Virus record (IMG/VR): IMGVR_UViG_3300009499_000008
Location: 1 to 64,000 of that record
Length of the DNA stretch: 64,000 bases
From: a virus
Reading direction: 5' to 3' (one strand)
Shown: piece after piece, positions 1 through 64,000 of the stretch
Numbering within the stretch: position 1 is the first letter of the stretch
Layout: the number at the start of each line of letters is the position of its first letter
Position numbers and translations under genes: made by a program
The notes under the pieces: model-generated
What the model was told of the DNA's origin: nothing
The model's input: the letters and a program-made list of their open reading frames with translations, nothing else
The model's database searches: none

Positions 1-1152
1 CCATAGACCCGACTCAACTAAACAAACACCTTCTGGCATTTGAAAATCACAATTTCCTAGTTTGATAGGAACGTGCCAAAAACGGAGTTCTCCATAATCT
101 TTTTCGGCTAAAGGCTGATTATCAGCCAACGCTTTAATAGATACGATTTCTTCCTCACCATCCAAAAAAGCAGTCGAGGAGATCGCCACCCATCTGAATC
201 GACCGTCTTCCTGTTGCTTTGTGACAAAGAGTGGCGCTGATTCTGGAGGAAACACTTTCTCCCAAAGCTGCTTCACTTTATCGACTAACCCATCTTTCTC
301 TTCCATAGGGGTAGATTCCTTTTCAACATATTCTACTTCAACCTTCTTCCAAGCGTCTTTTTCAGCGAATTCATAGCCGTCGTCGCCTTCGGTGTACGAG
401 ACTTTATAAAGCTCATAATCGGCATAATCTTCTACGATTAGATAATCCTTGAATACTCCTTCAGTCACCCAATACGACGTACTATAGTATGTACCGCTTC
501 CAAATTTATTATAGAAGGCTTTCCTGACTCGCCTAGATTGAGTCGTTAAACTGACATCCTTGAGTTCAAGCCACTCTTCCTTCTCAGCTATAGAGAATTC
601 ACCTTCTTCGGTGATAGAATAAGGTGCTCTGTATTGCATTCCTTCAGCATCTTCAATGACTAGATGATCCGCTGTAGCTTTTTCTACTGTGATTACATGA
701 TCCTCAAGTTCCTTTTTGCCGCCGTGTGCCGCTAAGAGCTTACGTGCTCTGGCTTGGATTCTACTGACTAACGTAGCACTTAAAGCCTTTCCACTCTTGT
801 CTTTCGTCTGTGGAGCACGAGCGATGGCATTGCGTAGATGCGGTAGATCTACTTTTCCATTGGCATCCTTGTAAGGAAGATGCCTCAGACTTCGTGGTGT
901 CGTTTTTCCCTCTGAATCTTTCTTTCCTTTTTCGACATAAAGAAAAGCAGAATCAGGTAACTTGTTTATAGTTGCAGTAGACCATACTGCTTTATTTTCC
1001 ATATCTTTCTTTCCCTCCTCTACATATAGCTTGGCCATGAACTTCTTGGCCATTGCTTCTGTTTTTGAGCAGCCCTTCTTTGCTCCAGTGACTTTATTAA
1101 AGACACACCAGGGTTTGCTCTTTGGTCCAGTCTTTCTCATTTCATATGGCAT
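1..1152 (-). CDS. Prohead protease-like head protein (partial)
   Basis: Open leftward from the ATG at 1152 to the window edge (384 codons, no stop), so the C-terminus is missing. A GGTGATT-type ribosome site precedes the ATG. The N-terminus is Lys/Cys rich (KTGPKSKPWCVFNKVTGAKK). A middle stretch, HLPYKDANGKVDLPHLRNAI, resembles segments in phage head maturation proteins. The visible end (RWVAISSTAFLDGEEEIVS, then GELRFWHVPIKLGNCDFQ) matches the start of XkdF-like or related prohead protease domains as I know them. Its place after the portal and gp10-like genes fits a capsid maturation protease. Catalytic residues cannot be confirmed because the domain is cut off. Confidence 0.6.
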   Translation of the reverse strand, partial: MPYEMRKTGPKSKPWCVFNKVTGAKKGCSKTEAMAKKFMAKLYVEEGKKDMENKAVWSTATINKLPDSAFLYVEKGKKDSEGKTTPRSLRHLPYKDANGKVDLPHLRNAIARAPQTKDKSGKALSATLVSRIQARARKLLAAHGGKKELEDHVITVEKATADHLVIEDAEGMQYRAPYSITEEGEFSIAEKEEWLELKDVSLTTQSRRVRKAFYNKFGSGTYYSTSYWVTEGVFKDYLIVEDYADYELYKVSYTEGDDGYEFAEKDAWKKVEVEYVEKESTPMEEKDGLVDKVKQLWEKVFPPESAPLFVTKQQEDGRFRWVAISSTAFLDGEEEIVSIKALADNQPLAEKDYGELRFWHVPIKLGNCDFQMPEGVCLVESGLW

Positions 1153-1169
1153 CTTTAATCACCTTTCAA

Positions 1170-1748
1170 TTAGCACCCGTGCCCTGGTCTGAAACAGGCC
1201 GACTTTGGGGGCTTCGCAGGGCGACCTGCTCTTTTCATTTTTTGCAAATTTCGTTGCATCATTCCCCCAAAAGCTTTCAACATTTCTCTCTCAAATTTAT
1301 CACGAATAATTCCAGTAAAATCTCTAGCCGTGATTCCTGGATGAATCACCGAACGCGCTGTAACCCAAGCCCCCCGTCTTATTTGACCAGAATATAGACT
1401 TCCAGGGCGGGTTCTAGTTCCCACAAGTGCTGAAGTGGGTTGAAAGTGTAACAAACCATCTTTGGATCTCCGAGCAACGATCTCATGTTCCTCAGTCCCT
1501 TGATCCACCCATCCCCAGATTACATTATCGGTTCCTACTGATACAACCCAATCTTTGCCTCGCTTAGTAGGTCCGTCTATCGTGAATTCGACTTGCTCTT
1601 CCCAATTCTCAGTAGTCAGCTCAAAGTCTGCTAAAGCCTGTTTTGCCAAACTTTTGAGGGTCTTCTTCATCGATTTAGCAAATATAGTAGTATCGAATTG
1701 TTTAGGAACTATGGCCTCAAAACCAATAATTAAGCCTTGAGGCGACAT
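1170..1748 (-). CDS. HK97 gp10-like head-tail/tail component
   Basis: 192 aa. The C-terminal half has the HPGITARDFTGIIRDKFEREM signature of HK97 gp10-type minor proteins, which help join or complete the tail, preceded by WGWVDQGTEEHEI. The family normally sits with head-tail connector genes. Here it lies directly after the portal, overlapping it by 19 bases, and 17 bases before the protease-like gene. The C-terminus is basic and proline rich (RAGRPAKPPKSACFRPGHGC). Family assignment is by motif memory. Confidence 0.6.
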   Translation of the reverse strand: MSPQGLIIGFEAIVPKQFDTTIFAKSMKKTLKSLAKQALADFELTTENWEEQVEFTIDGPTKRGKDWVVSVGTDNVIWGWVDQGTEEHEIVARRSKDGLLHFQPTSALVGTRTRPGSLYSGQIRRGAWVTARSVIHPGITARDFTGIIRDKFEREMLKAFGGMMQRNLQKMKRAGRPAKPPKSACFRPGHGC

Positions 1749-3064
1749 AATACACTTTCCACTTTATTATATGAGCTTTTAATTTCTTGCAAACTCTTGA
1801 CGAGCATGTCCACACGGTCTTCGGCTTCTTCGCCCCCTGGCAGGAAATTCTCTGGAGCATCGCCTTCTTGGATTGCTATTCTCAATGCCTGCTCTCCAGT
1901 AATCTCCCCAGATTTTACCATCTCACCGCGTCTTCGAGCACGCCAGACGCCTAATTCCACGCGCTCACGCTCTGCAGTCGGATCGGTGCTAGCGAATTGA
2001 AATTTCACAGTACTTGGTAGAACGTACCAATTGAAGCCAAACTCAAATTGTTGTAATATAAGTCCAGGACCCTTGCCACGAGAACGTGAGGACATCTCAG
2101 TGGTTTGTTGAGCCGAACCTAAATTGCCTCCAGGCATCGGGAAAAATTCAATATAGTCAGTCCCCATTCCTAGAGCTAAGACGCCTATGTACCATTTCAT
2201 CATCTCATCATAACTGAAACCGTCTGGCAACCCTGCTAATTCAATCAAGTCTGCTCGTAATGGCCTTTGAGAATCGTGAGAGGAAATAACGATGGGAGAT
2301 ATGTAAAGACTCCTTCCAGCAGACCTGGCCTCTTCCCTAGCTTTTTCTATTGCGTCAGCTACAGCATTTCTCCGCATTCCTTGAACGAAGAGCAATGCAG
2401 GAATACGTTGACCGCTTAATTTTTGTGCTTGGTAGGTCTGGATTGCCCTCAGCAATTTTGCAAATTCTAATACGCGGCTGACGGCGCAGTAACCTCTTCC
2501 TTTGTCCTCTTCTCTTGGACTTGGTTGATCCGTGAGAGCTAAAACCTGATACCATTTCAACCTGTGCCATTCACTGTCTTTCTTTGAGCGGTAAAGGTAA
2601 GGAGTCACAGGGTTTCCAGTTCTCTGGATTCTTTGCGCGTCTAAATGAGCTATTCCTCGCACAGGGGAAGTTGGAGATGCGCCTTTAGGTCGCAGAAGTT
2701 CGACGAAAGCTCCATTATCCTGTGTTAGGATGTCTTGAACGACTTTCTGAATAAACGATACCCAGCCAGCACCAAATTCTGCTGCTTGAAAAAGGTTTGC
2801 ATACCGTGCGACGGCTTTGGTTTTTCCAGAAAGCCTAAAGTCGAGGGCAGCGACTTTCGAAGCCATAGAATATATCGCGCCTGCCAAGACTGATTCCGTG
2901 CGCCAGAATTTGTCTAAAGCCTTGTCCCTACGCAATCCAGGACGCACAGGGATCTCATCAGCAAGTTGTGCCAAATAAATTATAAGTGGCGACTCTTCTT
3001 CGATTTTTAGATCGGTCCGATCCTGAACCGATAAGCGGGCTTGTTCTTTGGGAGTATCAGGCAT
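1730..3064 (-). CDS. Portal protein
   Basis: 444 aa, typical portal length. The portal forms the dodecameric ring at the capsid vertex through which DNA is packaged and ejected. Supporting features are the central block RAIQTYQAQKLSGQRIPALL, the helical segment DGFSYDEMMKWYIGVLALGM, and PGGNLGSAQQTTEMSSRSRG, which resembles the region before the portal crown. The acidic C-terminus ends in a short coiled-coil-like stretch. Context supports it: large terminase and phosphoesterase upstream, gp10-like and protease-like genes downstream. The start ATG overlaps the stop region of the 58-aa gene at 3057-3233. Confidence 0.8.
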   Translation of the reverse strand: MPDTPKEQARLSVQDRTDLKIEEESPLIIYLAQLADEIPVRPGLRRDKALDKFWRTESVLAGAIYSMASKVAALDFRLSGKTKAVARYANLFQAAEFGAGWVSFIQKVVQDILTQDNGAFVELLRPKGASPTSPVRGIAHLDAQRIQRTGNPVTPYLYRSKKDSEWHRLKWYQVLALTDQPSPREEDKGRGYCAVSRVLEFAKLLRAIQTYQAQKLSGQRIPALLFVQGMRRNAVADAIEKAREEARSAGRSLYISPIVISSHDSQRPLRADLIELAGLPDGFSYDEMMKWYIGVLALGMGTDYIEFFPMPGGNLGSAQQTTEMSSRSRGKGPGLILQQFEFGFNWYVLPSTVKFQFASTDPTAERERVELGVWRARRRGEMVKSGEITGEQALRIAIQEGDAPENFLPGGEEAEDRVDMLVKSLQEIKSSYNKVESVLCRLKA

Positions 3065-3233
3065 AGTCTGTCCACCAGTCTTCTAGGGATTTCACGCGGT
3101 GGGAATTCCGCAGCGCTTCCCTCCATTTTCGGCGAATTCTTTTATTGATTAATTTCTTATCTAAGAAGCGTAACCTTTTCGGTGCGAGTATTTCTGTACT
3201 TCGCCCGATCTCCAATTCTCTATCCTTTCCCAT
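3057..3233 (-). CDS. Small basic protein between phosphoesterase and portal
   Basis: 58 aa, unrecognised. It exactly fills the space between the phosphoesterase stop (TAG directly abutting this ATG) and the portal start, which it overlaps by 8 bases. Such tight packing argues it is real. It is strongly basic, with runs such as KKLINKRIRRKWREALR, and ends in a Trp-rich EDWWTDYA. It could be a DNA- or portal-contacting accessory. No function is assigned. Confidence 0.6.
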   Translation of the reverse strand: MGKDRELEIGRSTEILAPKRLRFLDKKLINKRIRRKWREALRNSHRVKSLEDWWTDYA

Positions 3234-4085
3234 CTACCAAATGCCTTCGACTCTCCCCCATCCTGCTACGTCACTTAAAGCTCTTCCAGCGGCCTCCATG
3301 TTTCTATAATGCAACGCGATATTTTTATTCTCTGACAGAAGCAAATCTCGATTGGCCTCGATTGCCTTGACAGTTAGTGGTGGATGTGCATTCGTATCAA
3401 ATAGATATAGTAGAACCCCTGTTGTTCTAACAGAAAATTCTAGGGAAAGTCGTTCTTGTTTATGCCAGCCACCTGACGTATCTATCTGACAATCGAGGCC
3501 AACCTCTTGGCCGATATTAAGCTTGTGAACGTGCGCTCGTATGAAACGAGATATATGGATCTCATTAATCTGTGCAACTTCGATGAACTTTTTCCAGCAC
3601 GCCCTGATTTCAGCGTATGAATTAGCGTAATACGAACTATATCCAAAGCCGTGACTCACATGAAAAGCAGCTTCCTTATCCCCAAAATATCCTATATACT
3701 CTCGATCTGCATACTTAGAGTTGATTCCCAACAACCGCAAAAAGATTACTAGCTGTCTAGCTAAATTCTCTCTTTTAGAGTTGTCGTGATTACCAAGTAT
3801 TATACGCCATTCTACTTCTTTGTCAAACTTGCTATTCCACCGCTTGATTTCCCATCCTGCCCAATAAATCTGCTCTGGGCCTAACTGAACGACATTCTGT
3901 GCCTCCTGCAACCTAAAAATTCCTCTCCCTGCTACTACATCACCATTAGCTATTACTTTGATCTCATCAGGTTCAAAAGCGTTTACCTGTGTAATAGCTC
4001 TGTCCATACATTCCATCAGAGGCCGATAAAATTGTCCAGCATCACCAAAGTGTGCGTCGCTAAATACTAAAGTAGCTTTTTTCAT
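3234..4085 (-). CDS. Calcineurin-like metallophosphoesterase
   Basis: 283 aa. The dinuclear metal-binding motifs appear in order: SDAHFGD (residues 9-15), NGDVVAG near 47, GNHD near 97, HVSHGFG near 142 and RAHVHK near 183. The family hydrolyses phosphodiester or phosphomonoester bonds, and nucleic-acid and cyclic nucleotide substrates are both known. Lying between the large terminase and the portal it may be a DNA-processing phosphoesterase acting with packaging, but the substrate cannot be read from sequence. All metal ligands appear intact. Confidence 0.8.
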   Translation of the reverse strand: MKKATLVFSDAHFGDAGQFYRPLMECMDRAITQVNAFEPDEIKVIANGDVVAGRGIFRLQEAQNVVQLGPEQIYWAGWEIKRWNSKFDKEVEWRIILGNHDNSKRENLARQLVIFLRLLGINSKYADREYIGYFGDKEAAFHVSHGFGYSSYYANSYAEIRACWKKFIEVAQINEIHISRFIRAHVHKLNIGQEVGLDCQIDTSGGWHKQERLSLEFSVRTTGVLLYLFDTNAHPPLTVKAIEANRDLLLSENKNIALHYRNMEAAGRALSDVAGWGRVEGIW

Positions 4086-4102
4086 CTTACTCCACTTTTG
4101 TA

Positions 4103-5428
4103 TTAGAAGAATTGGCTTGTGTGTGGCCGTGCGTCGATTAATTCTTTAGTCTTTCGTTCTTTCACTTTTTCCTGATATTTGCCCTCCTCGATGAGATCTA
4201 GAACATTTTTGTACCAAAGTCCATAACGCACGCAGTCAGGAACATCGTCGCCCAGATTTTGCGGTTTATTACTGTTTATATCTCTATTGTAAGACGCCAT
4301 ACTCGTGGGGCTATACGTGCATCGCGGATGAAATCGTAGATGCCGCACTCCTTCACCGCTTAAGATGAAAGGAGCTACGTGTTTGATGCCTTCTTCAATT
4401 TTATGAGTAGCGCCAACTGTGTCAACTTCTTGCTCTTCGAGTCTCCCACGCAACTCAGCAGCGGATGAGTCTATGTAAGCCACCTTAGCTTTTGGCCATC
4501 CTTTATTCAATACAGCGTCTATACTGACCTCAGCTTTTTCATAAACGATCACGTATTCATCGAAAACATTCACATATGGAGGTATCTCTTGTACGAGCAG
4601 AAAAACACGAGGATGTTTTCTTGTGTAGCCATCGTCGATCCACCACTCCACAGGTACTCCAGATATGTAATCGGCCTCTTCAATGACGTTGAGTTTCTCG
4701 GAAAAGTCCTCCCAGACTAAGCCTTCTAAGCTAACAAAGAGGCCACCGACTTCTTGCTCGCGGAATTTTCCTCGATACGTCGTTAAGAGACTTGCGTAAT
4801 AGAGCGGATCATTGTGTATGTTCTCCGAGGTATCACAATGGAAACGCTCTACCAACTTTCCACCGTAAATATGTGCCTGCTTCTTGAACGCATCCAAGAA
4901 AACACGATCAAAGTCTTGTTTGACGAAGACATCATACAACCAGTGATTTACACCCGAAGGAGTGGTGGTGACCCACCCCTGTGGTCTGAAGCCCGTGCGA
5001 ATACGCCCACATAAGACGTCGAATGCGTCTCTATTATTACGCATAGCGCCTTCATCGAACCAGAACCAGTTCACAGTGGGGCCGCGCCAAGATTTTGGCT
5101 CATCGATACCGCCGTAGAGCACCCGAACTTCCTTCCCATTAATATCCAGTAATAGCTCTTTTCTTTGAGTATATGGGTGTTCGAGATGAGAGTTCTTTAC
5201 TCTAGACCATGGAAGCCACTTCGAAAATTCGGGCCACGTTGATCTAACAAAGTGAGGAAAATTAGGTGCTACGATGATGCCACTTTCCCCCTGTGACACC
5301 TTTTGGATGGCTTTCACAGCACCAATAGCCGTCTTACCAGCACCAAGGCCAGCTCCAAATAAGCCGAGTCTCGCATTACAACGCAAAAAAGCGGCTTGTG
5401 TTTCGCTGGCTACGAATTTAACGGGCAT
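4103..5428 (-). CDS. terL: Terminase large subunit
   Basis: 441 aa. This is the packaging ATPase and nuclease that translocates DNA into the prohead. The Walker A variant GLGAGKTA has its Lys at residue 32. Walker B is WFWFDEGAM (D125, E126), preceded by the adaptor-like DEPKSWRGP. The C-terminal RNase H-like nuclease part contains WWIDDGY, AYIDSSAAELRGRL and GDDVPDCVRYG, providing acidic residues. The start ATG shares its A with the stop of the small terminase gene (TAATG), so the two are translationally coupled. Confidence 0.92.
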   Translation of the reverse strand: MPVKFVASETQAAFLRCNARLGLFGAGLGAGKTAIGAVKAIQKVSQGESGIIVAPNFPHFVRSTWPEFSKWLPWSRVKNSHLEHPYTQRKELLLDINGKEVRVLYGGIDEPKSWRGPTVNWFWFDEGAMRNNRDAFDVLCGRIRTGFRPQGWVTTTPSGVNHWLYDVFVKQDFDRVFLDAFKKQAHIYGGKLVERFHCDTSENIHNDPLYYASLLTTYRGKFREQEVGGLFVSLEGLVWEDFSEKLNVIEEADYISGVPVEWWIDDGYTRKHPRVFLLVQEIPPYVNVFDEYVIVYEKAEVSIDAVLNKGWPKAKVAYIDSSAAELRGRLEEQEVDTVGATHKIEEGIKHVAPFILSGEGVRHLRFHPRCTYSPTSMASYNRDINSNKPQNLGDDVPDCVRYGLWYKNVLDLIEEGKYQEKVKERKTKELIDARPHTSQFF

Positions 5429-5889
5429 TAAGTTGTTACGATTACCAAATCGTCCTCTTTTTCGATCTCTTTAGATGCCAACACTTTTCCCTCAATAGCG
5501 GGGGCTTCTTGCATCTTTGGAAGAGGCCCCTTTTCAGCGGGCAAAAATACTACTAAACGATCATCGTCGTAGTGGCGAACGCTGATAGCCAGTTCCCTAT
5601 TTTCAAGTCCTAGAACGCTAAGGCAGAATTTTGCGGCTTGCACAGAGCCGTTTTCCGCCTGCTTGACCATCGATTCATATATGGCATGGAGATGTTTTCC
5701 GATGTAAACGCTGGCAATATCAGATACGGCTTCCCAAAATCCCGGCGTCAACGTCCAGCCCTTAAGTGTCATAATGTTGATGCCAAGTGTCTCCGCAATC
5801 TCTGCATCAGTCTGACAACCTTCTGGTCGTGTCGCTTCTGGAACTGTAAGTAACTCTTGAAATCGGCGCTGTCTGTGCGTCCATCGCAT
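5428..5889 (-). CDS. terS: Terminase small subunit
   Basis: 153 aa. The N-terminal half contains a helix-turn-helix (TDAEIAETLGINIMTLKGW), as expected for the DNA-recognition domain of a small terminase. A predicted oligomerisation helix follows (IGKHLHAIYESMVKQAENGS), then an acidic, variable C-terminus. It couples directly to terL (TAATG overlap) and its ATG overlaps the stop of the GIY-YIG gene by one base. The family is poorly conserved, so the call leans on position plus the helix-turn-helix. Confidence 0.78.
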   Translation of the reverse strand: MRWTHRQRRFQELLTVPEATRPEGCQTDAEIAETLGINIMTLKGWTLTPGFWEAVSDIASVYIGKHLHAIYESMVKQAENGSVQAAKFCLSVLGLENRELAISVRHYDDDRLVVFLPAEKGPLPKMQEAPAIEGKVLASKEIEKEDDLVIVTT

Positions 5890-6677
5890 CAGATTTCTTG
5901 CTCCTCTGCCCGCTTTCTGCGCCAGTATGCGATTTTAGCGATGCTCATTTTTCGTTTACTTTCCTCACTGTGACGCTTACCCATCTGTGTGGCACTTATT
6001 TTCCTACGAGTCCTTTCACTGACTTGATGCCCAATTTTTGCCTCACTCATCTTCCTACGTGTCTCCACGCTGGGGTGCTTGCCTCTCAACGCATTACTAA
6101 TTTTCTGTTTGGTTTCCTCACTGAGGCGTTTTCCATAATTAGGATGTCGTTTGCCAGACTTTGCCGCACGCAATTTAGCACGTGTCTCTACACTGAGATG
6201 CTCACGCTTATGTGCATTACTCATCTTCCTACGTGTCTCTGTGTTAGGATGCTTACCATAGTTGGGATGACGCTTGCCAGTTAGCGCGGTACTCATTTTA
6301 GCACGTGTCTCCGCACTATGGTGTTTACCATAAAAATGATTCCGCTCACCAATTTGCTTTCTACGAGTCTCTTCAGTATGTTGAACTCCAAGTGAACTTC
6401 CCGCCATTGGCGCGATATTATATTCAGGATTCAACGTATCGAGATAATATTGTTCATGCGGAATAAGTTGTTTGCTATCTTTAATCTGTTCCAAGATACT
6501 AAACGTAAACACCAATTCGCCGTACTTGTTGAAAGCTCTCTGAAGATGCTTATTGCGATGTTGCTCGCAGCGCAACGTACTTAGATGCACTGCCCATCTT
6601 TGTCGAAGGTTCACAGCGCTGCCAATATATCGCTTGCCGTTTATTTGATTTTCGATCTGGTAGATGCCACTAACCAT
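5889..6677 (-). CDS. GIY-YIG homing endonuclease with NUMOD3 repeats
   Basis: 262 aa. The N-terminal GIY-YIG nuclease domain shows SGIYQIENQINGKRYIGS with the downstream Arg, and the catalytic Glu is likely in HEQYYLDTLNPEYNI. From about residue 97 there are eight successive NUMOD3-type DNA-binding repeats of about 17-24 aa (for example SAETRAKMSTALTGKRHPNYG and SVETRRKMSEAKIG). It is the first gene after a consensus promoter and is not inside an intron. A GTG at 6680 precedes the ATG at 6677; GGAG spacing favours the ATG. Homing enzymes of this class make site-specific breaks, and the target here is probably near the terminase genes (inference). Confidence 0.88.
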   Translation of the reverse strand: MVSGIYQIENQINGKRYIGSAVNLRQRWAVHLSTLRCEQHRNKHLQRAFNKYGELVFTFSILEQIKDSKQLIPHEQYYLDTLNPEYNIAPMAGSSLGVQHTEETRRKQIGERNHFYGKHHSAETRAKMSTALTGKRHPNYGKHPNTETRRKMSNAHKREHLSVETRAKLRAAKSGKRHPNYGKRLSEETKQKISNALRGKHPSVETRRKMSEAKIGHQVSERTRRKISATQMGKRHSEESKRKMSIAKIAYWRRKRAEEQEI

Positions 6678-6703
6678 CACTGCTCCAATCTCTAATGCAA
6701 TCT

Positions 6704-6732
6704 ATTATACCATAAAAATTACGATATGTCAA
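6704..6732 (-). promoter_or_regulatory. Consensus sigma70-type promoter for packaging/head operon
   Basis: On the minus strand: TTGACA (6727-6732), a 17-bp spacer (6710-6726) and TATAAT (6704-6709), a perfect match at both hexamers. The spacer ends in TATGG, a TRTGN extended -10 element. The predicted transcript start near 6697 leaves a leader of about 20 bases before the GIY-YIG gene. Confidence 0.85.
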
Positions 6733-6742
6733 CAAACAAAAA

Positions 6743-6761
6743 CACAGGGGTTATTCCTGTG
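6743..6761 (-). terminator. Intrinsic terminator of the leftward early operon
   Basis: CACAGG (6743-6748), 7-base loop, CCTGTG (6756-6761). In the minus direction it is followed by a T-rich run (TGTTTTTGTTTGTTG). It lies about 180 bases past the stop of the gene at 6943 and directly upstream of the packaging promoter. A shorter T run on the plus side could make it weakly bidirectional. Confidence 0.75.
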
Positions 6762-6942
6762 CTTTTGTCGAGTATTTTGGCCTATAAGCAGGCTTTTATG
6801 AATCGGCCTCACTCAATCCCGTGTTCGTGAGGCCAAACCCAGTCGTTAAGACCTTGTTTTTCCAGTCTGCTACCCAGCAATCCCTACCGTAGCGCCCTCC
6901 ACCCATCAACTGACCAAGGCTCGCGGGCCTGGGCTAACATGA
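6762..6942. other. Intergenic tail of the leftward early operon
   Basis: About 180 bases between the last leftward early gene and its terminator. I see no convincing reading frame. GGCCTCA (near 6804) and TGAGGCC (near 6829) form a 7-bp inverted repeat that could fold as an RNA hairpin in the 3' untranslated region. Confidence 0.45.
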
Positions 6943-7476
6943 CTATTTATTTGGCCATGTTAAAGCGCGTCCCATATAATGTTGAACCTCGATGAATGTA
7001 AGACGTAATGCTTGCTCACTGTCATAACACGTCTTTCTAAGATAAGCGTTGTAAATGGAAAGCACTAACAACGTCTTTTCGTAGGTGCAAGTCTCTTCCA
7101 CACATTCTTTCTTGTTGTTCATTTTTCCTCCTTTTGCTGGCGCATCCGCAATCTGGTCAGCCCAACTCATGTCATACAATTGTTGTCTCTCGTTGAAATC
7201 GAGGAAGGATAGGCGGGCCAAAAAGTCCTTCCTTTGCTCTGACGAAGCCTGGTGCAACAGCCCAAAAACCTCTGTGATCTGTTCATCTGAAAGATTCATC
7301 GTTTCCTCCTTTTTGGGCCTGCGCATGATATAGACATAGCTCGGCTCCGGCCCACATCGATCTGGTCTAGTCCAGAAAGGAATCTTCATCCATTCGCACC
7401 ATTCTTCGGCAACAAGCTCATCCCAATATAATCCATGTCTTGGCTGATCTACCAGTGCCACGTACTCATAATCCAT
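6943..7476 (-). CDS. Hypothetical protein with two internal in-frame start sites
   Basis: 177 aa, unrecognised. The ATG at 7476 has AAAGGAGG upstream. Within the same frame two further ATGs, at 7299 (Met60) and 7122 (Met119), each have a full AAGGAGG or AAAGGAGG ribosome site at good spacing, so products of 118 and 59 aa are likely as well. The region 60-112 is helix rich (SDEQITEVFGLLHQASSEQ). It looks like three small genes merged into one frame. It overlaps the upstream gene by 11 bases. Confidence 0.65.
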   Translation of the reverse strand: MDYEYVALVDQPRHGLYWDELVAEEWCEWMKIPFWTRPDRCGPEPSYVYIMRRPKKEETMNLSDEQITEVFGLLHQASSEQRKDFLARLSFLDFNERQQLYDMSWADQIADAPAKGGKMNNKKECVEETCTYEKTLLVLSIYNAYLRKTCYDSEQALRLTFIEVQHYMGRALTWPNK

Positions 7477-7978
7477 TGCTCTCCTCCTTTATTGTCCAGT
7501 TGGATCCATGCGTCACAGTCGCCTTAGTGGCCAGCGGATAGAGATGCGTGGCAACAGCCCTAAAAGTATCTCGCATGGACAGGATGCCATCCCGTGCGCC
7601 TGTAACCACTATGTTTATCGCTTCCTGTAACTCTGCGTTCCGCTTCTCCAGACGGCCACAAAGGTCAGCTTGCATAGCGCGCTCATTGAGCACAGGCACG
7701 CGGCAGTCCATGACCAGGGCAGCAATCCTCTCTATCTCCTTCTCCGTCCACATGCGCGGCTCGTCCTTGGGCCTTCGCTGTACAACTAGGTGAACATGAC
7801 CATTGTGCCACACCATCGCTAATGGGCAATCTTGAAAGCCATACTTTGGGGACTCAGGAGATAGTATTTCTACTTTTGAAACGTCATAGTTCTTCCAAGT
7901 ACTAGATAACTTCAATACAGAATCTACCGTATCCCCTGGATCTGCCTCATAGAATGCCACGCCTCCTACTAAGTGCAT
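7466..7978 (-). CDS. Hypothetical protein, leftward early operon
   Basis: 170 aa, unrecognised. The first half is beta-rich and holds PLAMVWHNGHVHLVVQRRP. The second half is helical with a coiled-coil-like segment (CGRLEKRNAELQEAIN). A GGAGG site precedes the ATG and the gene overlaps the next one by 11 bases. No catalytic motif was seen. Confidence 0.65.
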   Translation of the reverse strand: MHLVGGVAFYEADPGDTVDSVLKLSSTWKNYDVSKVEILSPESPKYGFQDCPLAMVWHNGHVHLVVQRRPKDEPRMWTEKEIERIAALVMDCRVPVLNERAMQADLCGRLEKRNAELQEAINIVVTGARDGILSMRDTFRAVATHLYPLATKATVTHGSNWTIKEESNGL

Positions 7979-7988
7979 GTTCCCTCCT

Positions 7989-8171
7989 TTATGAATCGAA
8001 TACGCTGCAAATCTCTTCTACATTTTCCGCCAAAAAATCTAGCAAGCGACTTAAACTTGGTTTCCCCACTTTTTGGCTTCTTTGAGAAAGCAAGTGCAAT
8101 CTTCTGGCTAGTTCCTCTAATTTACTCGGTGTGTCTTCGTTTACTCTTAATGTGATTGATCGTCGTTTCAT
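7989..8171 (-). CDS. Small ribbon-helix-helix-like protein
   Basis: 60 aa. The N-terminal strand RRSITLRVNEDT followed by helix PSKLEELARRLHLLS and a second helix SLSRLLDFLAENVEE fits the ribbon-helix-helix fold of small phage DNA-binding regulators. It is the only clear DNA-binding regulator candidate in the leftward operon, so it may act on the operon's own repeated promoters (inference). Its ATG overlaps the upstream stop (ATGA). Confidence 0.6.
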   Translation of the reverse strand: MKRRSITLRVNEDTPSKLEELARRLHLLSQRSQKVGKPSLSRLLDFLAENVEEICSVFDS

Positions 8172-8470
8172 AAATCTTTTATCTCCTTATAAGCATTACC
8201 CCACTCTGCGCGGTAGCCTCCTATCACAGACTCAGAGATGCCGTGAATACTCAGCATTCGTCGTACCTTAGCCCAAGGTAAATTGCTGGACCAGGGAATC
8301 AGCAACTCAGGGTTCTTTCTATAATAATTGAATTCAGCGTCGTAAACCTCCTCATAAGTTGCACCATGTCGCTTGTGACCTGCAAAATACTTGGCAATAT
8401 CCTGTGTTAGGACTTTTACAGGGATCGAAAATTGTTTGTAGTCTGCGAAGGTTATGACTAGGTGGTTCAT
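8168..8470 (-). CDS. Hypothetical protein, leftward early operon
   Basis: 100 aa, unrecognised. Aromatic rich, with ATYEEVYDAEFNYYRKNPEL in the middle and a possible helix-turn-helix-like stretch (PWAKVRRMLSIHGISESVIG). It is coupled to both neighbours by 4-base overlaps. Confidence 0.6.
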   Translation of the reverse strand: MNHLVITFADYKQFSIPVKVLTQDIAKYFAGHKRHGATYEEVYDAEFNYYRKNPELLIPWSSNLPWAKVRRMLSIHGISESVIGGYRAEWGNAYKEIKDL

Positions 8471-8913
8471 TGATTTTCCTGCTTAATTCTTCTAGCTAAC
8501 GCAGCTATGAAGCCTGGTGGCATAGGTTTTACTTTTCTCCGTTTTGCACGACGGATCAGCTTAATTTGCTTTTCTGGAGTTATTTCTAGAATTCCACAGT
8601 CGTCCCTTGGTAAATCTCCCTTTTTGTAGATGCCATGAGCTAGGACGAAGAAAAACCTATCACTGAGGGACATCGCTGCTGCCTTTTTTCTAGGATTTTT
8701 GAGTTCTTTGAGCCAGTCTGCACGACTTACTTTTATTTCATAAGCGATGCGTTCGTAGTTATTCAAGGACTGGATCAAAGCCATAGCAAATACGTCAATA
8801 ATACGTCGTGAACGGTAAATACTTGTTGTCGTCTGAAGTTCAGTGACGCAGATCCATCGCCAGAGATTACTATGACGTTTTTGTAAGATCGCTTTGATTT
8901 CGTCGGCGGTCAT
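8467..8913 (-). CDS. PD-(D/E)XK-type nuclease-like protein (MmcB-like)
   Basis: 148 aa. The order RRIIDVFAM, then YEIKVSRADWLKEL, then SDRFFFVLAHGI fits the PD-(D/E)XK nuclease core (Asp in IIDVF, ExK in YEIKVS) and resembles MmcB or restriction-endonuclease-like phage proteins. It may act in DNA repair or host DNA degradation early in infection. A basic tail (RRAKRRKVK) could bind DNA. It overlaps both neighbours by 4 bases. The fold call rests on the catalytic pattern only. Confidence 0.6.
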   Translation of the reverse strand: MTADEIKAILQKRHSNLWRWICVTELQTTTSIYRSRRIIDVFAMALIQSLNNYERIAYEIKVSRADWLKELKNPRKKAAAMSLSDRFFFVLAHGIYKKGDLPRDDCGILEITPEKQIKLIRRAKRRKVKPMPPGFIAALARRIKQENQ

Positions 8914-9149
8914 TTGGGTTTTTCAGGAATCAGCGAATCAAGAAGAGTCTCGAATTCTTTCGGTGTCATAGGAGCTGGTTCGTTGTCATACGCCTTAGCC
9001 CACCGTGCAATTTGGAGCAGATAATTAGCCCGCTTACGAGCATTGCTCAGAGAATCATAAACTTCGATGCTGTGAGCAGCCCTTTCTTCTGGTATTCCTC
9101 TTTCAGAGAAGTCCAATCGACTAACTTGGCTCTGTCTATCCTCGGTCAT
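8910..9149 (-). CDS. Hypothetical protein, leftward early operon
   Basis: 79 aa, unrecognised. Predicted mostly helical and charged (SLSNARKRANYLLQIARWAK). Overlaps both neighbours by 4 bases. No motif was recognised. Confidence 0.55.
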   Translation of the reverse strand: MTEDRQSQVSRLDFSERGIPEERAAHSIEVYDSLSNARKRANYLLQIARWAKAYDNEPAPMTPKEFETLLDSLIPEKPK

Positions 9150-9430
9150 TTGGTTTCTATCAATAATTTTATTGTGTTCTCTGGTAAGTGATCGAGGATG
9201 ATGGTGTAGCTTGGTGAATCGGTAACAGCAACACGGAAGGGCATTAGACGGGACAGATGCGTATCAACTAAACCAAGAGGTAATCCGCCTTTTACATTCA
9301 AGAGTTTGTTGTTCAAGAATTCATCGATGTCCTTAGTGGGTATTTCATACTTTCGTAAAAGACAATGAAGCGTCAAATAATCGCGTTCTTTTTCAGTAAG
9401 TATTCTGTAACCTGTGATTTTGATGTTCAT
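9146..9430 (-). CDS. Hypothetical protein, leftward early operon
   Basis: 94 aa, unrecognised, and the first gene after the proximal leftward promoter. It has an N-terminal beta strand, a helical segment (TEKERDYLTLHCLLRKYEI) and a C-terminal hydrophobic strand region. The AAGGAAG before the ATG is a usable ribosome site. The leader between promoter and gene is about 60 bases and holds a perfect palindrome (9481-9490). Confidence 0.6.
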   Translation of the reverse strand: MNIKITGYRILTEKERDYLTLHCLLRKYEIPTKDIDEFLNNKLLNVKGGLPLGLVDTHLSRLMPFRVAVTDSPSYTIILDHLPENTIKLLIETK

Positions 9431-9480
9431 TGTCTTCCTTCCTTATTATGATTTTGACCTTGAAATGATAATATACACAG

Positions 9481-9490
9481 GATAATTATC
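9481..9490. repeat. Palindrome GATAATTATC in the leftward leader
   Basis: A perfect 10-bp palindrome, about 10 bases downstream of the -10 of the proximal leftward promoter and just after its likely transcript start. It could be an operator half-turn or chance in AT-rich DNA. Confidence 0.35.
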
Positions 9491-9500
9491 AGTAATGAGA

Positions 9501-9529
9501 ATTGTAGCACAAAGACGTGCTTTTGTCAA
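9501..9529 (-). promoter_or_regulatory. Proximal leftward early promoter with embedded dyad
   Basis: On the minus strand: TTGACA (9524-9529), 17-bp spacer, TACAAT (9501-9506). The spacer ends in TGTGC, an extended -10 element, and contains GCAC-N6-GTGC, a dyad that could be an operator. The spacer is identical to that of the promoter at 9717-9745. Confidence 0.8.
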
Positions 9530-9675
9530 ATCCACAAATCTGCTGGTGGCGTGCCGTCGCCGAATTTCTGCTCTATCTTGTATTCTAACCAGGCGAGCGC
9601 ATACCCAAATAAATATCCTAATACTGTACCGATCAGACAACCAATTAGACAATCAGAAAGTTCTTGGGTCATCAT
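9526..9675 (-). CDS. 49-aa membrane protein between two leftward promoters
   Basis: 49 aa. After MMTQELSDC there is a hydrophobic, glycine-spaced stretch (LIGCLIGTVLGYLFGYALAW) typical of one membrane helix with GxxxG-like packing, then a short charged tail. GGGAG lies 4-5 bases before the paired ATGs (9675 and 9672). The stop TGA overlaps the -35 box of the proximal promoter. It is transcribed from the distal promoter at 9717-9745. A role in host takeover, superinfection exclusion or lysis timing is possible; none is shown by sequence. Confidence 0.65.
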   Translation of the reverse strand: MMTQELSDCLIGCLIGTVLGYLFGYALAWLEYKIEQKFGDGTPPADLWI

Positions 9676-9716
9676 TACTCCCTCTATTCAGCTTATCTTT
9701 CAACGGATTCACCGAT

Positions 9717-9745
9717 ACTATAGCACAAAGACGTGCTTTTGTCAA
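9717..9745 (-). promoter_or_regulatory. Distal leftward early promoter with embedded dyad
   Basis: On the minus strand: TTGACA (9740-9745), 17-bp spacer identical to the proximal promoter, TATAGT (9717-9722). It carries the same GCAC-N6-GTGC dyad and TGTGC extended -10. It drives the 49-aa membrane protein gene and reads on into the leftward operon. Confidence 0.8.
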
Positions 9746-10275
9746 ATTTTGGTTTTGTTGCTTGATTGAAGTTTGGACGTGCTATAATTCATTGCGAGGC
9801 AAACGTGAATATACTTTAGTAGTCCTGGGAGGCTTTGAGCGGAGAGGACCCATAATGCGTCAACACAATAATACGTCAAGCTCACTGGCCTCGCTCACCG
9901 ACCCACCACCTCACCGAATGCAACGAATGCAACGAATCTTGCACTACCACTGACATAATCCTATTCAACCCCACCTAACAGCCTCCCACGTCGATTCTAC
10001 GCTCAAATTGCAAGGAATCCTGCACAAATTGACCACAACGAATCATAATAGACAGTAAACCGCCACAAACGATAGCAATGTCATAGCTATATGCCTATCC
10101 CTATACCGACTCAAACAGTTGACATAATACCGTACTCTGGTCTACACTTGATTGTAGTCTGTTATAGTATTCTACTTGACGTAACGACGCCGATGCCATG
10201 TCTACGACTACTTCTGTATCTACAATGTATAACTTTTATTGACGCAATCTTTACGCAGAATTTACGGATAGACCA
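9746..10275. other. Divergent control region, non-coding
   Basis: About 530 bases with no convincing long gene. A possible weak rightward promoter has TATAAT at 9783-9788 preceded by CGTGC, but its -35 (TTGATT, 9762-9767) is only 15 bases away. Three spaced copies of CGAATGCAA-like sequence occur near 9914-9937. TGACATAAT is present at about 9950 and 10110, and several TTGAC hexamers lie near 10040-10250. This may be an operator or replication control region. Confidence 0.5.
9855..9953 (+). CDS. Possible 32-aa leader peptide
   Basis: 32 aa from the ATG at 9855, with GGAGAGGA 6-7 bases upstream. The AGGAC part of that ribosome site can pair with GTCCT at 9822-9826, so translation could be gated by a hairpin. 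The peptide is Ser, Pro, His and Arg rich, ends in RMQRMQRILHYH, and looks unlike its neighbours. It may be a chance frame. Confidence 0.25.
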   Translation: MRQHNNTSSSLASLTDPPPHRMQRMQRILHYH

Positions 10276-10304
10276 TTGTCATATGCCGATAACTATGATA
10301 TACT
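10276..10304 (+). promoter_or_regulatory. Rightward early promoter
   Basis: TTGTCA (10276-10281), 17-bp spacer ending in TATGA (extended -10), TATACT (10299-10304). It lies 38 bases before the first gene of the rightward operon and shares the TRTGN design of the other promoters in the window. Confidence 0.75.
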
Positions 10305-10341
10305 GGGAGTGTAGAATCAACAGACATACGAGGAGGCTATC

Positions 10342-10539
10342 ATGGACACAGTAACACCGATGCAACTACTCGCACGAGCACACTCGGAAGAGCATCGCAA
10401 CCTCATCGAAGCCTGCTACAAGTCTTTCGCACACTACACTTGCGCAGGCTGCATTGATTATGGTCAATGCCCAATGCGACACCGAGACAGCGCAATGCTG
10501 GCTGAGCTTGCCAAGTCACTATCCCGACTCGGGAAGTGA
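10342..10539 (+). CDS. Small Cys/His protein, tandem copy 1
   Basis: 65 aa, unrecognised. Contains CAGCIDYGQCPMRH, a C-x2-C-x5-C-x3-H pattern that probably binds zinc, flanked by helices. It is the first gene of the rightward operon with an ACGAGGAGG ribosome site. The next gene is a close paralogue: both share TPMQLLARAH, the CYKSFA segment and the Cys/His cluster, and even the upstream 25 bases are nearly identical, which implies recent tandem duplication. Confidence 0.7.
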   Translation: MDTVTPMQLLARAHSEEHRNLIEACYKSFAHYTCAGCIDYGQCPMRHRDSAMLAELAKSLSRLGK

Positions 10540-10566
10540 AATCAACAGACACACGAGGAGAGTATC

Positions 10567-10761
10567 ATGGACACGTCGGCAACACCGATGCAACTACTCG
10601 CACGAGCACACCGAGACGCGATCAAAGCCTGCTACAAAAGCTTTGCACCCTGGTCATGCCCAGGATGCGAGGACTATGCCGAATGCCCGATGCGCCACGT
10701 AGACCGCGCATGGCTTGAGACACTGGCTATGCTCAGAAGAGGGGAGGCTACAAATGGCTAG
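10567..10761 (+). CDS. Small Cys/His protein, tandem copy 2
   Basis: 64 aa, paralogue of the preceding gene, with cluster CPGCEDYAECPMRH and the same TPMQLLARAH start region. It lacks a few residues of copy 1 after the ARAH segment. The ribosome site is ACGAGGAG. Its stop overlaps the next ATG. Confidence 0.7.
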   Translation: MDTSATPMQLLARAHRDAIKACYKSFAPWSCPGCEDYAECPMRHVDRAWLETLAMLRRGEATNG

Positions 10762-11023
10762 ACCAAAGCAAGGAACTCGACTATTGCGTTTGATCGGCAT
10801 TCTCGAAGCGAAAGTGCAGGCGAAAGCCTATCACGACAACTCAGACCTGCTACTCGAAGCTTTAGGCACACAACAGTACCACGCTGGGAAAGACCTAACA
10901 GCTATGGACTGGGCTAGAATTCGAGGCTATGCTCACGAGGCGATAACAGATGCGAAGGCATTGATCGCGGAGTGGGCAAAGCGCGATGCCGAAGCAAAGC
11001 ACCCTTTGAGCGCAGGCCATTAA
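10754..11023 (+). CDS. Hypothetical helical protein
   Basis: 89 aa, unrecognised, starting at ATG 10754 behind GGGGAGG and overlapping the previous stop by 8 bases. It is mostly helical and alanine/leucine rich (RLIGILEAKVQAKAYHDNSD), ending in EWAKRDAEAKH. The start chosen is the one with a ribosome site; the frame is open further upstream. Confidence 0.65.
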   Translation: MARPKQGTRLLRLIGILEAKVQAKAYHDNSDLLLEALGTQQYHAGKDLTAMDWARIRGYAHEAITDAKALIAEWAKRDAEAKHPLSAGH

Positions 11024-11038
11024 AGAGGAGGCCACAAA

Positions 11039-11332
11039 GTGAATGCGCAAGAGGCCAAGAGCTTCAATGGCTATAGTATGACGAATGCCATGATACTCAC
11101 CGGTGCTGCTGCCAAACGTGGCTGCCAATGCAAACCATACGAAGACTGGTTTACCTACAAACGCTGGCAAGCGCAAGGCTGCCAAGTGAAACGTGGCGAG
11201 CATGGAGTGAGATTGTCCACGTTTGTCACAATGACCAAAACAGACGAGGAGGGTAACAAAGAGATTATCGGCAGACGACCCTGGACAAGTGTTGTGTTTT
11301 GTCGATGTCAAGTAGAGGAGGCCACAAAGTGA
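11039..11332 (+). CDS. ArdC N-terminal-like antirestriction domain protein
   Basis: 97 aa, GTG start behind AGAGGAGG. The pattern WFTYKRWQAQGCQVKRGEHG followed by VRLSTF and a final VVFCRCQVE matches the N-terminal ssDNA-binding domain of ArdC-type antirestriction proteins (TYKQWxxxGxxVxKGExG in the family). The C-terminal metalloprotease domain of full ArdC is absent, so this is a stand-alone N domain. Early position fits a role against host restriction, but DNA protection without the second domain is inference. Confidence 0.6.
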   Translation: MNAQEAKSFNGYSMTNAMILTGAAAKRGCQCKPYEDWFTYKRWQAQGCQVKRGEHGVRLSTFVTMTKTDEEGNKEIIGRRPWTSVVFCRCQVEEATK

Positions 11333-11652
11333 GACGCAAACACTATCACGTTTTGGTAGGATTGCCAGGATGTATGCCAGATAGCAATGACGTATGCCAA
11401 ACGCAGGCAGAAGCCCAAGACTGCGCGCAGTGGTGGGCCCAGCAATATCGGGAAGACTGGAATCCTGATACCGACAAAAGTTACTACAAAGTGCTAGGCA
11501 ACAAACGTATGGGCTATGCAGTCATTCGACGCAATCAGTCAGACTATGCTATGCCGATCCTGATCAGCATCAATGACTGCCATGAGGAGGAGTGCTTTTG
11601 TGACCTATCTGGTGAATTGATCAGTGACTGGTTAGGTACTGGGCAGGCATAG
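11329..11652 (+). CDS. Hypothetical protein
   Basis: 107 aa from a GTG at 11329 behind AGAGGAGG, overlapping the previous stop (GTGA). Contains TQAEAQDCAQWWAQQYREDW, suggesting a small alpha/beta domain, and an acidic Cys pair near the end (EEECFC). Not recognised. Confidence 0.6.
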   Translation: MRRKHYHVLVGLPGCMPDSNDVCQTQAEAQDCAQWWAQQYREDWNPDTDKSYYKVLGNKRMGYAVIRRNQSDYAMPILISINDCHEEECFCDLSGELISDWLGTGQA

Positions 11653-11672
11653 AGGAGGCCAAAACAGAATAT

Positions 11673-11722
11673 CCGAGGCCACGCCAGCCTCGGAGCCAGC
11701 CTAGAAGATCGCTTCTGGGCTG
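11673..11722 (+). ncRNA. Tandem intergenic RNA hairpins
   Basis: Hairpin 1: CCGAGGC (11673-11679) with GCCTCGG (11687-11693). Hairpin 2: an 11-bp stem, 11697-11707 with 11712-11722, closed by the 4-base loop ATCG and containing one G-T pair. No T tract follows, so this is not an intrinsic terminator. Processing site, mRNA stabiliser or small RNA are possible. Confidence 0.55.
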
Positions 11723-11755
11723 ACGCGGAGGCTGGGATACCATAAGGGAGGCATC

Positions 11756-11968
11756 ATGGGCAAACTCTATCACCTACGTATGGGCAAGCAATGTCTCGGG
11801 CTACAGTGTGATGTCGTGGAGGTGTTTGAAACTCCAGGCCAAAGGGGGCGCATCACGTTTCGACGGTGCGGCGGGGAAGCCTGGTATAGCCACGATCTGC
11901 CAAGCGGCGGAACGCAGCGCCTATGTGCCCGTCATGCTGGAGATCATCCCATCGAGGAGGGCTCATAA
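11756..11968 (+). CDS. Small Cys-containing protein
   Basis: 70 aa, unrecognised. Has a beta-rich middle (GRITFRRCGGEAWYSHDL) and ends with LCARHAGDHP; the scattered Cys and His could bind a metal. GGGAGG lies upstream of the ATG. The stop overlaps the next start (TAATG). Confidence 0.6.
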   Translation: MGKLYHLRMGKQCLGLQCDVVEVFETPGQRGRITFRRCGGEAWYSHDLPSGGTQRLCARHAGDHPIEEGS

Positions 11969-12189
11969 TGAGAATGGTCTACATTCCTAGTTATGAGAAG
12001 TGGGTGACTTTGGGTCAATACCTCAAGGCGGTGAAACGCGCCAAGGCAAACCCGAAGGCAACTTTTCCACGAGGGCTCACCACTTGGTGGCCGACGACAG
12101 GGGCGGAGATTATGCGACAATTTATGCGGGGTCTGCATGACCGCATCAATCAGGCAATCCCGTATGCAAAACGTGGTCAATTGACATAA
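11968..12189 (+). CDS. Hypothetical protein
   Basis: 73 aa from ATG 11968, chosen because of GAGGAGG and the TAATG overlap with the previous gene. It has SYEKWVTLGQYLKAVKRAK and TTWWPTTGAEIMRQFMRGLH and looks like a compact helical domain. Not recognised. Confidence 0.6.
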   Translation: MRMVYIPSYEKWVTLGQYLKAVKRAKANPKATFPRGLTTWWPTTGAEIMRQFMRGLHDRINQAIPYAKRGQLT

Positions 12190-12219
12190 GGGCCAACCAT
12201 TGGGCAAAAGGAGGGCAAC

Positions 12220-13002
12220 ATGACGAAGACGGCGGAAACACTTAAGGCGATGCTCGTGGAAAATACGGGCACTCACATGCTCGATTCTGGCGGGGCGTAT
12301 GGGCGGAGTTGGCAGCAAAACAAGGGGCGCGACTTTGCCGCAGAGCCAGCGGCCACGATCACTGTAGAGGAGGGATATATTGACATAAGGCGTTCGACGT
12401 TTCACTTTCTCAACGAATGCCTCGAATTCGACGAAACTTTGAACGCCCGATTTTTGGCGTTCAACAAAAAGCGAGACCCTGGAGATCAAATCCCCTGGCT
12501 GACGCAGATGGAAGAATTCGCCGATAGCATCGAAGCGTCGGGCATCTACGGCGAAGGCGCTCCAGTGACGGTAAACACCTACAATCATGACAGCCTCCTC
12601 GACCAAGTGATACAATACGTCTACTTTGAGATCGACGAACAAGGTTACGTATTATTGCAGGTTCATGGAGGCTGTGATGTCCGAGGGGGATACACTGCGC
12701 CGAAGGCGTTTCGGTGCAACATCGAGGATTCTCAATCGATCTTCAGCGATGGCGACGCGACCATAACCTGTAAAGGCGGGGATCACAGGTGGTATGTCCA
12801 GGAGGGTGACTGGGACACCGATCACCAAGATGACGCCGAGACACGCGGACTCGACAAATTCCCGATCATTGCGGAAGAGATCAAATATCACAAAGTCCAT
12901 GAAGACGGCAAAATCGCCAAAGGCGCTCCATTCGGTGTGATCTGGCAAGACGCACAGGGGGTTCATTGCCCACTTTGCGGTGAGATATTGGAGGTATGGT
13001 AA
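12220..13002 (+). CDS. Hypothetical acidic protein
   Basis: 260 aa, the largest gene in the first part of the rightward operon, unrecognised. An N-terminal helical stretch precedes a beta-rich section (YVYFEIDEQGYVLLQVHGG); the C-terminus has a HCPLCGEILEVW metal knuckle. The ribosome site is AGGAGGG. The repeated Gly-Gly and Asp segments suggest a ligand- or nucleic-acid-binding sandwich, without firm support. Confidence 0.6.
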   Translation: MTKTAETLKAMLVENTGTHMLDSGGAYGRSWQQNKGRDFAAEPAATITVEEGYIDIRRSTFHFLNECLEFDETLNARFLAFNKKRDPGDQIPWLTQMEEFADSIEASGIYGEGAPVTVNTYNHDSLLDQVIQYVYFEIDEQGYVLLQVHGGCDVRGGYTAPKAFRCNIEDSQSIFSDGDATITCKGGDHRWYVQEGDWDTDHQDDAETRGLDKFPIIAEEIKYHKVHEDGKIAKGAPFGVIWQDAQGVHCPLCGEILEVW

Positions 13003-13003
13003 A

Positions 13004-13189
13004 ATGGCACAAAGAGTGATCCCATGCCGTTGTCCATCTTGCAAGGCGATATCACCATTCGTGACCGCAGAGGAAAGTAACGGGGAGTGGCGATTTGCGC
13101 TGATACTTTCCTGCCCAAAGTGCAGAGCAATATTCTCAATAACAGAAGTCCTAGCCAACAGAGTAGATCAAGAAGAAGAGGAGGCGTAA
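13004..13189 (+). CDS. Zinc-ribbon protein
   Basis: 61 aa from ATG 13004, 1 base after the previous stop. Two knuckles, CRCPSCK and CPKCRA about 30 residues apart, make a small zinc ribbon, and the C-terminus is acidic (VDQEEEEA). One of many such mini-ribbons in this operon. Confidence 0.65.
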   Translation: MAQRVIPCRCPSCKAISPFVTAEESNGEWRFALILSCPKCRAIFSITEVLANRVDQEEEEA

Positions 13190-13190
13190 A

Positions 13191-13430
13191 ATGCCACGCA
13201 ACGTGAGGAACTTCTGGATCGAGGCAAAGGTGGACGGGCGCAAAACGCCTATAGCGTTCGGGCCACAGGGCAAGGATGGTGGGTTTGAATTGACGGTACA
13301 CATGCGTAACAAGGGCGAAGTTGAACGCGTCTTGACCATGAGTGGATGGGTAGCATCGAATGGGATGCTCTGCCTATCTGCGAGGACGGGGGATCTGGCA
13401 TTAATTGCAAACATCGAACGCAAACGATAA
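13191..13430 (+). CDS. Hypothetical beta-rich protein
   Basis: 79 aa, unrecognised. Predicted beta strands (FWIEAKVDGRKTPIAFGPQG and FELTVHMRNKGEV) suggest a small sandwich. The ATG follows an AGAGGAGGCG ribosome site in the end of the previous gene. Confidence 0.6.
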   Translation: MPRNVRNFWIEAKVDGRKTPIAFGPQGKDGGFELTVHMRNKGEVERVLTMSGWVASNGMLCLSARTGDLALIANIERKR

Positions 13431-13442
13431 AGGAGGCCAAAA

Positions 13443-13667
13443 ATGTTTTGGTTATGTTACGAAGAGTATCGAAACGGGAGATTATCTCGGAGTTGGGTAG
13501 TCGAGGCAGACAAGTCTCCAGACGCGGAAGACAAAAACGGAGAGCGTCCGTATCCGTTCAACGGAATGGGTGGCCATATAGCGGCCTCCTATGACACGGA
13601 AGAAGAAGCCTACGAAGACCAAGAAACTATGTGGAAGATAGAGGAGGGTACGTATGCAGCAGTATAA
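13443..13667 (+). CDS. Hypothetical acidic protein
   Basis: 74 aa, unrecognised. Aromatic N-terminus (MFWLCYEEYRNGRL) and an acidic helix (DTEEEAYEDQETMWKIEEG). AAAGGAGG upstream. Overlaps the next gene by 14 bases. Confidence 0.6.
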   Translation: MFWLCYEEYRNGRLSRSWVVEADKSPDAEDKNGERPYPFNGMGGHIAASYDTEEEAYEDQETMWKIEEGTYAAV

Positions 13668-13914
13668 GGTCTACGTCGTGGGCCATATCTGGTGGCCTAA
13701 TGGGTTTCACAGTGGGGGGTACGAATTCGACGCCGAAGACGACGAAAGCGCCATAAGGCGAATCGACACAGTTGCTGGCGACTTTTCAGTGGTCACAGAC
13801 TTTGCCCTTTTCAGGTGCGAAAGTTGCCCGACGTGTGGCTGCCTGACGATCTGGCATTGTATCCACGAATTCGAGGAAGAGGGCGCTGCTGTATTTTCAG
13901 AGTGTATGGCGTAA
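13654..13914 (+). CDS. Zinc-knuckle protein
   Basis: 86 aa. An N-terminal alpha/beta segment with an acidic patch (YEFDAEDDESAIRRI) is followed by CESCPTCGC and HCIHEFEEEG, likely metal ligands. Ribosome site GAGGAGGG. Not further recognised. Confidence 0.6.
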   Translation: MQQYKVYVVGHIWWPNGFHSGGYEFDAEDDESAIRRIDTVAGDFSVVTDFALFRCESCPTCGCLTIWHCIHEFEEEGAAVFSECMA

Positions 13915-13926
13915 AGGAGGGCTGAG

Positions 13927-14139
13927 ATGGGCTGGGAATTAATAGCACTTTCAGAGGTACGCAGTGCGCGTAGATACGCTAACAAGTTGCGGGACAGCAC
14001 CAAGAACTTACAATACAGCTTGGGTAGTTTGGGGGGCTTTGACGATGAACGCACATCGCTAGAAGAGGGTATCACAGCGCTCGAGGACATAATCAAAGAC
14101 CTGTTCGAGCTTGAGGGGGGACTTTCGCGTACAAAATAA
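13927..14139 (+). CDS. Hypothetical helical protein
   Basis: 70 aa, helical, with SARRYANKLRDSTKNLQYSL and an acidic helix TSLEEGITALEDIIKDLFEL. AAAGGAGGG upstream. Unrecognised. Confidence 0.6.
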   Translation: MGWELIALSEVRSARRYANKLRDSTKNLQYSLGSLGGFDDERTSLEEGITALEDIIKDLFELEGGLSRTK

Positions 14140-14167
14140 ATACTGGCTTGAAGAACAAAGAAACACC

Positions 14168-14320
14168 ATGAACGACAAAAAAGACTACTTTACCGATTAT
14201 ATAGATGACCCATATGTGTCCCAGACGGCCAATAAGAACCACACAAGGCAGCAAAGCCAAGTCATTGACTACCTTGACCCTCAAGGACAGGAAACCACAG
14301 GGCTAAACTATGCTCTATAG
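14168..14320 (+). CDS. Possible small acidic protein
   Basis: 50 aa from ATG 14168 (DKKDYFTDYIDDPYVSQTAN, then a polar tail). No clear ribosome site precedes this ATG. A TTG at 14111 would overlap the previous gene. Last frame before the non-coding region, so it may be a degraded or weakly translated gene. Confidence 0.35.
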   Translation: MNDKKDYFTDYIDDPYVSQTANKNHTRQQSQVIDYLDPQGQETTGLNYAL

Positions 14321-14776
14321 CAACGTTTTCGACGTTTTCGACGCTTTTTAACACAGGAAATAGCCCTTAGTATCAATTCCGTACCTGTCAAGTATTTTAA
14401 GAGAAAATCATAGAGAGTGATCTAACGTTTTTATAAAATTAACCTTTAAAAGTCGTCTATCCCGCGAACTTTTGTCCAAAAAGTATACTAAGGGCCATTT
14501 CCCGCAATCTACTTGACCATAACGTATACTTAGTTATCACTCTTTTACCACCCTGTGCAGTCCTTATGCCGAAAGGTCGAAAACGCCATCAAACTCAACT
14601 CTTTTCATCGGTTATTTGCATATTCCAAAGTCCTGTACAGTTTTTACCTGTCATCCTCTCGTTATGTAAACATATCAAAATTAGCCGTTTTCATCAGTCG
14701 TTTACGATATTCTACACCCTGTGCCGTCGTTATGGGTAAAGGTACACAACCGCAAACCAACACACAAAACCCAGAT
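14321..14776. repeat. Non-coding repeat region, candidate replication origin
   Basis: About 450 AT-rich bases without a gene. It holds a 9-bp tandem repeat (CGTTTTCGA at 14324 and 14333, with a degenerate third unit), an 18-base inverted repeat with one mismatch (14356-14373 and 14485-14502), and GTATACTAAG / GTATACTTAG near 14483 and 14524. There are also degenerate direct repeats: a 19-mer at 14550 and 14716 (17 of 19 identical) and a 24-25-mer at 14602 and 14688. This density fits an origin or partition-like control site, but no initiator is identified. Confidence 0.5.
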
Positions 14777-14805
14777 TTGACAAATCATAGCTATTGTGCT
14801 ACAGT
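14777..14805 (+). promoter_or_regulatory. Rightward internal early promoter
   Basis: TTGACA (14777-14782), 17-bp spacer ending TTGTGC, TACAGT (14800-14805). It lies at the end of the repeat region and re-initiates the rightward operon. Confidence 0.78.
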
Positions 14806-14815
14806 CTGCATATGA

Positions 14816-14935
14816 CGTGGGCGGTATGGGGAATAGTGCCCATTAGAAAAAGAGCGAACATACCTGCGGTGGGGACGCTCTCCGCATAATGTGAGAATTA
14901 ATAAGATCGCCTGTCGGTGAGAATCCGGCCCCACG
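14816..14935 (+). ncRNA. Structured leader RNA, four-helix junction
   Basis: Transcript start expected near 14812. Closing stem CGTGGG (14816-14821) with CCCACG (14930-14935). Inside are ATGGG/CCCAT (14826-14830, 14839-14843), AGAGCG/CGCTCT (14851-14856, 14876-14881) and GTCGG/CCGGC (14913-14917, 14925-14929, one G-T pair). GTGAGAAT occurs twice, once in the last loop. A ribosome site (AAGGAGG) follows 20 bases later. Pairing was done by eye; no known class is assigned. Confidence 0.5.
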
Positions 14936-14966
14936 CTAGACCTGGACAAGCAAGGAGGAAAGTGAG

Positions 14967-15209
14967 ATGGCCAAGTTTGCACACACCGAAGTACGAACCC
15001 CCCTCTATGACAGGTCTTGGGACAGCCTTGAGGATGTAGTCTCTACATTGGCACACATAATCCAGGAGCTTCGACTTGAGCGCCAAAAGGCTGATCTCAT
15101 CGTCATAGAGATAGAATGGGAGAAGGACGCTAGGGATGATGAGGCTTTTATGGCGTTTATGGAACGCTACACCCCTGAGCAGTTCTGGCTGCGTTTTGAG
15201 CGGAGATAA
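14967..15209 (+). CDS. Hypothetical acidic helical protein
   Basis: 80 aa, unrecognised, the first gene after the structured leader. Mostly helical (SLEDVVSTLAHIIQELRLER) with an acidic second half and an aromatic end (TPEQFWLRFERR). AAGGAGG upstream. Its position behind a dedicated promoter and leader implies separate control. Confidence 0.65.
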   Translation: MAKFAHTEVRTPLYDRSWDSLEDVVSTLAHIIQELRLERQKADLIVIEIEWEKDARDDEAFMAFMERYTPEQFWLRFERR

Positions 15210-15214
15210 GCCCG

Positions 15215-15280
15215 TGGCGCGGGTGACGGTATCAGCAATGACCGCAAGGCGCGTCTACTAGCCTCACCACGCCCGCGCCA
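15215..15280 (+). ncRNA. Structured intergenic RNA, three-way junction
   Basis: Closing stem of 9 bp, TGGCGCGGG (15215-15223) with CCCGCGCCA (15272-15280). Inside are CGGT/ACCG (15227-15230, 15241-15244) and AGGC/GCCT (15247-15250, 15261-15264). It occupies nearly the whole gap between two genes and ends 4 bases before the AGAGGAGG of the next gene. No hammerhead core sequence is present. Confidence 0.5.
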
Positions 15281-15297
15281 GCAAGAGGAGGACACAA

Positions 15298-15561
15298 GTG
15301 GAGATCATTCTATGCCCACAGGACAGGTGGTTTCGCCGCAATTTGCGAGAGCTTCGCAAGGCGAAACTGAGCTATGATCCGGCACAAGTGAAGCCCAAGT
15401 TTTTGGTCGTACACCGTGGAGACCAAGCCTTTGTTGGTGACTTTGCCACTGTGTTTCTTGACGCGGAAGGTGCGCCAAATGAGTTTCAGTACCACTGGAA
15501 GCACAATGGCATTCAGTGTTGCTTGCTCTCTGAGATCAATGAAGTGCGGGTGTTTTTCTAG
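15298..15561 (+). CDS. Hypothetical protein
   Basis: 87 aa, GTG start behind AGAGGAGG. A basic N-terminus (RWFRRNLRELRKAKLSYDP) is followed by beta strands. Not recognised. The sequence GCGCCAGCAAGAGGAG occurs before this gene and, nearly unchanged, after it. Confidence 0.6.
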   Translation: MEIILCPQDRWFRRNLRELRKAKLSYDPAQVKPKFLVVHRGDQAFVGDFATVFLDAEGAPNEFQYHWKHNGIQCCLLSEINEVRVFF

Positions 15562-15605
15562 ACCCTGCGCCAGCAAGAGGAGCCAGCGGGCGAGAAGGAG
15601 GCGTG

Positions 15606-15917
15606 ATGGACTATCGCAAGCTGACAAAGTGCCTGATTGCACAGATCCGAGAATTGCAGGGCCAGATGTCTGATCTTCAGGACGAACTCGACGAGGCTTA
15701 TGATTCTATGGAGACAGTAGGCTCCTATCACGAGGCCCAAAACAGAAGGCTACACGCAGAACTCAGCCAGGCGGAGTGTGAGACGCTGCGTGAGCGCAAC
15801 AGGAACTCCAGTCGGCAGTTTGAGCGCGACCACGTATTGCGTGACCTGGAAACAGCCCGCCGAAGGGGAGATGAATGGGGACATCGGCGTGCCATGAACC
15901 GACTCAGAGACCTTTAG
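15606..15917 (+). CDS. Coiled-coil protein
   Basis: 103 aa. Long helical heptads throughout (LIAQIRELQGQMSDLQDELD, later basic helices rich in Arg). The ATG at 15606 is preferred over the GTG at 15603 by spacing from AAGGAGG. Likely oligomeric; function unknown. Confidence 0.6.
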   Translation: MDYRKLTKCLIAQIRELQGQMSDLQDELDEAYDSMETVGSYHEAQNRRLHAELSQAECETLRERNRNSSRQFERDHVLRDLETARRRGDEWGHRRAMNRLRDL

Positions 15918-15935
15918 CGAGTAGAAGGAGGCGTG

Positions 15936-16220
15936 ATGCCGAAGACCTGTAGAACGTGCGGGTTCGCTGCTTTGGCCAGAGAGTGTAACCTGCGCCATAT
16001 CTGGGTCGGTGATACGGAACTCTGTGGAGATCACAAGCCGCGCGAGAAGCCGCTGCTGGTGGACGCGCTTGCTACCACAGCCGAACTTTTGCTAGAGAAG
16101 ATGGATAATATCGGAGACGGGATGCTATTCAACCTGGACATCCTGGAAGCAAGAGACACCTTGCGGAAATCCCTGGCCCGTTACAAGGAGGAGGTGGGCG
16201 ATGACGAAGAAACTGAGTGA
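15936..16220 (+). CDS. Cys-cluster protein
   Basis: 94 aa. The N-terminal CRTCGFAALARECNLR with a later CGDH forms a probable metal knuckle, followed by helices. The ATG at 15936 fits AAGGAGG better than the GTG at 15933. Overlaps the next gene by 20 bases. Confidence 0.6.
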   Translation: MPKTCRTCGFAALARECNLRHIWVGDTELCGDHKPREKPLLVDALATTAELLLEKMDNIGDGMLFNLDILEARDTLRKSLARYKEEVGDDEETE

Positions 16221-16665
16221 GAGACTTCCTATGCAACTATCTTGTGAGGAAGGCTGGAAGATGGATGTCGTGGATTTGGCAAATTGGCTCAAGGAACTGG
16301 CCCAACAAGTAGAGGCCCTGGAGCCAGAGGACACCGATGCGACCATCCGCAAGTTGCGCGTAGAGAGGCTTGATTTGCGTGTAGAACGTGATGACATAGA
16401 CCAAAAATGTTCGGAAGTGGAGCATGAGCTTACTGAGGCCAAGAAGGAGTTGGAGTCCTATACCGATTCCGTCAACGCCGACGCCGAGATCGGGCGACTG
16501 GTGCGGGGGATGCGACCAGGAGCAAGCTTATACCGCGATCCCAATCGCCTGTCTGTTCTTTGTTGGTGGGGCCTCCATTCCCACCCCTATATCTGCCAAA
16601 AGACGGACGACCCCACTGAGGCCCTGCAAGCACTACAGGAGGTGGGTGATGGCGAACTGCCATAA
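16201..16665 (+). CDS. Coiled-coil protein with WLKxLA N-terminal motif
   Basis: 154 aa. The N-terminus MTKKLSERLP, then LANWLKELAQQVEALE, resembles the protein at 21625 (MTKLSKRMP, GEWLKKLAEYVEF), so the two are probable paralogues. The middle is coiled coil (KLRVERLDLRVERDD). The C-terminal region is globular, Trp rich and unrecognised. Confidence 0.6.
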   Translation: MTKKLSERLPMQLSCEEGWKMDVVDLANWLKELAQQVEALEPEDTDATIRKLRVERLDLRVERDDIDQKCSEVEHELTEAKKELESYTDSVNADAEIGRLVRGMRPGASLYRDPNRLSVLCWWGLHSHPYICQKTDDPTEALQALQEVGDGELP

Positions 16666-16918
16666 CTGTGCTTGGCACGAGCATTTGAGGGATCACTGCG
16701 AACTAGAATCGGGCTATCCAAACAGGTGCGATGCATTCAGACGAAAGGGGCCGCCACTCTGGCAATGCATTCTCTGCGTCGCTGCAATCTTGGGCATCTA
16801 CGTGCTTCTGCTCTGGATGGAGAACGCGCCCGCCGAGGACTTGCGCTTCGTCTTGCTCGCAGTGCCATGTGCGTTGGTGGCCGGATTGTGGGTACGTCGA
16901 GTGAGGAGGGAGAGATGA
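16649..16918 (+). CDS. Membrane protein with N-terminal Cys knuckle
   Basis: 89 aa from ATG 16649 (AGGAGG upstream). CHNCAWHEHLRDHCELE and NRCDAF give a four-Cys cluster. Two hydrophobic helices follow (LWQCILCVAAILGIYVLLLW and FVLLAVPCALVAGLWV). The basic C-terminus suggests a cytoplasmic tail. It overlaps the next ATG (ATGA). Confidence 0.62.
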   Translation: MANCHNCAWHEHLRDHCELESGYPNRCDAFRRKGPPLWQCILCVAAILGIYVLLLWMENAPAEDLRFVLLAVPCALVAGLWVRRVRRER

Positions 16919-17034
16919 AGTGTCAGGATTGGGTGATACTCGCTTCCGTGGTAGCGTTTGTGCTAGGCATACTCGCTAGCTTTGGGTTTCGGCAGATTGC
17001 CGCAAGACTAATCAGGTGGTGGTTTTTCGAATAG
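16915..17034 (+). CDS. 39-aa membrane protein
   Basis: Short frame from ATG 16915 behind GAGGAGGG, overlapping the previous stop by 4 bases. One hydrophobic helix (WVILASVVAFVLGILASFGF) then a basic, aromatic tail (ARLIRWWFFE). The tight coupling to the preceding membrane protein suggests a paired function. Confidence 0.6.
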   Translation: MKCQDWVILASVVAFVLGILASFGFRQIAARLIRWWFFE

Positions 17035-17043
17035 GAGGATGAG

Positions 17044-17358
17044 ATGAGCGAGGAACAAGCGTGGAGACGGCAACTCAAAGGCGTTCGGGCATTTGTGGAG
17101 ACATTGAAAGAGCCAGAAGCTGAGGAAAGAGAGACCATTGCGGGTAAGTTCGCCGAGGCCCTGGGTTGCCTGGAGGATGCGGCCTGCTATCTTCGGGACA
17201 TCGACAAACAGTATGACGTAATCTATCCCGATGATGAGTGTGAGTATCCTGAGTTGAAGTTCTGGTTCGCTCTTGATGGCGTCATCAAGCCCTTGGAGGC
17301 CCTCCAGAAGGGGCTAATGGCCGTCGAGCCGCTTGTGCCCAAGGAGGAAACAGTATGA
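17044..17358 (+). CDS. Hypothetical acidic protein
   Basis: 104 aa, helical and acidic (GKFAEALGCLEDAACYLRDI, IYPDDECEYPELKFWFALDG). AGGAGG upstream. Overlaps the next gene by 4 bases. Not recognised. Confidence 0.6.
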   Translation: MSEEQAWRRQLKGVRAFVETLKEPEAEERETIAGKFAEALGCLEDAACYLRDIDKQYDVIYPDDECEYPELKFWFALDGVIKPLEALQKGLMAVEPLVPKEETV

Positions 17359-17762
17359 AACGCCCTATCTGTGTCAAATGCCAAACAGAGTTCCGAAATA
17401 TCAAGAGTGGAATTGCGGTGATCGATATGTTTTCAGACCCCCCAGAGCCATATCAAGTATGGTTGGCTGACTTATTCGAGTGTCCGACTTGCAAGACACA
17501 GATTGTAAGCGGATTTGGGGATAGACTATTGGTACGCCATCACGATGTTGACTTCAAACAACATCTCCGGTTTCTACGAGAAAGATTTGAGGTACGCAAT
17601 TATGAACACCCAGAGGATGCCAACCCTGTGCCAACGACAAAGAACGAAGCCCTCCAACGGTTGGTAGAAGCCATAGGTCGTCACGAACCAATGGCAAACG
17701 ATCCTGCCATCATCGACGCCATCAATGCCATTGAGGACATCCTATGTAAAAGGAGCGAATAA
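17355..17762 (+). CDS. Zinc-ribbon domain protein
   Basis: 135 aa. CVKCQTEF and CPTCKTQI about 42 residues apart form a zinc ribbon, and a helical C-terminal half (KNEALQRLVEAIGRHEP) follows. Ribosome site AAGGAGG inside the previous gene. Could bind DNA, RNA or a host protein. Confidence 0.62.
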   Translation: MKRPICVKCQTEFRNIKSGIAVIDMFSDPPEPYQVWLADLFECPTCKTQIVSGFGDRLLVRHHDVDFKQHLRFLRERFEVRNYEHPEDANPVPTTKNEALQRLVEAIGRHEPMANDPAIIDAINAIEDILCKRSE

Positions 17763-17763
17763 C

Positions 17764-17928
17764 ATGCCAATCTATCGTTTTGTTGAATCAGGCGTTTTCT
17801 CTGTCTTAGTTGAGGTAGAGGCTTCTAACGAAGAAGAGGCCCTCGAACTCATCGAAGACGGTGAGGGCAAGGAAGTAGAATCGCTGGAGTATTATGGTGT
17901 TGAATTTGAACTTGTGGAAGTCATATAA
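17764..17928 (+). CDS. DpnD/PcfM-like small protein
   Basis: 54 aa from ATG 17764. The beta-strand/helix pattern VLVEVEASNEEEALELIEDG resembles the DpnD/PcfM-like C-terminal domain seen in many small mobile-element proteins. Only moderate ribosome site (AAAGGAG). Function of the family is unknown. Confidence 0.5.
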   Translation: MPIYRFVESGVFSVLVEVEASNEEEALELIEDGEGKEVESLEYYGVEFELVEVI

Positions 17929-17937
17929 GGAGGAGAC

Positions 17938-18357
17938 GTGACTAAGAAAATGATGAATGCAGCGGCGACTCAGGCACTAGCTGACGTAAACACAAGTAAG
18001 ATGCGTATTCAGGCATTTCAATTTGTTACCCACAAGATGGAACTGGGCACGCGCACGGCGCATTTGAGAAATGCGATTGATACCATCTATCTTGAGCTAC
18101 AACGACAATTGAATGACGCCCATAGCCGACTGCTCCTGTGGGGGGCAATGTTAGACGGACAAACGAAACATATAGCGCGAAGGCTGGCCTACAAACGCTT
18201 CCTGCGTGAAGGTATGGCCATCATGCAATACTTGGAGCCAGATGCTGCCTCGCCGTTTCGATATTCCGTTGCCAACTATGAGGAATTTCGGGCCGAGTTA
18301 GATACACTCAAGGCCGAGATCGCAGCCGAAGATAGCGAGGAGGGGACGGGGTGGTAA
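17938..18357 (+). CDS. Hypothetical helical protein
   Basis: 139 aa, GTG start behind AAGGAGG. Long helices (AIDTIYLELQRQLNDAHSRL) and a basic middle (HIARRLAYKRFLREG), acidic C-terminus. Not recognised. Overlaps the next gene by 7 bases. Confidence 0.6.
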   Translation: MTKKMMNAAATQALADVNTSKMRIQAFQFVTHKMELGTRTAHLRNAIDTIYLELQRQLNDAHSRLLLWGAMLDGQTKHIARRLAYKRFLREGMAIMQYLEPDAASPFRYSVANYEEFRAELDTLKAEIAAEDSEEGTGW

Positions 18358-18560
18358 CAAACAAGCCCAAGCAAGGTCTCGACGCGGCTGGCTTCCTGCT
18401 GCTGGCTGAAGGGCATTTGGTGAAAGCCAGAGAGGACTTAAGGAAGAATTGGTCGCTGAGTAAGGTTTCCGTAATTGGCTTGATAGGAGTAGCTATTACG
18501 GCCATTAGCATTAGCCTGAAGCTGTTGATGCAAGAGAAGGAGGAGCTATGCAAGCTATAG
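18351..18560 (+). CDS. Small protein with one membrane helix (HLVKA family)
   Basis: 69 aa from a GTG at 18351 behind GAGGAGGGG. The N-terminal LAEGHLVKAREDLRKN resembles the proteins at 18548 and 18834, then there is a hydrophobic stretch (VSVIGLIGVAITAISISLKL). It may be a membrane-anchored member of this three-gene family. Confidence 0.55.
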   Translation: MVTNKPKQGLDAAGFLLLAEGHLVKAREDLRKNWSLSKVSVIGLIGVAITAISISLKLLMQEKEELCKL

Positions 18561-18724
18561 AGGAGCTGTGCGAGGCTTTGAGCCACTTGGCATATGCAAG
18601 AGAAAATCTGGCAAATACACCGAAGACCCGAAGAATCGCTTGGGCATGCCTGCAAAGCCGCTTCGCCGATAGTTCTATCAGGCGCGCCCTGAAGCTACTC
18701 AAGGAGGAAAACGAGAGGCCATGA
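18548..18724 (+). CDS. 58-aa helical protein (MQAIEEL paralogue)
   Basis: From ATG 18548 behind AGAAGGAGGAG. Starts MQAIEELCEALSHLAYAREN and ends in RRALKLLKEENERP, a two-helix protein. The gene at 18834 starts MQAIKELEKALEHLVKAHEL, so the two are paralogues separated by a tiny zinc-ribbon gene. Stop overlaps the next ATG (ATGA). Confidence 0.6.
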   Translation: MQAIEELCEALSHLAYARENLANTPKTRRIAWACLQSRFADSSIRRALKLLKEENERP

Positions 18725-18846
18725 CACTCGATTGGTTTTGTCTGCATTGTCTTCATCGCTTCACACATCAGTTTACGCGATGTCCAAATTGCGGCTGGTT
18801 GGCAGTTATAATCTATTCACCAGAGGAGGAGCCATGCAAGCTATAA
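18721..18846 (+). CDS. 41-aa zinc-ribbon protein
   Basis: From ATG 18721 overlapping the previous stop by 4 bases. CLHCLHRFTHQFTRCPNCGW is a complete, very short zinc ribbon (C-x2-C-x11-C-x2-C). Its C-terminus overlaps the next gene by 13 bases. A real product is likely because of the intact ribbon and the translational coupling. Confidence 0.55.
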   Translation: MTLDWFCLHCLHRFTHQFTRCPNCGWLAVIIYSPEEEPCKL

Positions 18847-19007
18847 AGGAGCTGGAGAAGGCCCTGGAGCACTTGGTGAAAGCCCACGAGTTGCTGTCTG
18901 AACAGACACCCAAGTCTGGTGAGGAAGCGCCTGAATATAAAACAGGATGGGCCATCCATTGGACTAAACATGCGATAAGAAAACTCAAATGGCAAGAAAA
19001 GAAGTAA
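18834..19007 (+). CDS. 57-aa helical protein (MQAIKEL paralogue)
   Basis: From ATG 18834 behind AGAGGAGG. MQAIKELEKALEHLVKAHEL then a basic C-terminus (AIRKLKWQEKK). Paralogue of the gene at 18548 and related to the N-terminus of the protein at 18351. Confidence 0.6.
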   Translation: MQAIKELEKALEHLVKAHELLSEQTPKSGEEAPEYKTGWAIHWTKHAIRKLKWQEKK

Positions 19008-19012
19008 TTACA

Positions 19013-19117
19013 ATGAAAGGCATCCAAGTTGGTGATGTATTGATACAACGCTCATTCCAGACATTGTGGGCGGTGGTTGAGATGGAGCCTGATCTTCAAA
19101 TTCGCTTGGCACTATGA
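19013..19117 (+). CDS. Possible 34-aa protein
   Basis: ATG 19013 to TGA 19117. The peptide has a beta-hairpin-like start (MKGIQVGDVLIQRSFQTLWA). The ribosome site is poor, so expression is uncertain, but it fills the gap between two well-supported genes. Confidence 0.35.
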   Translation: MKGIQVGDVLIQRSFQTLWAVVEMEPDLQIRLAL

Positions 19118-19126
19118 GGAGGAAAC

Positions 19127-19465
19127 ATGCCAATCCCAGTAGATTTCGTCGGCACAGTGTCAAAGGGTTCTATTAACAATGAAGACCTCATCAAGACTTT
19201 CATGGCTTTCCTCGACTATTATTGGCCTGTACGAGCAGAGGATTTCCGTTGGGAATTCTCTGAAGTTTTCGACTCTTTGAAGAAGCCCACTCATTGGACT
19301 GAGGACGGCTGGAAGCCACCAGAATATATCAATGAGCTTGCAGCACACCTCATCTATGGAGAGATTTGGGATGCCTTAAATGAGTTGGCCCCGAACGGGT
19401 ATCAGTTCTGTGAAAACCCAAAAGACTTTACCGACTTTGGCTATTGGGAGGTAAAAGGAGGCTGA
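19127..19465 (+). CDS. Hypothetical acidic, aromatic protein
   Basis: 112 aa, unrecognised. Trp/Tyr rich (FLDYYWPVRAEDFRWEFSEV), with GYQFCENPKDFTDFGYWEV at the end. GAGGAGG upstream; 1 base before the next ATG. Confidence 0.6.
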   Translation: MPIPVDFVGTVSKGSINNEDLIKTFMAFLDYYWPVRAEDFRWEFSEVFDSLKKPTHWTEDGWKPPEYINELAAHLIYGEIWDALNELAPNGYQFCENPKDFTDFGYWEVKGG

Positions 19466-19466
19466 A

Positions 19467-19823
19467 ATGGGATACTACACCGATTATGAAATGGTTCCAG
19501 CTAGACATCGTTGTGAGTGTTCTTATGCAACATATCTAGCGATTGGAGAATTCACTGAAGCCACGAAAGTCGATGGTTGGTCGTATTTAAGTGATGTTTG
19601 GCGTGGTGCAGGTGCTGGACTTACATGGTATAACCACCGTGAGGACATGGTTAAGCTCTCTGCCGCTTTTCCCGATGTACTATTTACCTTATGGGGTCGT
19701 GGTGATGAGTCAGATGACTTGTGGAAACAATATTTCCTCGGTGGTAAATGTCAGGTGGCAGAGGCGATCATCACTTATCCCGACTTTGATGAAGGAGAAT
19801 TAAAAGATGTCAACCTTACCTGA
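19467..19823 (+). CDS. Conserved-type phage protein (GYYTDY)
   Basis: 118 aa. The start GYYTDYEM, the middle TWYNHREDMVKLSAAFPDVL and FTLWGRGDESDDLWKQYFLG match a small protein type I recall from many unrelated phages, whose role is unknown. AAAGGAGG upstream. Overlaps the next gene by 17 bases. Confidence 0.6.
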   Translation: MGYYTDYEMVPARHRCECSYATYLAIGEFTEATKVDGWSYLSDVWRGAGAGLTWYNHREDMVKLSAAFPDVLFTLWGRGDESDDLWKQYFLGGKCQVAEAIITYPDFDEGELKDVNLT

Positions 19824-20193
19824 ATTAGTGATGGAAGTTACTCAAAGGTTACATGAGGAAGTTGATCGAACTCTCGATTCACACGCCTTCGACGTAGACG
19901 GCACTTTCAACGATTTCATCGAGTATGTGATTCCCCGAAGAAGTAGAACATTGATGAATCTCGCTGCGAAACATCTATTTCTCGCAACTCGTAATGTAGA
20001 TGGGAAAGTCACACCCACACCTGCAACATTGGTTTATGACAACTTATATGACTTTCTCTTGGGTGTTTTGCAGAAAGAATTTGACTCTTTAGGAAGATTG
20101 TGTCCATCTTGCTATGGCGAGGGAGTTCTTCACGCTGACGGAGTTCCGCCTATTGGCTGTCGTAAGTGCTGGGGTAGTGGAGAAATTGAGTAG
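19807..20193 (+). CDS. Protein with DnaJ-like zinc motif
   Basis: 128 aa. The C-terminus has CPSCYGEGV and CRKCWGSGE, two CxxCxGxG repeats like half of a DnaJ zinc finger. The N-terminal 85 residues are helical and unrecognised. Could bind zinc and a protein partner; chaperone function is not implied. Confidence 0.62.
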   Translation: MSTLPELVMEVTQRLHEEVDRTLDSHAFDVDGTFNDFIEYVIPRRSRTLMNLAAKHLFLATRNVDGKVTPTPATLVYDNLYDFLLGVLQKEFDSLGRLCPSCYGEGVLHADGVPPIGCRKCWGSGEIE

Positions 20194-20242
20194 CACGTGC
20201 AAAGATATGGCTCTCTTTTGCGATCAACATTTAGGAGGAAAA

Positions 20243-20482
20243 ATGATCCTAAAATGCCCTAACTGTGACACTGAACTCCGCTTGATGGTCATGCTCACGT
20301 TCGTAGATGTTCAAGCCAAGGGCGTGATCGATGAAGGTGGATTGGCCCACTTCGCCTTCGGGAACACAGGTGTTAGGGCGAGAGACAAAGTAGACTCCAT
20401 CTATTGTCCGAATCCTGATTGTGACTGGACTTTCGGCGACCCGTGGGAATTTTTAAACTTGGAAGTAAAGAATAATGAGTAA
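20243..20482 (+). CDS. Zinc-ribbon protein
   Basis: 79 aa from ATG 20243, chosen for AGGAGG 6-7 bases upstream. CPNCDTEL at the start pairs with CPNPDCDW near residue 57, a long-loop zinc ribbon. Overlaps the next gene by 8 bases. Confidence 0.62.
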   Translation: MILKCPNCDTELRLMVMLTFVDVQAKGVIDEGGLAHFAFGNTGVRARDKVDSIYCPNPDCDWTFGDPWEFLNLEVKNNE

Positions 20483-20768
20483 GCTTGAAGCAGCTTTGCG
20501 AGACCTTTATTATTTTCGGCGTGATCCAAGAATTCTGATGATTGAATCTTTCCAGAAAGAGCCTCATACCTATGTAAAAGTAGCCATCAACGACGGCAAG
20601 CATGACATAATAATACAGGAGATAGCAACATATCCCTTTGCCTTTCGTGGTCACGAAAAGGAAGCAATGGTAGCTGCTATGCAGAATGTTCTCAAAAAAG
20701 CAGCCGATATTATTATAGAGCAAACACTCGCGCCAGTGATTGCAGAGTTTTCTAGTGCCCCTGTGTGA
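20475..20768 (+). CDS. Hypothetical protein
   Basis: 97 aa, unrecognised. Alpha/beta (YVKVAINDGKHDIIIQEIAT), then a helix (AMVAAMQNVLKKAADIIIEQ). ATG in the end of the previous gene; overlaps the next by 14 bases. Confidence 0.58.
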   Translation: MSKLEAALRDLYYFRRDPRILMIESFQKEPHTYVKVAINDGKHDIIIQEIATYPFAFRGHEKEAMVAAMQNVLKKAADIIIEQTLAPVIAEFSSAPV

Positions 20769-21174
20769 CAGGTGCGGTCGAGAATTCGTCGATTTCTGCA
20801 AGCCTTGTGCAGCGCAAGTAGTAGTGCGCAATCTCAAGCACAAAGGCTCATTACGTGGTGTAGTCAAGAGTCCAAAGCAAAGTAGACAGGCGCGGGCTAA
20901 AGCTTTGATCGAGTTAGATGATCCTGAGTTGGCTATCAAAGTAGCTCTCACAGATAATGATATGCACTTACGCAGGGCGGCTTTGATGCTTGTCAGAGAT
21001 AAAGGAATCTTGATGGAGGTCGCTTACACCGATGAAGACTGGCGAGTTAGAGAGACTGCGATTCGTTGTCTAAGAGATAAAGACTTACTCAAGGAAGTTA
21101 TGCGTGATTTCGCAAAGGAGAGCACCAATTATAGGTTCGCGCAGGAGTGTTTAGCGAATTTGACAAATCGTTGA
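20755..21174 (+). CDS. Zinc-knuckle plus HEAT-repeat-like protein
   Basis: 139 aa from a GTG at 20755 (a TTG at 20740 is an alternative). CDRCGREFVDFCKPC makes a four-Cys knuckle. It is followed by about three HEAT-like helical pairs (ALIELDDPELAIKVALTDND, ALMLVRDKGILMEVAYTDED, AIRCLRDKDLLKEVMRDF). HEAT repeats usually bind proteins. The promoter at 21160 overlaps its last codons. Confidence 0.58.
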   Translation: MPLCDRCGREFVDFCKPCAAQVVVRNLKHKGSLRGVVKSPKQSRQARAKALIELDDPELAIKVALTDNDMHLRRAALMLVRDKGILMEVAYTDEDWRVRETAIRCLRDKDLLKEVMRDFAKESTNYRFAQECLANLTNR

Positions 21175-21188
21175 TATTGTGCTAGTAT
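21160..21188 (+). promoter_or_regulatory. Rightward internal early promoter
   Basis: TTGACA (21160-21165), 17-bp spacer ending TTGTGC, TAGTAT (21183-21188). The first bases TTGACAAATC and the TATTGTGCTA end are shared with the promoter at 14777. It overlaps the end of the HEAT-like gene. Confidence 0.75.
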
Positions 21189-21194
21189 ATGGTC

Positions 21195-21338
21195 AGCTTC
21201 CAAGGCTGTTGTGTCTCTTGGGCCAGGGTGCCTCGGCTGGCAACCCAGGTGTGCTAACCTGGGCGAGGCAGGACATTTAGGGTTCGGAGCGGTTCTTGGC
21301 TTCCTCAAGGGCCGCTCTGAGCAAAGGAGAAATTAATT
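21195..21338 (+). ncRNA. Structured leader RNA, serial hairpins
   Basis: CAGC/GCTG (21194-21197, 21205-21208). A long hairpin has TGCCTCG (21229-21235) with CGAGGCA (21264-21270), an 8-base bulge, then CCCAGGT (21244-21250) with ACCTGGG (21257-21263) and a 6-base loop. A third has CGGAGCGG (21285-21292) with CCGCTCTG (21312-21319), ending just before AAAGGAG. GGCCAG near 21221 could pair alternatively with CTGGC near 21237, so two states are possible. Confidence 0.5.
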
Positions 21339-21641
21339 ATGGGCATTCGATACATTCTTACAGTAACGTGTCCTCAATGCGGATTTGAGGACGATGACGT
21401 TCCATTTGCTCCAACCTGCGACTTCGTGGATTGGAAATGTCCCGAATGTGGTTTCGTCGTTGACTTATATGGGTTGACTGGAATCACCTATGAGGATGCC
21501 TCCAGTGCTAAGGAAATCGCCGAAATCTGTTCTCGATTTGGTTCGGCAGACGAAATTCTAAAGGGGGGATGTCCCTTCGACTTATCTGTATACTGTGGAA
21601 AGTGCCCAGCCGGAAAGGCTAACGATGACAAAACTGAGTAA
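21339..21641 (+). CDS. Zinc-ribbon protein
   Basis: 100 aa. CPQCGFEDD and CPECGFVVD make a zinc ribbon; a further Cys cluster (GGCPFDLSVYCGKCPAGKA) lies near the end. First gene after the 21160 promoter and leader. Overlaps the next gene by 17 bases. Confidence 0.65.
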   Translation: MGIRYILTVTCPQCGFEDDDVPFAPTCDFVDWKCPECGFVVDLYGLTGITYEDASSAKEIAEICSRFGSADEILKGGCPFDLSVYCGKCPAGKANDDKTE

Positions 21642-22110
21642 GCGAATGCCAGATACGAATTATGTAGCAGGAATGGGAGAGTGGCTCAAAAAGTTGGCTG
21701 AATACGTCGAATTCATTGATCGACGTGAACAAGGATTACGTGAAGAAGCAGCTTGGAAAAAGAAAACTGAAAAAGCTGGGATTGAATACGAACCACAAAC
21801 CTACGACGAAGCCATAGCATTATGTAAAGGTTGGCCGCGTGCGGCGTTTGGTTATGACATTTCTTGGGAGAAAGATAAGTGGCCTGAGTTATGGAAGGAA
21901 ATGATCGAAGCTAGATGCAAAGGAATTTTGTATTTAGATGAAGATAGCTGGGTATTCAGTTTTCCGTCTTATTTACATAAAGATGTAATGATGTCCGCTT
22001 TTCCTTCTTTCAAATTTAGAGGTTCCACACCTGGTCGTGCTGTTTGTCGGACTTATATATGTTGCCAAGGCCATGCTGACTGGGCTGAGAGGTTGTCTAA
22101 AGATGACTGA
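21625..22110 (+). CDS. WLKxLA-motif protein (paralogue of the 16201 gene)
   Basis: 161 aa from ATG 21625. MTKLSKRMP and GEWLKKLAEYVEFIDRREQG resemble the N-terminus of the 16201 protein. The C-terminal part is aromatic (DEDSWVFSFPSYLHK) with CRTYICCQGH near the end. Start chosen for overlap with the previous stop. Function unknown. Confidence 0.58.
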   Translation: MTKLSKRMPDTNYVAGMGEWLKKLAEYVEFIDRREQGLREEAAWKKKTEKAGIEYEPQTYDEAIALCKGWPRAAFGYDISWEKDKWPELWKEMIEARCKGILYLDEDSWVFSFPSYLHKDVMMSAFPSFKFRGSTPGRAVCRTYICCQGHADWAERLSKDD

Positions 22111-23044
22111 AGTTCCGAGTTACACCAAAGTATTGACTCTAGGGGCACAGGGCACAGAGCGCGCCTTGATAGGGCCAGTAGTCGTCCAGGAAAAGGTGGA
22201 TGGTTCTCAATTTTCCTTCGGTGTTGATGCTAATGGCCATATCGCCTGCCGTAGCCATCATAAACAACTTTTGTTGGATGCACCTACTAAAATGTTTGCA
22301 CCCGCTGTGGAGCACATTTTAGAAATCAAAGAATGCTTGCAAGAGCTTTGTGTTGGTTGGACCAACTGTTGGTTCTATTGTGAGTATCTACAGAAGCCTA
22401 AGCATAATACTCTCGCTTATGCAAGAGTGCCGTATAATCACCTGGCACTCTTTGATGCGAATATCGATGGAAATTGGATTGCAAACTTGAAATGGTATGC
22501 AAATCAGTTAGAAATTGACATAGTGCCTGAACTCCATCGTGGAGAAATTACCGTCGATGAACTCAAAGCATTATTGACAACGCCAAGTTTTTTAGGTGGC
22601 CAGACGGTAGAGGGTTTAGTAATCAAGAACTATAACGAATTAATCGCCATCGGTGGACATACCTACCCCGTGTTTTGCAAGCTCGTCAATGAAGAATTCA
22701 AGGAGCGTCATCAGAAGGATTGGAAGAAGCGTAGCTCCAAAGGGAAGTTGGAAGATTACTTAGAATCGTTCCGCGTAGAGGCTCGATGGATTAAGGCCAT
22801 CCAGCGAATGCGCGAGGAAGGGACTTTAGAATACCAACCTAGAGACATCGGCACTCTAGTCAAGTTGGTGCAAGCAGACATAAGAGAAGAGGAGACAGAA
22901 AATATTAAAGAAGAGCTTTACAAGTTATATATAGGAGCTATCACTCGCACAGCCGTTCGTGGACTGGCTGAATGGTATAAAGCACAACTCTTTTCGAGGC
23001 AACTGCTGAATGGAGAGGTCGTAGATGTTAGCACCACGGGATGA
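22103..23044 (+). CDS. RNA ligase (nucleotidyltransferase superfamily)
   Basis: 313 aa from ATG 22103. Motif I is EKVDGSQFSF (the Lys would carry AMP). The later motifs are WFYCEYL (III), EGLVIKNY (IV) and FCKLVNEEFKE (V). This order and the phage context fit an Rnl2-type RNA ligase that seals nicks in RNA, often used against host RNA cleavage. A DNA ligase is less likely because no OB-fold motif VI is seen. The ATG overlaps the previous stop. Confidence 0.78.
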   Translation: MTEVPSYTKVLTLGAQGTERALIGPVVVQEKVDGSQFSFGVDANGHIACRSHHKQLLLDAPTKMFAPAVEHILEIKECLQELCVGWTNCWFYCEYLQKPKHNTLAYARVPYNHLALFDANIDGNWIANLKWYANQLEIDIVPELHRGEITVDELKALLTTPSFLGGQTVEGLVIKNYNELIAIGGHTYPVFCKLVNEEFKERHQKDWKKRSSKGKLEDYLESFRVEARWIKAIQRMREEGTLEYQPRDIGTLVKLVQADIREEETENIKEELYKLYIGAITRTAVRGLAEWYKAQLFSRQLLNGEVVDVSTTG

Positions 23045-23309
23045 TGCGCCCGTAAAAACCATGACTGAGTATCATCAACGGTATAGTAAAGGGCGGCTTA
23101 TCTCTTTGGGATGGGAGGCATATTGCAGGGATTGTGGTCGAGGAATAAAGCTGCATACGATAACTCGACAGGCAGTAAGGCAACAATTACTCAGTATAGG
23201 ATGGCGTCCCGAAAAGATCAAGGGCTATGATCTTGAACAATGGATTTGTCCTAGCTGCCTTCCAACATTTGGATATCAGGAGGCCATCGATGCCAGCACC
23301 ACTGACTGA
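23025..23309 (+). CDS. Zinc-ribbon protein
   Basis: 94 aa. CRDCGRGIKLHTIT and CPSCLPTFG about 44 residues apart, a long-loop zinc ribbon, with a helix between (TRQAVRQQLLSIGWRPE). Overlaps the ligase end by 20 bases and the next gene by 20. Confidence 0.6.
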   Translation: MLAPRDDAPVKTMTEYHQRYSKGRLISLGWEAYCRDCGRGIKLHTITRQAVRQQLLSIGWRPEKIKGYDLEQWICPSCLPTFGYQEAIDASTTD

Positions 23310-23700
23310 CGAATGGATTGAGGAGCAATTGAAGCTGTGTGAGGCAGCATCGCAGGGGCCTTGGCGCGATGGCTTTGATGACGGTAGTGGCCGAATCGAC
23401 GATCACAGTGGAGCATATATCACCTTTGGAAAACTCAATCAGTTTGGGTTGCCTCAATATATCATTGATGGTGGGAACAGCGAATACGACTTTCCAAAAG
23501 GCGTCCTAAAACAGGAGAACGTAGACTTTATCATAGCTGCTCGTGCGGGCTACCCTAAAGTGTTAGAAAGACTTAGGATTTTGCAGAAAGTAATAGATAA
23601 TATAGCCGCCTATACAGAGGCTCGGCAGTTTCAATCTTATTGTGAAATGATTTTTTCCGCATTAAGTAAATTCCGTACTGATAATTCCATATTAATATAA
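23290..23700 (+). CDS. Ead/Ea22-like phage protein
   Basis: 136 aa from ATG 23290. The N-terminus LTDEWIEEQLKLCEAASQGP and the segment NVDFIIAARAGYPKVLERLR match the Ead/Ea22-like pattern of small early phage proteins. Role in phages is unclear. Confidence 0.5.
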   Translation: MPAPLTDEWIEEQLKLCEAASQGPWRDGFDDGSGRIDDHSGAYITFGKLNQFGLPQYIIDGGNSEYDFPKGVLKQENVDFIIAARAGYPKVLERLRILQKVIDNIAAYTEARQFQSYCEMIFSALSKFRTDNSILI

Positions 23701-23716
23701 ATAGAGGAGACAAAGT

Positions 23717-23950
23717 ATGAAAAGAATACTACAACGAATGATCGGCGTAGACATCGAGAGTTGGGAGAAAACTGGGCAACTAGTTGAAGAGGGAAGAGTC
23801 AGGTCGCGGGCAGGATTCATTCGAGACGCGCATATGAAATATCTAGGGGAATTTCTTGTATATGATTCATTGAGCGTCGAGGAAAAACGTGCTATTCTAG
23901 TCAAGGAATTAGAGGAACTCTTAGAGCGGTTGAAAATGCTGGCTTTATAA
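23717..23950 (+). CDS. Hypothetical helical protein
   Basis: 77 aa. MKRILQRMIGVDIESWEKTG and a C-terminal helix VKELEELLERLKMLAL. AGAGGAG upstream. Not recognised. Confidence 0.58.
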   Translation: MKRILQRMIGVDIESWEKTGQLVEEGRVRSRAGFIRDAHMKYLGEFLVYDSLSVEEKRAILVKELEELLERLKMLAL

Positions 23951-23965
23951 AGGGGTGAACTGAAG

Positions 23966-24397
23966 ATGTCTGAGAAAACTGACATTGAGTGGCAGAGTCT
24001 GAACGTCCGCATCGCACGGAAGATTATGGGGTGGTTCAAATGGGATGAACTGCCAGCGGAAGCCCGCAAAGCATACTGGGCGATAATGGAAGAGGAGCCA
24101 GGCGACTGGACTCTGGGTTACTGCCATGAGAAATGGTGGTTCCTTGATGACTCTGATTGTCCCGACTGGGAGTATTCAATCGAAGAGTGGCAGCCCCACA
24201 ACGATTTGACCCAGGCGATAAAGGCACGTGATCGTATTGCCTCATGGGGATTTGATTGGTGCATCTCTCGATGGGCAGGGGCTCCGCAGATACAGGTATT
24301 ATTTATGCGTGGCGCAGAACATTACGACGGCTATGCTGATACAGATGCTAAAGCTGTCTGTTTAGCAATCGAGAATTTCAGGGAGGCGAACTGTTAA
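23966..24397 (+). CDS. Phage ABA-sandwich domain protein (BC1872-like)
   Basis: 143 aa. The motif YSIEEWQPHNDLTQAIKARD and the later GYADTDAKAVCLAIENF are characteristic of the ABA-sandwich domain found in many phage early proteins. Its biochemical role is unknown. Only a weak ribosome site (AAAGGGG). Confidence 0.58.
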   Translation: MSEKTDIEWQSLNVRIARKIMGWFKWDELPAEARKAYWAIMEEEPGDWTLGYCHEKWWFLDDSDCPDWEYSIEEWQPHNDLTQAIKARDRIASWGFDWCISRWAGAPQIQVLFMRGAEHYDGYADTDAKAVCLAIENFREANC

Positions 24398-24447
24398 TAG
24401 CAACCAGAATCGCTGATTCCTTCTTTGCCATTTGCGAAGCACGTGCT

Positions 24448-25071
24448 TTGAGACCGTGTTTTGTTGCTTCTCACTTAGTGACGGAGCACTCGTTCGTTTT
24501 AGACCCTGACTTGATCAAACCTTGGAAGCGTCTATTATCTCCAAGCTGTCGGGAATTGCAACTTTCAAGAAACGCACGCGAGACGGTTCGTGATCTATCT
24601 ATCTTATATGAATGCTCTAAGCAAGTCATCTTGACTACCTTGATTCAACAACATCTGCCTGTTTTAGAATTTTCCTTAGTGGCCTACCCAGTCTTAGAAA
24701 AGCTTTCACACAGCCCATTTAGATCGGATGTAGGCATTTACATAGACATTTACGAAGTTCTTACCAATCTAGCAAGACAAGAAAAGGTCTCTCGTTCTAA
24801 GTTAGCTGGAGCCATATTCAGTTCTTTAGATAGAGATACCGTCTTTGGAATTGCTGTGTCACCGAGGTTTCGGACTTATACAAAGCAGCTACACGATACG
24901 GCTGTGCCACTAAAGATTCCTGAGTCGTTCTATATCATTCTTAGAGAGACGAAGGATCGATATAAAACTGCAATGTGTTCCTTGGCCTCTTTCATCCTTT
25001 ACGAGGAATTCGAGAACACAGAGTCGATTGAGTTGAAAACAGATTGGCGTAGCCTTTTGTGCAACTTATAG
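24448..25071 (+). CDS. Hypothetical protein, non-ATG start
   Basis: 207 aa from TTG 24448, unrecognised. The frame is open back to 24391, where a GGGAGG site precedes CTG and ATA codons, so a rare start there would add 19 residues (IATRIADSFFAICEARAL). The body is helical (LQLSRNARETVRDLSILYEC, VLTNLARQEKVSRSKLAGAI). Overlaps the next gene by 13 bases. Confidence 0.5.
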   Translation: MRPCFVASHLVTEHSFVLDPDLIKPWKRLLSPSCRELQLSRNARETVRDLSILYECSKQVILTTLIQQHLPVLEFSLVAYPVLEKLSHSPFRSDVGIYIDIYEVLTNLARQEKVSRSKLAGAIFSSLDRDTVFGIAVSPRFRTYTKQLHDTAVPLKIPESFYIILRETKDRYKTAMCSLASFILYEEFENTESIELKTDWRSLLCNL

Positions 25072-25310
25072 TCTTAATTATACTCTTGACCGGACTATGG
25101 ATTTCCTTTGTCCTGCCATGTATTTTATCAAAGATAGAGAGACCTGCGATGAACCTAGAGGCGCTAAAGCTAGAACTAGAGCCAAAGATAGAACTAAAGA
25201 TCGACGGACCAGATTTCTATGAATATGTAGATGGGGATCAGATTGTCAGAGCGGAGAAAGGATCGGTGATGTATATGATAATCCATCAAAGTTTGAATCG
25301 AAGGAGATAA
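25059..25310 (+). CDS. Membrane-anchored small protein
   Basis: 83 aa, GTG start. An N-terminal hydrophobic helix (LIVLIILLTGLWISFVLPCI) is followed by a charged domain (ALKLELEPKIELKIDGPDFY). Probably one membrane helix with a cytoplasmic or external domain. Confidence 0.55.
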   Translation: MQLIVLIILLTGLWISFVLPCILSKIERPAMNLEALKLELEPKIELKIDGPDFYEYVDGDQIVRAEKGSVMYMIIHQSLNRRR

Positions 25311-25311
25311 T

Positions 25312-25737
25312 ATGACTATTAGAGACGATGTAATCCAGCGTTTGTTGAAAATCCCTGATGAAATCGAAGCTGCCGAGCAGCATTGTATTGATGGGCAAGT
25401 ACACTTAGCTGAGATAAAACGTGTTAACGTAGAATCAGCACGGCGGGCTTTACAGCGAGCAGAATTTGAGGCCAGTGCTTTAGCTTATGGCTTGGATGAT
25501 CCTGAATCGGCGAAAGTGAGGGGACGCAACGCAGAGATTCGAAAGATTGAACTTGGTCGATTTTTGTGTCAAAACAGAGGAGTAATCGCTGCACAACGGA
25601 TAGTAAATTTAGCAGCAAAAGACATTACTATAGCAGAGGCTGACTTAGCAAGGTTAGAAGCAAGATTACATGGGAGGCAGAATCAATTGAGAGCTGATAT
25701 AGCTCTCGCACAACTCTTAGGAGGAAGAGATGACTGA
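25312..25737 (+). CDS. Coiled-coil protein
   Basis: 141 aa. Predominantly helical heptads (VESARRALQRAEFEASALAY and ITIAEADLARLEARLHGRQN), with one Cys pair far apart. Directly precedes the SSB-like gene, overlapping it by 8 bases; could be a recombination or replication accessory (inference). Confidence 0.58.
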   Translation: MTIRDDVIQRLLKIPDEIEAAEQHCIDGQVHLAEIKRVNVESARRALQRAEFEASALAYGLDDPESAKVRGRNAEIRKIELGRFLCQNRGVIAAQRIVNLAAKDITIAEADLARLEARLHGRQNQLRADIALAQLLGGRDD

Positions 25738-26482
25738 ATTGGTTGTACAGGGAGAGCAGTTGCCAGATATTCCAGAGATCCCTGAAGATCTCGTCGGAGC
25801 TGGTATGGAGGACTTTGAGAGGGCAGATTTGATAATCCCTCGTTATATGAGGAGGGAGTCTCTTTCAAAGATCACTGAGGGTGAGTTGGGTTGGTTCATC
25901 AACAACGTCACCAGAAGCGCAAAGGAGGAAATCAAGGCAGTATTGTTGCGATTCACTCATGGTAGAGCTATGTTTGATTCGAAAGGCAATCTTATGTGCT
26001 CCAGCGACAACGCCCATACTCCAAGGGAGCGGTTTGCTGGCGAGTATGCTAAAACTTGTGCCGAGTGTGAACACGCCAACTGGGGCAAGGATCGAACCAG
26101 GCCAAAGTGCCCGATCATGTATAACTTCCTCTGTTGGGACTTGGAGGAGGATACTCCCTTCATGTTGTCTATGCGCGGTATGAGCGTTAGACACGCGAAG
26201 AGAGTTCTGAGCGAATTCAAGCTTCGCTTCAAGTCTGTCCTCTTTGCCAGACCTGTGACGATTTCCTCGATTGGCCCGATCACAGGGGACATTGGCAGTT
26301 GGCACGAAACGGTGATTGCCGTCGATGAAGAAGCTGCTAAGACGTATGATTGGCGGCCTTTTTACCAGAAATTCCTCGAACTCCAAGAATTCCAAGTCAC
26401 TGCAGAGGCCGAAGAGATCACTGAGACTGATGAAGAGGCAGAGTCAATCGAAGAGGAGGAAGGTGAGGATATTCCAGTGTAG
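25730..26482 (+). CDS. Putative single-stranded DNA-binding protein
   Basis: 250 aa. The central domain has LIIPRYMRRESLSKITEGEL, a four-Cys cluster (CSS, then CAECEHANWGKDRTRPKC) and PFMLSMRGMSVRHAKRVLSE. I recall this arrangement from phage replication-associated proteins. The last 45 residues are strongly acidic (EEITETDEEAESIEEEEGED), as in SSB tails that recruit partners. It lies upstream of primase-helicase and polymerase. Assignment is probable, not certain. Confidence 0.5.
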   Translation: MTELVVQGEQLPDIPEIPEDLVGAGMEDFERADLIIPRYMRRESLSKITEGELGWFINNVTRSAKEEIKAVLLRFTHGRAMFDSKGNLMCSSDNAHTPRERFAGEYAKTCAECEHANWGKDRTRPKCPIMYNFLCWDLEEDTPFMLSMRGMSVRHAKRVLSEFKLRFKSVLFARPVTISSIGPITGDIGSWHETVIAVDEEAAKTYDWRPFYQKFLELQEFQVTAEAEEITETDEEAESIEEEEGEDIPV

Positions 26483-26483
26483 T

Positions 26484-26512
26484 TTGACGGCTAGTTCTTT
26501 TTGTGCTACCAT
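26484..26512 (+). promoter_or_regulatory. Rightward internal early promoter
   Basis: TTGACG (26484-26489), 17-bp spacer ending TTGTGC, TACCAT (26507-26512). Directly after the stop of the SSB-like gene. One mismatch in the -35. Confidence 0.65.
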
Positions 26513-26519
26513 AGTATGC

Positions 26520-26621
26520 AACCCTCGTTGACGAGGTGGGATGGCCTCCACCCCTCACGGTGAATGCGGCGTAACCACCGTGTTGAAGTTCGCTGCAACA
26601 ATATACTAAGCAACGAGGGTT
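26520..26621 (+). ncRNA. Cloverleaf-like structured leader RNA
   Basis: An 11-bp perfect closing stem: AACCCTCGTTG (26520-26530) with CAACGAGGGTT (26611-26621). Inside are GAGGTGG with CCACC..CTC (26533-26539, 26548-26556, bulged), CACGGTG with CACCGTG (26556-26562, 26576-26582) and GTTG with CAAC (26582-26585, 26596-26599) capped by an A-G / TTCG / C-T tip. It begins within 2 bases of the predicted transcript start and ends 33 bases before the ATG. Not a tRNA: no 7-bp acceptor, anticodon arm or standard T loop. Confidence 0.6.
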
Positions 26622-26653
26622 TGCCTTCTAAAATATGGAGATAGGGAGATTCT

Positions 26654-27121
26654 ATGGATCATGCTGAGGCATTGGAGACCTCCGAAGCAAAGTTAATGAT
26701 GCTCCACGAGATTATGTGGGAGACCGACGCTTACATAATGGGTGGGAAGCTGGAAGATATTCCGAGACCTCACATCCGTAAGTGGCCCACCAGCAAACAA
26801 CGTCGGATCGTAGATGTCAGGTTCGCGGACTATAAATGGAGAGGCTACCAGCACATCTACGTGGACATCGTGGAGGAGTTCAACTACCTCTGGGACATGC
26901 AGACCAACTGGCCGCATAATGGGAAAGGATGTTGGAGGGAGGCATTCGATGACTTTGATGGTCAAGGACGCACATTCCATAAGCGCTTCAACCAGCGGTT
27001 GGAGGCGGAAGCTTATGCTAGGGAAGTCTGCATTGAGAACTTTTCGTCTGAGACCCACGAAATCCTCAGAAATTGTTCGCCCGTAGAAACTGACTTCTAT
27101 TACAGACGTGAAGGTGACTGA
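26654..27121 (+). CDS. Hypothetical protein behind cloverleaf leader
   Basis: 155 aa, unrecognised. Helical, with LMMLHEIMWETDAYIMGGKL and a Trp/Tyr-rich centre (YKWRGYQHIYVDIVEEFNYL). Ribosome site AGGGAG. The dedicated promoter and leader suggest its level is controlled separately. Confidence 0.6.
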   Translation: MDHAEALETSEAKLMMLHEIMWETDAYIMGGKLEDIPRPHIRKWPTSKQRRIVDVRFADYKWRGYQHIYVDIVEEFNYLWDMQTNWPHNGKGCWREAFDDFDGQGRTFHKRFNQRLEAEAYAREVCIENFSSETHEILRNCSPVETDFYYRREGD

Positions 27122-27188
27122 TGATTTTGGTGCAGGCGGAGTCGTCTGACCGCTGCCCATCGACATCGGCCATAAGAGAGGAGCATAG

Positions 27189-27491
27189 ATGTTGGCACAA
27201 AAGGCAACATCAATACGACCCAACCAGTTGACTCTGGCAATGCAGGAAGCTATTCTCATGATAGGATTCGGCGTCTCCGCTGGCCCAGATGGTTACTACT
27301 CCCTCGACGATCCAGGCGAACGATTAAATCTGCGCAGTGCAGAGGCATTAGCCAGACGTGGTTTGATCTACTACTTCATCAGCGGCGGGGCTCCTATGCG
27401 CGGGAACCTGAGACTGACGCCAATTGGTGAAGCGTTGTTCGAAGAAATCCGCGAACTGCACTACACAGCAAGAAAACCGTCACTCTTCTAA
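27189..27491 (+). CDS. Winged-helix-like DNA-binding protein
   Basis: 100 aa. The order PNQLTLAMQEAILMIGFG, LNLRSAEALARRGLIYYF, then a wing (GNLRLTPIGEALFEEI) fits a small winged helix-turn-helix. Located just before the primase-helicase, it could be a replication initiator or regulator (inference). Confidence 0.55.
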   Translation: MLAQKATSIRPNQLTLAMQEAILMIGFGVSAGPDGYYSLDDPGERLNLRSAEALARRGLIYYFISGGAPMRGNLRLTPIGEALFEEIRELHYTARKPSLF

Positions 27492-27503
27492 ATGAGATAA
27501 AAT

Positions 27504-30020
27504 TTGCTCCTCGAAAATATATTCGCCGACCTGAAAACCAACGAACAAATCTTGGTCACTCATCGACCCTCCGCAGAGAAAGGTCTTCTGCCTGGGACTT
27601 TAGTGAACGACGTTGTAAGTGCCCTTGCTTATCAAGATCAATACAAAGACTGCTGTTGCTTTTTTGGCGTAGCTCCTCGTATCAGGGGCCAAAAAGAGGT
27701 GATTAGCAGGGTCACTTGTGTATGGGCCGATGTAGACGATAAAGATTTTGGCTCATCGGAAAGTGCCAAGACAGCCATCCAAGAAGTCCCTGCACTTCCT
27801 ACCTGTATTATTTCCAGCGGCCACGGTTTCCATGCTTATTGGAAATTACAAACTGCAGTAACCCCTAAAAGGGCGCAAGAGATCATGCGTGCTTTCTGCA
27901 ACGCCATCGGATCAGACCCAACGCATCATGCAGGATGGCGTTTGCGCATTCCAGGAAGTATAAACTTTAAGGAACCCGATCAGCCAATCCCTGTAAAAGT
28001 CATCGAATTCAACGAGCATCTAGCCTACGACTCCAACGATCTTTTGAGACTTTGCAAAGTTGTACAAAAAAGCAAGGACATGATGTGGTCTACAGAACTC
28101 CACAACAAAAAACTCTGGGAGTATCGTTCTCGCAGCGAACGCGATCTAGCCGTAATAATGGAGTTAGTAAGGTGCAAGATCTCCGACGCTGGGATAGAGC
28201 AACTATGTTTATCGCTTCCGTTTGGTGAAAGAATCCAAGAAGACGGTGGCCTCCGACTTTTACACAACTACGATCTTCCAAAGGCGAAGGATCGTGCAAA
28301 TCGAATACTCTCAACAAGTTTTCAAGAAAGTGCAAGTCACTGCTATTGGTACATCACAGATACCAAACGTAAAAAAGTAAGTACGTTCGTGATAAAACCA
28401 AAAAAGCTCCTAAGATCAGTCGAAAGCGGCGAAGATATAATTTTTGGTGGTGTGCAATCGCTCGATGGAGAAGTCGCTAGTCAAGCATTTCCTCGATCAG
28501 TATTCAATTCGACGATGAACTTTCTAAAACAGACAAAAAATGCTTCCTGGCAATGGTTGGGGACAGACTTTGAGATACGTAGCCTTCTTCCAGCACTCAT
28601 GGAGCGTCTTAGGGAGGATGATGCGCCCACAGCTTATGGAACTCAAATTTTAGGAAGGCAAAAAGATTTTTGGGTCACACAAAATATGACCTTCGACGCT
28701 AAAAGATTATACGAGGGCGATGATACTCCTTATGTCTACATCCCTACAGGCCGCAATCCACCCAAGCTGACTTATGAGTTCCCTGATTCGGCGAAGTATA
28801 CAAAGTTGATACAAAATATCTGCAAGTATCTACCAAGGATAAATCATGCCGATGTAATGACTACTATCATTGGGTGGTTTTTTGCAGCCCCATTAGCTAC
28901 GGTCTTTAGAGAGGCTAAGATTCATTTCCCACACCTAAATATCGTAGGAACCACTGGCAGCGGTAAGACAACTACTGTAGAGAGCATATTCTTGCCTTTA
29001 TTTGGCTATGATCCTCCAACGGCTTACTCTTATCACATGACAAGGTTTAGTTTAATTTCTTTATTCAGTTCTACCAACGCAGTCCCAATCTCCTTTGGTG
29101 ACTACAGAGCCATAAGTCGTTCTCAACGACACGCTGATTTCCTCGATATACTGCGTACTGCATATGACTGGCAGGTAGATGTACGAGGGAGGTCAGATCA
29201 AACAACGACAGAGTATCCACTCATTGCCCCTGTGTGTGTCGATGGTGAAGATGCTTTGGACGATACTACAGGCGCTATCAAAGAACGTGCTTTAATTGTA
29301 TATCTTCATCCAGACACTATCAAAGAGGGCAGTCCTCGTTATAAAGCTATGCAGACGTTGATCAAATATCCTTTGAGACTCTTCGCAGGTAGGTATATCC
29401 AATTTACTTTGGAATACAAACAAAAGGAGATTTCTGAAATGTTCGATGATGCTATGTCTGAGTTGTTTACGGTGTTTCCAGAAGTCCTACCAGACAGATT
29501 GCGAAAAAATCTCGCCGTCGCTGTAGTAGGAATCAAGTCATATAATGAATTCGCTAGGAGATATGGGGCAAAGATGATAAATTGGGATAGAGCGGACTTT
29601 ATGGCTACTCTAGACAACATCATGTTGAAGACAGTCACAGGGGGTACACGAATTGCGGTGGATAGTTTCGTCGAAGACGTGGTAAACTACGTGTCCTTGC
29701 GTAGCAGTCCAGAGCGGTTTAAGTGGCTTTATGACGATGAAGCAAATATCCTCTGGATACAAATTTATGCAGCGTGGGGTTGGTGGAAGACAGAGCGATC
29801 TCGACAGGGACGTGGCAGCATGGAATACAAGTCTATCGTGATTCAATTAGAGGAGCGTCAGAAGAAGTATGTGATCGGAACTAAGGCTATACCCATCTCT
29901 GGTGAGATGCGCAGATGCACTGGCATCCATCTAGGACGCTGTTTCAAGTGTGGATTAGAAGTACCCGATAGACTCTCGTTACACGAAGAAATCGGTGACA
30001 TCGGAGAGGATTACACATGA
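27504..30020 (+). CDS. Primase-helicase (AEP-type primase plus AAA+ ATPase)
   Basis: 838 aa, TTG start, no strong ribosome site. The N-terminal primase-like domain has WADVDDKDF (D76, D78), the Ser-x-His motif in ISSGHGFHAYW and RIPGSINF, the three motifs of archaeo-eukaryotic/RepB-type primases. The C-terminal ATPase has Walker A TTGSGKTTT (K488) and a helicase-like core after it. CFKCGLEVP near the end may bind zinc. It should prime and unwind at the phage fork. The fusion is common in phages and plasmids. Confidence 0.8.
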   Translation: MLLENIFADLKTNEQILVTHRPSAEKGLLPGTLVNDVVSALAYQDQYKDCCCFFGVAPRIRGQKEVISRVTCVWADVDDKDFGSSESAKTAIQEVPALPTCIISSGHGFHAYWKLQTAVTPKRAQEIMRAFCNAIGSDPTHHAGWRLRIPGSINFKEPDQPIPVKVIEFNEHLAYDSNDLLRLCKVVQKSKDMMWSTELHNKKLWEYRSRSERDLAVIMELVRCKISDAGIEQLCLSLPFGERIQEDGGLRLLHNYDLPKAKDRANRILSTSFQESASHCYWYITDTKRKKVSTFVIKPKKLLRSVESGEDIIFGGVQSLDGEVASQAFPRSVFNSTMNFLKQTKNASWQWLGTDFEIRSLLPALMERLREDDAPTAYGTQILGRQKDFWVTQNMTFDAKRLYEGDDTPYVYIPTGRNPPKLTYEFPDSAKYTKLIQNICKYLPRINHADVMTTIIGWFFAAPLATVFREAKIHFPHLNIVGTTGSGKTTTVESIFLPLFGYDPPTAYSYHMTRFSLISLFSSTNAVPISFGDYRAISRSQRHADFLDILRTAYDWQVDVRGRSDQTTTEYPLIAPVCVDGEDALDDTTGAIKERALIVYLHPDTIKEGSPRYKAMQTLIKYPLRLFAGRYIQFTLEYKQKEISEMFDDAMSELFTVFPEVLPDRLRKNLAVAVVGIKSYNEFARRYGAKMINWDRADFMATLDNIMLKTVTGGTRIAVDSFVEDVVNYVSLRSSPERFKWLYDDEANILWIQIYAAWGWWKTERSRQGRGSMEYKSIVIQLEERQKKYVIGTKAIPISGEMRRCTGIHLGRCFKCGLEVPDRLSLHEEIGDIGEDYT

Positions 30021-30032
30021 GAGGAGGGATTA

Positions 30033-30284
30033 ATGGAAGAGTGGGGCATTTGGGATGGTGGTGAATGGTGGACCGACAAAAATGGCTTAGTTTTTCATAC
30101 CACTGCAAAAGAGGTGGCTCTAGCTCAATTAGACTATATCTGGGAGCATTGGTTAACCAGAGATGGCGTGGGGCATTTCTCGGTCAAGTCTTTCCAAACA
30201 GGAGAAGTGATTCGGATTGTACACCCTGGATTGGCCCATGCAAAGTGGGAATATCGAGTGGCTATGGAACATAGGAGGATGTGA
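30033..30284 (+). CDS. Hypothetical aromatic protein
   Basis: 83 aa, unrecognised. Trp-rich N-terminus (EEWGIWDGGEWWTDKNGLVF) and a C-terminal beta/helix region. GAGGAGGG upstream. Confidence 0.58.
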   Translation: MEEWGIWDGGEWWTDKNGLVFHTTAKEVALAQLDYIWEHWLTRDGVGHFSVKSFQTGEVIRIVHPGLAHAKWEYRVAMEHRRM

Positions 30285-30285
30285 T

Positions 30286-30492
30286 ATGCAAACACCAACT
30301 ATATTAAGAGTCAGCTTGGAGCCTTTCAGCCCAGCCTGCGGCGGGGGTTTGGAAATGCAGGAGGATGTTTGGACGGTGTATGATATAAACACCAACAAAC
30401 CCATAGGCTTTGCATTGCTCTGCCCGTGGTGTGGAAAGGCGTTGAAGACTTCAGAAGTCGGTTGGCGAGAGAGGAAAGAGGAGGAACGATGA
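30286..30492 (+). CDS. Cys-knuckle protein
   Basis: 68 aa from ATG 30286 behind AGGAGG. A single CPWCGKAL knuckle and an upstream Cys in SPACGGGLE could bind zinc; the C-terminus is charged. Overlaps the next ATG by 4 bases. Confidence 0.55.
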   Translation: MQTPTILRVSLEPFSPACGGGLEMQEDVWTVYDINTNKPIGFALLCPWCGKALKTSEVGWRERKEEER

Positions 30493-30701
30493 CTTGGAAA
30501 GATCTTTGGCTTCCCTTAGCAAACGTAATTATGTTCTTTGTATTGTTTGGGAGTGCTCAATTTATCAGTGATAGTAATCCTGAAGAAGCTACGAGGCGTA
30601 GAATTCATGCTTTATGTTGGCTCAACTTAGGCTTTTTATTACTAGCGATTGCGGTTCTCAGTCACTTGGGAATAATCATTCCTGTTGGAGTTATACCGTG
30701 A
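30489..30701 (+). CDS. Two-helix membrane protein
   Basis: 70 aa from ATG 30489 behind GAGGAG. Hydrophobic helices (PLANVIMFFVLFGSAQFI and LNLGFLLLAIAVLSHLGIII) separated by a charged loop. Topology resembles a small holin, but the position before the polymerase argues for another role. Overlaps the polymerase GTG. Confidence 0.55.
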   Translation: MTWKDLWLPLANVIMFFVLFGSAQFISDSNPEEATRRRIHALCWLNLGFLLLAIAVLSHLGIIIPVGVIP

Positions 30702-32947
30702 CTGACTGCGCCTCCTGCCCACTTCAAGGTCAGAAACTCGTCTACGGGAATGGACCTGATAAGCCGCGTTACGTCGTAGTCGGTGAAGGCCCTGGGCGTG
30801 AGGAAGATAGGCAGGGTAAGGTCTTTGTGGGCGCAAGTGGTCAGCTTCTCCACAGGGCTATCAAACTCGCTGGTTTGACTGATATTTTCTTCACTAATAC
30901 AACGTTTTGTTATCCAACTGATACGAAATATAAAGTCCCTGCCGCTCATTGTTGCCGTGAGCGTTTGATACAAGAGATTCGAGAACACGAGCCTGAACTG
31001 ATCATCACTCTGGGAGCCATTGCTACAGATATTCTATTAGGTAAGGAGGCTGGAATCACCTTGCGTCGTGGTCGCGTATCTTACTCTGAAGAACTAGGGG
31101 TTGAAGTCTTACCTGCTATTCATCCTGCCGCTGTGCTTCGTGATATAAATTACTATAGAGACGTTTTGTTTGATTTGAAGAAGGCACGTTTTTGGTTTAT
31201 GCCTTCCTATCGTAGTAGTTACGATTTATCTCAACCAGATGTCGATTGGTCTATCGTCGATGATCCAAAGCAAGTATTCGATGCTTTATCGAATTCACCG
31301 ATGGCTGTCTTCGATATTGAAACTTCCAGTCTTGATCCCCTAGACTGCGAGATCCTCTGTGGCGTCGTAGCTACTAAAGAAAGCATCTTGGTTCTTTCAA
31401 AGACTCTAGCCAACAACGTTTCCTTTATGACTTCATTGGCTGAGTACGATACGTGTTGGATTGGGCACAACTTTAAGTTCGACCGCAAAGTATTGAAGGC
31501 ACGCCTTGGCGTAGATTTCCAATTCGATTTCGATACTATGTTAGCTCATTACATCCTCGATGAGCGCACTAAGAAACGTAAGGGTAATCACGGCTTGAAG
31601 CATCTTGCAAGAGTTTATTTGAATGCCCACGACTGGGATGTGAAGCTCCCCAGAAAAAAGAGTTATGCTGATTTGTCACAGGAGGTGCTTTATAAGTATA
31701 CTATGTGGGACGGTTTCTATACGTATAGATTGGCAGAATACTTTATAAAAGCCCTTGAAAGATATCCTAAGCAACGAGCTGTTGTGGATAATATCTTAGT
31801 ACCACTTGCAAATGTCTTGGCAGATGTGGAGCTCTTTGGTACTAGAATCGATCTTGCCGAGGTGCAACGAGTCGATGAACAACTCGGCGGTGAGTTAGAA
31901 CAGCTACGAATCTATCTTAGAGAATTGGCTGGACACGAATTCAATCCTAACAGCACCCAACAACTGGCAAAGATTTTGTTTGATGAATTCAAACTACCAC
32001 AAATCAAGAAACGTTCCACTGACAAAGAAGTATTGGCTAAACTCAAAGGACATCCTTTTGTAGAGGAGTTACTTAAATATCGCAAATTGAAAAAGTTACA
32101 CTCCACCTATGTTGTTTCTCTGGCAAAGGATGCACACAGTGGCAGGGTACACACGCAATTTCATATTCCTGGCACAGTCACAGGACGATTGAGTTCCAGA
32201 GGGCCAAACTTACAAAATCAGCCTGCTGATACACCACTTATTCGTAACTTCTTTGTCGCTGATGAAGGTATGAAACTTATTTATGCTGACTTGTCTCAAG
32301 CAGAATTTAGAGTGATGGCCATCTTATCTGGCGATCCCTTCCTAATAAATACATATAAAAAGGGCGGGGATCTCCATGATGAGATGGCCAAAACTCTCTT
32401 CGGCCCAGACTTCAATCCTGTGGAACGAGGGATAGCTAAATCCTGTAATTTTGGATTAGCCTATGGTATGGGTATAAAACGTATGGTAACTAATGTCAAT
32501 GTTCCTGGTGTTGACTACTATCAAGCTGAACGAATTGTCCGAGAATACTTTACTAGAATTCCTCGTTTTGTACGCTGGCGCGAGGAAATCCAAAATAGGA
32601 TCATCAAAGACCGTTATTTAGAGACTTCTCTGGGTAGGCGTAGGCGTTTTCCCTACATATCCAGAAGATTCAGAGGAGAAGTCTTTCGTCAAGGAATCAA
32701 CTTCTTACCTCAATCAATCGCTAGCGACATTACCGTGCTTTCTTTGATAAAGATCGCGCAAAAAACTCAAGTATTACTTACCGTCCACGACTCAATATTA
32801 TGTCAAGCACCCAAGGAGATCGCACAAGAGATAGTTACTGAGATCGCTGAAATCATGCAAACTACAGCAGCAGAAGTCTGCGGTGACAGAATACCATTTT
32901 TAGTTAGCATCGCCGTCGGCGATAGATGGGGGGAATTAGATGTCTAA
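30698..32947 (+). CDS. Uracil-DNA glycosylase - DNA polymerase I fusion
   Basis: 749 aa from a GTG at 30698 overlapping the previous stop. Residues 1-170 form a family 4-like uracil-DNA glycosylase: C4 and C7, GEGPGREEDRQGKVFVG (29-45), C71 and C85/C86 as iron-sulfur ligands, and HPAAVLRD (142-149). Then comes a 3'-5' exonuclease (DIE at 206-208). The family A polymerase has motif A YADLSQAEFR (D531), motif B RGIAKSCNFGLAYG (R577) and motif C VHDS (H697, D698). A replicative polymerase coupled to uracil removal. All key residues appear intact. Confidence 0.88.
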   Translation: MTDCASCPLQGQKLVYGNGPDKPRYVVVGEGPGREEDRQGKVFVGASGQLLHRAIKLAGLTDIFFTNTTFCYPTDTKYKVPAAHCCRERLIQEIREHEPELIITLGAIATDILLGKEAGITLRRGRVSYSEELGVEVLPAIHPAAVLRDINYYRDVLFDLKKARFWFMPSYRSSYDLSQPDVDWSIVDDPKQVFDALSNSPMAVFDIETSSLDPLDCEILCGVVATKESILVLSKTLANNVSFMTSLAEYDTCWIGHNFKFDRKVLKARLGVDFQFDFDTMLAHYILDERTKKRKGNHGLKHLARVYLNAHDWDVKLPRKKSYADLSQEVLYKYTMWDGFYTYRLAEYFIKALERYPKQRAVVDNILVPLANVLADVELFGTRIDLAEVQRVDEQLGGELEQLRIYLRELAGHEFNPNSTQQLAKILFDEFKLPQIKKRSTDKEVLAKLKGHPFVEELLKYRKLKKLHSTYVVSLAKDAHSGRVHTQFHIPGTVTGRLSSRGPNLQNQPADTPLIRNFFVADEGMKLIYADLSQAEFRVMAILSGDPFLINTYKKGGDLHDEMAKTLFGPDFNPVERGIAKSCNFGLAYGMGIKRMVTNVNVPGVDYYQAERIVREYFTRIPRFVRWREEIQNRIIKDRYLETSLGRRRRFPYISRRFRGEVFRQGINFLPQSIASDITVLSLIKIAQKTQVLLTVHDSILCQAPKEIAQEIVTEIAEIMQTTAAEVCGDRIPFLVSIAVGDRWGELDV

Positions 32948-33143
32948 ACTTATGCCAAACTTAGTCGAGGCAAATTGTGGAAGCTGTGCTCACTGTGAGC
33001 GACTTTACTATGAAGACTTTATGGGATTTCTTCTGGAGACTGCTTCCGCTGATAGAAAACAGCTTGCTTTGGGGCGTTGTATTTCCAAAAATTTATTGGT
33101 GACATTAGTGAGTTCCTGCAAGGAATGGAAAGATACAATATGA
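32940..33143 (+). CDS. Small Cys-rich protein
   Basis: 67 aa. CGSCAHCERLYYED and later GRCIS and SSCKEW give five Cys; similar small Cys proteins are known from phages and may bind zinc. GGGGGAA upstream. Overlaps the polymerase end by 8 bases and the methylase start by 4. Confidence 0.58.
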   Translation: MSKLMPNLVEANCGSCAHCERLYYEDFMGFLLETASADRKQLALGRCISKNLLVTLVSSCKEWKDTI

Positions 33144-33748
33144 ACAATATACAACTTTATCACGGTGACTGCTTAGAAGTGATGAAGATGCTGCCTGATG
33201 CCTCTGTGGACGCAGTAATAACTGATCCTCCATATCTACGAAAGTATCTTCCACTATATGGTCTGATGGCGGCAGAATTACCAAGACTACTCAAACGAGG
33301 AGGTAGTTTATTGGCAATAGTGCCCCACTATGCAATGCCAGAAGTTTTAACTATGGTAGGACGGTATCTCAAATATCGCTGGATATGTTGTATGTGGCAG
33401 ATGGTTGGGAATCATCCGCGTATGGCGATGGGAATAGAAGTAATATGGAAACCTATAGTATGGTGGGTGAATAAAGCATGGCCGCAGAGACGTGGTTTTG
33501 TTCGAGATGGCTTTGAGAATGTACAACCTACAAAGTTATTACATAAATGGGAACAGTCTTTGAGTTGGGCTGAGTATTGTTTGCGATTTGTACCAGCGGG
33601 AGCCGCTGTGATCGATCCTTTTATGGGTAGCGGAACAACTGGCGTGGCCTGCATCCAAGCGGGGCACAACTTTATCGGTATTGAGATCGATGAGGGATAT
33701 TTTAACGTCGCCAAGCAACGCATCGAGGAGGCGCAACGAACATGCTAA
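33140..33748 (+). CDS. DNA methyltransferase (N4-cytosine/N6-adenine)
   Basis: 202 aa from ATG 33140 overlapping the previous stop. DPPYLRKYLPLYG is the catalytic motif IV, and DPFMGSGTTGVACIQAG is the SAM-binding motif I, at the C-terminal side (beta-class order). GDCLEVMKMLPDASVD at the start is typical. No companion nuclease lies beside it, so it probably protects phage DNA from host restriction. Confidence 0.85.
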   Translation: MNNIQLYHGDCLEVMKMLPDASVDAVITDPPYLRKYLPLYGLMAAELPRLLKRGGSLLAIVPHYAMPEVLTMVGRYLKYRWICCMWQMVGNHPRMAMGIEVIWKPIVWWVNKAWPQRRGFVRDGFENVQPTKLLHKWEQSLSWAEYCLRFVPAGAAVIDPFMGSGTTGVACIQAGHNFIGIEIDEGYFNVAKQRIEEAQRTC

Positions 33749-35814
33749 CAACAATCAAAAAACGCGACGGAAGAGTAGTCACATTCAATCAACAAAAGAT
33801 AACTAATGCTATTTTCAAAGCTGCACAATCAGTCGGCGGCGATGATATGTCGCTTGCAGTGCATAATTCTAACGACGTTCTTCGTGTGCTCAGAGAACGC
33901 TTCAACACAAATACGCCTACTGTGGAAGACATCCAAGACGTTGTTGAGGAAATCCTCATCAAAAATGGACACGCCAAGACTGCTAAGGCATATATTCTAT
34001 ACAGGGACTTACACAGAAAGCTCAGGGATGTCCGCGCATTGATAGATGCCAACGAACTTATCAACGGTTACTTGGATAGGACCGATTGGAGAGTACAAGA
34101 GAACGCTAATATGGGATATTCCTTACAAGGACTCAATAATCATATATTCACTGAAGTAAACCGCACTTATTGGTTGAATTCTTTGTATCCACGAGAAGCT
34201 AGAGACGCACATATCAGTGGTGATTTGCACATCCACGATCTTTATTTGCTCGCGCCATACTGCACAGGATGGGATTTAGAGGACTTGCTTATCATGGGCT
34301 TTGGTGGTGCTCCTGGTAAGTTAGAGTGCGCTCCTGCAAAACATCTTTCATCTGCTTTAGGACAGGTGGTGAACTTTTTATACACAGTTCAAGGTGAGGT
34401 AGCTGGAGCAATTGCTTTCTCTAATTTCGACACCTTACTCGCTCCTTTTATTTCTTTTGATAGTTTGAGCAAACAAGAGGTGCGACAGCAGCTTCAAGAG
34501 TTCATCTTTAATATGAATGTGCCTACACGGGTGGGCTTCCAATCGATATTTTCTAATATCACTTTAGATCTTATCGTACCAGAACATCTAAAAGAGGAAA
34601 ATATAATCATTGGCGGTGAGGCATATGATGAAGTATACGGAGACTTTCAAGCGGAGATGGACTTACTGAATGAGTGCTTGCTCGAAATTATGTTAGAAGG
34701 CGATGCTGCTGGAAAGCCCTTTACTTTCCCTATACCTACAGTGAATATCACCAAAGACTTTGATTGGGACAACCCACGATATAATCCCCTGTGGGAAATC
34801 ACTCGAAAGTATGGCATTCCTTATTTCGCCAATTTCGTCAATTCCAACCTCTGCCCTGATGATGTGAGAAGTATGTGTTGTCGATTGCAACTTGACATAA
34901 CCGACCTAATGCGTCGCGCAGGGGGCTTATTTGGTTCAGCCCCTTCAACAGGCTCCATCGGAGTAGTAACGCTAAATCTTGCTAGAATAGGCTATTTGAC
35001 CAAAAACAAGGAGGAATTTCTTCAACGAGTCGGCGAACTCATGGACGTTGCCAAAGACAGTCTTTTGACTAAACGAAAGATCGTAGAACAATTCACTGAG
35101 CAGGGGCTTTATCCCTACTCGAAGCACTACTTAGTTTACACCAAGGAGCGTTTCGGCGGCTGGTGGAGTGGCCATTTCAATACTATAGGCTTGTGTGGTA
35201 TGAACGAAGCTATGTTAAACCTTTTGAAGAGGGGTTTAGTTTCAGCAGAGGCTAGGAGTTTCTCTAAAGAAGTTTTGGAGTTTATGAATGAGAGACTCTT
35301 GCAATATCAAAATGACACAGGGCAATTATTCAACCTCGAAGCCACTCCAGCGGAGAGTACAGCTTATCGCTTCGCTCTTTTAGATAAAGCAGCCTATCCT
35401 GATATAATCACCGCTGGAGAAGATACGCCATATTACACGAATAGCACACAGTTACCAGTGAATGCCACCGACGATCTATTTCAGGCACTTGAATGGCAGG
35501 ATGAAACTTTGCCCTTGTACACAGGTGGAAGTGTCTTTCATGCCTTCTTGGGTGAGCAGATGCCCTCCGCCACCGCTGTGAAGAGTCTCGTGCAGAAGAT
35601 AGCCACAAAGTTTAGACTTCCCTATTTTACAATAACTCCGACGTTTTCCATCTGCCCGAACCACGGTTATCTGAATGGCGAAAAAGAGGAATGTCCTAAC
35701 TGTAATGAGAATCCATTGATTTACAGTCGCGTGGTCGGCTATCTGCGGCCTGTGAGTGAATGGAATGCTGGAAAGGTCAGTGAATACAAAGATAGGAGGG
35801 TATTTGAGATATGA
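33742..35814 (+). CDS. nrdD: Anaerobic (class III) ribonucleoside-triphosphate reductase
   Basis: 690 aa. Reduces ribonucleoside triphosphates to deoxy forms using a glycyl radical. The N-terminal ATP-cone begins at KKRDGRVVTFNQQKITNAI. The central domain has YCTGWDLEDLLIMGFGG and NSNLCPDDVRSMCCRLQLD. The C-terminal zinc site is CPNHGYLNGEKEECPNC (C638, C651, C654), followed by the radical glycine in RVVGYL (G666) and an Arg/Lys-rich end. The enzyme is oxygen sensitive. No NrdG activase lies in the window. Overlaps the methylase by 7 bases. Confidence 0.9.
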   Translation: MLTTIKKRDGRVVTFNQQKITNAIFKAAQSVGGDDMSLAVHNSNDVLRVLRERFNTNTPTVEDIQDVVEEILIKNGHAKTAKAYILYRDLHRKLRDVRALIDANELINGYLDRTDWRVQENANMGYSLQGLNNHIFTEVNRTYWLNSLYPREARDAHISGDLHIHDLYLLAPYCTGWDLEDLLIMGFGGAPGKLECAPAKHLSSALGQVVNFLYTVQGEVAGAIAFSNFDTLLAPFISFDSLSKQEVRQQLQEFIFNMNVPTRVGFQSIFSNITLDLIVPEHLKEENIIIGGEAYDEVYGDFQAEMDLLNECLLEIMLEGDAAGKPFTFPIPTVNITKDFDWDNPRYNPLWEITRKYGIPYFANFVNSNLCPDDVRSMCCRLQLDITDLMRRAGGLFGSAPSTGSIGVVTLNLARIGYLTKNKEEFLQRVGELMDVAKDSLLTKRKIVEQFTEQGLYPYSKHYLVYTKERFGGWWSGHFNTIGLCGMNEAMLNLLKRGLVSAEARSFSKEVLEFMNERLLQYQNDTGQLFNLEATPAESTAYRFALLDKAAYPDIITAGEDTPYYTNSTQLPVNATDDLFQALEWQDETLPLYTGGSVFHAFLGEQMPSATAVKSLVQKIATKFRLPYFTITPTFSICPNHGYLNGEKEECPNCNENPLIYSRVVGYLRPVSEWNAGKVSEYKDRRVFEI

Positions 35815-36041
35815 ATCTCTATGAAATTACAACTGGTGGTTGGGGTGAGAGTTATCTGCGAGCCTATGCTTGGGCAGCGTCTGAGGAGCAAACTCTAAAG
35901 ATGGGAGAGAAAGAATATGGTATGTCCTTTGATACACCCTTTAGTGATAGACGATTATTAATTAAGATCCGTTTGCTTTTCAGTGATGATGCTGAACCAT
36001 TTTGTACACCATTTAGTGATACTGGATTTGACGATGAGTAA
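35811..36041 (+). CDS. Hypothetical acidic protein
   Basis: 76 aa, unrecognised. GWGESYLRAYAWAASEEQTL suggests a small alpha/beta fold; two TPFSD repeats occur near the C-terminus. Starts within the nrdD end (ATGA). Confidence 0.55.
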   Translation: MNLYEITTGGWGESYLRAYAWAASEEQTLKMGEKEYGMSFDTPFSDRRLLIKIRLLFSDDAEPFCTPFSDTGFDDE

Positions 36042-36042
36042 T

Positions 36043-36084
36043 GCACCCAAAATAGGGGCAATTGCACCCAAATCAGGTGCGCCC
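36043..36084 (+). repeat. Paired 21-bp repeat, copy set 1
   Basis: Two adjacent 21-bp units starting GCACCCAAA (36043 and 36064). The second can fold GCACC/GGTGC. The same paired 21-bp arrangement recurs at 36746. Spacing of two helical turns suggests a protein-binding site, or a translational operator before the gene at 36097. Confidence 0.5.
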
Positions 36085-36096
36085 AGAGGAGGAGCG

Positions 36097-36393
36097 ATGA
36101 AACTGACTGAGCCACAGAAGCAGGTGCTGAGGACGATGCTGGAGTTTGACAGCATAATCTCTGTGGTTCCTTGGGGCGGGCGATGGGACATATCGGCGAT
36201 TCCCGATTTAGAGTATGGACCATTCCGACCGCGTGTCGCGACTCTGCGCGTCCTCAGGCGGCTGGGACTCTTGCACCGCGAGCCTATAGGCGGCCTCGAA
36301 TTTGAATTCTCCCTCGCCCCCAAGGGCCGCGAGATTGCCGAGGAGTTGCAGGATGAGCCTGGAGGCTCTGCCAGGGGTGTACGAGGTCAATGA
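36097..36393 (+). CDS. Winged-helix-like protein
   Basis: 98 aa from ATG 36097 (AGAGGAGG upstream). MKLTEPQKQVLRTMLEFDS then TLRVLRRLGLLHREP and a wing-like GLEFEFSLAPKGREIAEEL fit a winged helix, perhaps a DNA-binding regulator. Another ATG at 36034 would add a repeated peptide (APKIGAIAPKSGA) but has no ribosome site. Confidence 0.52.
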   Translation: MKLTEPQKQVLRTMLEFDSIISVVPWGGRWDISAIPDLEYGPFRPRVATLRVLRRLGLLHREPIGGLEFEFSLAPKGREIAEELQDEPGGSARGVRGQ

Positions 36394-36454
36394 GTGCGGG
36401 CTTGTCCGACGGGGCAAGCGGATAGGCGGGGCTTGACAGCGAGAAGGAGGACAC

Positions 36455-36730
36455 ATGCTGAAGGTAGGTGATCGAGTGAGAATCTGTCTAGGCAGTCATT
36501 TCTCTAGGCTACCATCGCGTCTCATTGGGCAGGGGGGAATAATCATATATCTCGAACCGCAGGAATGTGAGTTCCCAATGCAGATAGTGCATATTGATGG
36601 CGAAGGCGAGATTGACTGCTATAAGGATGAACTGGAGCTCGTGCTGGCAGGCGAGGAACAAGAGGAAGCTGCTGAACGAGCCCAGGCCAAGACTCTGCTG
36701 AACGCGCTAGATGAAATCTGGGGCATATGA
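36455..36730 (+). CDS. SH3-like small protein
   Basis: 91 aa. VGDRVRICLGSHFSRLPSRL and GQGGIIIYLEP then IVHIDGEGEIDCYKDELELV suggest an SH3-like beta barrel, as in KOW or KTR domains; the C-terminus is helical. AAGGAGG upstream. Confidence 0.5.
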   Translation: MLKVGDRVRICLGSHFSRLPSRLIGQGGIIIYLEPQECEFPMQIVHIDGEGEIDCYKDELELVLAGEEQEEAAERAQAKTLLNALDEIWGI

Positions 36731-36745
36731 GGCCCCGCGCTAACC

Positions 36746-36787
36746 GTACCCAAATCGGATACGATTGCACCCAAAATGGGTACAGAA
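36746..36787 (+). repeat. Paired 21-bp repeat, copy set 2
   Basis: Units at 36746 and 36767, the second starting GCACCCAAAATGGGTAC with an internal ACCC/GGGT pairing. Same unit and spacing as the pair at 36043. Lies just upstream of the methylase start at 36798. Confidence 0.5.
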
Positions 36788-36797
36788 AGGGAAGATT

Positions 36798-38432
36798 ATG
36801 ACAGGAATTTCAATAATTCAAGGTGATGTTATTGAGGTTCTCAAGGATTATCCAGATGAGTCTTTCACCGCTTGTTTCTGTGATCCGCCATATGGCCTCA
36901 AATTTATGGGTAAAGAATGGGATCACGGTGTTCCAGCAATTCCTTATTGGGCAGAGGTACTACGTGTGCTCAAGCCTGGCGCAGTGCTCATGGCATTTGG
37001 AGGCACGAGAACTTGGCATCGGTTGGGAGTGGCCATTGAGGACGCGGGATTCGAGTTGTTCGATACTATGATGTGGCTTCATGGACAGGGATTTCCGAAA
37101 TCTCATAGTATTGGGAAAGCGCTGGACAAGGCGGCTGGCGCGGAACGAGAGGTGATAGGGCAAGCAGATCGCAGAAGTGGCCCTGGTCGTCATATGGCTG
37201 CCTTGGCTGGACATCGTGGCGAGAGTGTCATCCCAAACATCACTGCACCCGCCACCGACGCCGCCAAGATCTGGGAAGGTTATGGGACTTCCCTTAAGCC
37301 CGCCTGGGAGCCAATCCTCCTAGTTCGCAAACCCCGCACCGCGACGTATGCGCAGACTGCGATGGAGCACGGTTCTTCTGCTCTCAACATCGACGGTTGT
37401 AGAATTGCCAGTGCCAAACCCCATGTCATCAATACATGGGATGATGGCGCTAAACCTTTTGGTGATGGTGCAGGGCATCCCTTTACAGGTCGTCAACAAA
37501 GTGGAAGATGGCCAGCGAATTTGATACTTGACGAAGTAGTGGCGGAGATGCTGGATGCACAACAGAAAGGAACCTCACGGTTTTTCTACTGTGCAAAAAG
37601 TTCACGACGAGAAAGAGATGCAGGATTAGAAGAGTTTGACAGTACGGAACAAGTATGCTATGATGAAACTCTACCACTAACCGAACAGGAGAGTTTATCA
37701 TGGGAAAGCACGGGCCTCATTCAAGCCATCCAAGTGGCTACGGATGGACTACAAAGAAGGGCTATCATCGTTTCTGCCTTTGGAATCCTGCCACCAAAAG
37801 TAGTAGACTTGTGCTTGCTCATGTGTATGTTTGGGAGAAAGCCAATGGGTCGATTCCTACAGGCTCTACTTTGCATCATATCAACGGCGACAGGCAAGAC
37901 AATCGCATTGAAAATCTACAACTTGTTACATTCTTGGAGCATAAGCGAATCCACAGCGGATGTGAACTCCGAAATGGTGTATGGTGGAAACCATGTAGCA
38001 TCTGTGGAGAATTCAAACCAATTATCAAAGAACATTGGTACTTCTCCAAAGAAGGTTGGCCTCTCTATGGAAGATGTAAACCGTGCCACATCAAAATTGT
38101 CGTCATCAAAAAGCGTGCTCGAAAAGCTAGACAAAAGATGCAGACGTAAACCAGCGCACCCAACCATAAAGCCGCTTGCTCTTTGTAAATATCTAGCCAC
38201 TCTCATCATCCCACCAGAAGAGTATCGAGACGATGCTAACCTCCTGATCCCCTTCGCTGGTGTAATGAGTGAAGCAATCGGAGCACTCTTAGCAGGGTGG
38301 AGAAATATCACCGCGATTGAACTTGAGAAGGAATATTGTGAGATTGGTCAAAAGCGTATTGATTGGTGGGTTGTCAAAATAAAAGAAACTGGACTAACCG
38401 ATCCTAAAGCTATTCTAAAGAGAGGAAGCTGA
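36798..38432 (+). CDS. DNA methyltransferase interrupted by an HNH gene
   Basis: 544 aa from ATG 36798. Residues 1-280 hold motif IV (CDPPYGLKFMGKEWD) and LLVRKPR. The C-terminal 95 residues have KPAHPTIKPLALCKYL and a motif I variant (LLIPFAGVMSEAIGALLAG). Between about 282 and 450 the frame is open but looks non-native, because an HNH endonuclease gene with its own promoter lies there in another frame. The two halves match one adenine-methylase family. The protein may tolerate a large insert, or be inactive. Stop overlaps the RuvC-like gene (TGATG). Confidence 0.8.
   Translation: MTGISIIQGDVIEVLKDYPDESFTACFCDPPYGLKFMGKEWDHGVPAIPYWAEVLRVLKPGAVLMAFGGTRTWHRLGVAIEDAGFELFDTMMWLHGQGFPKSHSIGKALDKAAGAEREVIGQADRRSGPGRHMAALAGHRGESVIPNITAPATDAAKIWEGYGTSLKPAWEPILLVRKPRTATYAQTAMEHGSSALNIDGCRIASAKPHVINTWDDGAKPFGDGAGHPFTGRQQSGRWPANLILDEVVAEMLDAQQKGTSRFFYCAKSSRRERDAGLEEFDSTEQVCYDETLPLTEQESLSWESTGLIQAIQVATDGLQRRAIIVSAFGILPPKVVDLCLLMCMFGRKPMGRFLQALLCIISTATGKTIALKIYNLLHSWSISESTADVNSEMVYGGNHVASVENSNQLSKNIGTSPKKVGLSMEDVNRATSKLSSSKSVLEKLDKRCRRKPAHPTIKPLALCKYLATLIIPPEEYRDDANLLIPFAGVMSEAIGALLAGWRNITAIELEKEYCEIGQKRIDWWVVKIKETGLTDPKAILKRGS
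37636..37664 (+). promoter_or_regulatory. Promoter of the HNH endonuclease gene
   Basis: TTGACA (37636-37641), 17-bp spacer ending TATGC (extended -10), TATGAT (37659-37664), 35 bases before the HNH ATG. It sits inside the methylase gene at the edge of the inserted segment. Confidence 0.75.
37700..38149 (+). CDS. HNH homing endonuclease inside the methylase gene
   Basis: 149 aa, AGGAGA before the ATG, in frame +2 relative to the methylase. The HNH core reads LAHVYVWEKANGS, LHHINGDRQDNRIENLQLVT and LEHKRIH, with the expected His, His, Asn and His. A C-terminal Cys cluster (CSICGE and GRCKPCH) may hold zinc. Such enzymes nick or cut target genes to spread. No room exists for a group I intron around it, so it is a free-standing cassette. 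Confidence 0.88.
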   Translation: MGKHGPHSSHPSGYGWTTKKGYHRFCLWNPATKSSRLVLAHVYVWEKANGSIPTGSTLHHINGDRQDNRIENLQLVTFLEHKRIHSGCELRNGVWWKPCSICGEFKPIIKEHWYFSKEGWPLYGRCKPCHIKIVVIKKRARKARQKMQT

Positions 38433-38836
38433 TGTTAATCCTAGCACTTGACCCAGGAGAAACCACGGGCTATGTCGTCGCCGAGATCGATGGACTCGAT
38501 TACGACATAAAAATCAGTGGGCAATTTCCTAATTGGCAAATGCTTGAGGCGTTGATAACTTACTGGTTGCCAGATAGAATCATCTATGAAGCATTTTATC
38601 TCTCACCACAGATAGCCAAGTACAAGACTCGAAGCACTCTACCAACTGTGGAAGTCATCGGAGTACTCAAATTTCTTGCTTGGCAATACTCAACTCCATT
38701 AGTAGCCCAGCCGCCATCAGCTAAGGAGCTTGTGTCATTGCCACGTTACATCGCTGGCGTTTCTGGCCCACACGCTAGAGACGCTCTAAGACATTTGATT
38801 GCTTATTTAAGATTAAGAGGAGGAAATCAAACGTGA
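38432..38836 (+). CDS. RuvC-like Holliday junction resolvase
   Basis: 134 aa. LALDPGETTGY (D7), YEAF (E53) and GPHARDALRHL (D117) supply the acidic RNase H-fold active site of RuvC-like phage resolvases. It should cut branched DNA during recombination or before packaging. Shorter than bacterial RuvC (about 170 aa), as is common in phages. Confidence 0.72.
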   Translation: MLILALDPGETTGYVVAEIDGLDYDIKISGQFPNWQMLEALITYWLPDRIIYEAFYLSPQIAKYKTRSTLPTVEVIGVLKFLAWQYSTPLVAQPPSAKELVSLPRYIAGVSGPHARDALRHLIAYLRLRGGNQT

Positions 38837-39045
38837 AATGCCAAAATTTTAGCCGTTATAAACGTAGATTCTTTTCTCAGCGTTGCAAAGGATCGGCGAG
38901 GGTGACACTCACTTTAGAATGTCGTGAGGAAGAGAAAATAGTTTTGGAGCTTTGCAACGCCTGCGCATATGCAATTGCTAAAGATGCTCTAGGACTTGGA
39001 TGGAGTGCGAATTTGAAAAGGGTGCATAGAGAGGAGGCCAAATGA
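38833..39045 (+). CDS. Small Cys protein
   Basis: 70 aa, GTG start behind AGAGGAGG. Cys residues in CQNFSRYKRR, QRCKGS, LECREEE and LCNACAY form a probable zinc site, and the N-terminus is basic. Overlaps both neighbours by 4 bases. May bind nucleic acid. Confidence 0.55.
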   Translation: MKCQNFSRYKRRFFSQRCKGSARVTLTLECREEEKIVLELCNACAYAIAKDALGLGWSANLKRVHREEAK

Positions 39046-39884
39046 AAATCGTTAGCTATTCGCAGCTTCGTAGTCTCACTCGTTGTCGGTGGCAATGGGG
39101 TATAAGATATTTAAAGAGGCTTTACTCAAAAGAGCAAAAGGATTATATGGGTATTGGCAAGCTCGTCCACAATGCCCTAGCGCAATTTTACGGACTTGGA
39201 GAAATCAATTGGGAAGTGCTTCGTTCTGAGTTTATGGGAGATTTAAGACCAGAAATACTTGCTGAAAGTAAACGGGTTGTAGCTGCTTATTTAGTAAGCG
39301 GTAAGGCAGAATTTCCTGGTCGGATTTTGGGAGTGGAATTCCCCTTTCAAGTTAGACTTCCCTTCGATGTAATCCTAGTGGGTTGGATTGACCTGATAAC
39401 TAAGATAGATGGTAAGATTTGGCTCTGGGATCATAAGACGTCTTCTAGGATGACTAAGCAAATTACCCATCCTGAGAGAGATCAGCTATCTCTTTATGCT
39501 TGGAGTTTGATGAAGCTGGGCGCTCCTATAGGCGGCTTCGGCGTAAACCGTCTTATTTATACGAAAAAGCCAAATTTTGCTAGGTTTTCTGAGGAGGTGA
39601 GTGATGCTGGCTTGGCTCTGCGAAGCAAGAATTTTATGGCTAGTTATAAGGCGCTCCCATCAGAAGATATTATAATGATCGATCTTCCGAGATCTTTTCA
39701 GAACGACTGTGATTTTCGCTGTGACTATAAAGAGTTATGTAAACTCGATCTTTATGGTAAAACAGGGGAACTACATCGATTAATTGCTGAGGAATTTCGC
39801 TACTCTGAACGCGGTGATACTGCGGCATATCTGGAGAAATACAATACTGAGTTGCCTGCGTGGTGGTTGGAAGAGGAGGAATGA
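39042..39884 (+). CDS. Cas4/RecB-like PD-(D/E)XK exonuclease
   Basis: 280 aa. GIGKLVHNAL, GWIDLI (D117), WDHKTSS (D130, K132) and QLSLYAW are the motifs of RecB/Cas4-type nucleases. One Cys near the start (LTRCRWQW) and CDFRCDYKELC near the end provide the four ligands of an iron-sulfur cluster. Likely a 5'-3' or ssDNA exonuclease for recombination. All catalytic residues are visible. Confidence 0.8.
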   Translation: MKIVSYSQLRSLTRCRWQWGIRYLKRLYSKEQKDYMGIGKLVHNALAQFYGLGEINWEVLRSEFMGDLRPEILAESKRVVAAYLVSGKAEFPGRILGVEFPFQVRLPFDVILVGWIDLITKIDGKIWLWDHKTSSRMTKQITHPERDQLSLYAWSLMKLGAPIGGFGVNRLIYTKKPNFARFSEEVSDAGLALRSKNFMASYKALPSEDIIMIDLPRSFQNDCDFRCDYKELCKLDLYGKTGELHRLIAEEFRYSERGDTAAYLEKYNTELPAWWLEEEE

Positions 39885-40213
39885 TGAAGACTTGGTTTGA
39901 GTTGCTTCGGGCGACATTCTGGCATGGATTCATGTTTAGTCTATTGAAGCCAAAAGCTACGACGAAACTGGGTGGGCTTTTAGGCTATATCGGTCGTGAT
40001 TTGGTCAGCAAGGCGGCAGTAGATGCTGATTCCTTGCTCAAGCATGTTCTGCTGGCCTATCTCTGTGATTTGGAAAGCCATCGGTGTTTTGGGAAGACTA
40101 TCACTGGGGCTACTTGGATACGTGCACCAAAGGGCGGACCATATCCCAAGGAACTACCACACGCATTGCAGTGGATGGCGAATCGTGGAGCTAGTATCAC
40201 GCCAATAGTATAG
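39881..40213 (+). CDS. Hypothetical protein
   Basis: 110 aa from ATG 39881 (39884 also ATG), unrecognised. An N-terminal hydrophobic segment (LLRATFWHGFMFSLL), then LGGLLGYIGRDLVSKAAVDA; a basic middle and Pro-rich end. AGAGGAGG upstream. Confidence 0.55.
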   Translation: MMKTWFELLRATFWHGFMFSLLKPKATTKLGGLLGYIGRDLVSKAAVDADSLLKHVLLAYLCDLESHRCFGKTITGATWIRAPKGGPYPKELPHALQWMANRGASITPIV

Positions 40214-40218
40214 AGATT

Positions 40219-41913
40219 ATGATTAAGCTTCTTCCTAAAACCAATAAATACACACCGAAGTTATTTGTATTCGGCGCAGCCGCTGCTCCGACGTGGCGAA
40301 TGCTTGAGGGAATCACAGGTGTGAAAAAATGCCCCACAGGGATAGTCCTTCCTCTCAATGCCCGATTATGTGAGCTTGTGTACTGGACGACCAAAAGCCC
40401 TCTCGATCCAGGTGTACAGGCATGGTACAAAGAAACCATTGCTGAGGAGAATCGAAAAATACAACTCTTACTTAGGGAAGACGCTTCCCTGCATCATCCG
40501 AATGCTAATCGCCTGTGGCCATTCCAGAGAGTTTCTGCTGATTTCATCGTTAAGACGAAACGCGCTCTCTTAGCATCCGACATGGGCGTTGGAAAGACGG
40601 CAACAACCATCATAGCTGTTGAAGAGAGTACACAAAATGACAAAGTATTAGTAATCTGTCCAAATTCGTTGAAGACTTGGTGGAAGAAGGAAAAACAAGC
40701 ATGGACTGCTTTCCCTAATCAGCCAATTACTATAGTCGAGACGAAGACGCGGAGAGATATACTTTCTGTATATAGTGATGGCTGGCTCATTGGTAATTAT
40801 GCACAGGTGAGAGCCGAGGCTAAGTCCATCAGTCAGCAAAGCATTTATTCAGGATCTAAACAGTTTAATATCAATATCCTTAGAGAACGATCTCTTTACT
40901 TCTCGACTGAGTGGGACTGGCTCATCCTCGACGAAGCGCAGACTATCCGAAATAGAAAGACGCAAATCGCCTACTTGACAAAGCAACTGAAATTCAAGAA
41001 TTGCTGTCTTCTCACAGGTACACCTTTTGGCAATGATCCATCAGAGTTATGGTCACTCCTAAATTTCATCAATCCAAAAAAGTATACCAGCTTCTGGCGC
41101 TTCTTTGAATTATACGTTGATTACGACCAAGATTATTGGGGCACTAGACACATCAAAGGTGTAAAGCGTCCTAAATTATTGCGGAGAGAGCTGGCTCCTA
41201 GAATGATTCGTAAGACGAAAGCGGAAGTGATGCCTTTCTTGCCTGAAAAGCTCTATCAAACTATCCCCCTTGAATTATTACCTCGGCAAAATAAGCACTA
41301 CGACGATATGGCAAAGAAGTTCTATATTGAGCTTTCAGAGACGAAGAAACTTTACGCCGTGAACGTCATTTCGATGATCACACGCCTTCGACAAATTCTA
41401 AGTACTCCAGCAAATTTCGACTTGCCCGACGAAAGCGTCAAGCTCGACGCCGCATTAGATATTATCCTCGGCACAGATAATAGAATTGTTATATTCACAG
41501 CCTTTAGAAAAACTGTAGAAGCCCTGTGTAAACGGTTAACTAAGAATAAGATCTCCCACACAAAAATATGGGGCGGGATGACCTCTGAGCAAGTGAGCCA
41601 AGCGGAGGCAGAGCTGAACGCTGGTGAAATCAAAGTTTTAGTAGCAACTTTGCAGGCTGGTGGTGTGGGGCTTAACTTAGTCGGGGCGAATGTAGCTATC
41701 TTCGTAGATCGCCACTATAATCCAGAAAAACAGAGACAAGCAGAAGATAGACTACACCGTGGCGGACAAACACAAAAAGTACACATAATCAATCTTTATT
41801 GCTCAAATACTGTAGACGACATGGTGGAAGCAATTTTGAGTAGAAAAATCAGTATGCAAACGGCTGTGTTAGGTCCAGCGTTTTTAGAAGACTTGAAAAG
41901 GAGATTAAAATGA
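40219..41913 (+). CDS. SNF2-family helicase/translocase
   Basis: 564 aa. Walker A DMGVGKTAT (K126), motif II LDEAQ (238-241), motif III LLTGTPF, and motif VI with DRLHRGGQTQKVHI. These are the motifs of Swi2/Snf2 ATPases, which translocate on double-stranded DNA and remodel protein-DNA complexes or branched DNA. The N-terminal ~100 residues are family-specific and unrecognised. Works next to a resolvase and nuclease, suggesting a recombination role. Confidence 0.85.
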   Translation: MIKLLPKTNKYTPKLFVFGAAAAPTWRMLEGITGVKKCPTGIVLPLNARLCELVYWTTKSPLDPGVQAWYKETIAEENRKIQLLLREDASLHHPNANRLWPFQRVSADFIVKTKRALLASDMGVGKTATTIIAVEESTQNDKVLVICPNSLKTWWKKEKQAWTAFPNQPITIVETKTRRDILSVYSDGWLIGNYAQVRAEAKSISQQSIYSGSKQFNINILRERSLYFSTEWDWLILDEAQTIRNRKTQIAYLTKQLKFKNCCLLTGTPFGNDPSELWSLLNFINPKKYTSFWRFFELYVDYDQDYWGTRHIKGVKRPKLLRRELAPRMIRKTKAEVMPFLPEKLYQTIPLELLPRQNKHYDDMAKKFYIELSETKKLYAVNVISMITRLRQILSTPANFDLPDESVKLDAALDIILGTDNRIVIFTAFRKTVEALCKRLTKNKISHTKIWGGMTSEQVSQAEAELNAGEIKVLVATLQAGGVGLNLVGANVAIFVDRHYNPEKQRQAEDRLHRGGQTQKVHIINLYCSNTVDDMVEAILSRKISMQTAVLGPAFLEDLKRRLK

Positions 41914-42317
41914 AAGTATACTTAGCAGGTAATGTTCATACTGATTGGCGTCAGGCGGTCATAGATCATTGTCCTGACATTGAATTCCTTCAACCTTATA
42001 AGGATGCTCATGGTCGTTTTGTGGTTACTGAGGAAGGTGTTAGCTTATTGCCTCCTACTCACTTTACATTGCGAGATCTGCTATTCGTTGACAATAGTGA
42101 TATAGTTTTTGGATACATTACTCCATATGGAGAGCATAGTAGACATCACGGCCTAATGATCGAGCTTGGTTATGCAAAGGCTCTTAATATACCAATCGTT
42201 CTTGTATGCGAGATCCCAGAATTCGATATGGCCACGGCGATTGCAAACGTAGTTTTCGGCTCCTTAGTAGAAGGAGCACAATTCTTAAATTTCCTAATTC
42301 GGGATAACCCAATCTAG
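41910..42317 (+). CDS. Nucleoside 2-deoxyribosyltransferase-like protein
   Basis: 135 aa. VYLAGNVHTDWRQAV, the Asp-rich VDNSDIVFGYITPYG and LMIELGYAKALNIPIVLVC (Glu as the likely nucleophile) fit the PF05014-type fold. Enzymes of this family move deoxyribose between bases or hydrolyse nucleotides. Fits nucleotide metabolism with NrdD. Overlaps the helicase end by 4 bases. Confidence 0.68.
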   Translation: MKVYLAGNVHTDWRQAVIDHCPDIEFLQPYKDAHGRFVVTEEGVSLLPPTHFTLRDLLFVDNSDIVFGYITPYGEHSRHHGLMIELGYAKALNIPIVLVCEIPEFDMATAIANVVFGSLVEGAQFLNFLIRDNPI

Positions 42318-42335
42318 ATAGAAGAGATCAAAGCT

Positions 42336-42740
42336 GTGAATTTATTAGCTTTCCTATTTGCATTTTTCCAACTCATCGACAAAGAAGCCATCTGCACTTG
42401 GTACGGTGAGGAATTTCTTGGTCAACGTCATGCGGCGAGTTGGCATCAACAAACTCCAGTAGGTTTTCCAGAAGTAGTCACTAGGACTCACTTTGGCGTC
42501 GCTGCACCGCCAGATATTCCCTTTGGAACAAGATTGTTCATCACTAGATTAGCCCCGTGCAATCCTCTCTGCTCACAGGAGTATAATAATACGTCAATCA
42601 TAGTAACCGTAGTAGACCGCAAAGCCTCCTTAGCACAGGGTAGTTACGATCTATGGCCCGCTGCGGCTAGGGCACTTGGTTTTGGCCCATCCTTTGATGG
42701 AGACATTGGTTGTATCAAGATTAGGGTTGTTTCTTTATAA
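42336..42740 (+). CDS. RlpA-like double-psi beta-barrel protein with signal peptide
   Basis: 134 aa, GTG start. The hydrophobic N-terminus (LLAFLFAFFQLI) may be a signal peptide, followed by CTWYGEEFLGQRHAASWHQQ, IPFGTRLFITRLAPC and IVTVVDRKASLAQGSYDLWP. The last two fit double-psi barrels of RlpA or 3D-domain peptidoglycan-active proteins. Possible role in wall degradation at lysis. It overlaps the convergent glycosyltransferase gene by 20 bases. Confidence 0.65.
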   Translation: MNLLAFLFAFFQLIDKEAICTWYGEEFLGQRHAASWHQQTPVGFPEVVTRTHFGVAAPPDIPFGTRLFITRLAPCNPLCSQEYNNTSIIVTVVDRKASLAQGSYDLWPAAARALGFGPSFDGDIGCIKIRVVSL

Positions 42741-43590
42741 GTGTCGTGAAGAGATTTGTAGCCTCTTTATTAGCAACGATGTGAGCGAAATTGGATTGAC
42801 CTCTATTTAATCTTCGGAGCCAGTCTACTCGTTCATACAAAGAAGAATAGTCAAGCCGACCTCCAGCCTCAAAAACTTCTCTTAAATAATTAGGTTTGGT
42901 TTTAGCTATCACATAGCAACCCGATTTTTTGTGAGGATTGCTTATTCTATTGACACTCCAAGTAGTGCATGTTTGCAGCAGAGGACCAGCATGTAAACTA
43001 CCTAATTGTTGTCCAATAGATTTTGAGATCCGTGATAGATATCCCTCGATGTGATTCAGGTTGAATCCAACATGATATTTCTTAGGGATTGATTGTAGCC
43101 AATATTCTAAGTCCTTCTTTCGATAAAAACTACCATTCTCGTGAAAGATATAATTATAGGGAAAGCCTACTTTCCAAGGAGCAATCCAATGTCTTTTATG
43201 AGGGAGTGCCTTATCAAGAGTCCACAGGTCAGCTCCAATGCACCAACTCCAGACACAGATCTCTGGCTCCTCCTGTATGATCTTGATAATCTCACTATAT
43301 GATGCTTTTCTGAAGAACATCATATCATCCACCATAAGAGACACAAATTCATTGCCTTGAATCTGTTCCAAGATCAGATTCCATAAACCTCTTCTACTTT
43401 GATAGACAGTTTGACATCCCAGTTCTTTATCTATAATTTGATAAGACTTTCGATACCTTTCATCAGGGAGCCTACACAAAATTCGAATTTGTTCTGGTTT
43501 TAGATCGGTGTTGTCTAAGAGTGACTTCACCAGTCCCCAGAGTTGAAACGGTCTATTCCAGGAAAAGATTATTTGAACAAATTGTGACAT
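42721..43590 (-). CDS. Glycosyltransferase-like protein
   Basis: 289 aa. A GT-A-like start (FVQIIFSWNRPFQLWGLVKS) and the Asp motif SLMVDDMMFFRKA fit a nucleotide-sugar glycosyltransferase; the remainder is divergent (NYIFHENGSFYRKKDLEYWL). Last gene of the late leftward transcript, overlapping the upstream glycosyltransferase by 22 bases and the convergent rightward gene by 20. Confidence 0.65.
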   Translation of the reverse strand: MSQFVQIIFSWNRPFQLWGLVKSLLDNTDLKPEQIRILCRLPDERYRKSYQIIDKELGCQTVYQSRRGLWNLILEQIQGNEFVSLMVDDMMFFRKASYSEIIKIIQEEPEICVWSWCIGADLWTLDKALPHKRHWIAPWKVGFPYNYIFHENGSFYRKKDLEYWLQSIPKKYHVGFNLNHIEGYLSRISKSIGQQLGSLHAGPLLQTCTTWSVNRISNPHKKSGCYVIAKTKPNYLREVFEAGGRLDYSSLYERVDWLRRLNRGQSNFAHIVANKEATNLFTTLIKKQP

Positions 43591-44417
43591 ACTATCCCTG
43601 CTTTATCAAGAGCACTTTCTTTCACTCGAAGAGGATGCTTGCTCAAAGCAAACAGCCAACTATCTTTATGATTTAATATATAATCAACATCTTCTTTGTA
43701 AAACAAATCCAGAAAAGGCTTTATTATCGGAAATGCTACTAGCGACAAATTTCTAGCTCTCGAATCTCTAATCCAAAGAGATTTCCAGCCAAATCGATGA
43801 TAGTAGCAGGAGTTTGGCATAACTACCATTTTGCAACCAGTAGCCAGTTGGCGAATACCAAACCCCCAAGATTCAATTGCACCAGCTCCGACAGGATATC
43901 CACCAGCCCTCTTCCAAGAGTTCTTGGTAAATAGATAATTGCCACTATTTATAGGCACTCTACCCCCCATTAAGCAATCAGCTAGAGTAGTTATTCCCAG
44001 TTTAAAGACCCATCTTTTCTCAATTTTATTTGTATCCTTTTTAAAGTAGTCTAATCTCTGGAATGCTGCTACATCTGCATCAGAATTGAACAAAAATTCT
44101 TTTAGCTTGCAAATGCTATTTGATGCTAGGATATTATCTGAATCCAAACTGAACAGTATTGGATTCTTGGCAACAGTTATTCCAGTATTTCTGGCTACAG
44201 GACATCCTCGATTTTTGATATGCTCAAGGAGTATTATTACTGGATATTTTATTTGTAGAGTCTTTAAAACCTTACCTGTATCATCAATTGAGCCATCATT
44301 GACGATGATTAATTCATCTCCAGAATCGAAATTACCATCAAAGACTGATTCGACAGTTTCTCGTATCATAGTCGCACAGTTGTATGCGGGAATGACAAAA
44401 CTAATATGCTTAATCAT
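43569..44417 (-). CDS. Family 2 glycosyltransferase
   Basis: 282 aa. Classic GT2 order: SFVIPAYNCATMIRETVESV, ELIIVNDGSIDDTGKVL, CPVARNTGI and FSLDSDNILASNS (metal-binding DxD-like), with an acceptor region AIESWGFGI. Transfers a sugar from a nucleotide-sugar donor. Confidence 0.83.
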   Translation of the reverse strand: MIKHISFVIPAYNCATMIRETVESVFDGNFDSGDELIIVNDGSIDDTGKVLKTLQIKYPVIILLEHIKNRGCPVARNTGITVAKNPILFSLDSDNILASNSICKLKEFLFNSDADVAAFQRLDYFKKDTNKIEKRWVFKLGITTLADCLMGGRVPINSGNYLFTKNSWKRAGGYPVGAGAIESWGFGIRQLATGCKMVVMPNSCYYHRFGWKSLWIRDSRARNLSLVAFPIIKPFLDLFYKEDVDYILNHKDSWLFALSKHPLRVKESALDKAGIVCHNLFK

Positions 44418-45268
44418 TTCAGGACCTCCAACTCTTTAAAAACATATCTGCACCACTTGCCAAACATCAGATCTTGATACCACATTGTTTTAGCAGATTT
44501 TCCCATTTGTAACAGTCGTTTTATTGAATAAGAATTTAGAATATTTTCAGCCCCCTCAATTGACCCTGTGTAAAAACTTGCTTGATCCCAATCTAAGAAT
44601 GTCTTAAAGGGACGATTATCTATATCACTGATAAAGAGAGGTACTATTCCTAACTGCATTGCCTCATAGAGTCTGAAAGAAGTACATCCATATCCCCGTG
44701 GACAAAGAGCAATATAAGACTGAAGCATTTGTTTGGCAAAGAAAGCAGAACCTTTATTACCATCTTGTATATCAACATCTTTTCTTCTACCTAAAGAATT
44801 CTGCATTTCAAATCGAATTGGGTGTGTTCTTAATTTCCCGATAAAAGAAGCCAACCATCTTTTTGCAGGTTTGGGAGAAGGAGTCTCATGTGAATAACTT
44901 ACCAAAGGTATATCGATACCCTCTCCCTTGCTGGATGCAAGAAATTGGATAGTTCTACCAAGATCGGCTAAAGTACCATCAGCATGTTGACAAACTGTAA
45001 AAGTTTTTTCTTCATTGAGAATCACCTTCGATACTTGTTGCTGAAAGAACTCCTGTCTTATCAATCGGTGTTGATAGCGAGTCCAATATACGGGAAGATA
45101 ATGCCAGTCGGCAGTATCGAATTGAGTCGTGATAAGTCTTGGATTCTGCTCAAGATATTTGAGAAAGTCTTGCTCGATGCCATAATCCTTCTTATTATGC
45201 TGTGGATAGACATTCCGCAGGGCTGGGGGCTGGAGTTCGGTGGGTACTGGTAAAATAAATATCCTCAT
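44414..45268 (-). CDS. Exostosin-like glycosyltransferase (GT47)
   Basis: 284 aa from ATG 45268, overlapping the previous stop. The C-terminal part YIALCPRGYGCTSFRLYEAM followed by LGIVPLFISDIDNRPF is the exostosin/GT47 signature. The family is better known from eukaryotes but occurs in bacteria and phages. The N-terminus carries an interacting domain (ITTQFDTADWHYLPVYWTRY). Confidence 0.72.
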   Translation of the reverse strand: MRIFILPVPTELQPPALRNVYPQHNKKDYGIEQDFLKYLEQNPRLITTQFDTADWHYLPVYWTRYQHRLIRQEFFQQQVSKVILNEEKTFTVCQHADGTLADLGRTIQFLASSKGEGIDIPLVSYSHETPSPKPAKRWLASFIGKLRTHPIRFEMQNSLGRRKDVDIQDGNKGSAFFAKQMLQSYIALCPRGYGCTSFRLYEAMQLGIVPLFISDIDNRPFKTFLDWDQASFYTGSIEGAENILNSYSIKRLLQMGKSAKTMWYQDLMFGKWCRYVFKELEVLK

Positions 45269-45969
45269 ATTAGTTCCATATAACACATCCAGGTATACCA
45301 GCGTGCCTCATCAAAGTAAACTTGCAAATAATGGTACTCAACACTTTCATACAGAGGCTTGGGCGTAGGATAGATATCCCACTTATGACCCCACCGCGTC
45401 TTTTCCATTTTGAATACGGGCGGGAATTCGTAATATACTTTTAAGATATCTCTCAGATAATTAGCATCTTCGTCTCCTTTTGCGAAAGCCTGCTTGAGGG
45501 TGTAACAATCACCTTGACCTGGGGGATAGTTATCCTCAAACATCAATGTTTTGAATCCATTTTCTTGGGCAAACTTTACCCTCTCTACTGCATCTTGATG
45601 GTCATCAAAGAAACACAGGGTTTCCTCTTTTGATATGTCACTCCAGTCTATGTGGAAAAAATCCTCAATGTGATAAATCACTTTTTCAGAAATGTATTCT
45701 CTTTGCCACAAATGGGGATCTATAGAGTGTATTTCTGAATCTGGGGACGCTTTTTCAAAGAACCAAGTACCTTGCCCCTTAAAAACCCCGCTTTCTATGA
45801 TATACTTTGGTTTTAAAAACTGTGCAGCGAACCACGCGATAAACATATGTGGAGATCTCATTCCCCCAAAGTTATTTTTAATGGGTCTATCTTTGCGAAG
45901 TTCAGAGAATTCTTTCAGTTTACTCCTCAAGCCATCCCTCGTCCATCGTACTACGCCAATCGTATTCAT
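45265..45969 (-). CDS. SAM-dependent methyltransferase-like protein
   Basis: 234 aa from ATG 45969 (ATGA overlap). IIESGVFKGQGTWFFEKASP, EIHSIDPHLW and LCFFDDHQDAVERVKFAQEN fit a class I methyltransferase of the CmcI/TylF type used on sugars or antibiotics. A later aromatic region may bind the acceptor. Confidence 0.62.
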   Translation of the reverse strand: MNTIGVVRWTRDGLRSKLKEFSELRKDRPIKNNFGGMRSPHMFIAWFAAQFLKPKYIIESGVFKGQGTWFFEKASPDSEIHSIDPHLWQREYISEKVIYHIEDFFHIDWSDISKEETLCFFDDHQDAVERVKFAQENGFKTLMFEDNYPPGQGDCYTLKQAFAKGDEDANYLRDILKVYYEFPPVFKMEKTRWGHKWDIYPTPKPLYESVEYHYLQVYFDEARWYTWMCYMELI

Positions 45970-47309
45970 TTGACTAAGCTCGCTGAGATACTCCCAGATC
46001 TCTGCATTCCGTATAAGAGTTCCGCAGCCACCTCCCATCTGAAATTCTGTAGTCTAAGCTTTTGCCCTAGTGTCAGAGGCAACTCAAGCAAAACGTGGAC
46101 TATGGCCATCGGGATTTGGTGCTTCACTAAGAAGAACCACCACTTATGGAGGCGATTAATTTGTTTCGCGCTGGGGATAGCAAGGACAGTATCTTCGTAG
46201 AAGTTCATGCACTCAGTGTCTTTATCAATCAGTCCCTTCTGAACACAATCTTTCCACAAGTCTGTTTTGGGAAGGGGCTGAAAGATGGACACTGAGGAGT
46301 CGATCGGGTCAATCATTTGGTTGTATCTTAGTGTCTCCAACGCATCTATGAGCGGATTAGAAACGGGAAGCCCAATCATGTTTTGTAGCCTTACCTTGAT
46401 TCCTAACGTCTTACAGGCTTCGCAGGCTTCCTCCACCTGCCGATTCGTGATATTGCCCCTACGAAGAAACTTCTGTGTCTCAGGACTAGCCGATTCGAGG
46501 GCAATGTTGAGGAACGAACAGCCTGCACCAGCCATGATTCTAAGAATCCCATAATCAACATTGTTGGCTCGGATCGAACCGCAAAAAGATAGACCAACCT
46601 CTTTCTTATACTTCTCGCAAAACTCAAACAACCAAGCATGATTCCCTGCCAAATCATCGTCATTGAAATAGACCAGTTCCAAACCGTAGGCTTTTCTAAC
46701 GGCCTTAATTTCCTCAATCATCTTGTCGGGTGAAACTCTTTGATAGAACTTATGCCTCTCGCTTCGATAAAGCTGATGAAAGAGATGATTGAAACAGTAC
46801 TTGCAGCTGTAAGGGCAATCTCTACCTGCAATGAATCGTTTCATTCTGGCTTCGCCGAATTCTTTGTACTTATAGAGAATAGACCTATCGGGAGCGGGTA
46901 TAGCGTTGACATCCTCTGGAATATGCCCTCTCACAAGTTTCTCTTGTGTCTCGCCCTCCACAATGCCAAGAATAACACCCTCGCCTGGGCCTTGCACAAC
47001 GAAATCAATGTCTGGATCAGAGAGACCTTGTTCGGGAAAGAAAGTAAAGTGCGGCCCTCCCATCACGGCGATAAATCTGTGTCTCTTCTTAAGTTCTTTG
47101 TTCTTTTCAATAAACCAAAGATGCTCTCCTGTCGTTACTGAATACATGACAAAATCGACATGACTCCGCTGGAGGTAAAGATCAGCACTATCGACGTCAT
47201 CCTGCACCATGTCAACAGTATGTCCTGCATCTTTCAGAATTCGTGCTAGATACAACATTCCTAGCTTGTCTGTTCTAAGTTTCTTTTCAATAAACAGTAT
47301 AGAACTCAT
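45966..47309 (-). CDS. B12-binding radical SAM enzyme
   Basis: 447 aa. The N-terminal cobalamin-binding-like domain (TDKLGMLYLARILKDAGHTV, then MGGPHFTFFPEQGL) precedes the iron-sulfur motif CPYSCKYC (C165, C169, C172). Known members methylate or rearrange unactivated carbons, in sugar, lipid or antibiotic pathways. Located between glycosyltransferase and methyltransferase genes, it probably acts on a sugar or a lipid-linked glycan (inference). Confidence 0.8.
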   Translation of the reverse strand: MSSILFIEKKLRTDKLGMLYLARILKDAGHTVDMVQDDVDSADLYLQRSHVDFVMYSVTTGEHLWFIEKNKELKKRHRFIAVMGGPHFTFFPEQGLSDPDIDFVVQGPGEGVILGIVEGETQEKLVRGHIPEDVNAIPAPDRSILYKYKEFGEARMKRFIAGRDCPYSCKYCFNHLFHQLYRSERHKFYQRVSPDKMIEEIKAVRKAYGLELVYFNDDDLAGNHAWLFEFCEKYKKEVGLSFCGSIRANNVDYGILRIMAGAGCSFLNIALESASPETQKFLRRGNITNRQVEEACEACKTLGIKVRLQNMIGLPVSNPLIDALETLRYNQMIDPIDSSVSIFQPLPKTDLWKDCVQKGLIDKDTECMNFYEDTVLAIPSAKQINRLHKWWFFLVKHQIPMAIVHVLLELPLTLGQKLRLQNFRWEVAAELLYGMQRSGSISASLVK

Positions 47310-48328
47310 AATATCCCCCTAACATCGCCACACCACGCCTTCCCCAACTCACAGACGATAGAGGGCAGATACTCTTTGCCATTGAGATGCTCATATAAGC
47401 GTTCAAGTTTGTCTAATACCGTGCCCTCACCCAAATTAGCAGTTAGTAAGTCTTCGCAGAATTTAGTAGTATATCTCATACCAAAGATCTCATCTTGAAG
47501 GTTCTGCCACAGATCGTGAGGATTGCGTTGCTGCCATACGAAGGGTGGTCCATAATACACAGAGTAATCAAATGTCCGCATAATTCTCTGGGCAACATAT
47601 GATCCCCAAATATCGTCGTAGCGGCCAACTCCCGTCCACACCATGAATAGGGGTGCCACCTCAGCTACATAGGCGGTGTTCTGTGAGTTCGTTGGTGCAA
47701 ACACGCTGGGATCAACGCACAAACCTCGCTGGGCTATCTCCGTGATCTGGTGCACTTCAGGACGGTTCGTAATCCGCTCCATTGCATCAATATCGGGGTC
47801 TCCAAGCCACAATCCAGCCGCTACGCCAATCTTAGTTGTTTGGACGTGATGCATAATATAGGTATGCTCCACGGGTCTTTTATCATACGGGAAGCCACGA
47901 TGGTAGATAGGCGGAATCATATACTCACCAATGTTGAACCACCCATTATCACTATTGACCTGTAAACCATTGAACGGCTGCGTCAGCACCCTAATAAAAG
48001 TAGCGAAGTAGCTACGGTCCAATGGAATATTGTCATCGTCGATAGTGATAATGATATCAGCTCCATACTTGATAGCCTCAAGGAGTGCAATATTCCGACG
48101 CATGATTCGATTCCACCCGATTAGCTTACTACTTCGATAGCCTAGTTTCTCTTGGTCCACGTCGCTATAGTAGATTGCGTTGCCCAACGTCGATACCAAA
48201 GCTTGTACCTCATCGTGAGGTGTTCTGCGATCACCCGTGACGAAGAACATAACATCCTTGTCCAGCTCTCGGTAGAGCTCCAGGATCCTTGGTACGTAGA
48301 TAGTCGTCGTGATAAGTGCGAGCTTCAT
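47306..48328 (-). CDS. STELLO/RGP-like glycosyltransferase family protein
   Basis: 340 aa. The start LALITTTIYVPRILELYREL and the DxD motif ITIDDDNIPLDRSYF resemble STELLO (DUF288) and reversibly glycosylated polypeptide families. Central GLWLGDPDIDAMERITNRP and C-terminal DIWGSYVAQRIMR also fit the latter. The activity could be glycosyl transfer or sugar-nucleotide mutase. Confidence 0.6.
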   Translation of the reverse strand: MKLALITTTIYVPRILELYRELDKDVMFFVTGDRRTPHDEVQALVSTLGNAIYYSDVDQEKLGYRSSKLIGWNRIMRRNIALLEAIKYGADIIITIDDDNIPLDRSYFATFIRVLTQPFNGLQVNSDNGWFNIGEYMIPPIYHRGFPYDKRPVEHTYIMHHVQTTKIGVAAGLWLGDPDIDAMERITNRPEVHQITEIAQRGLCVDPSVFAPTNSQNTAYVAEVAPLFMVWTGVGRYDDIWGSYVAQRIMRTFDYSVYYGPPFVWQQRNPHDLWQNLQDEIFGMRYTTKFCEDLLTANLGEGTVLDKLERLYEHLNGKEYLPSIVCELGKAWCGDVRGIL

Positions 48329-49116
48329 GCGACATCCTCCAAATGGTATTTCTCAAAGTTTTGTGGTCCCCCATTTCTCACTATATTCCCCGCAGCTTCC
48401 CCCTGTGAGGACATCTTTCGGTTCCTTCGATGCGTCTCAGATTTGGTCTGCTGATGAGAGTGAAACTGATGTAACAGTTTGAACTGCTTTCCCCAGAACT
48501 TCTGATAACCTAGAAGATTGAGTCGCATCATCATATCGTTATCTTGCCAACCCCACCCGCTCATTCTTTCATCAAATCCACCTATTGCTACTATCGGCTC
48601 CTTCTTTATCATTAGGAAGTCCCCATAGGAAGAAAGGTTATGCCACTGTCCAAAGCCTCGATCAATCAGAAACTTGGAAGGAGCACTCTGGAAAATCGTC
48701 TCCTCGCTAGAAAGCTCAAAACTCGTAAGCCAATCCTGCCCTAACGAAGTAAGATCAAAACGACGCCAATAGATTTGTAGCTTCTGGGGCTGTTTCTTCT
48801 CAACGATAGTATGAATGATACTCAACAAGTCTGGAGCTACGATATTATCGCAGCTCATAAGTATCAGGTTCTTTGCCCTCGCATTGGCAATTCCAGCATT
48901 GAATGATACGCAGTTAATGAAAGCATCACTCTCTGGGTTAAGACGAACAATCCTGATTCGGTAATCATCAGGAACCGCGATTCGAGGCTCGGATCCATAG
49001 TCTACAACGATGATTTCAAAGCTAGGATAGTCCTGCCATAATACGCTTTTCAGACATCTGCCGAAAGCATCCTGTCTGTCCCTGACTGCAATAATAAAGC
49101 TATAGTCAGGTTTCAT
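48325..49116 (-). CDS. Family 2/7-like glycosyltransferase
   Basis: 263 aa. PDYSFIIAVRDRQDAFGRCL is a GT2 nucleotide-binding start, LILMSCDNIVAPD a DxD-like site, and GGFDERMSGWGWQDNDMM is the GT7/galactosyltransferase C-terminal signature. Starts behind a GT2-style Rossmann half. Overlaps the gene at 47306 by 4 bases. Confidence 0.78.
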   Translation of the reverse strand: MKPDYSFIIAVRDRQDAFGRCLKSVLWQDYPSFEIIVVDYGSEPRIAVPDDYRIRIVRLNPESDAFINCVSFNAGIANARAKNLILMSCDNIVAPDLLSIIHTIVEKKQPQKLQIYWRRFDLTSLGQDWLTSFELSSEETIFQSAPSKFLIDRGFGQWHNLSSYGDFLMIKKEPIVAIGGFDERMSGWGWQDNDMMMRLNLLGYQKFWGKQFKLLHQFHSHQQTKSETHRRNRKMSSQGEAAGNIVRNGGPQNFEKYHLEDVA

Positions 49117-49120
49117 TGTG

Positions 49121-49807
49121 TTAAGTCTTCTTAATTAGGTCAACACACCAAACACAGAACTGAGTGCCTTGTAGTTTGACTACCATTTCTTCCGTGCCGA
49201 ACCCTGGGAAGAGGAAGATCTCCTCTACAATAGAGAACTTTGGCAGCTCGGCTAGAATTTGATGCTTAGTAAAAATCCTATGAGCGTTAAAACGAAGCAT
49301 AAATGTATGACTTATGTTTGTGCCCAATAGGAAGTGCCCCCCCGGTCGAAGCACACGAGAGATTTCCTTGAGAGCCTTGACACTGCCAAGTGGGTCTAGT
49401 TTGTCGCCGTACCGTCCCAACCCGATATGTTCTAGCACGCACAGGTTACTTAGGAGATCTACGGAATTGTCGGCAAGCGGAAGATTGATAATTGAAGCCT
49501 TCCTGCAATCCAGATTTGGTAGAGAGACATTAATAGGTCTTACATCAAAACTAGTAGTCGGACACAGCATAGAGAAGATTCCCACAAGGAGTGCCGCCGA
49601 ACCTATATCAACCATGCTTTTTGGTCGGATCTCAAGAACCCTCTTGAAGGCCCATGTATCTTGGCGGAAATAGTATCCATCCACACGAGTCGTAGAAGTT
49701 TTTTCACCAAGACGTGGATATGGAATTCCCCCCTTTTCCGCTCCTGGAAGTTTCATATAGGCTACATAATCTCTATGGTACTCTTCCATCATTTCTTTCT
49801 TATTCAC
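49121..49807 (-). CDS. SAM-dependent methyltransferase (DUF268-like)
   Basis: 228 aa from a GTG at 49807, preferred because AGGAG lies 9 bases upstream and it overlaps the aminotransferase stop (GTGA). SMVDIGSAALLVGIFSMLCP, then VDLLSNLCVLEHIGLGRYGD and ISRVLRPGGHFLLGT, match class I methyltransferases of the DUF268 family in polysaccharide clusters. Confidence 0.7.
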   Translation of the reverse strand: MNKKEMMEEYHRDYVAYMKLPGAEKGGIPYPRLGEKTSTTRVDGYYFRQDTWAFKRVLEIRPKSMVDIGSAALLVGIFSMLCPTTSFDVRPINVSLPNLDCRKASIINLPLADNSVDLLSNLCVLEHIGLGRYGDKLDPLGSVKALKEISRVLRPGGHFLLGTNISHTFMLRFNAHRIFTKHQILAELPKFSIVEEIFLFPGFGTEEMVVKLQGTQFCVWCVDLIKKT

Positions 49808-50925
49808 AATTGTAATCTCCTGATGATCTGACAAACTCTGTTGATTTCATCTGTGTCTATGGAAGTACCAGTAGGCAGACAGAGTGTTCGCTGAACTAAG
49901 CGTTCAGTCTTGGGCAGTGATAAGCCATCATAGAAAGAGCGATATGGTTCCATACGATGACAGCCCGGATAAAAATAACGTCGAGCAAGCACACTCTTGG
50001 CATGCAATGCTTCAAGTAAACGGTCACGATTATCTACTTCTAAGACGATATATTGATAGTTGCATCTTTCAGTTTCGTCATAGGTGATGAGATGAATCCC
50101 AGACACATCACCTAGTTCTTGTTGGTATCTCTTATAGTTACGATAGTTGACGGCAACGAATTCATCAAAGCTTTCCAATCCTGTTAGTCCCATCGCTGCC
50201 GATACCTCACTCATTTTACCATTGATGCCAAGACTGATAACATCATCATAGCCTGCAAAACCAAAGTTTTTCATCAGACGAGCTTTGGCGGCTAGTTCAT
50301 CATCGTTAGTAACTATTGCCCCCCCTTCGAAAGTATTGAGAATCTTTGTAGCATGAAAACTAAATACTTCAGCATCGCCAAAGCCGCCGATCATTCGCCC
50401 CTTGTGTGAACATCCAAAGGCATGAGCGGCATCAAACAAAAGTTTCAAATCCTGCTGCTGTGCGATCTTAGTTAGTGCCTCTGTGTCACAGGGTCGTCCC
50501 CATATATGGACGCCGATAACGCCTGTAGTGCGTAGTGTAATCAGTTGCCTCATATGATTTGGATCGATGTTATGTGTATGTGGATCAATGTCACAGAAGA
50601 CTGGCGTTATTCCCAGCCACTGCAAGGCGTGAGCTGTGGCGATAAAGGTAAATGATGATATGATGACTTCGCCAGTTAGTCCTAACGCTCGAATGGCGAT
50701 TTCCAGTGCAGTAGTACCATTACAAGTGGCAATACAATGCTTAACTCCCACAAAGTCAGCAATCCGTTTTTCGAATTCTTGTATATAGCGACCATTATTT
50801 GTAAGCCAGCGCCTATCTAGAAGATCGTTGATACGCGCCAGTAGGCGTTCCCGATTGCCAATGTTCGGGCGACCAACATGGAGCCTCTCTTGAAACGCAG
50901 GGAGATCCCGTATGTGTGCCTTCAT
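49804..50925 (-). CDS. DegT/DnrJ/EryC1/StrS sugar aminotransferase
   Basis: 373 aa. A PLP-dependent enzyme transferring an amino group onto nucleotide-linked keto-sugars. CIATCNGTTALEIAI, LKLLFDAAHAFGCSH and VFSFHATKILNTFEGGAIVT, with the PLP Lys at 194, are family motifs. The set with the acyltransferase below suggests synthesis of an N-acylated amino sugar. No NDP-sugar dehydratase is present here, so the keto-sugar would come from the host (inference). Confidence 0.88.
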   Translation of the reverse strand: MKAHIRDLPAFQERLHVGRPNIGNRERLLARINDLLDRRWLTNNGRYIQEFEKRIADFVGVKHCIATCNGTTALEIAIRALGLTGEVIISSFTFIATAHALQWLGITPVFCDIDPHTHNIDPNHMRQLITLRTTGVIGVHIWGRPCDTEALTKIAQQQDLKLLFDAAHAFGCSHKGRMIGGFGDAEVFSFHATKILNTFEGGAIVTNDDELAAKARLMKNFGFAGYDDVISLGINGKMSEVSAAMGLTGLESFDEFVAVNYRNYKRYQQELGDVSGIHLITYDETERCNYQYIVLEVDNRDRLLEALHAKSVLARRYFYPGCHRMEPYRSFYDGLSLPKTERLVQRTLCLPTGTSIDTDEINRVCQIIRRLQL

Positions 50926-51539
50926 CCACGTAGCTCCTGCTGCTCCCTCTTGAATGCAGGGATATAGTTTCCATCCGTGTCATAGAATTCGTTACGCAAT
51001 TGGGTCTCAAGTTCCAGAATATGCTCCTTGGGGCGAGACTTGATCGCTTTTGCGGGCGACCCAACGTAGACCGTCCACGGCGCGCAATCTTTCTTCACGA
51101 GCGAATTTGCTCCGACGACTGCTCCTTCTCCTATTATCACGCCAGGCAGAATAACTGCTTCTGCTCCAACAATCGCGTGCTTCTTGATATAGACGACGGA
51201 GCGAATCGGCACACGATAGGGGAACGGAATTGCTGAACCTGTTAGACACCCGCCAGAATAGTCCTCGTTGCCTGTGAAAATCCTCACACCACTTGACAGA
51301 GTAGTGAAATCGTCCATTACAAATTCGCCACCGCCAGTGATGGATGTAAAAGAGGCGATATGCACAAAGCTACCAATGACAGTCCTTTTGCCACCCATGA
51401 TGAAGACGAAATCATCTATGATGACTGAATCACCGATGGTAATGACTTCTGGCGACACTATTTTTGCCAACGGCCAGATGATTATATCCTGCCCTACGCT
51501 GGCAAACCCTAAAGCATACGCCTGATTCGTCACATTCAT
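50922..51539 (-). CDS. Hexapeptide-repeat acyltransferase
   Basis: 205 aa from ATG 51539. Left-handed beta-helix repeats (ITIGDSVIIDDFVFIMGG, VIGSFVHIASFTSITGGG, IVGAEAVILPGVIIGEGAVV) end in VYVGSPAKAIKSR, the classic end of sugar O- or N-acetyltransferases. Likely acylates the amino sugar made by the adjacent aminotransferase. Overlaps its start by 4 bases. Confidence 0.8.
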   Translation of the reverse strand: MNVTNQAYALGFASVGQDIIIWPLAKIVSPEVITIGDSVIIDDFVFIMGGKRTVIGSFVHIASFTSITGGGEFVMDDFTTLSSGVRIFTGNEDYSGGCLTGSAIPFPYRVPIRSVVYIKKHAIVGAEAVILPGVIIGEGAVVGANSLVKKDCAPWTVYVGSPAKAIKSRPKEHILELETQLRNEFYDTDGNYIPAFKREQQELRG

Positions 51540-51603
51540 CAACCTCTTTAGGCGACCATATGCCTATCCTGGATAACCATGTACTCCATAGAAGAAGCTC
51601 AAA

Positions 51604-52176
51604 TCAGCCTTCATATTCATGGATTCCTATAAAGAAATCCATAGTGGATGTGTCTTGGCCAACCACCCAAATGCGAACCCAAGCCTTGGTTCCAATAACG
51701 ACATTTCTAGTCTGTATCATAAGTATTGTTTCTTGTCCCTGAACACTCAATGGCTTGAAGACAAATTCGCTGTATGTTCCAGCCGTCAACGCATCAGCAC
51801 CGCTAGCTCCTAGAGCGAACTGGACGAGGTGAGTTGCGTTTGCACTCTCTAGAGCAACGACCATAATCCGGTGAGGATCGTAAGTTGCCTTTCCTACATC
51901 TGCCGGAGTATCATCAGATCCGAGAACTTGAAGCCAGCTACCCCAGGCAAGGTTTCCGGCATCGGCCTGAAAAGCGCTGACTGTGGTTCCGATCCTGTCT
52001 GCTACGTGTGTCTCGCCAACCGGAACTCCGGCAGCCCCGAACCAACGCTCATATGAATGCAAGTGGCGCTCGGCCTCTTCCGCTAAATAACCTATGCTCC
52101 CTGGCGTCCCAAGCAATCCATCAGCAGCCTCAGAGTCTATTTTAGGAATATCTTCAGTACCTCTCCAAAAAACCAT
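51604..52176 (-). CDS. Hypothetical virion-associated protein
   Basis: 190 aa, unrecognised. Rich in small residues and beta propensity (VVALESANATHLVQFALGAS and TYSEFVFKPLSVQGQ), as in tail-fibre or decoration proteins. N-terminal MVFWRGTEDIPKIDSEAADG. Lies between glycan and tail genes. Ribosome site AGGAGG. Confidence 0.5.
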   Translation of the reverse strand: MVFWRGTEDIPKIDSEAADGLLGTPGSIGYLAEEAERHLHSYERWFGAAGVPVGETHVADRIGTTVSAFQADAGNLAWGSWLQVLGSDDTPADVGKATYDPHRIMVVALESANATHLVQFALGASGADALTAGTYSEFVFKPLSVQGQETILMIQTRNVVIGTKAWVRIWVVGQDTSTMDFFIGIHEYEG

Positions 52177-52185
52177 GATATCCTC

Positions 52186-52716
52186 CTAAACTAGCAGTGT
52201 CGCTGATACGCTGTATTCGATAGCATCAGCGTCAGCGTGTTGCATGATTAATCGCCAAACAAGCCCCAACCTGAGATTCACTGCCTCAGTGTAGTTGCCT
52301 CCAAAGCCGATTCCTCCAATATCGAAGAGATAAGTATACGAACCAGCCGCTGTGATAGCCGCTGCTGCCGACCAAACGGAGAAATATACTCCACTGATAC
52401 TATCTCTTATTTGTAACACTGGAGTAATCGACGGTGTATCTGTTACGGCATATACTCGCACGAATAGAATCAAGCCTCTTCCATAGGAATTGAGTTGATC
52501 TCCACTATTAGCCTCAGTAATGCGAATCTCTCGCGGTAGTAACGTTAGATCGGCATTACCTCCACCAGGCAAGATACTTCCTGGGTTGGCTGGAGTGAAT
52601 AATTCCTGCTCATTAGAATCCACAGGGATTGAAGCACGCAGTTTCGCACCCTTTCCCTCAGCGAAATCAACGATCCATTCAACTATCCCATCAGGCCCAA
52701 AGATTTTTCTAGCCAT
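52186..52716 (-). CDS. Hypothetical virion protein
   Basis: 176 aa, unrecognised. A beta-rich, low-charge protein (FTPANPGSILPGGGNADLTL and YLFDIGGIGFGGNYTEAVNL) typical of tail accessory or fibre proteins. Overlaps the holin-like gene by 8 bases. Confidence 0.5.
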   Translation of the reverse strand: MARKIFGPDGIVEWIVDFAEGKGAKLRASIPVDSNEQELFTPANPGSILPGGGNADLTLLPREIRITEANSGDQLNSYGRGLILFVRVYAVTDTPSITPVLQIRDSISGVYFSVWSAAAAITAAGSYTYLFDIGGIGFGGNYTEAVNLRLGLVWRLIMQHADADAIEYSVSATLLV

Positions 52717-52936
52717 TATTCAATCTCTGAGTGCGGTTTTGATCTATCGTATGCTGTGTTTTGCTACCCATCCAGAAACTTAAGACTATGAAGACGAGTT
52801 TTTCGAGATCAGATGGCATTTCTCGTCCAGTTACCCAGATATAGGCCGCAACTCCTAACACTCCTATAGTAATAAAAGCCTGTAATACTATCGAACGTTC
52901 TAGTAAATCCAATAATTTCAATCCAAATTCTTTCAT
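52709..52936 (-). CDS. Holin-like membrane protein
   Basis: 75 aa. Two hydrophobic helices (VLQAFITIGVLGVAAYIW and LEKLVFIVLSFWMG) with a short connecting charged loop and a polar C-terminus (QTQHTIDQNRTQRLNNG-like) fit a class II holin. Position close to a wall-lysis enzyme gene supports this. Holins make pores that release the lysin. Confidence 0.65.
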   Translation of the reverse strand: MKEFGLKLLDLLERSIVLQAFITIGVLGVAAYIWVTGREMPSDLEKLVFIVLSFWMGSKTQHTIDQNRTQRLNNG

Positions 52937-52937
52937 G

Positions 52938-53213
52938 TTATTCTTCCTCTAGTGTAGTTTTCAATATATTATTCGCCGCTTGGCGAAGTATCGCTGCTAT
53001 CTTTGCCTTTCCGATTAAATTGTTTGGCACAGGGTATACCATGAGTCTACCTTGGAGGCTTTCATAGATGACTGTAACTACAGAAAATGAAACCCTCGTG
53101 AAAGGATCGACATTCTTAGACAGCGCACCGCGTAATTCTATATTCTCATCATTAGCCTCTCGGAGGGCTTCTTCTAGCTCTTTGATTTGTTGTTGAAGCG
53201 ACTCATTATCCAT
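52938..53213 (-). CDS. Hypothetical coiled-coil protein
   Basis: 91 aa from ATG 53213 (or 53219). SLQQQIKELEEALREANDEN is a coiled coil, followed by a beta/helix domain (RVSFSVVTVIYESLQGRLMV). Could be a holin partner or a small tail protein. Overlaps the next gene's stop by 8 bases. Confidence 0.5.
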   Translation of the reverse strand: MDNESLQQQIKELEEALREANDENIELRGALSKNVDPFTRVSFSVVTVIYESLQGRLMVYPVPNNLIGKAKIAAILRQAANNILKTTLEEE

Positions 53214-53628
53214 CGACATCAGCTCCAGAGATTGCTTCGTTGACGGCCTTGTATAAAGCCCCTATGCAGACTTGGAGTTCCAGTGCTATACCAATGGTGA
53301 TAGATGTAACAGTACCAGTCATTGGATTAGTAGTATTTACTTTACTCCAATCGTGCCCTTTGAGACGGTCGCGGAGCCATGTCAGATAAATTTCGTCGAT
53401 CCTAACAGTTACTGGCTTCTCATCCGCTTCGAGGACTTTGGAATACTGAAGAATACCTTTCTCAGAGTTATCTTGCACCCACTTTTGGACGAAGGCAAGA
53501 CTCAACTTCTCATAGAACTCCAACCCTTTCGCAACCATCTCTACATCTGTCCCACTATGAGGACGTTTAAGGAACAATTGTAGCGCATACCTCGCAGGAA
53601 ATGATACCGTGATTTTCTTCAGTGCCAT
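53206..53628 (-). CDS. Hypothetical protein
   Basis: 140 aa, unrecognised. N-terminal beta (ALKKITVSFPARYALQLFLK), Trp-rich middle, and helical C-terminus (ITIGIALELQVCIGALYKAV). GGGAGG upstream. Precedes a 73-base gap. Confidence 0.5.
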   Translation of the reverse strand: MALKKITVSFPARYALQLFLKRPHSGTDVEMVAKGLEFYEKLSLAFVQKWVQDNSEKGILQYSKVLEADEKPVTVRIDEIYLTWLRDRLKGHDWSKVNTTNPMTGTVTSITIGIALELQVCIGALYKAVNEAISGADVDG

Positions 53629-53701
53629 TATATCCTCCCTATACTGTCTCTTTCGGCCCTACAAGGCCCCAATCAGGCGTTCCGTGGGGCATGAAGCCTC
53701 T
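53629..53701. other. Intergenic gap in tail/lysis operon
   Basis: 73 bases without a gene. A short hairpin GGCC/GGCC and AGGGAGG before the gene at 53628 are visible; no clear promoter or T-run terminator. Confidence 0.35.
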
Positions 53702-54508
53702 TTAGGTCTCCAGGGTCATCTTGAAGCCGCCGACTGAAACATAGATGTCGTCACCTGCCACGCATCCGATAAAGGTCGCGTACACGTCCCAACCCTCCTC
53801 CAGCGGCTTCCAGCCTTGCCAGTCAACAGTCTCGAAGATTGGAGGGCTGTTCCTGACTCTCAGGTTCTCATAGGTAGGAGCCAGCCTGCAAGTGAGTATA
53901 ATCCGAGTGCAAACTGAGACGTCGTTCGCGGCTGCAACGTGGGTCAAGACCCAGACCTCGCCTGCGGGCACGGCGGCAGCAACAAGCGTGTTGTCTCCTA
54001 GTGCTGCGTTCAGGTCTCTTACTCGCTCGCTCCACATTCCGCTGTAGCTGAATAGCTGATCCTCGCCCCGCACCTGGAGCCGGTCGGTGGCCACAGATTC
54101 TAGCGCGGCCACCAGGTTGTCAATCAACTGAAGCGCGGTAGTCTGTATCTGCTGTTCGGCTAGGGTTGCAGCGCCACTCGGAAAGTTGTGTATAGACTTG
54201 CCATCAGTGATTAACACATATCCAGCGGCCAAAGAATAATCTTCTGGAGTCAATCTCCGCGCAACTCCTGCATTTGGAGTGAGATAGAGATTCACTGCTC
54301 TAGCAACTGCACCAGTATTGACTAAAACAATTGAACTGACTCCTATACCGTCAGCAGGAGCTGTATACAGATCACCAATGGCGGCTGGAAGTTGTCCATC
54401 GGCGAGTTGCGTTGCAACTGTGCCTACAAAGCCAAAGATTAGATAATCGACCTCATTAATAACAGGTGCGTCACCTCTTATCTTGTCTCCATTGTCCAGT
54501 GCGATCAT
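53702..54508 (-). CDS. Putative tail/virion structural protein
   Basis: 268 aa, unrecognised. Beta-rich, with LYTAPADGIGVSSIVLVNTG, LTPEDYSLAAGYVLI and PAGEVWVLTHVAAANDVSVC, common in phage adhesins and baseplate proteins. AGGAGG upstream. Sits between the fibre-like gene and the holin-like block. Confidence 0.52.
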   Translation of the reverse strand: MIALDNGDKIRGDAPVINEVDYLIFGFVGTVATQLADGQLPAAIGDLYTAPADGIGVSSIVLVNTGAVARAVNLYLTPNAGVARRLTPEDYSLAAGYVLITDGKSIHNFPSGAATLAEQQIQTTALQLIDNLVAALESVATDRLQVRGEDQLFSYSGMWSERVRDLNAALGDNTLVAAAVPAGEVWVLTHVAAANDVSVCTRIILTCRLAPTYENLRVRNSPPIFETVDWQGWKPLEEGWDVYATFIGCVAGDDIYVSVGGFKMTLET

Positions 54509-54520
54509 GTTGCATTCCTC

Positions 54521-55063
54521 CTATGAAAGTAAAATCGCCCATTTTATAGAATCCCTCATCCCCACCCCCAGCGCGTGTACATGGTCTCGATGTGAGAAGA
54601 TCAAAGATGTTCCCGGAGCAGCCGCTGCAACGACATCTGCTGGATTAACTACATCAAGTGCAGTTTTCCATGAGGGTCTTAACTCTGCATTGTCTATTCC
54701 TAATACATTCCGCACATTAGCAGCGGGAACGGCGATGGCCAATCGAGACCATCTAGGTGTGACGTTGCCTATAATGACATCACCATCGACGACAGCAGCC
54801 GCCAAGGTATCTGTATGAGATGTGGATAATAATACATGCCTTGCATTAAGTGTATAATCAGCATTAGCGCCACCGTCTACTCCGACTAAGCCATCGCCAG
54901 CGACGAATCGCCTCTCAGCAGTCAACACAGCGTGGAGAGCCAATGTTAAATATTGTGCATTGATTACGCTGCCTGGACCAACTACCTCAGCATACTCTCT
55001 AGTCTCCAAGGCGCGTAATCTTTGGTGTATTTCTCGTATAGTCTTTTGCAATACAGATGGCAT
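54521..55063 (-). CDS. Tail-fibre-like protein
   Basis: 180 aa. An N-terminal helix (LQKTIREIHQRLRALETREY) is followed by fibre-like segments: STSHTDTLAAAVVDGDVIIG and NVTPRWSRLAI match a motif recurrent in receptor-binding tail proteins. Starts 1 base from the next stop (ATG/TGA). Likely part of host recognition. Confidence 0.6.
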   Translation of the reverse strand: MPSVLQKTIREIHQRLRALETREYAEVVGPGSVINAQYLTLALHAVLTAERRFVAGDGLVGVDGGANADYTLNARHVLLSTSHTDTLAAAVVDGDVIIGNVTPRWSRLAIAVPAANVRNVLGIDNAELRPSWKTALDVVNPADVVAAAAPGTSLIFSHRDHVHALGVGMRDSIKWAILLS

Positions 55064-56463
55064 CAGAGTAAATCCTCTGGTATGAATAGGAAGGTCGGTC
55101 TTATTTCCTCGCCAGCACTTCCTAAAAGAATATGTGCTTCTACTACTTTCATATTATAATCAATTTCTCTGTAGCGTCCAGTTACTAAATCGCCTACGTT
55201 CCAGTCTCTTCCATACTGAGTCCCCTCAGTAGGGATTCCTTGGAATTCGAAAGTAAACATCTCCTTGTTTTCCATAAGGAAGGCATCTCCCATAGCATTC
55301 AATGCCGCTGTATTGATATTTTGTGATCCCTCAAGGAAAGCCTCGATTCGATTCCACGGGGAGTCGAACTGAGCATCGTAAAGGCTGAAGCGTTCGACGA
55401 TCTCTCTAGCTGCTCCAATACCGTCACCAGCAACATAAGCCATCGTAGTCTCCGCAATACGATCCGTCACAATTCTGGGGTTGACCATATTCCCTCGTTG
55501 AAGGGAGAATATCGTAGGCACGTTGCCATCGACATTGCCCACTCTACGGTCTAAGCCAATTCTAGGATAGTATACATGAAAAGTCAATGTAGGCCCTATG
55601 CGATCTACATCGAAGTCTGCTCCAAGCTCTGAAAGAATCTCTATTTCATCAGAAACTCCCACGCCTCGTAAATTTCTAGTTACAGCAGCCCCCTGATTAG
55701 TGTCAGCTTCCACAGAAAAGTTAGCAAATTGTCTCAATCCATCCAAAGCTGAAGAACCTAATTGAAATCGTGCTAGTTCACGCATTACATCTGTAAAAGC
55801 GTCAGTCCTGCTAAAAAAGGCGCTTGCTGCATCTGGTCTGATGATTCGGCGTTTTACCATCGATTTAAGATCTGGACCCAAGGAAAGATAGATCTCTTTA
55901 TCTGCGCTATCTACAAGAAATTCATGTCGTCTGTGAAAACCCTCAAAATCGGTATACCACTCTCCGTTAGGATACTTGCGTCTAACTTGAACGAATCTAT
56001 CTAAAGCGAACTCTGAAGATCGTGTTGCAAGAACTCTGAGACGAAAGTTACCATAATTATGGTGTCCTTGGCCATTGACACTTTTTATATATTCTAAATT
56101 TTCAAAGCCTCCAGCATCATCGAATAAAGCAAGCTGCGTACCATCATGATCGTAAAGGATCACTTGATAACGGCCCATCAATTCAGGCGGTACGATACAA
56201 GGCACTACTGGTATTGGTATCGGAGGTGGAGGAGGTGGAGGAGGCGGAGCATCCTCCTCTACATAATCCACCTCAAGTAATATTTGAGTAACACGCCGCT
56301 CTTCGGTTGCATCCTGATCGACTTCGGCAAGTACTTGAGTGATACGACGATCTGTGTCTTGGATCTGATCGATCTCTGCCAAGACTTGAGTGATACGACG
56401 ATTGGAATCCTGTTCCTGATCGATCTCGGCTAAGAGTTGTGTAATGCGTCTTTCGTCGCCCAC
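55063..56463 (-). CDS. Gp37-like tail protein with repeats and polyproline linker
   Basis: 466 aa. Residues 4-67 hold four 17-aa repeats (ERRITQLLAEIDQ, NRRITQVLAEIDQ, DRRITQVLAEVDQ, ERRVTQILLEVDY), then an acidic stretch and a run of nine prolines. The remaining 380 residues begin with GRYQVILYDHDGTQLALFDD and match siphovirus Gp37-like tail proteins. The repeats may form a coiled-coil stalk and the prolines a hinge. Proposed baseplate/tail tip protein. Confidence 0.68.
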   Translation of the reverse strand: MGDERRITQLLAEIDQEQDSNRRITQVLAEIDQIQDTDRRITQVLAEVDQDATEERRVTQILLEVDYVEEDAPPPPPPPPPIPIPVVPCIVPPELMGRYQVILYDHDGTQLALFDDAGGFENLEYIKSVNGQGHHNYGNFRLRVLATRSSEFALDRFVQVRRKYPNGEWYTDFEGFHRRHEFLVDSADKEIYLSLGPDLKSMVKRRIIRPDAASAFFSRTDAFTDVMRELARFQLGSSALDGLRQFANFSVEADTNQGAAVTRNLRGVGVSDEIEILSELGADFDVDRIGPTLTFHVYYPRIGLDRRVGNVDGNVPTIFSLQRGNMVNPRIVTDRIAETTMAYVAGDGIGAAREIVERFSLYDAQFDSPWNRIEAFLEGSQNINTAALNAMGDAFLMENKEMFTFEFQGIPTEGTQYGRDWNVGDLVTGRYREIDYNMKVVEAHILLGSAGEEIRPTFLFIPEDLL

Positions 56464-56464
56464 A

Positions 56465-57484
56465 CTACCTCACCACCACGCCAGCTTCTATGGCGTTAAC
56501 TTCGTCTTCCGTCCAATCCTGTCCAGTATCGGGGCTAGTGCCCAAAACTTCTGGGTGATAATCATACGATCTATCGTATGGAACGTCGTCACCTTGATGA
56601 TCGACTCCATAAAGTCGCAGCAAACGAGCAAAATCTCCCCCCTGTGATACAGTATTATAAGCTCTACATAACCACTGTACCGCTGCAATATTAGCAACTT
56701 GTCCAGGTGTAATAACTAAATCTTGCATTGTATAGGTATCTTTTAAATCTGTCGTAGCTTGCTCGACGTAAGCAGCGTCGTCATCTGGAGGGACTTCATT
56801 TACTGCAGCCCAGTTAGCTCCAGCACTTGGTATCAGTTGTGTATAGTTGCCTGCACCAGTTGGCACAAGTCCTACAATGCCTCCAAGTCCAGGCCAAGAA
56901 TTATTCCTGATTCCATGAATACTATTAATCACCAAATCATCATAATATCCATAGCAAACATATCCACCATCGGAATAAGATGCTCCCCATACTATCACCA
57001 AGACCTCATCATCTGCGTCAACTTGAGTATCTCCTGAGAAGTCGATGACCTGCACACCATCGATCCTAACCTGAATCACACCAACAGCATTGTCTATGAG
57101 CACGCGGATTTCAATGCAGCACCAAGCATTAGTAGGCACGACACCACCAGAGACTATCAATGCGTCATTATGATCGCCTAGTCTAACTAAGAAGACGCTA
57201 TCAGCCTGCCGTACTTGAAAGGTAAGTAATTTAGCTCCCAGATTATCAAGTAAAGTACAAAATGTACGATCATTGCTTCCGCCTGTCATATAAAGACCGA
57301 TTCTAAAGAATAATTCTGTGTATCCAGTTCTGAGAGTTAACCATGCACGATCATCCGCACTCGGTATATGCAAGGAATAAGCACCTGTACGTGCCTGCGC
57401 AGCAGATATAACCGCTGCACTATCGACGCGAGGAAAGACATCTAGTGAACCAGCTTCTAGACCACTCATCCACAGTCTGGTCAT
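56465..57484 (-). CDS. LamG-like tail protein, paralogue A
   Basis: 339 aa from ATG 57484 (ATGA overlap with the upstream stop). MTRLWMSGLEAGSLDVF then a concanavalin/LamG-like jelly roll (LTFQVRQADSVFLVRLGDHN, TNAWCCIEIRVLIDNAVGV, GYYDDLVIN). The C-terminal part (EVPPDDDAAYVEQ, YDYHPEVLG) is shared with the next gene. Probably binds carbohydrate or forms part of the tail tip. Confidence 0.65.
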   Translation of the reverse strand: MTRLWMSGLEAGSLDVFPRVDSAAVISAAQARTGAYSLHIPSADDRAWLTLRTGYTELFFRIGLYMTGGSNDRTFCTLLDNLGAKLLTFQVRQADSVFLVRLGDHNDALIVSGGVVPTNAWCCIEIRVLIDNAVGVIQVRIDGVQVIDFSGDTQVDADDEVLVIVWGASYSDGGYVCYGYYDDLVINSIHGIRNNSWPGLGGIVGLVPTGAGNYTQLIPSAGANWAAVNEVPPDDDAAYVEQATTDLKDTYTMQDLVITPGQVANIAAVQWLCRAYNTVSQGGDFARLLRLYGVDHQGDDVPYDRSYDYHPEVLGTSPDTGQDWTEDEVNAIEAGVVVR

Positions 57485-58488
57485 CGTATTTTCACTCCCA
57501 ATTCCATACCATTGACAGCAGCAACGAGCCATGCACCTACGGCTTCAGGATCTTCATCTAGAATCTCAGGATAGTAATCGTAATCAGCATCGATTGCAAT
57601 GTCCGCTCCTTGATGATCTACTCCACCAATACGCAGAATTCGTGCGATTTCTGGGTTGCCAACAAGATCTGATTTGGCCCTTGCAAGCCACTGCACCGCT
57701 GCAATCGTCCCTGTAGCTACCAAGTTAGAAGCCGCATAACTATCATGATCATCGATGAGAGTATCGAAGACATATGATGTATCATCATCTGGTGGTACTT
57801 CGTCTACGTCCTCCCAGTTGGCTTCTGCACCACCAGGGACTCGCTGTAGGTCGGTGCTAAAGCCTGCACCAGTCGGGAAGATCGCTGGTATGCCTCCACG
57901 ACCGATCCAAGAAGCGTTCACAACACCAGAAGTATCGTTGAAGGCAATGTCGTCATAATAACCGGGACAACCGTTAGCTTGTGCTCTCCCAAGCCAAAAG
58001 CTTCGGACGTTAGCATTGGCCGTCTGTTGGGTATTTCCTGCAAAATTAATAACTAGCATACCATCCACTTTGAGCTGAAAGACTCCGTTGGCATTATCAA
58101 CAAGTAGACGAAACTCAATGCAGTGCCATCTGTTTTGATGCATCTCTCCACCCACGCCGATGACCGTACCGTTATAAGCTCCTCGTTTGGCAACCAAAAT
58201 CCCGGTCCTATTTGGTAATGTGATCGTGAATTGTATGCCCCCTACACTATCAAACAAGGATATGACTTCCGCGTTAACCCCTTGTGAGTTATGGCGAAGG
58301 CCAATTCTGCCAAAGATCTCGGTTTCGTTAGCAGGAAAAGCAGATCCAACCGCATCGGTAGCACCACTGGCCTCTAGCGAATACGTTCCTGTACGAGCCT
58401 GAGCGTTCGTCACTACAGGGCTAAATGCCTGAGAATCGAAAATATCGAGATGTCCTGCTTCAAGACCACTCATCCATATTCTTGCCAT
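57481..58488 (-). CDS. LamG-like tail protein, paralogue B
   Basis: 335 aa. Nearly the same architecture as paralogue A: MARIWMSGLEAGHLDIFD, LVVTNAQARTGTYSLEASG-like segment, FRLLVDNANGVFQLKVDGM and EVPPDDDTSYVFDTL. The pair looks like a tandem duplication followed by divergence. Probable glycan-binding tail protein. Confidence 0.65.
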   Translation of the reverse strand: MARIWMSGLEAGHLDIFDSQAFSPVVTNAQARTGTYSLEASGATDAVGSAFPANETEIFGRIGLRHNSQGVNAEVISLFDSVGGIQFTITLPNRTGILVAKRGAYNGTVIGVGGEMHQNRWHCIEFRLLVDNANGVFQLKVDGMLVINFAGNTQQTANANVRSFWLGRAQANGCPGYYDDIAFNDTSGVVNASWIGRGGIPAIFPTGAGFSTDLQRVPGGAEANWEDVDEVPPDDDTSYVFDTLIDDHDSYAASNLVATGTIAAVQWLARAKSDLVGNPEIARILRIGGVDHQGADIAIDADYDYYPEILDEDPEAVGAWLVAAVNGMELGVKIR

Positions 58489-58498
58489 AATATTTACC

Positions 58499-60118
58499 TC
58501 ACCAAGAAATGTGTGAAACTTGATCCCATTGATCGATGGGACATTTTACGATGCCGCCCATAAATGGCTGAATCCTGATTCCCTTGTGATCAAATGTGTC
58601 ACGCAGAGGTGCACCAAGATTATTCTTCTTAGCATACAATGGAAAGGCATGTGTCGGAGTATGAGGCACACCGATAGAGTTCCAAGCCAAATCACGAATC
58701 TCTTCGTCGATTGGGCCGTCTGAAGGTGGTGCTGGCAATGGTCCTATCGCCCTGATAATGCTCCGCGCCGCGCCTTCATCGTGGCCGAAGGAAATCCATT
58801 CTGATTCGGGACCCCAATCGAATAGGAGCAAACTCTTGAGCCAGGGGAATTGCTGTGCTCGGCGCTCGCCCTCTGCAACCTCTTGAAAGTAGGTCGCGGG
58901 ATCACAGAGCGTGAGCCAGCCAGTCTTTGGGGCGTGGCCTGACTTCTCTGGTGCTATACCGCCGTCCACGCCCCACTCAGTCACCAGCAGCTTCAGCTTC
59001 GATACGTCCACGCCCAATTGTCGCCACATCTCCACGTCCCATTCGATACGGCCCAGGGCGTGCCAACGACCCAGCGGCCCCTCAACTCCTGGCCGCCAAT
59101 AGGCGTGCAAGCCTACGTAGTGCCCCAGAGCGACAGCCACCTTTACTGCTGGGGCCAGCTGTTGTAGCTTCCATGCACTCACACCTGTGTCGCCCGTCTG
59201 ATTGTCTCCAGGGTTCCCTTCTGGCAGATCAAGAATGACTAGTTTGATTCCACTAGCAGATGCCTCCCGCATAGCCCCGATGGAGTAGGCGCAGAGGTTT
59301 GCCAAGCCCTCATTGGAGTTACAGTCTGGCTCATTTGCCAGGGAGTAACAGGTCGCCCACGGTCTCTCGCGCCAAGCGAAAAGCATAAAGCGCATAAAGT
59401 CCCTGCCACCCTCTTCCCCCCTGGGCACGAATTGATCATCAATCTTGTCTGTGTGTATTCGCACAATCTTATTGGGGATGCGCGGCATGGGGTCAGGGCC
59501 AGCGGGTGGGTCCACGAACTTCACCCAGTTGCTATCCAAGTCTATCAACGCCTGTTGCATCCACGGCTCGATCTTCTGTATGTGTGCCGATGTCTTTGTC
59601 ATACTCTTTCTTCTCCCGTAATTTCCTAGCCACGCAATATCTTTATAGTAAAAGTCTAAAATCGCTCTGCAAGTCCAGCCTTTCTCGGCCATTGCTTGCG
59701 CTCCATATTGGCACAAGCCCCTACTGTGGCCGTGTTTAACTCTTCCACAGGGGCACTTGGCGACTCGAAGCCACTTGCCCCAATCATCAAGAGTCTTTCC
59801 GCCGCACGAAGCATGATACCAAGTAGGAACTAACTTCCTCTGATACAGTCCCACGATGCCACGGGTAGCTTCAACGATTGCATCCGTCCGTGCCATGCGT
59901 TTCGCTGGGTTGAATACTTGATCTCGTGTGTCAGCGTAGACAAATCCTCGCTCGACCACTTTTGCTAGGCCATAAGTACGAATGACATGAGCTTGAGCTC
60001 TTAGTGCCTCTTTGTGCCAATGTGAAGGCATTTCCGCTGGAAGTACAGCCTTCACATACTCCTCGATATTCAAAGCAAGAAGATTACTACCATCTATGGC
60101 GACTTTTATAATAGGCAT
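58499..60118 (-). CDS. Tail lysin: SpoIID domain plus clan-A glycoside-hydrolase-like domain
   Basis: 539 aa. Residues 1-170 are SpoIID/LytB-like: NIEEYVKAVLPAEMPSHWHK (E29), ASCGGKT and GLCQYGAQAMAEKGW, a peptidoglycan lytic transglycosylase. Residues 190-480 resemble a TIM-barrel hydrolase with ANEPDCNS (acid/base E263) and LLVTEWGVDGG (nucleophile E381), correctly ordered and about 118 residues apart. Two wall- or glycan-cutting activities in one tail protein. It lies with the tail and holin-like genes, so it may act at entry or in lysis. Confidence 0.72.
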   Translation of the reverse strand: MPIIKVAIDGSNLLALNIEEYVKAVLPAEMPSHWHKEALRAQAHVIRTYGLAKVVERGFVYADTRDQVFNPAKRMARTDAIVEATRGIVGLYQRKLVPTWYHASCGGKTLDDWGKWLRVAKCPCGRVKHGHSRGLCQYGAQAMAEKGWTCRAILDFYYKDIAWLGNYGRRKSMTKTSAHIQKIEPWMQQALIDLDSNWVKFVDPPAGPDPMPRIPNKIVRIHTDKIDDQFVPRGEEGGRDFMRFMLFAWRERPWATCYSLANEPDCNSNEGLANLCAYSIGAMREASASGIKLVILDLPEGNPGDNQTGDTGVSAWKLQQLAPAVKVAVALGHYVGLHAYWRPGVEGPLGRWHALGRIEWDVEMWRQLGVDVSKLKLLVTEWGVDGGIAPEKSGHAPKTGWLTLCDPATYFQEVAEGERRAQQFPWLKSLLLFDWGPESEWISFGHDEGAARSIIRAIGPLPAPPSDGPIDEEIRDLAWNSIGVPHTPTHAFPLYAKKNNLGAPLRDTFDHKGIRIQPFMGGIVKCPIDQWDQVSHISW

Positions 60119-60120
60119 AT

Positions 60121-61092
60121 CTAGCTATCTGCTGTATAAGTGACTAACCATCCAGGGCAGTAAACGATGGCATTGACTGAATCCGCTGGATCAGTTGCAT
60201 CTCGAAGAGTGAGAAAGTTAATCATATCACCTATTGCCGCATTAGGTAAGGGAGTAGACATAATGCAATTTCGTTGATTCAATGTAACCGCAATCGCCTG
60301 ATTCACCGCATTAAATTCGGCAAAATGAGTATCCCAAAGTTGAGCACAAGCTCCATAACTAGCACCAAAGTATACCATAGCATTTCCAGTTGCATCAGGA
60401 ATTATAACTGTTTGAACTACCATATCGCTCACAAAGTCTTCAGGAACCATAGTAAAACCGAAGGTTTCTTGTGTTTGCGCGTCTTTAAGTTTATAGCCTT
60501 TCCATGCCTCCTCTTCATCTGCACCATGAGCAGGAACGAAAAATCTACGTGTTCTAGCCCCTAAACCAGTACCTACAGTGATAAATTCTCGATCATCTGA
60601 CTGAATAGTTACGACGCCTGCATCACTGATATTGATTTGATAAAGCGGTATTTCCCAAAGCACGCCATCAGTCTGAGTCACTGCTGGTGCAGCGGCATTC
60701 TCGGCAGGATTGATGAGACGAATAAGACGTATAGTTTGGGCTAATTGAATTGCTGGATCTCTTGCTGCACTATTAATATTCGCCCAAGTACTGGACAAAA
60801 CGATTCTATCCCGTCGCCAGTTACCTGCGGTTGCGCTTACTGGTGCAAAATCTACATTAGCGGTATTTCTATACCATTTTCCTTTGACTAAAGCAGCACC
60901 AGAAGCGATACGGAACTGATTAGCGCCAAGAATCGACCCAGCCAAATCTCCACCACGATTAGCCAAAACGCCTAAATTGACATCTGAGTTGAACATATCC
61001 TCAAATTGATCATCCCACTCAGATGCGTTGTAAGGTGCTCTTACAGCGTCACCCACTGCAACGCCATCCCACGGGCCACTCGTCTCTGCCAT
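60121..61092 (-). CDS. Baseplate/tail fibre-like protein
   Basis: 323 aa. WDGVAVGDAVRAPYNASEWD and IASGAALVKGKWYRNTANVD resemble N-terminal domains of phage tail proteins that carry receptor-binding modules; RIDRIVLSSTWA-like strands follow. The C-terminal part is beta rich (AIAVTLNQRNCIMSTPL). Ribosome site AGGAGG. Confidence 0.55.
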   Translation of the reverse strand: MAETSGPWDGVAVGDAVRAPYNASEWDDQFEDMFNSDVNLGVLANRGGDLAGSILGANQFRIASGAALVKGKWYRNTANVDFAPVSATAGNWRRDRIVLSSTWANINSAARDPAIQLAQTIRLIRLINPAENAAAPAVTQTDGVLWEIPLYQINISDAGVVTIQSDDREFITVGTGLGARTRRFFVPAHGADEEEAWKGYKLKDAQTQETFGFTMVPEDFVSDMVVQTVIIPDATGNAMVYFGASYGACAQLWDTHFAEFNAVNQAIAVTLNQRNCIMSTPLPNAAIGDMINFLTLRDATDPADSVNAIVYCPGWLVTYTADS

Positions 61093-61101
61093 ATTGTCCT
61101 C

Positions 61102-62007
61102 CTAAATACCTAAATATCTATTGAACCACTCTATTCTGGCCTGTCCTGAACTTCCCAAATTTACGCCAAAAAAGTAAATATCATTTAATCCACTTGGAGC
61201 TAACGGGCTAGGATCTAAATGAAATGTTCCCAAATCTGAATCACTGCTCAAATAGCCAAGTAGATTCTCATCCATATTATTAGTTACAGTTTTAATTCCT
61301 GGAGTAGTATCTATCGTAACTACCTCTCCAGCCGCTACAGCATAATTGAGTTTCAATCGCTCGCCAGTAGTTTGATTCTCCACCATAGGACCTTCCATAG
61401 AACCAGTAAAGATAATCATTGGATGAGAAATCCAATTTCCCCCATTTATCACAGTTACTATTTCTGATAGAACATTGTTCACTCCAAACATTATCGGAAA
61501 CGCTGCTGGAAGAATGAGCCACTGTTCTATATCCGCGCCAGATACTTCCTCCCCCTGTGGTGGACTATACCACACTGGATCGTAAGCGATCAAACGAAAA
61601 GCGATTCCTTGAGTTTCTGGTTGAATTTGTCCAACGGTACTCGCAGTAAAGCCTGCGTCGAATACGGTATTTCGTAATTCATAGATAGTTCCATCATCGA
61701 AAAGGATTTGAAACTTGAACGCCCCCAGCAAAGGATTCATTAACTCGATCATCTGAGTCCGCAATGCCCACATCTGTGGCCTATCACAGCCTCGTAAGTG
61801 CATTGTCACCTGTACTATTCTCGGCCTGAGCACAGTGCCCAGCAGAGTCTCCCCATGTTGAAATGGGGAACGAGAAGTCCTGTGCTCTAAACGAGGCATG
61901 GCTAATCCACTGACCTCTATAAGAGGCATAGGCCATTCTAACCAAGTTTTGTCATCACAGGCTGTGACAATGCGGAAAGTCTCGCCTTTTCGATGTCTAA
62001 CGCGCAT
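61102..62007 (-). CDS. Distal tail protein (Dit-like)
   Basis: 301 aa. Starts MRVRHRKGETFRIVTACDDK; SPFQHGETLLGTVLRPRIVQ and VTMHLRGCDRPQMWALRTQM match the N-terminal ring domain of siphovirus distal tail proteins, with a C-terminal galectin-like part. Placed directly after the tape measure gene, as usual for Dit, and overlapping it by 11 bases. Confidence 0.72.
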   Translation of the reverse strand: MRVRHRKGETFRIVTACDDKTWLEWPMPLIEVSGLAMPRLEHRTSRSPFQHGETLLGTVLRPRIVQVTMHLRGCDRPQMWALRTQMIELMNPLLGAFKFQILFDDGTIYELRNTVFDAGFTASTVGQIQPETQGIAFRLIAYDPVWYSPPQGEEVSGADIEQWLILPAAFPIMFGVNNVLSEIVTVINGGNWISHPMIIFTGSMEGPMVENQTTGERLKLNYAVAAGEVVTIDTTPGIKTVTNNMDENLLGYLSSDSDLGTFHLDPSPLAPSGLNDIYFFGVNLGSSGQARIEWFNRYLGI

Positions 62008-64000
62008 AGGATAACATTAACTCCACATCATCTACTATAGTCGCTGGAGATTGTGTATCACTATAATGAGCTTCTAATTGAATTGTAGGTCCAGGTGTTC
62101 CAGTAGGTACTACTATGATTGGCGGTGTAGGTGCTGGCACTGGGGCTGGCACAGTTGGAGTCGCGGCAGCACCAGTAGTTGCTCCTCCTTTCATAATGAG
62201 AGGAAGCTCCATAATCTTTTCTAGGGTCTCCAATCTTTTCTTTTCTACTTCCAATTGTTCCTTCTCCAACTTTAGAGTAGCTTCTGTCATATCTTTTATA
62301 GATTGCATAAAGCCTAACTCTGTTTCTTTTTCATAGATTATATCCTGTATAACAGTCAGTTGATCTTTTAACAATCTAATGCGCGCATCATAGTCTTGCT
62401 TAATGATCTCTGCATGAGTCTCAGCTAGGTCACGTATATCTTCCCACAGGGAAATTTCAGTCTCAAGGGCTATCCGAGTTTCAGTTTGTCGTAGACGTGC
62501 TAACTCTAACGCATCACGTGCGTTTTGGATTCTTGTCTCTTCTTGAAAAATTAAGTCTCCTATAGCTAAGAGTTCATCTTCTAACGCGCGAGTTCGCTGT
62601 TCAGCGAGTTCGTCGAAGGCATCGAGTCTACGCTGCGCCTGTTTGACTTCTTCTTCGGCCATTCGCCGTTGTTGCTCTAAAGCTATTCTAGCAGCCGTTT
62701 GTCTGGCCTCCTCCAAACGGAGATTTTCGCGCGCAAAAGTTACTCTATCTTCTTCTAAAGTGATGGCATCGACGAGCATTTGTAAACGTTCTCGTAAGGG
62801 TTCTAATTGTTCATCCAAGACATCTCGTATATCACGCAATCTTTCACGCTCGTTCTTAGTCTGTTTATTTAGAGCTTTCATCTCCTGCTGTCGGATGGCA
62901 AGTTGATCTTGCATGACAGCCGCTTGAGATTCCATTGTAAGGAATCTGGCAGAGGTAACACGCTGCAGAATCCGATTACGCTGCTGCTCCATGAATATTT
63001 CATGGTTGACTATATCAAGACGCTTTCTATCGGTATCGATGATGTCTTGTAAAGCATCCCTTTGCTTTTCCAAAGCACGGAGATGTCTTTCGATTCGTTT
63101 CTGCTCTATCTCGGAGAGACGTTCCATCCTGTCAATTTGTCTCTCGATTTCCCTTCGCTGTCTCCGAAGCGGAATCAATACCAGATCTGCATCGGCGCTG
63201 ATCTGAGTGAAAGCATCTCGCAGAGGCCACAGGGCTTTATCTAGGGCGTAGACTTGATCTTCGATTCCTCGCAAGGATAATTCTGCCGCTTTATGGACAT
63301 TCTCCAGAGATCGACGTTCGAGCGCGATCCGTCTTTGCAGCAAATCTAATTGCCGTTGTAGGGATCTCTCCTGTGCTCTTAGTGGAATGAGTATCTCAGC
63401 AGCAGAAGCCTCGACTCGTCGTAAAGCGAATTCATAAGGCTGCAATGACCTATCCAAGTCTTTGGAAATATCATTGAGTAGATCGAGTTGTGCCTGTGCA
63501 TTTTTGAGAGGTCCTTCAGCCAACTCTTCAGCAGCATCCGCCTCTCTCTGCAAGAGCACGATAGATCTTTGAAGCGATTTCTCCTGTTGCTGCAATGGGA
63601 TAAGGACTAGTTGCGCTTTTAATCTTTGAGTCTCAAAAGACTTTTCTAAAAGGCTCAAATCAACATCGATTCGACGAATCTGCGAATCAATTCCTTCAAT
63701 CAGACCCTCTACAAAAGCTTCTCCTGTGCGTCTTCCTGCTTGTGCAGCCTCGTCTTCAACTTCTCCAAAGACTCTTCTAAACCATCGTACAAATTGTTCG
63801 GCAAGCTCTCGTTCGGGACCTACGAAGGGCCTCATTATAAGTGCCTTATTTATTCTCTCTAAGGAGTCAACGGCTTCATCTATAGGAGCACCTCGCAGAT
63901 CTTTAATCAGTTTAATAACGCCACCAATTGCAATAGCAAGGGCGGCTAAACCCGCAACGACTAAACCAATCGTTGGAAGAGCAGCTGCCAATTTTGCAGC
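61997..64000 (-). CDS. Tape measure protein (5' end beyond window)
   Basis: At least 668 codons are in the window. The frame continues past the right edge (AAKLAAALPTIGLV), so the N-terminus is missing. A hydrophobic patch (LVVAGLAALAIAIGGVIKLI) near the visible start and long coiled-coil helices follow. Three 71-residue repeats begin with LIPL at about 130, 201 and 272 (numbering from 63991): LIPLQQQEKSLQR, LIPLRAQERSLQR, LIPLRRQRREIER. Tape measures set tail length and form a helical core. The C-terminus is Pro/Ala rich then compact. Confidence 0.82.
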   Translation of the reverse strand, partial: AAKLAAALPTIGLVVAGLAALAIAIGGVIKLIKDLRGAPIDEAVDSLERINKALIMRPFVGPERELAEQFVRWFRRVFGEVEDEAAQAGRRTGEAFVEGLIEGIDSQIRRIDVDLSLLEKSFETQRLKAQLVLIPLQQQEKSLQRSIVLLQREADAAEELAEGPLKNAQAQLDLLNDISKDLDRSLQPYEFALRRVEASAAEILIPLRAQERSLQRQLDLLQRRIALERRSLENVHKAAELSLRGIEDQVYALDKALWPLRDAFTQISADADLVLIPLRRQRREIERQIDRMERLSEIEQKRIERHLRALEKQRDALQDIIDTDRKRLDIVNHEIFMEQQRNRILQRVTSARFLTMESQAAVMQDQLAIRQQEMKALNKQTKNERERLRDIRDVLDEQLEPLRERLQMLVDAITLEEDRVTFARENLRLEEARQTAARIALEQQRRMAEEEVKQAQRRLDAFDELAEQRTRALEDELLAIGDLIFQEETRIQNARDALELARLRQTETRIALETEISLWEDIRDLAETHAEIIKQDYDARIRLLKDQLTVIQDIIYEKETELGFMQSIKDMTEATLKLEKEQLEVEKKRLETLEKIMELPLIMKGGATTGAAATPTVPAPVPAPTPPIIVVPTGTPGPTIQLEAHYSDTQSPATIVDDVELMLSYAR

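What the first reader, a model, noticed from the sequence alone, without database searches (positions are those of the whole stretch)
37636..38150. HNH endonuclease cassette nested out of frame inside an open DNA methylase gene
The HNH gene (37700-38149) has its own promoter (TTGACA, N17, TATGAT) and ribosome site. It sits between the N-terminal methylase part (motif IV, up to about residue 280) and the C-terminal part (HPTIKP and the motif I region from about 452). The methylase frame is open across roughly 170 codons of unrelated-looking sequence in another frame. No intron core fits beside it, and an intein would have to be in frame. A free-standing homing cassette appears to have inserted, or the region evolved, so that both frames remain translatable.
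Basis: partly seen in the sequence, partly recalled or inferred. Interest (0 to 1): 0.78.

Follow-up and report, generated by a model that had tools for sequence, protein, structure and literature searches.

The report
Endonuclease gene hidden inside phage methylase
A virus DNA-methylase gene carries a mobile DNA-cutting enzyme gene written in another reading frame of the same DNA, and dozens of relatives show that the methylase frame is kept free of stop codons, so a selfish gene can sit inside a host gene without splicing and, apparently, without breaking it.

Summary
A 149-aa HNH_3 endonuclease gene (37700-38149) lies out of frame (offset 2) inside a 544-codon N6_N4 methylase ORF (36798-38432) that stays open throughout. 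A syntenic relative without the HNH gene (L001) has an unrelated 29-aa linker there. The same cassette (78% aa) sits at the same site in a much more distant methylase (L014). Searching by the HNH frame alone gave 59 close relatives: 53 lie inside a host ORF (nearly all methylases), always in the same relative frame with no host-frame stop (about 60 expected at 95% clustering); 6 lie just after a methylase stop codon and all have stops. The host-frame amino acids are not conserved; only openness is. The leader carries a sigma70-like promoter (24 of 39 leaders score high, 0 of 115 controls), and in many copies the HNH stop codon is written into the methylase motif HPTVKP as HSTVKP. No intron or intein signal was found in this window. 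The kind is published: the ShiLan domain (PMC11855218, 2025). This is a different HNH family at a different site, with evidence of selection on the host frame. Splicing, methylase activity and homing are untested.

The parts
36798..38432 (+). N6_N4 (beta-class) DNA methylase ORF, 544 aa, open through the nested gene
   Evidence: PHROG phrog_67 E=2e-38; AlphaFold2 model matches CcrM/RsrI folds
37636..38140 (+). mobile cassette, edges set by the jump in identity to L014 (ungapped)
   Evidence: 30-nt bins: 63% before, 87% from 37640; falls to 37% at 38180
37636..37664 (+). sigma70-like promoter TTGACA-N17-TATGAT in the cassette leader
   Evidence: perfect TTGACA-N17-TATAAT in L014/L099, L113, L122, L135, L188
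37687..37691 (+). Shine-Dalgarno-like AGGAG, 8 nt before the HNH start codon
   Evidence: sequence; a similar purine-rich site in only about a third of relatives
37700..38149 (+). HNH_3 endonuclease gene, 149 aa, offset 2 from the methylase frame
   Evidence: purifying selection in this frame: differences by codon position .177/.122/.313
37635..38156 (+). methylase residues 280-453: read-through segment between AGLEE and HPTIKP, in the place of a 29-aa linker in L001
   Evidence: pLDDT <50 at residues 281-454 between confident halves
38157..38432 (+). C-terminal methylase part (HPTIKP, PFAG), needed to complete the fold
   Evidence: 86% aa identity to L001; profile hit

Best explanation
A mobile HNH homing-endonuclease cassette sits in the variable linker between the target-recognition part of a phage N6_N4 methylase and its HPTVKP/motif I part. 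The endonuclease is read in one frame, from its own promoter and start codon inside the cassette. The methylase frame crosses the same DNA as a stop-free linker of arbitrary sequence, so the methylase is made as one longer protein with a floppy loop and nothing needs to be spliced. Spread is by cutting methylase genes without the cassette near the conserved sites and repair from the occupied copy. Shown here: the anatomy, the absence of the segment in a relative, horizontal movement, selection for an open host frame, and a conserved promoter. Inferred: translation of both products, cutting of the empty site, and activity of the long methylase.
For: Empty homologue L001 in the same gene order with a 29-aa linker. 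Same cassette in L014: HNH 78% aa with sharp edges, methylase flanks much less similar. HNH similarity is only weakly correlated with methylase similarity over 666 pairs (Spearman 0.25), with many pairs near 80% HNH and 45% methylase. Relatives chosen by the HNH frame only: 47 in viral contigs, 43 open in host frame +1 and 4 outside a methylase; 12 in genome contigs, 10 open and 2 outside. Host-frame stops 0 against 63.7 expected; the 6 copies outside have 2-7 stops, near their expectation. Host-frame identity equals the codon-shuffle expectation (23.7% against 22.6% at 40-50% HNH identity), as in the unused third frame, so only openness is kept. Promoter in leaders. HxTVKP: Pro in 62 of 65 empty genes, 12 of 37 occupied (Ser in 21); CATAGC makes the HNH stop TAG. 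AlphaFold2: confident halves, disordered insert; Foldseek hits CcrM 6pbd and RsrI 1nw8.
Against: No transcript, protein or activity data. A clear ribosome site occurs in only about a third of relatives. L101 and L185 have host frames that end soon after the HNH gene, which may be decay or assembly error. The methylases may be dispensable, so tolerance does not prove activity. The cut site is unknown. Several classifications rest on open frames, although copies were selected by the HNH frame.
Confidence: 0.88

Rival explanations
1. A self-splicing intron (group I or II) carrying an HNH ORF; the open host frame is incidental and the segment is removed from the mRNA.
For: Phage HNH endonucleases often ride in group I introns (established knowledge); the insert lies in a conserved gene.
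Against: No Rfam match in the region at E<=1 or in the window. HNH covers about 440 of about 505 nt of the cassette, leaving about 60 nt for a ribozyme core. An intron would not be selected to lack host-frame stops, yet 0 are seen where 63.7 are expected.
Confidence: 0.04
2. An intein-like element removed from the protein.
For: Relatives of this HNH do sit out of frame inside true inteins in other genes (L108, L146, L179-L183).
Against: No Hint or splicing domain in the window's methylase frame; its residues are not conserved beyond the shuffle expectation; AlphaFold2 gives disorder.
Confidence: 0.03
3. Overprinting: the long segment is an original methylase domain and the HNH ORF arose within it.
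For: Both frames are open over about 150 codons.
Against: HNH_3 is a widespread family with free-standing members; a close syntenic homologue lacks the segment; the HNH frame shows the 3>1>2 substitution pattern and the methylase frame no conservation.
Confidence: 0.01
4. A degraded situation: the methylase is dead and the host frame is open only by chance.
For: For the window alone P(open)=0.105; close relatives of phage ShiLan can lack the methylase altogether (PMC11855218).
Against: Family-wide openness (0 against 63.7) with closed frames in the 6 copies outside; C-terminal half well conserved (86% to L001).
Confidence: 0.04

Closest known systems
ShiLan domain of mycobacteriophage methylases (Arsenault, Gosselin and Gogarten 2025, PMC11855218; 2023, PMC9957025)
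   Same: HNH gene out of frame in a phage N6_N4-type methylase, third frame (offset 2), methylase frame open, no intron or intein signal, patchy distribution.
   Different: Other insertion site (after ALKPxxEPxxxAxKP against after ERNxGLD); HNH only 34% identical over 53 aa, with a different layout. ShiLan has no detected ribosome site, and its authors suggest leaderless initiation; here a promoter is conserved. This family is found far outside actinobacteriophages.
Pacc40 gp60 hidden endonuclease (same paper)
   Same: Out-of-frame endonuclease ORF in a phage methylase; similar genes also free-standing next to methylases.
   Different: Described by its authors as different from ShiLan and of less certain HNH identity; its sequence was not compared here.
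Free-standing HNH_3 homing endonucleases of phages
   Same: Same Pfam domain PF13392.
   Different: Stand between genes; relatives outside a methylase keep no open second frame.
Endonuclease genes in inteins or group I introns
   Same: Selfish nuclease in a host gene that must stay functional.
   Different: Those are removed by protein or RNA splicing; here the segment appears to stay in the protein as a loop.

Membership tests
ShiLan-type hidden HNH insertion (as a kind) | HNH ORF out of frame inside a phage methylase ORF that stays open | tested here: met
[quoted passage not shown]
   offset 2 here and in all open nested copies
ShiLan-type hidden HNH insertion (as a kind) | Distribution not following the methylase (homing) | tested here: met
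ShiLan domain itself (same element) | Same insertion site and homologous HNH along its length | tested here: not met
   different site; 34% over 53 aa only. L141 carries both elements at their two sites.
HNH_3 (PF13392) | Profile match above curated cut-off; HH..N..N residues | tested here: met
   61.2 bits against 24.8; H59 H60 N68 N72 invariant
Homing endonuclease | Cuts the empty allele near the insertion site | not testable with these tools
   no biochemistry
Group I/II intron | Catalytic core | tested here: not met
   no Rfam match
Intein | Hint/splicing blocks at the ends | tested here: not met
   no Pfam Hint match in the methylase frame
N6_N4 DNA methylase (PF01555) | DPPY motif IV and motif I region in one chain with the class fold | tested here: met

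The most novel reading that the evidence does not exclude
Read-through nesting is a general, repeatedly evolved way for homing endonucleases to live in host genes without splicing. At least five endonuclease lineages (window type, ShiLan type, L008 type, L007/L015 EndoVII-like type, L121 first gene) use it at several methylase sites, always in the one relative frame their codons can keep stop-free; some methylases hold two such genes, and others sit inside inteins. Selection keeps the host frame open while leaving its amino acids free.
Probability: 0.65. Interest if true: 0.72.

Novelty: new variant of a known kind. Interest (0 to 1): 0.58.

Why it matters
Homing genes inside host genes were thought to need an intron or intein to avoid harm. 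This family shows a third way: being written so that the host frame passes through. It gives natural controls (same family inside and outside genes), a quantitative signature of selection on a second frame, an internal promoter, and a host motif change (HPTVKP to HSTVKP) that supplies the nested gene's stop codon. It also matters for annotation: such genes are usually skipped because they lie inside another ORF.

Tried and rejected
Intron: no Rfam match, no room for a core. Intein in the window: no domain. Overprinting: refuted by L001. Selection on the amino acids of the host-frame segment: none beyond the shuffle expectation; the two-sequence site-class counts hinted at it, but they mix codon positions. 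Solved structures of this HNH family: no sequence match in PDB. Phage isolates: the window-type nested cassette was not recognised among the listed HNH hits, which looked free-standing (only the best 40-60 rows of each were seen). Long alternative-frame ORFs in GC-rich methylases (L018, L023, L073, L079) were examined and look like chance, with no HNH features. Mycobacteriophage Lilac has an intein and not the ShiLan element. A DNA-pattern scan added no new contigs.

Full report
What is there. The window is part of a 79,674-base virus record. The methylase ORF (ATG 36798 to stop 38432, 544 aa) matches PF01555 over residues 25-518, with DPPYG at the N-terminal end and HPTIKP...PFAG at the C-terminal end. 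Between AGLEE (to residue 279) and His454 lie 174 residues without any family match. In the frame at offset 2, the same DNA encodes a 149-aa HNH_3 endonuclease (37700-38149).

Not part of the original methylase. L001, a relative with the same neighbours (ribonucleotide reductase, methylase, RuvC-like gene), has 66% and 86% aa identity on the two sides and an unrelated 29-aa linker in place of the segment. L014 carries the same cassette (HNH 78% identical, ungapped over the whole cassette) in a different methylase; DNA identity jumps from about 63% to 87% at 37640 and falls to 37% at 38180. Identity of HNH genes and of their methylases is only weakly correlated.

A family specialised for this arrangement. 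A search of viral contigs with the HNH frame only gave 47 close relatives. Of these, 43 lie in an open host frame, about 41 of them in N6_N4 methylases at or near this site (after RFFYCAKASKxERNxGLD, before HxTVKP). The other four stand just after a methylase stop codon, mostly behind ParB-type methylases. In genome contigs 10 of 12 are open inside a host gene and 2 stand behind a methylase. All open nested copies have the same relative frame.

Why that frame, and is it selected? Shuffling synonymous codons shows that the +1 frame of these HNH genes meets only about 0.7-2 stops by chance, while the +2 frame meets many and is never open. Over the family, 0 stops are seen where 63.7 are expected; relatives that are not nested have 143 against 133.8. 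With one representative per 70% cluster it is 0 against 29.8 in 23 clusters, and the six close copies outside genes have 2-7 stops each, close to expectation. The HNH frame shows the normal 3>1>2 substitution pattern. The host-frame amino acids are no more alike than codon shuffling predicts for diverged pairs. So the HNH protein is conserved, while the methylase frame is kept open but otherwise free.

Control signals. The cassette starts with TTGACA-N17-TATGAT. L014, L113, L122, L135 and L188 have the perfect TTGACA-N17-TATAAT at the same place; 24 of 39 leaders score >=9.5 of 12 against 0 of 115 control windows. Part of TTGACA is the codons for the methylase residues GLD. A ribosome site is clear here and in about a third of relatives. 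At the other end, in many relatives the HNH stop codon TAG is formed by CAT AGC, turning the methylase motif HPTVKP into HSTVKP: Pro in 62 of 65 empty genes, Ser in 21 of 37 occupied ones (Fisher 9e-12). The window itself keeps Pro and ends its HNH gene 7 nt before the His codon (sequence).

Protein. AlphaFold2 (24-sequence alignment) gives confident methylase halves and pLDDT below 50 for residues 281-454; Foldseek finds CcrM (6pbd) and RsrI (1nw8). The insert is a loop in a linker that is naturally variable in this enzyme family. Mean pLDDT is only 58, so the model supports tolerance of the loop and not its structure.

Wider pattern. Other HNH types are nested, also at offset 2, at other methylase sites: L008, L007/L015 (EndoVII-like) and the first genes of L121 and L141. 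The L141 first gene is a ShiLan-type HNH (40% over 168 aa) at the ShiLan site, with a window-type gene at its own site in the same methylase. One methylase (L006) is instead split by an HNH gene in the other frame. Relatives sit out of frame inside inteins of a ParB-methylase (L108, L179-L183) and of a terminase (L146).

What is known. The kind was described in 2025 as the ShiLan domain, with a second case in Pacc40 (PMC11855218, read; earlier PMC9957025; a further annotated case in PMC12613952). In the papers held here I found no description of the window-type family, its promoter, its stop codon in HPTVKP, or a test of selection on the host frame; bioRxiv is not held, and a related preprint is cited there (Gosselin et al. 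2025). Hence: new variant of a known kind.

Limits. Nothing here is experimental. Some loci are the same virus from several samples, which is why clustered counts are given. The openness test is conservative because shuffling keeps each gene's own codons. L101 and L185 have host frames that end early and may be decayed.

Noticed in passing
L141:684-3110 and L121:681-3146: Methylases that hold two nested out-of-frame HNH genes each; the first in L141 is ShiLan-type at the ShiLan site, outside actinobacteriophage isolates.
   Followed up: partly
L146:3-3128 (also L147, L148): Terminase-like ORF with two inteins; an HNH_3 gene is nested out of frame in the second intein, between its splicing blocks.
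   Followed up: partly
L108:1146-3218, L179-L183, L185: ParB-type methylases with an intein whose middle is an out-of-frame HNH gene, in viral contigs and in bacterial MAGs (Accumulibacter, Janthinobacterium, Iodobacter).
   Followed up: partly
L006:2980-5075: Methylase split into two ORFs by an HNH gene in the other relative frame: what happens when the host frame is not kept.
   Followed up: partly
L015:1639-3561 against L018:200-1792: Nearly identical methylases (99% over 1067 nt, 100% over 229 nt) with and without an EndoVII-like nested gene; the region between is replaced, suggesting co-conversion.
   Followed up: partly
L182:2375-3613: Window-type HNH nested in another methylase class just before YPTEKP, in a betaproteobacterial MAG.
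   Followed up: no
L001:5843-6535: GIY-YIG-like ORF between the exonuclease and helicase genes, a place where the window has no such gene.
   Followed up: no
window 33077-33748: A second, short (223 aa) DNA methylase gene upstream of the ribonucleotide reductase.
   Followed up: no
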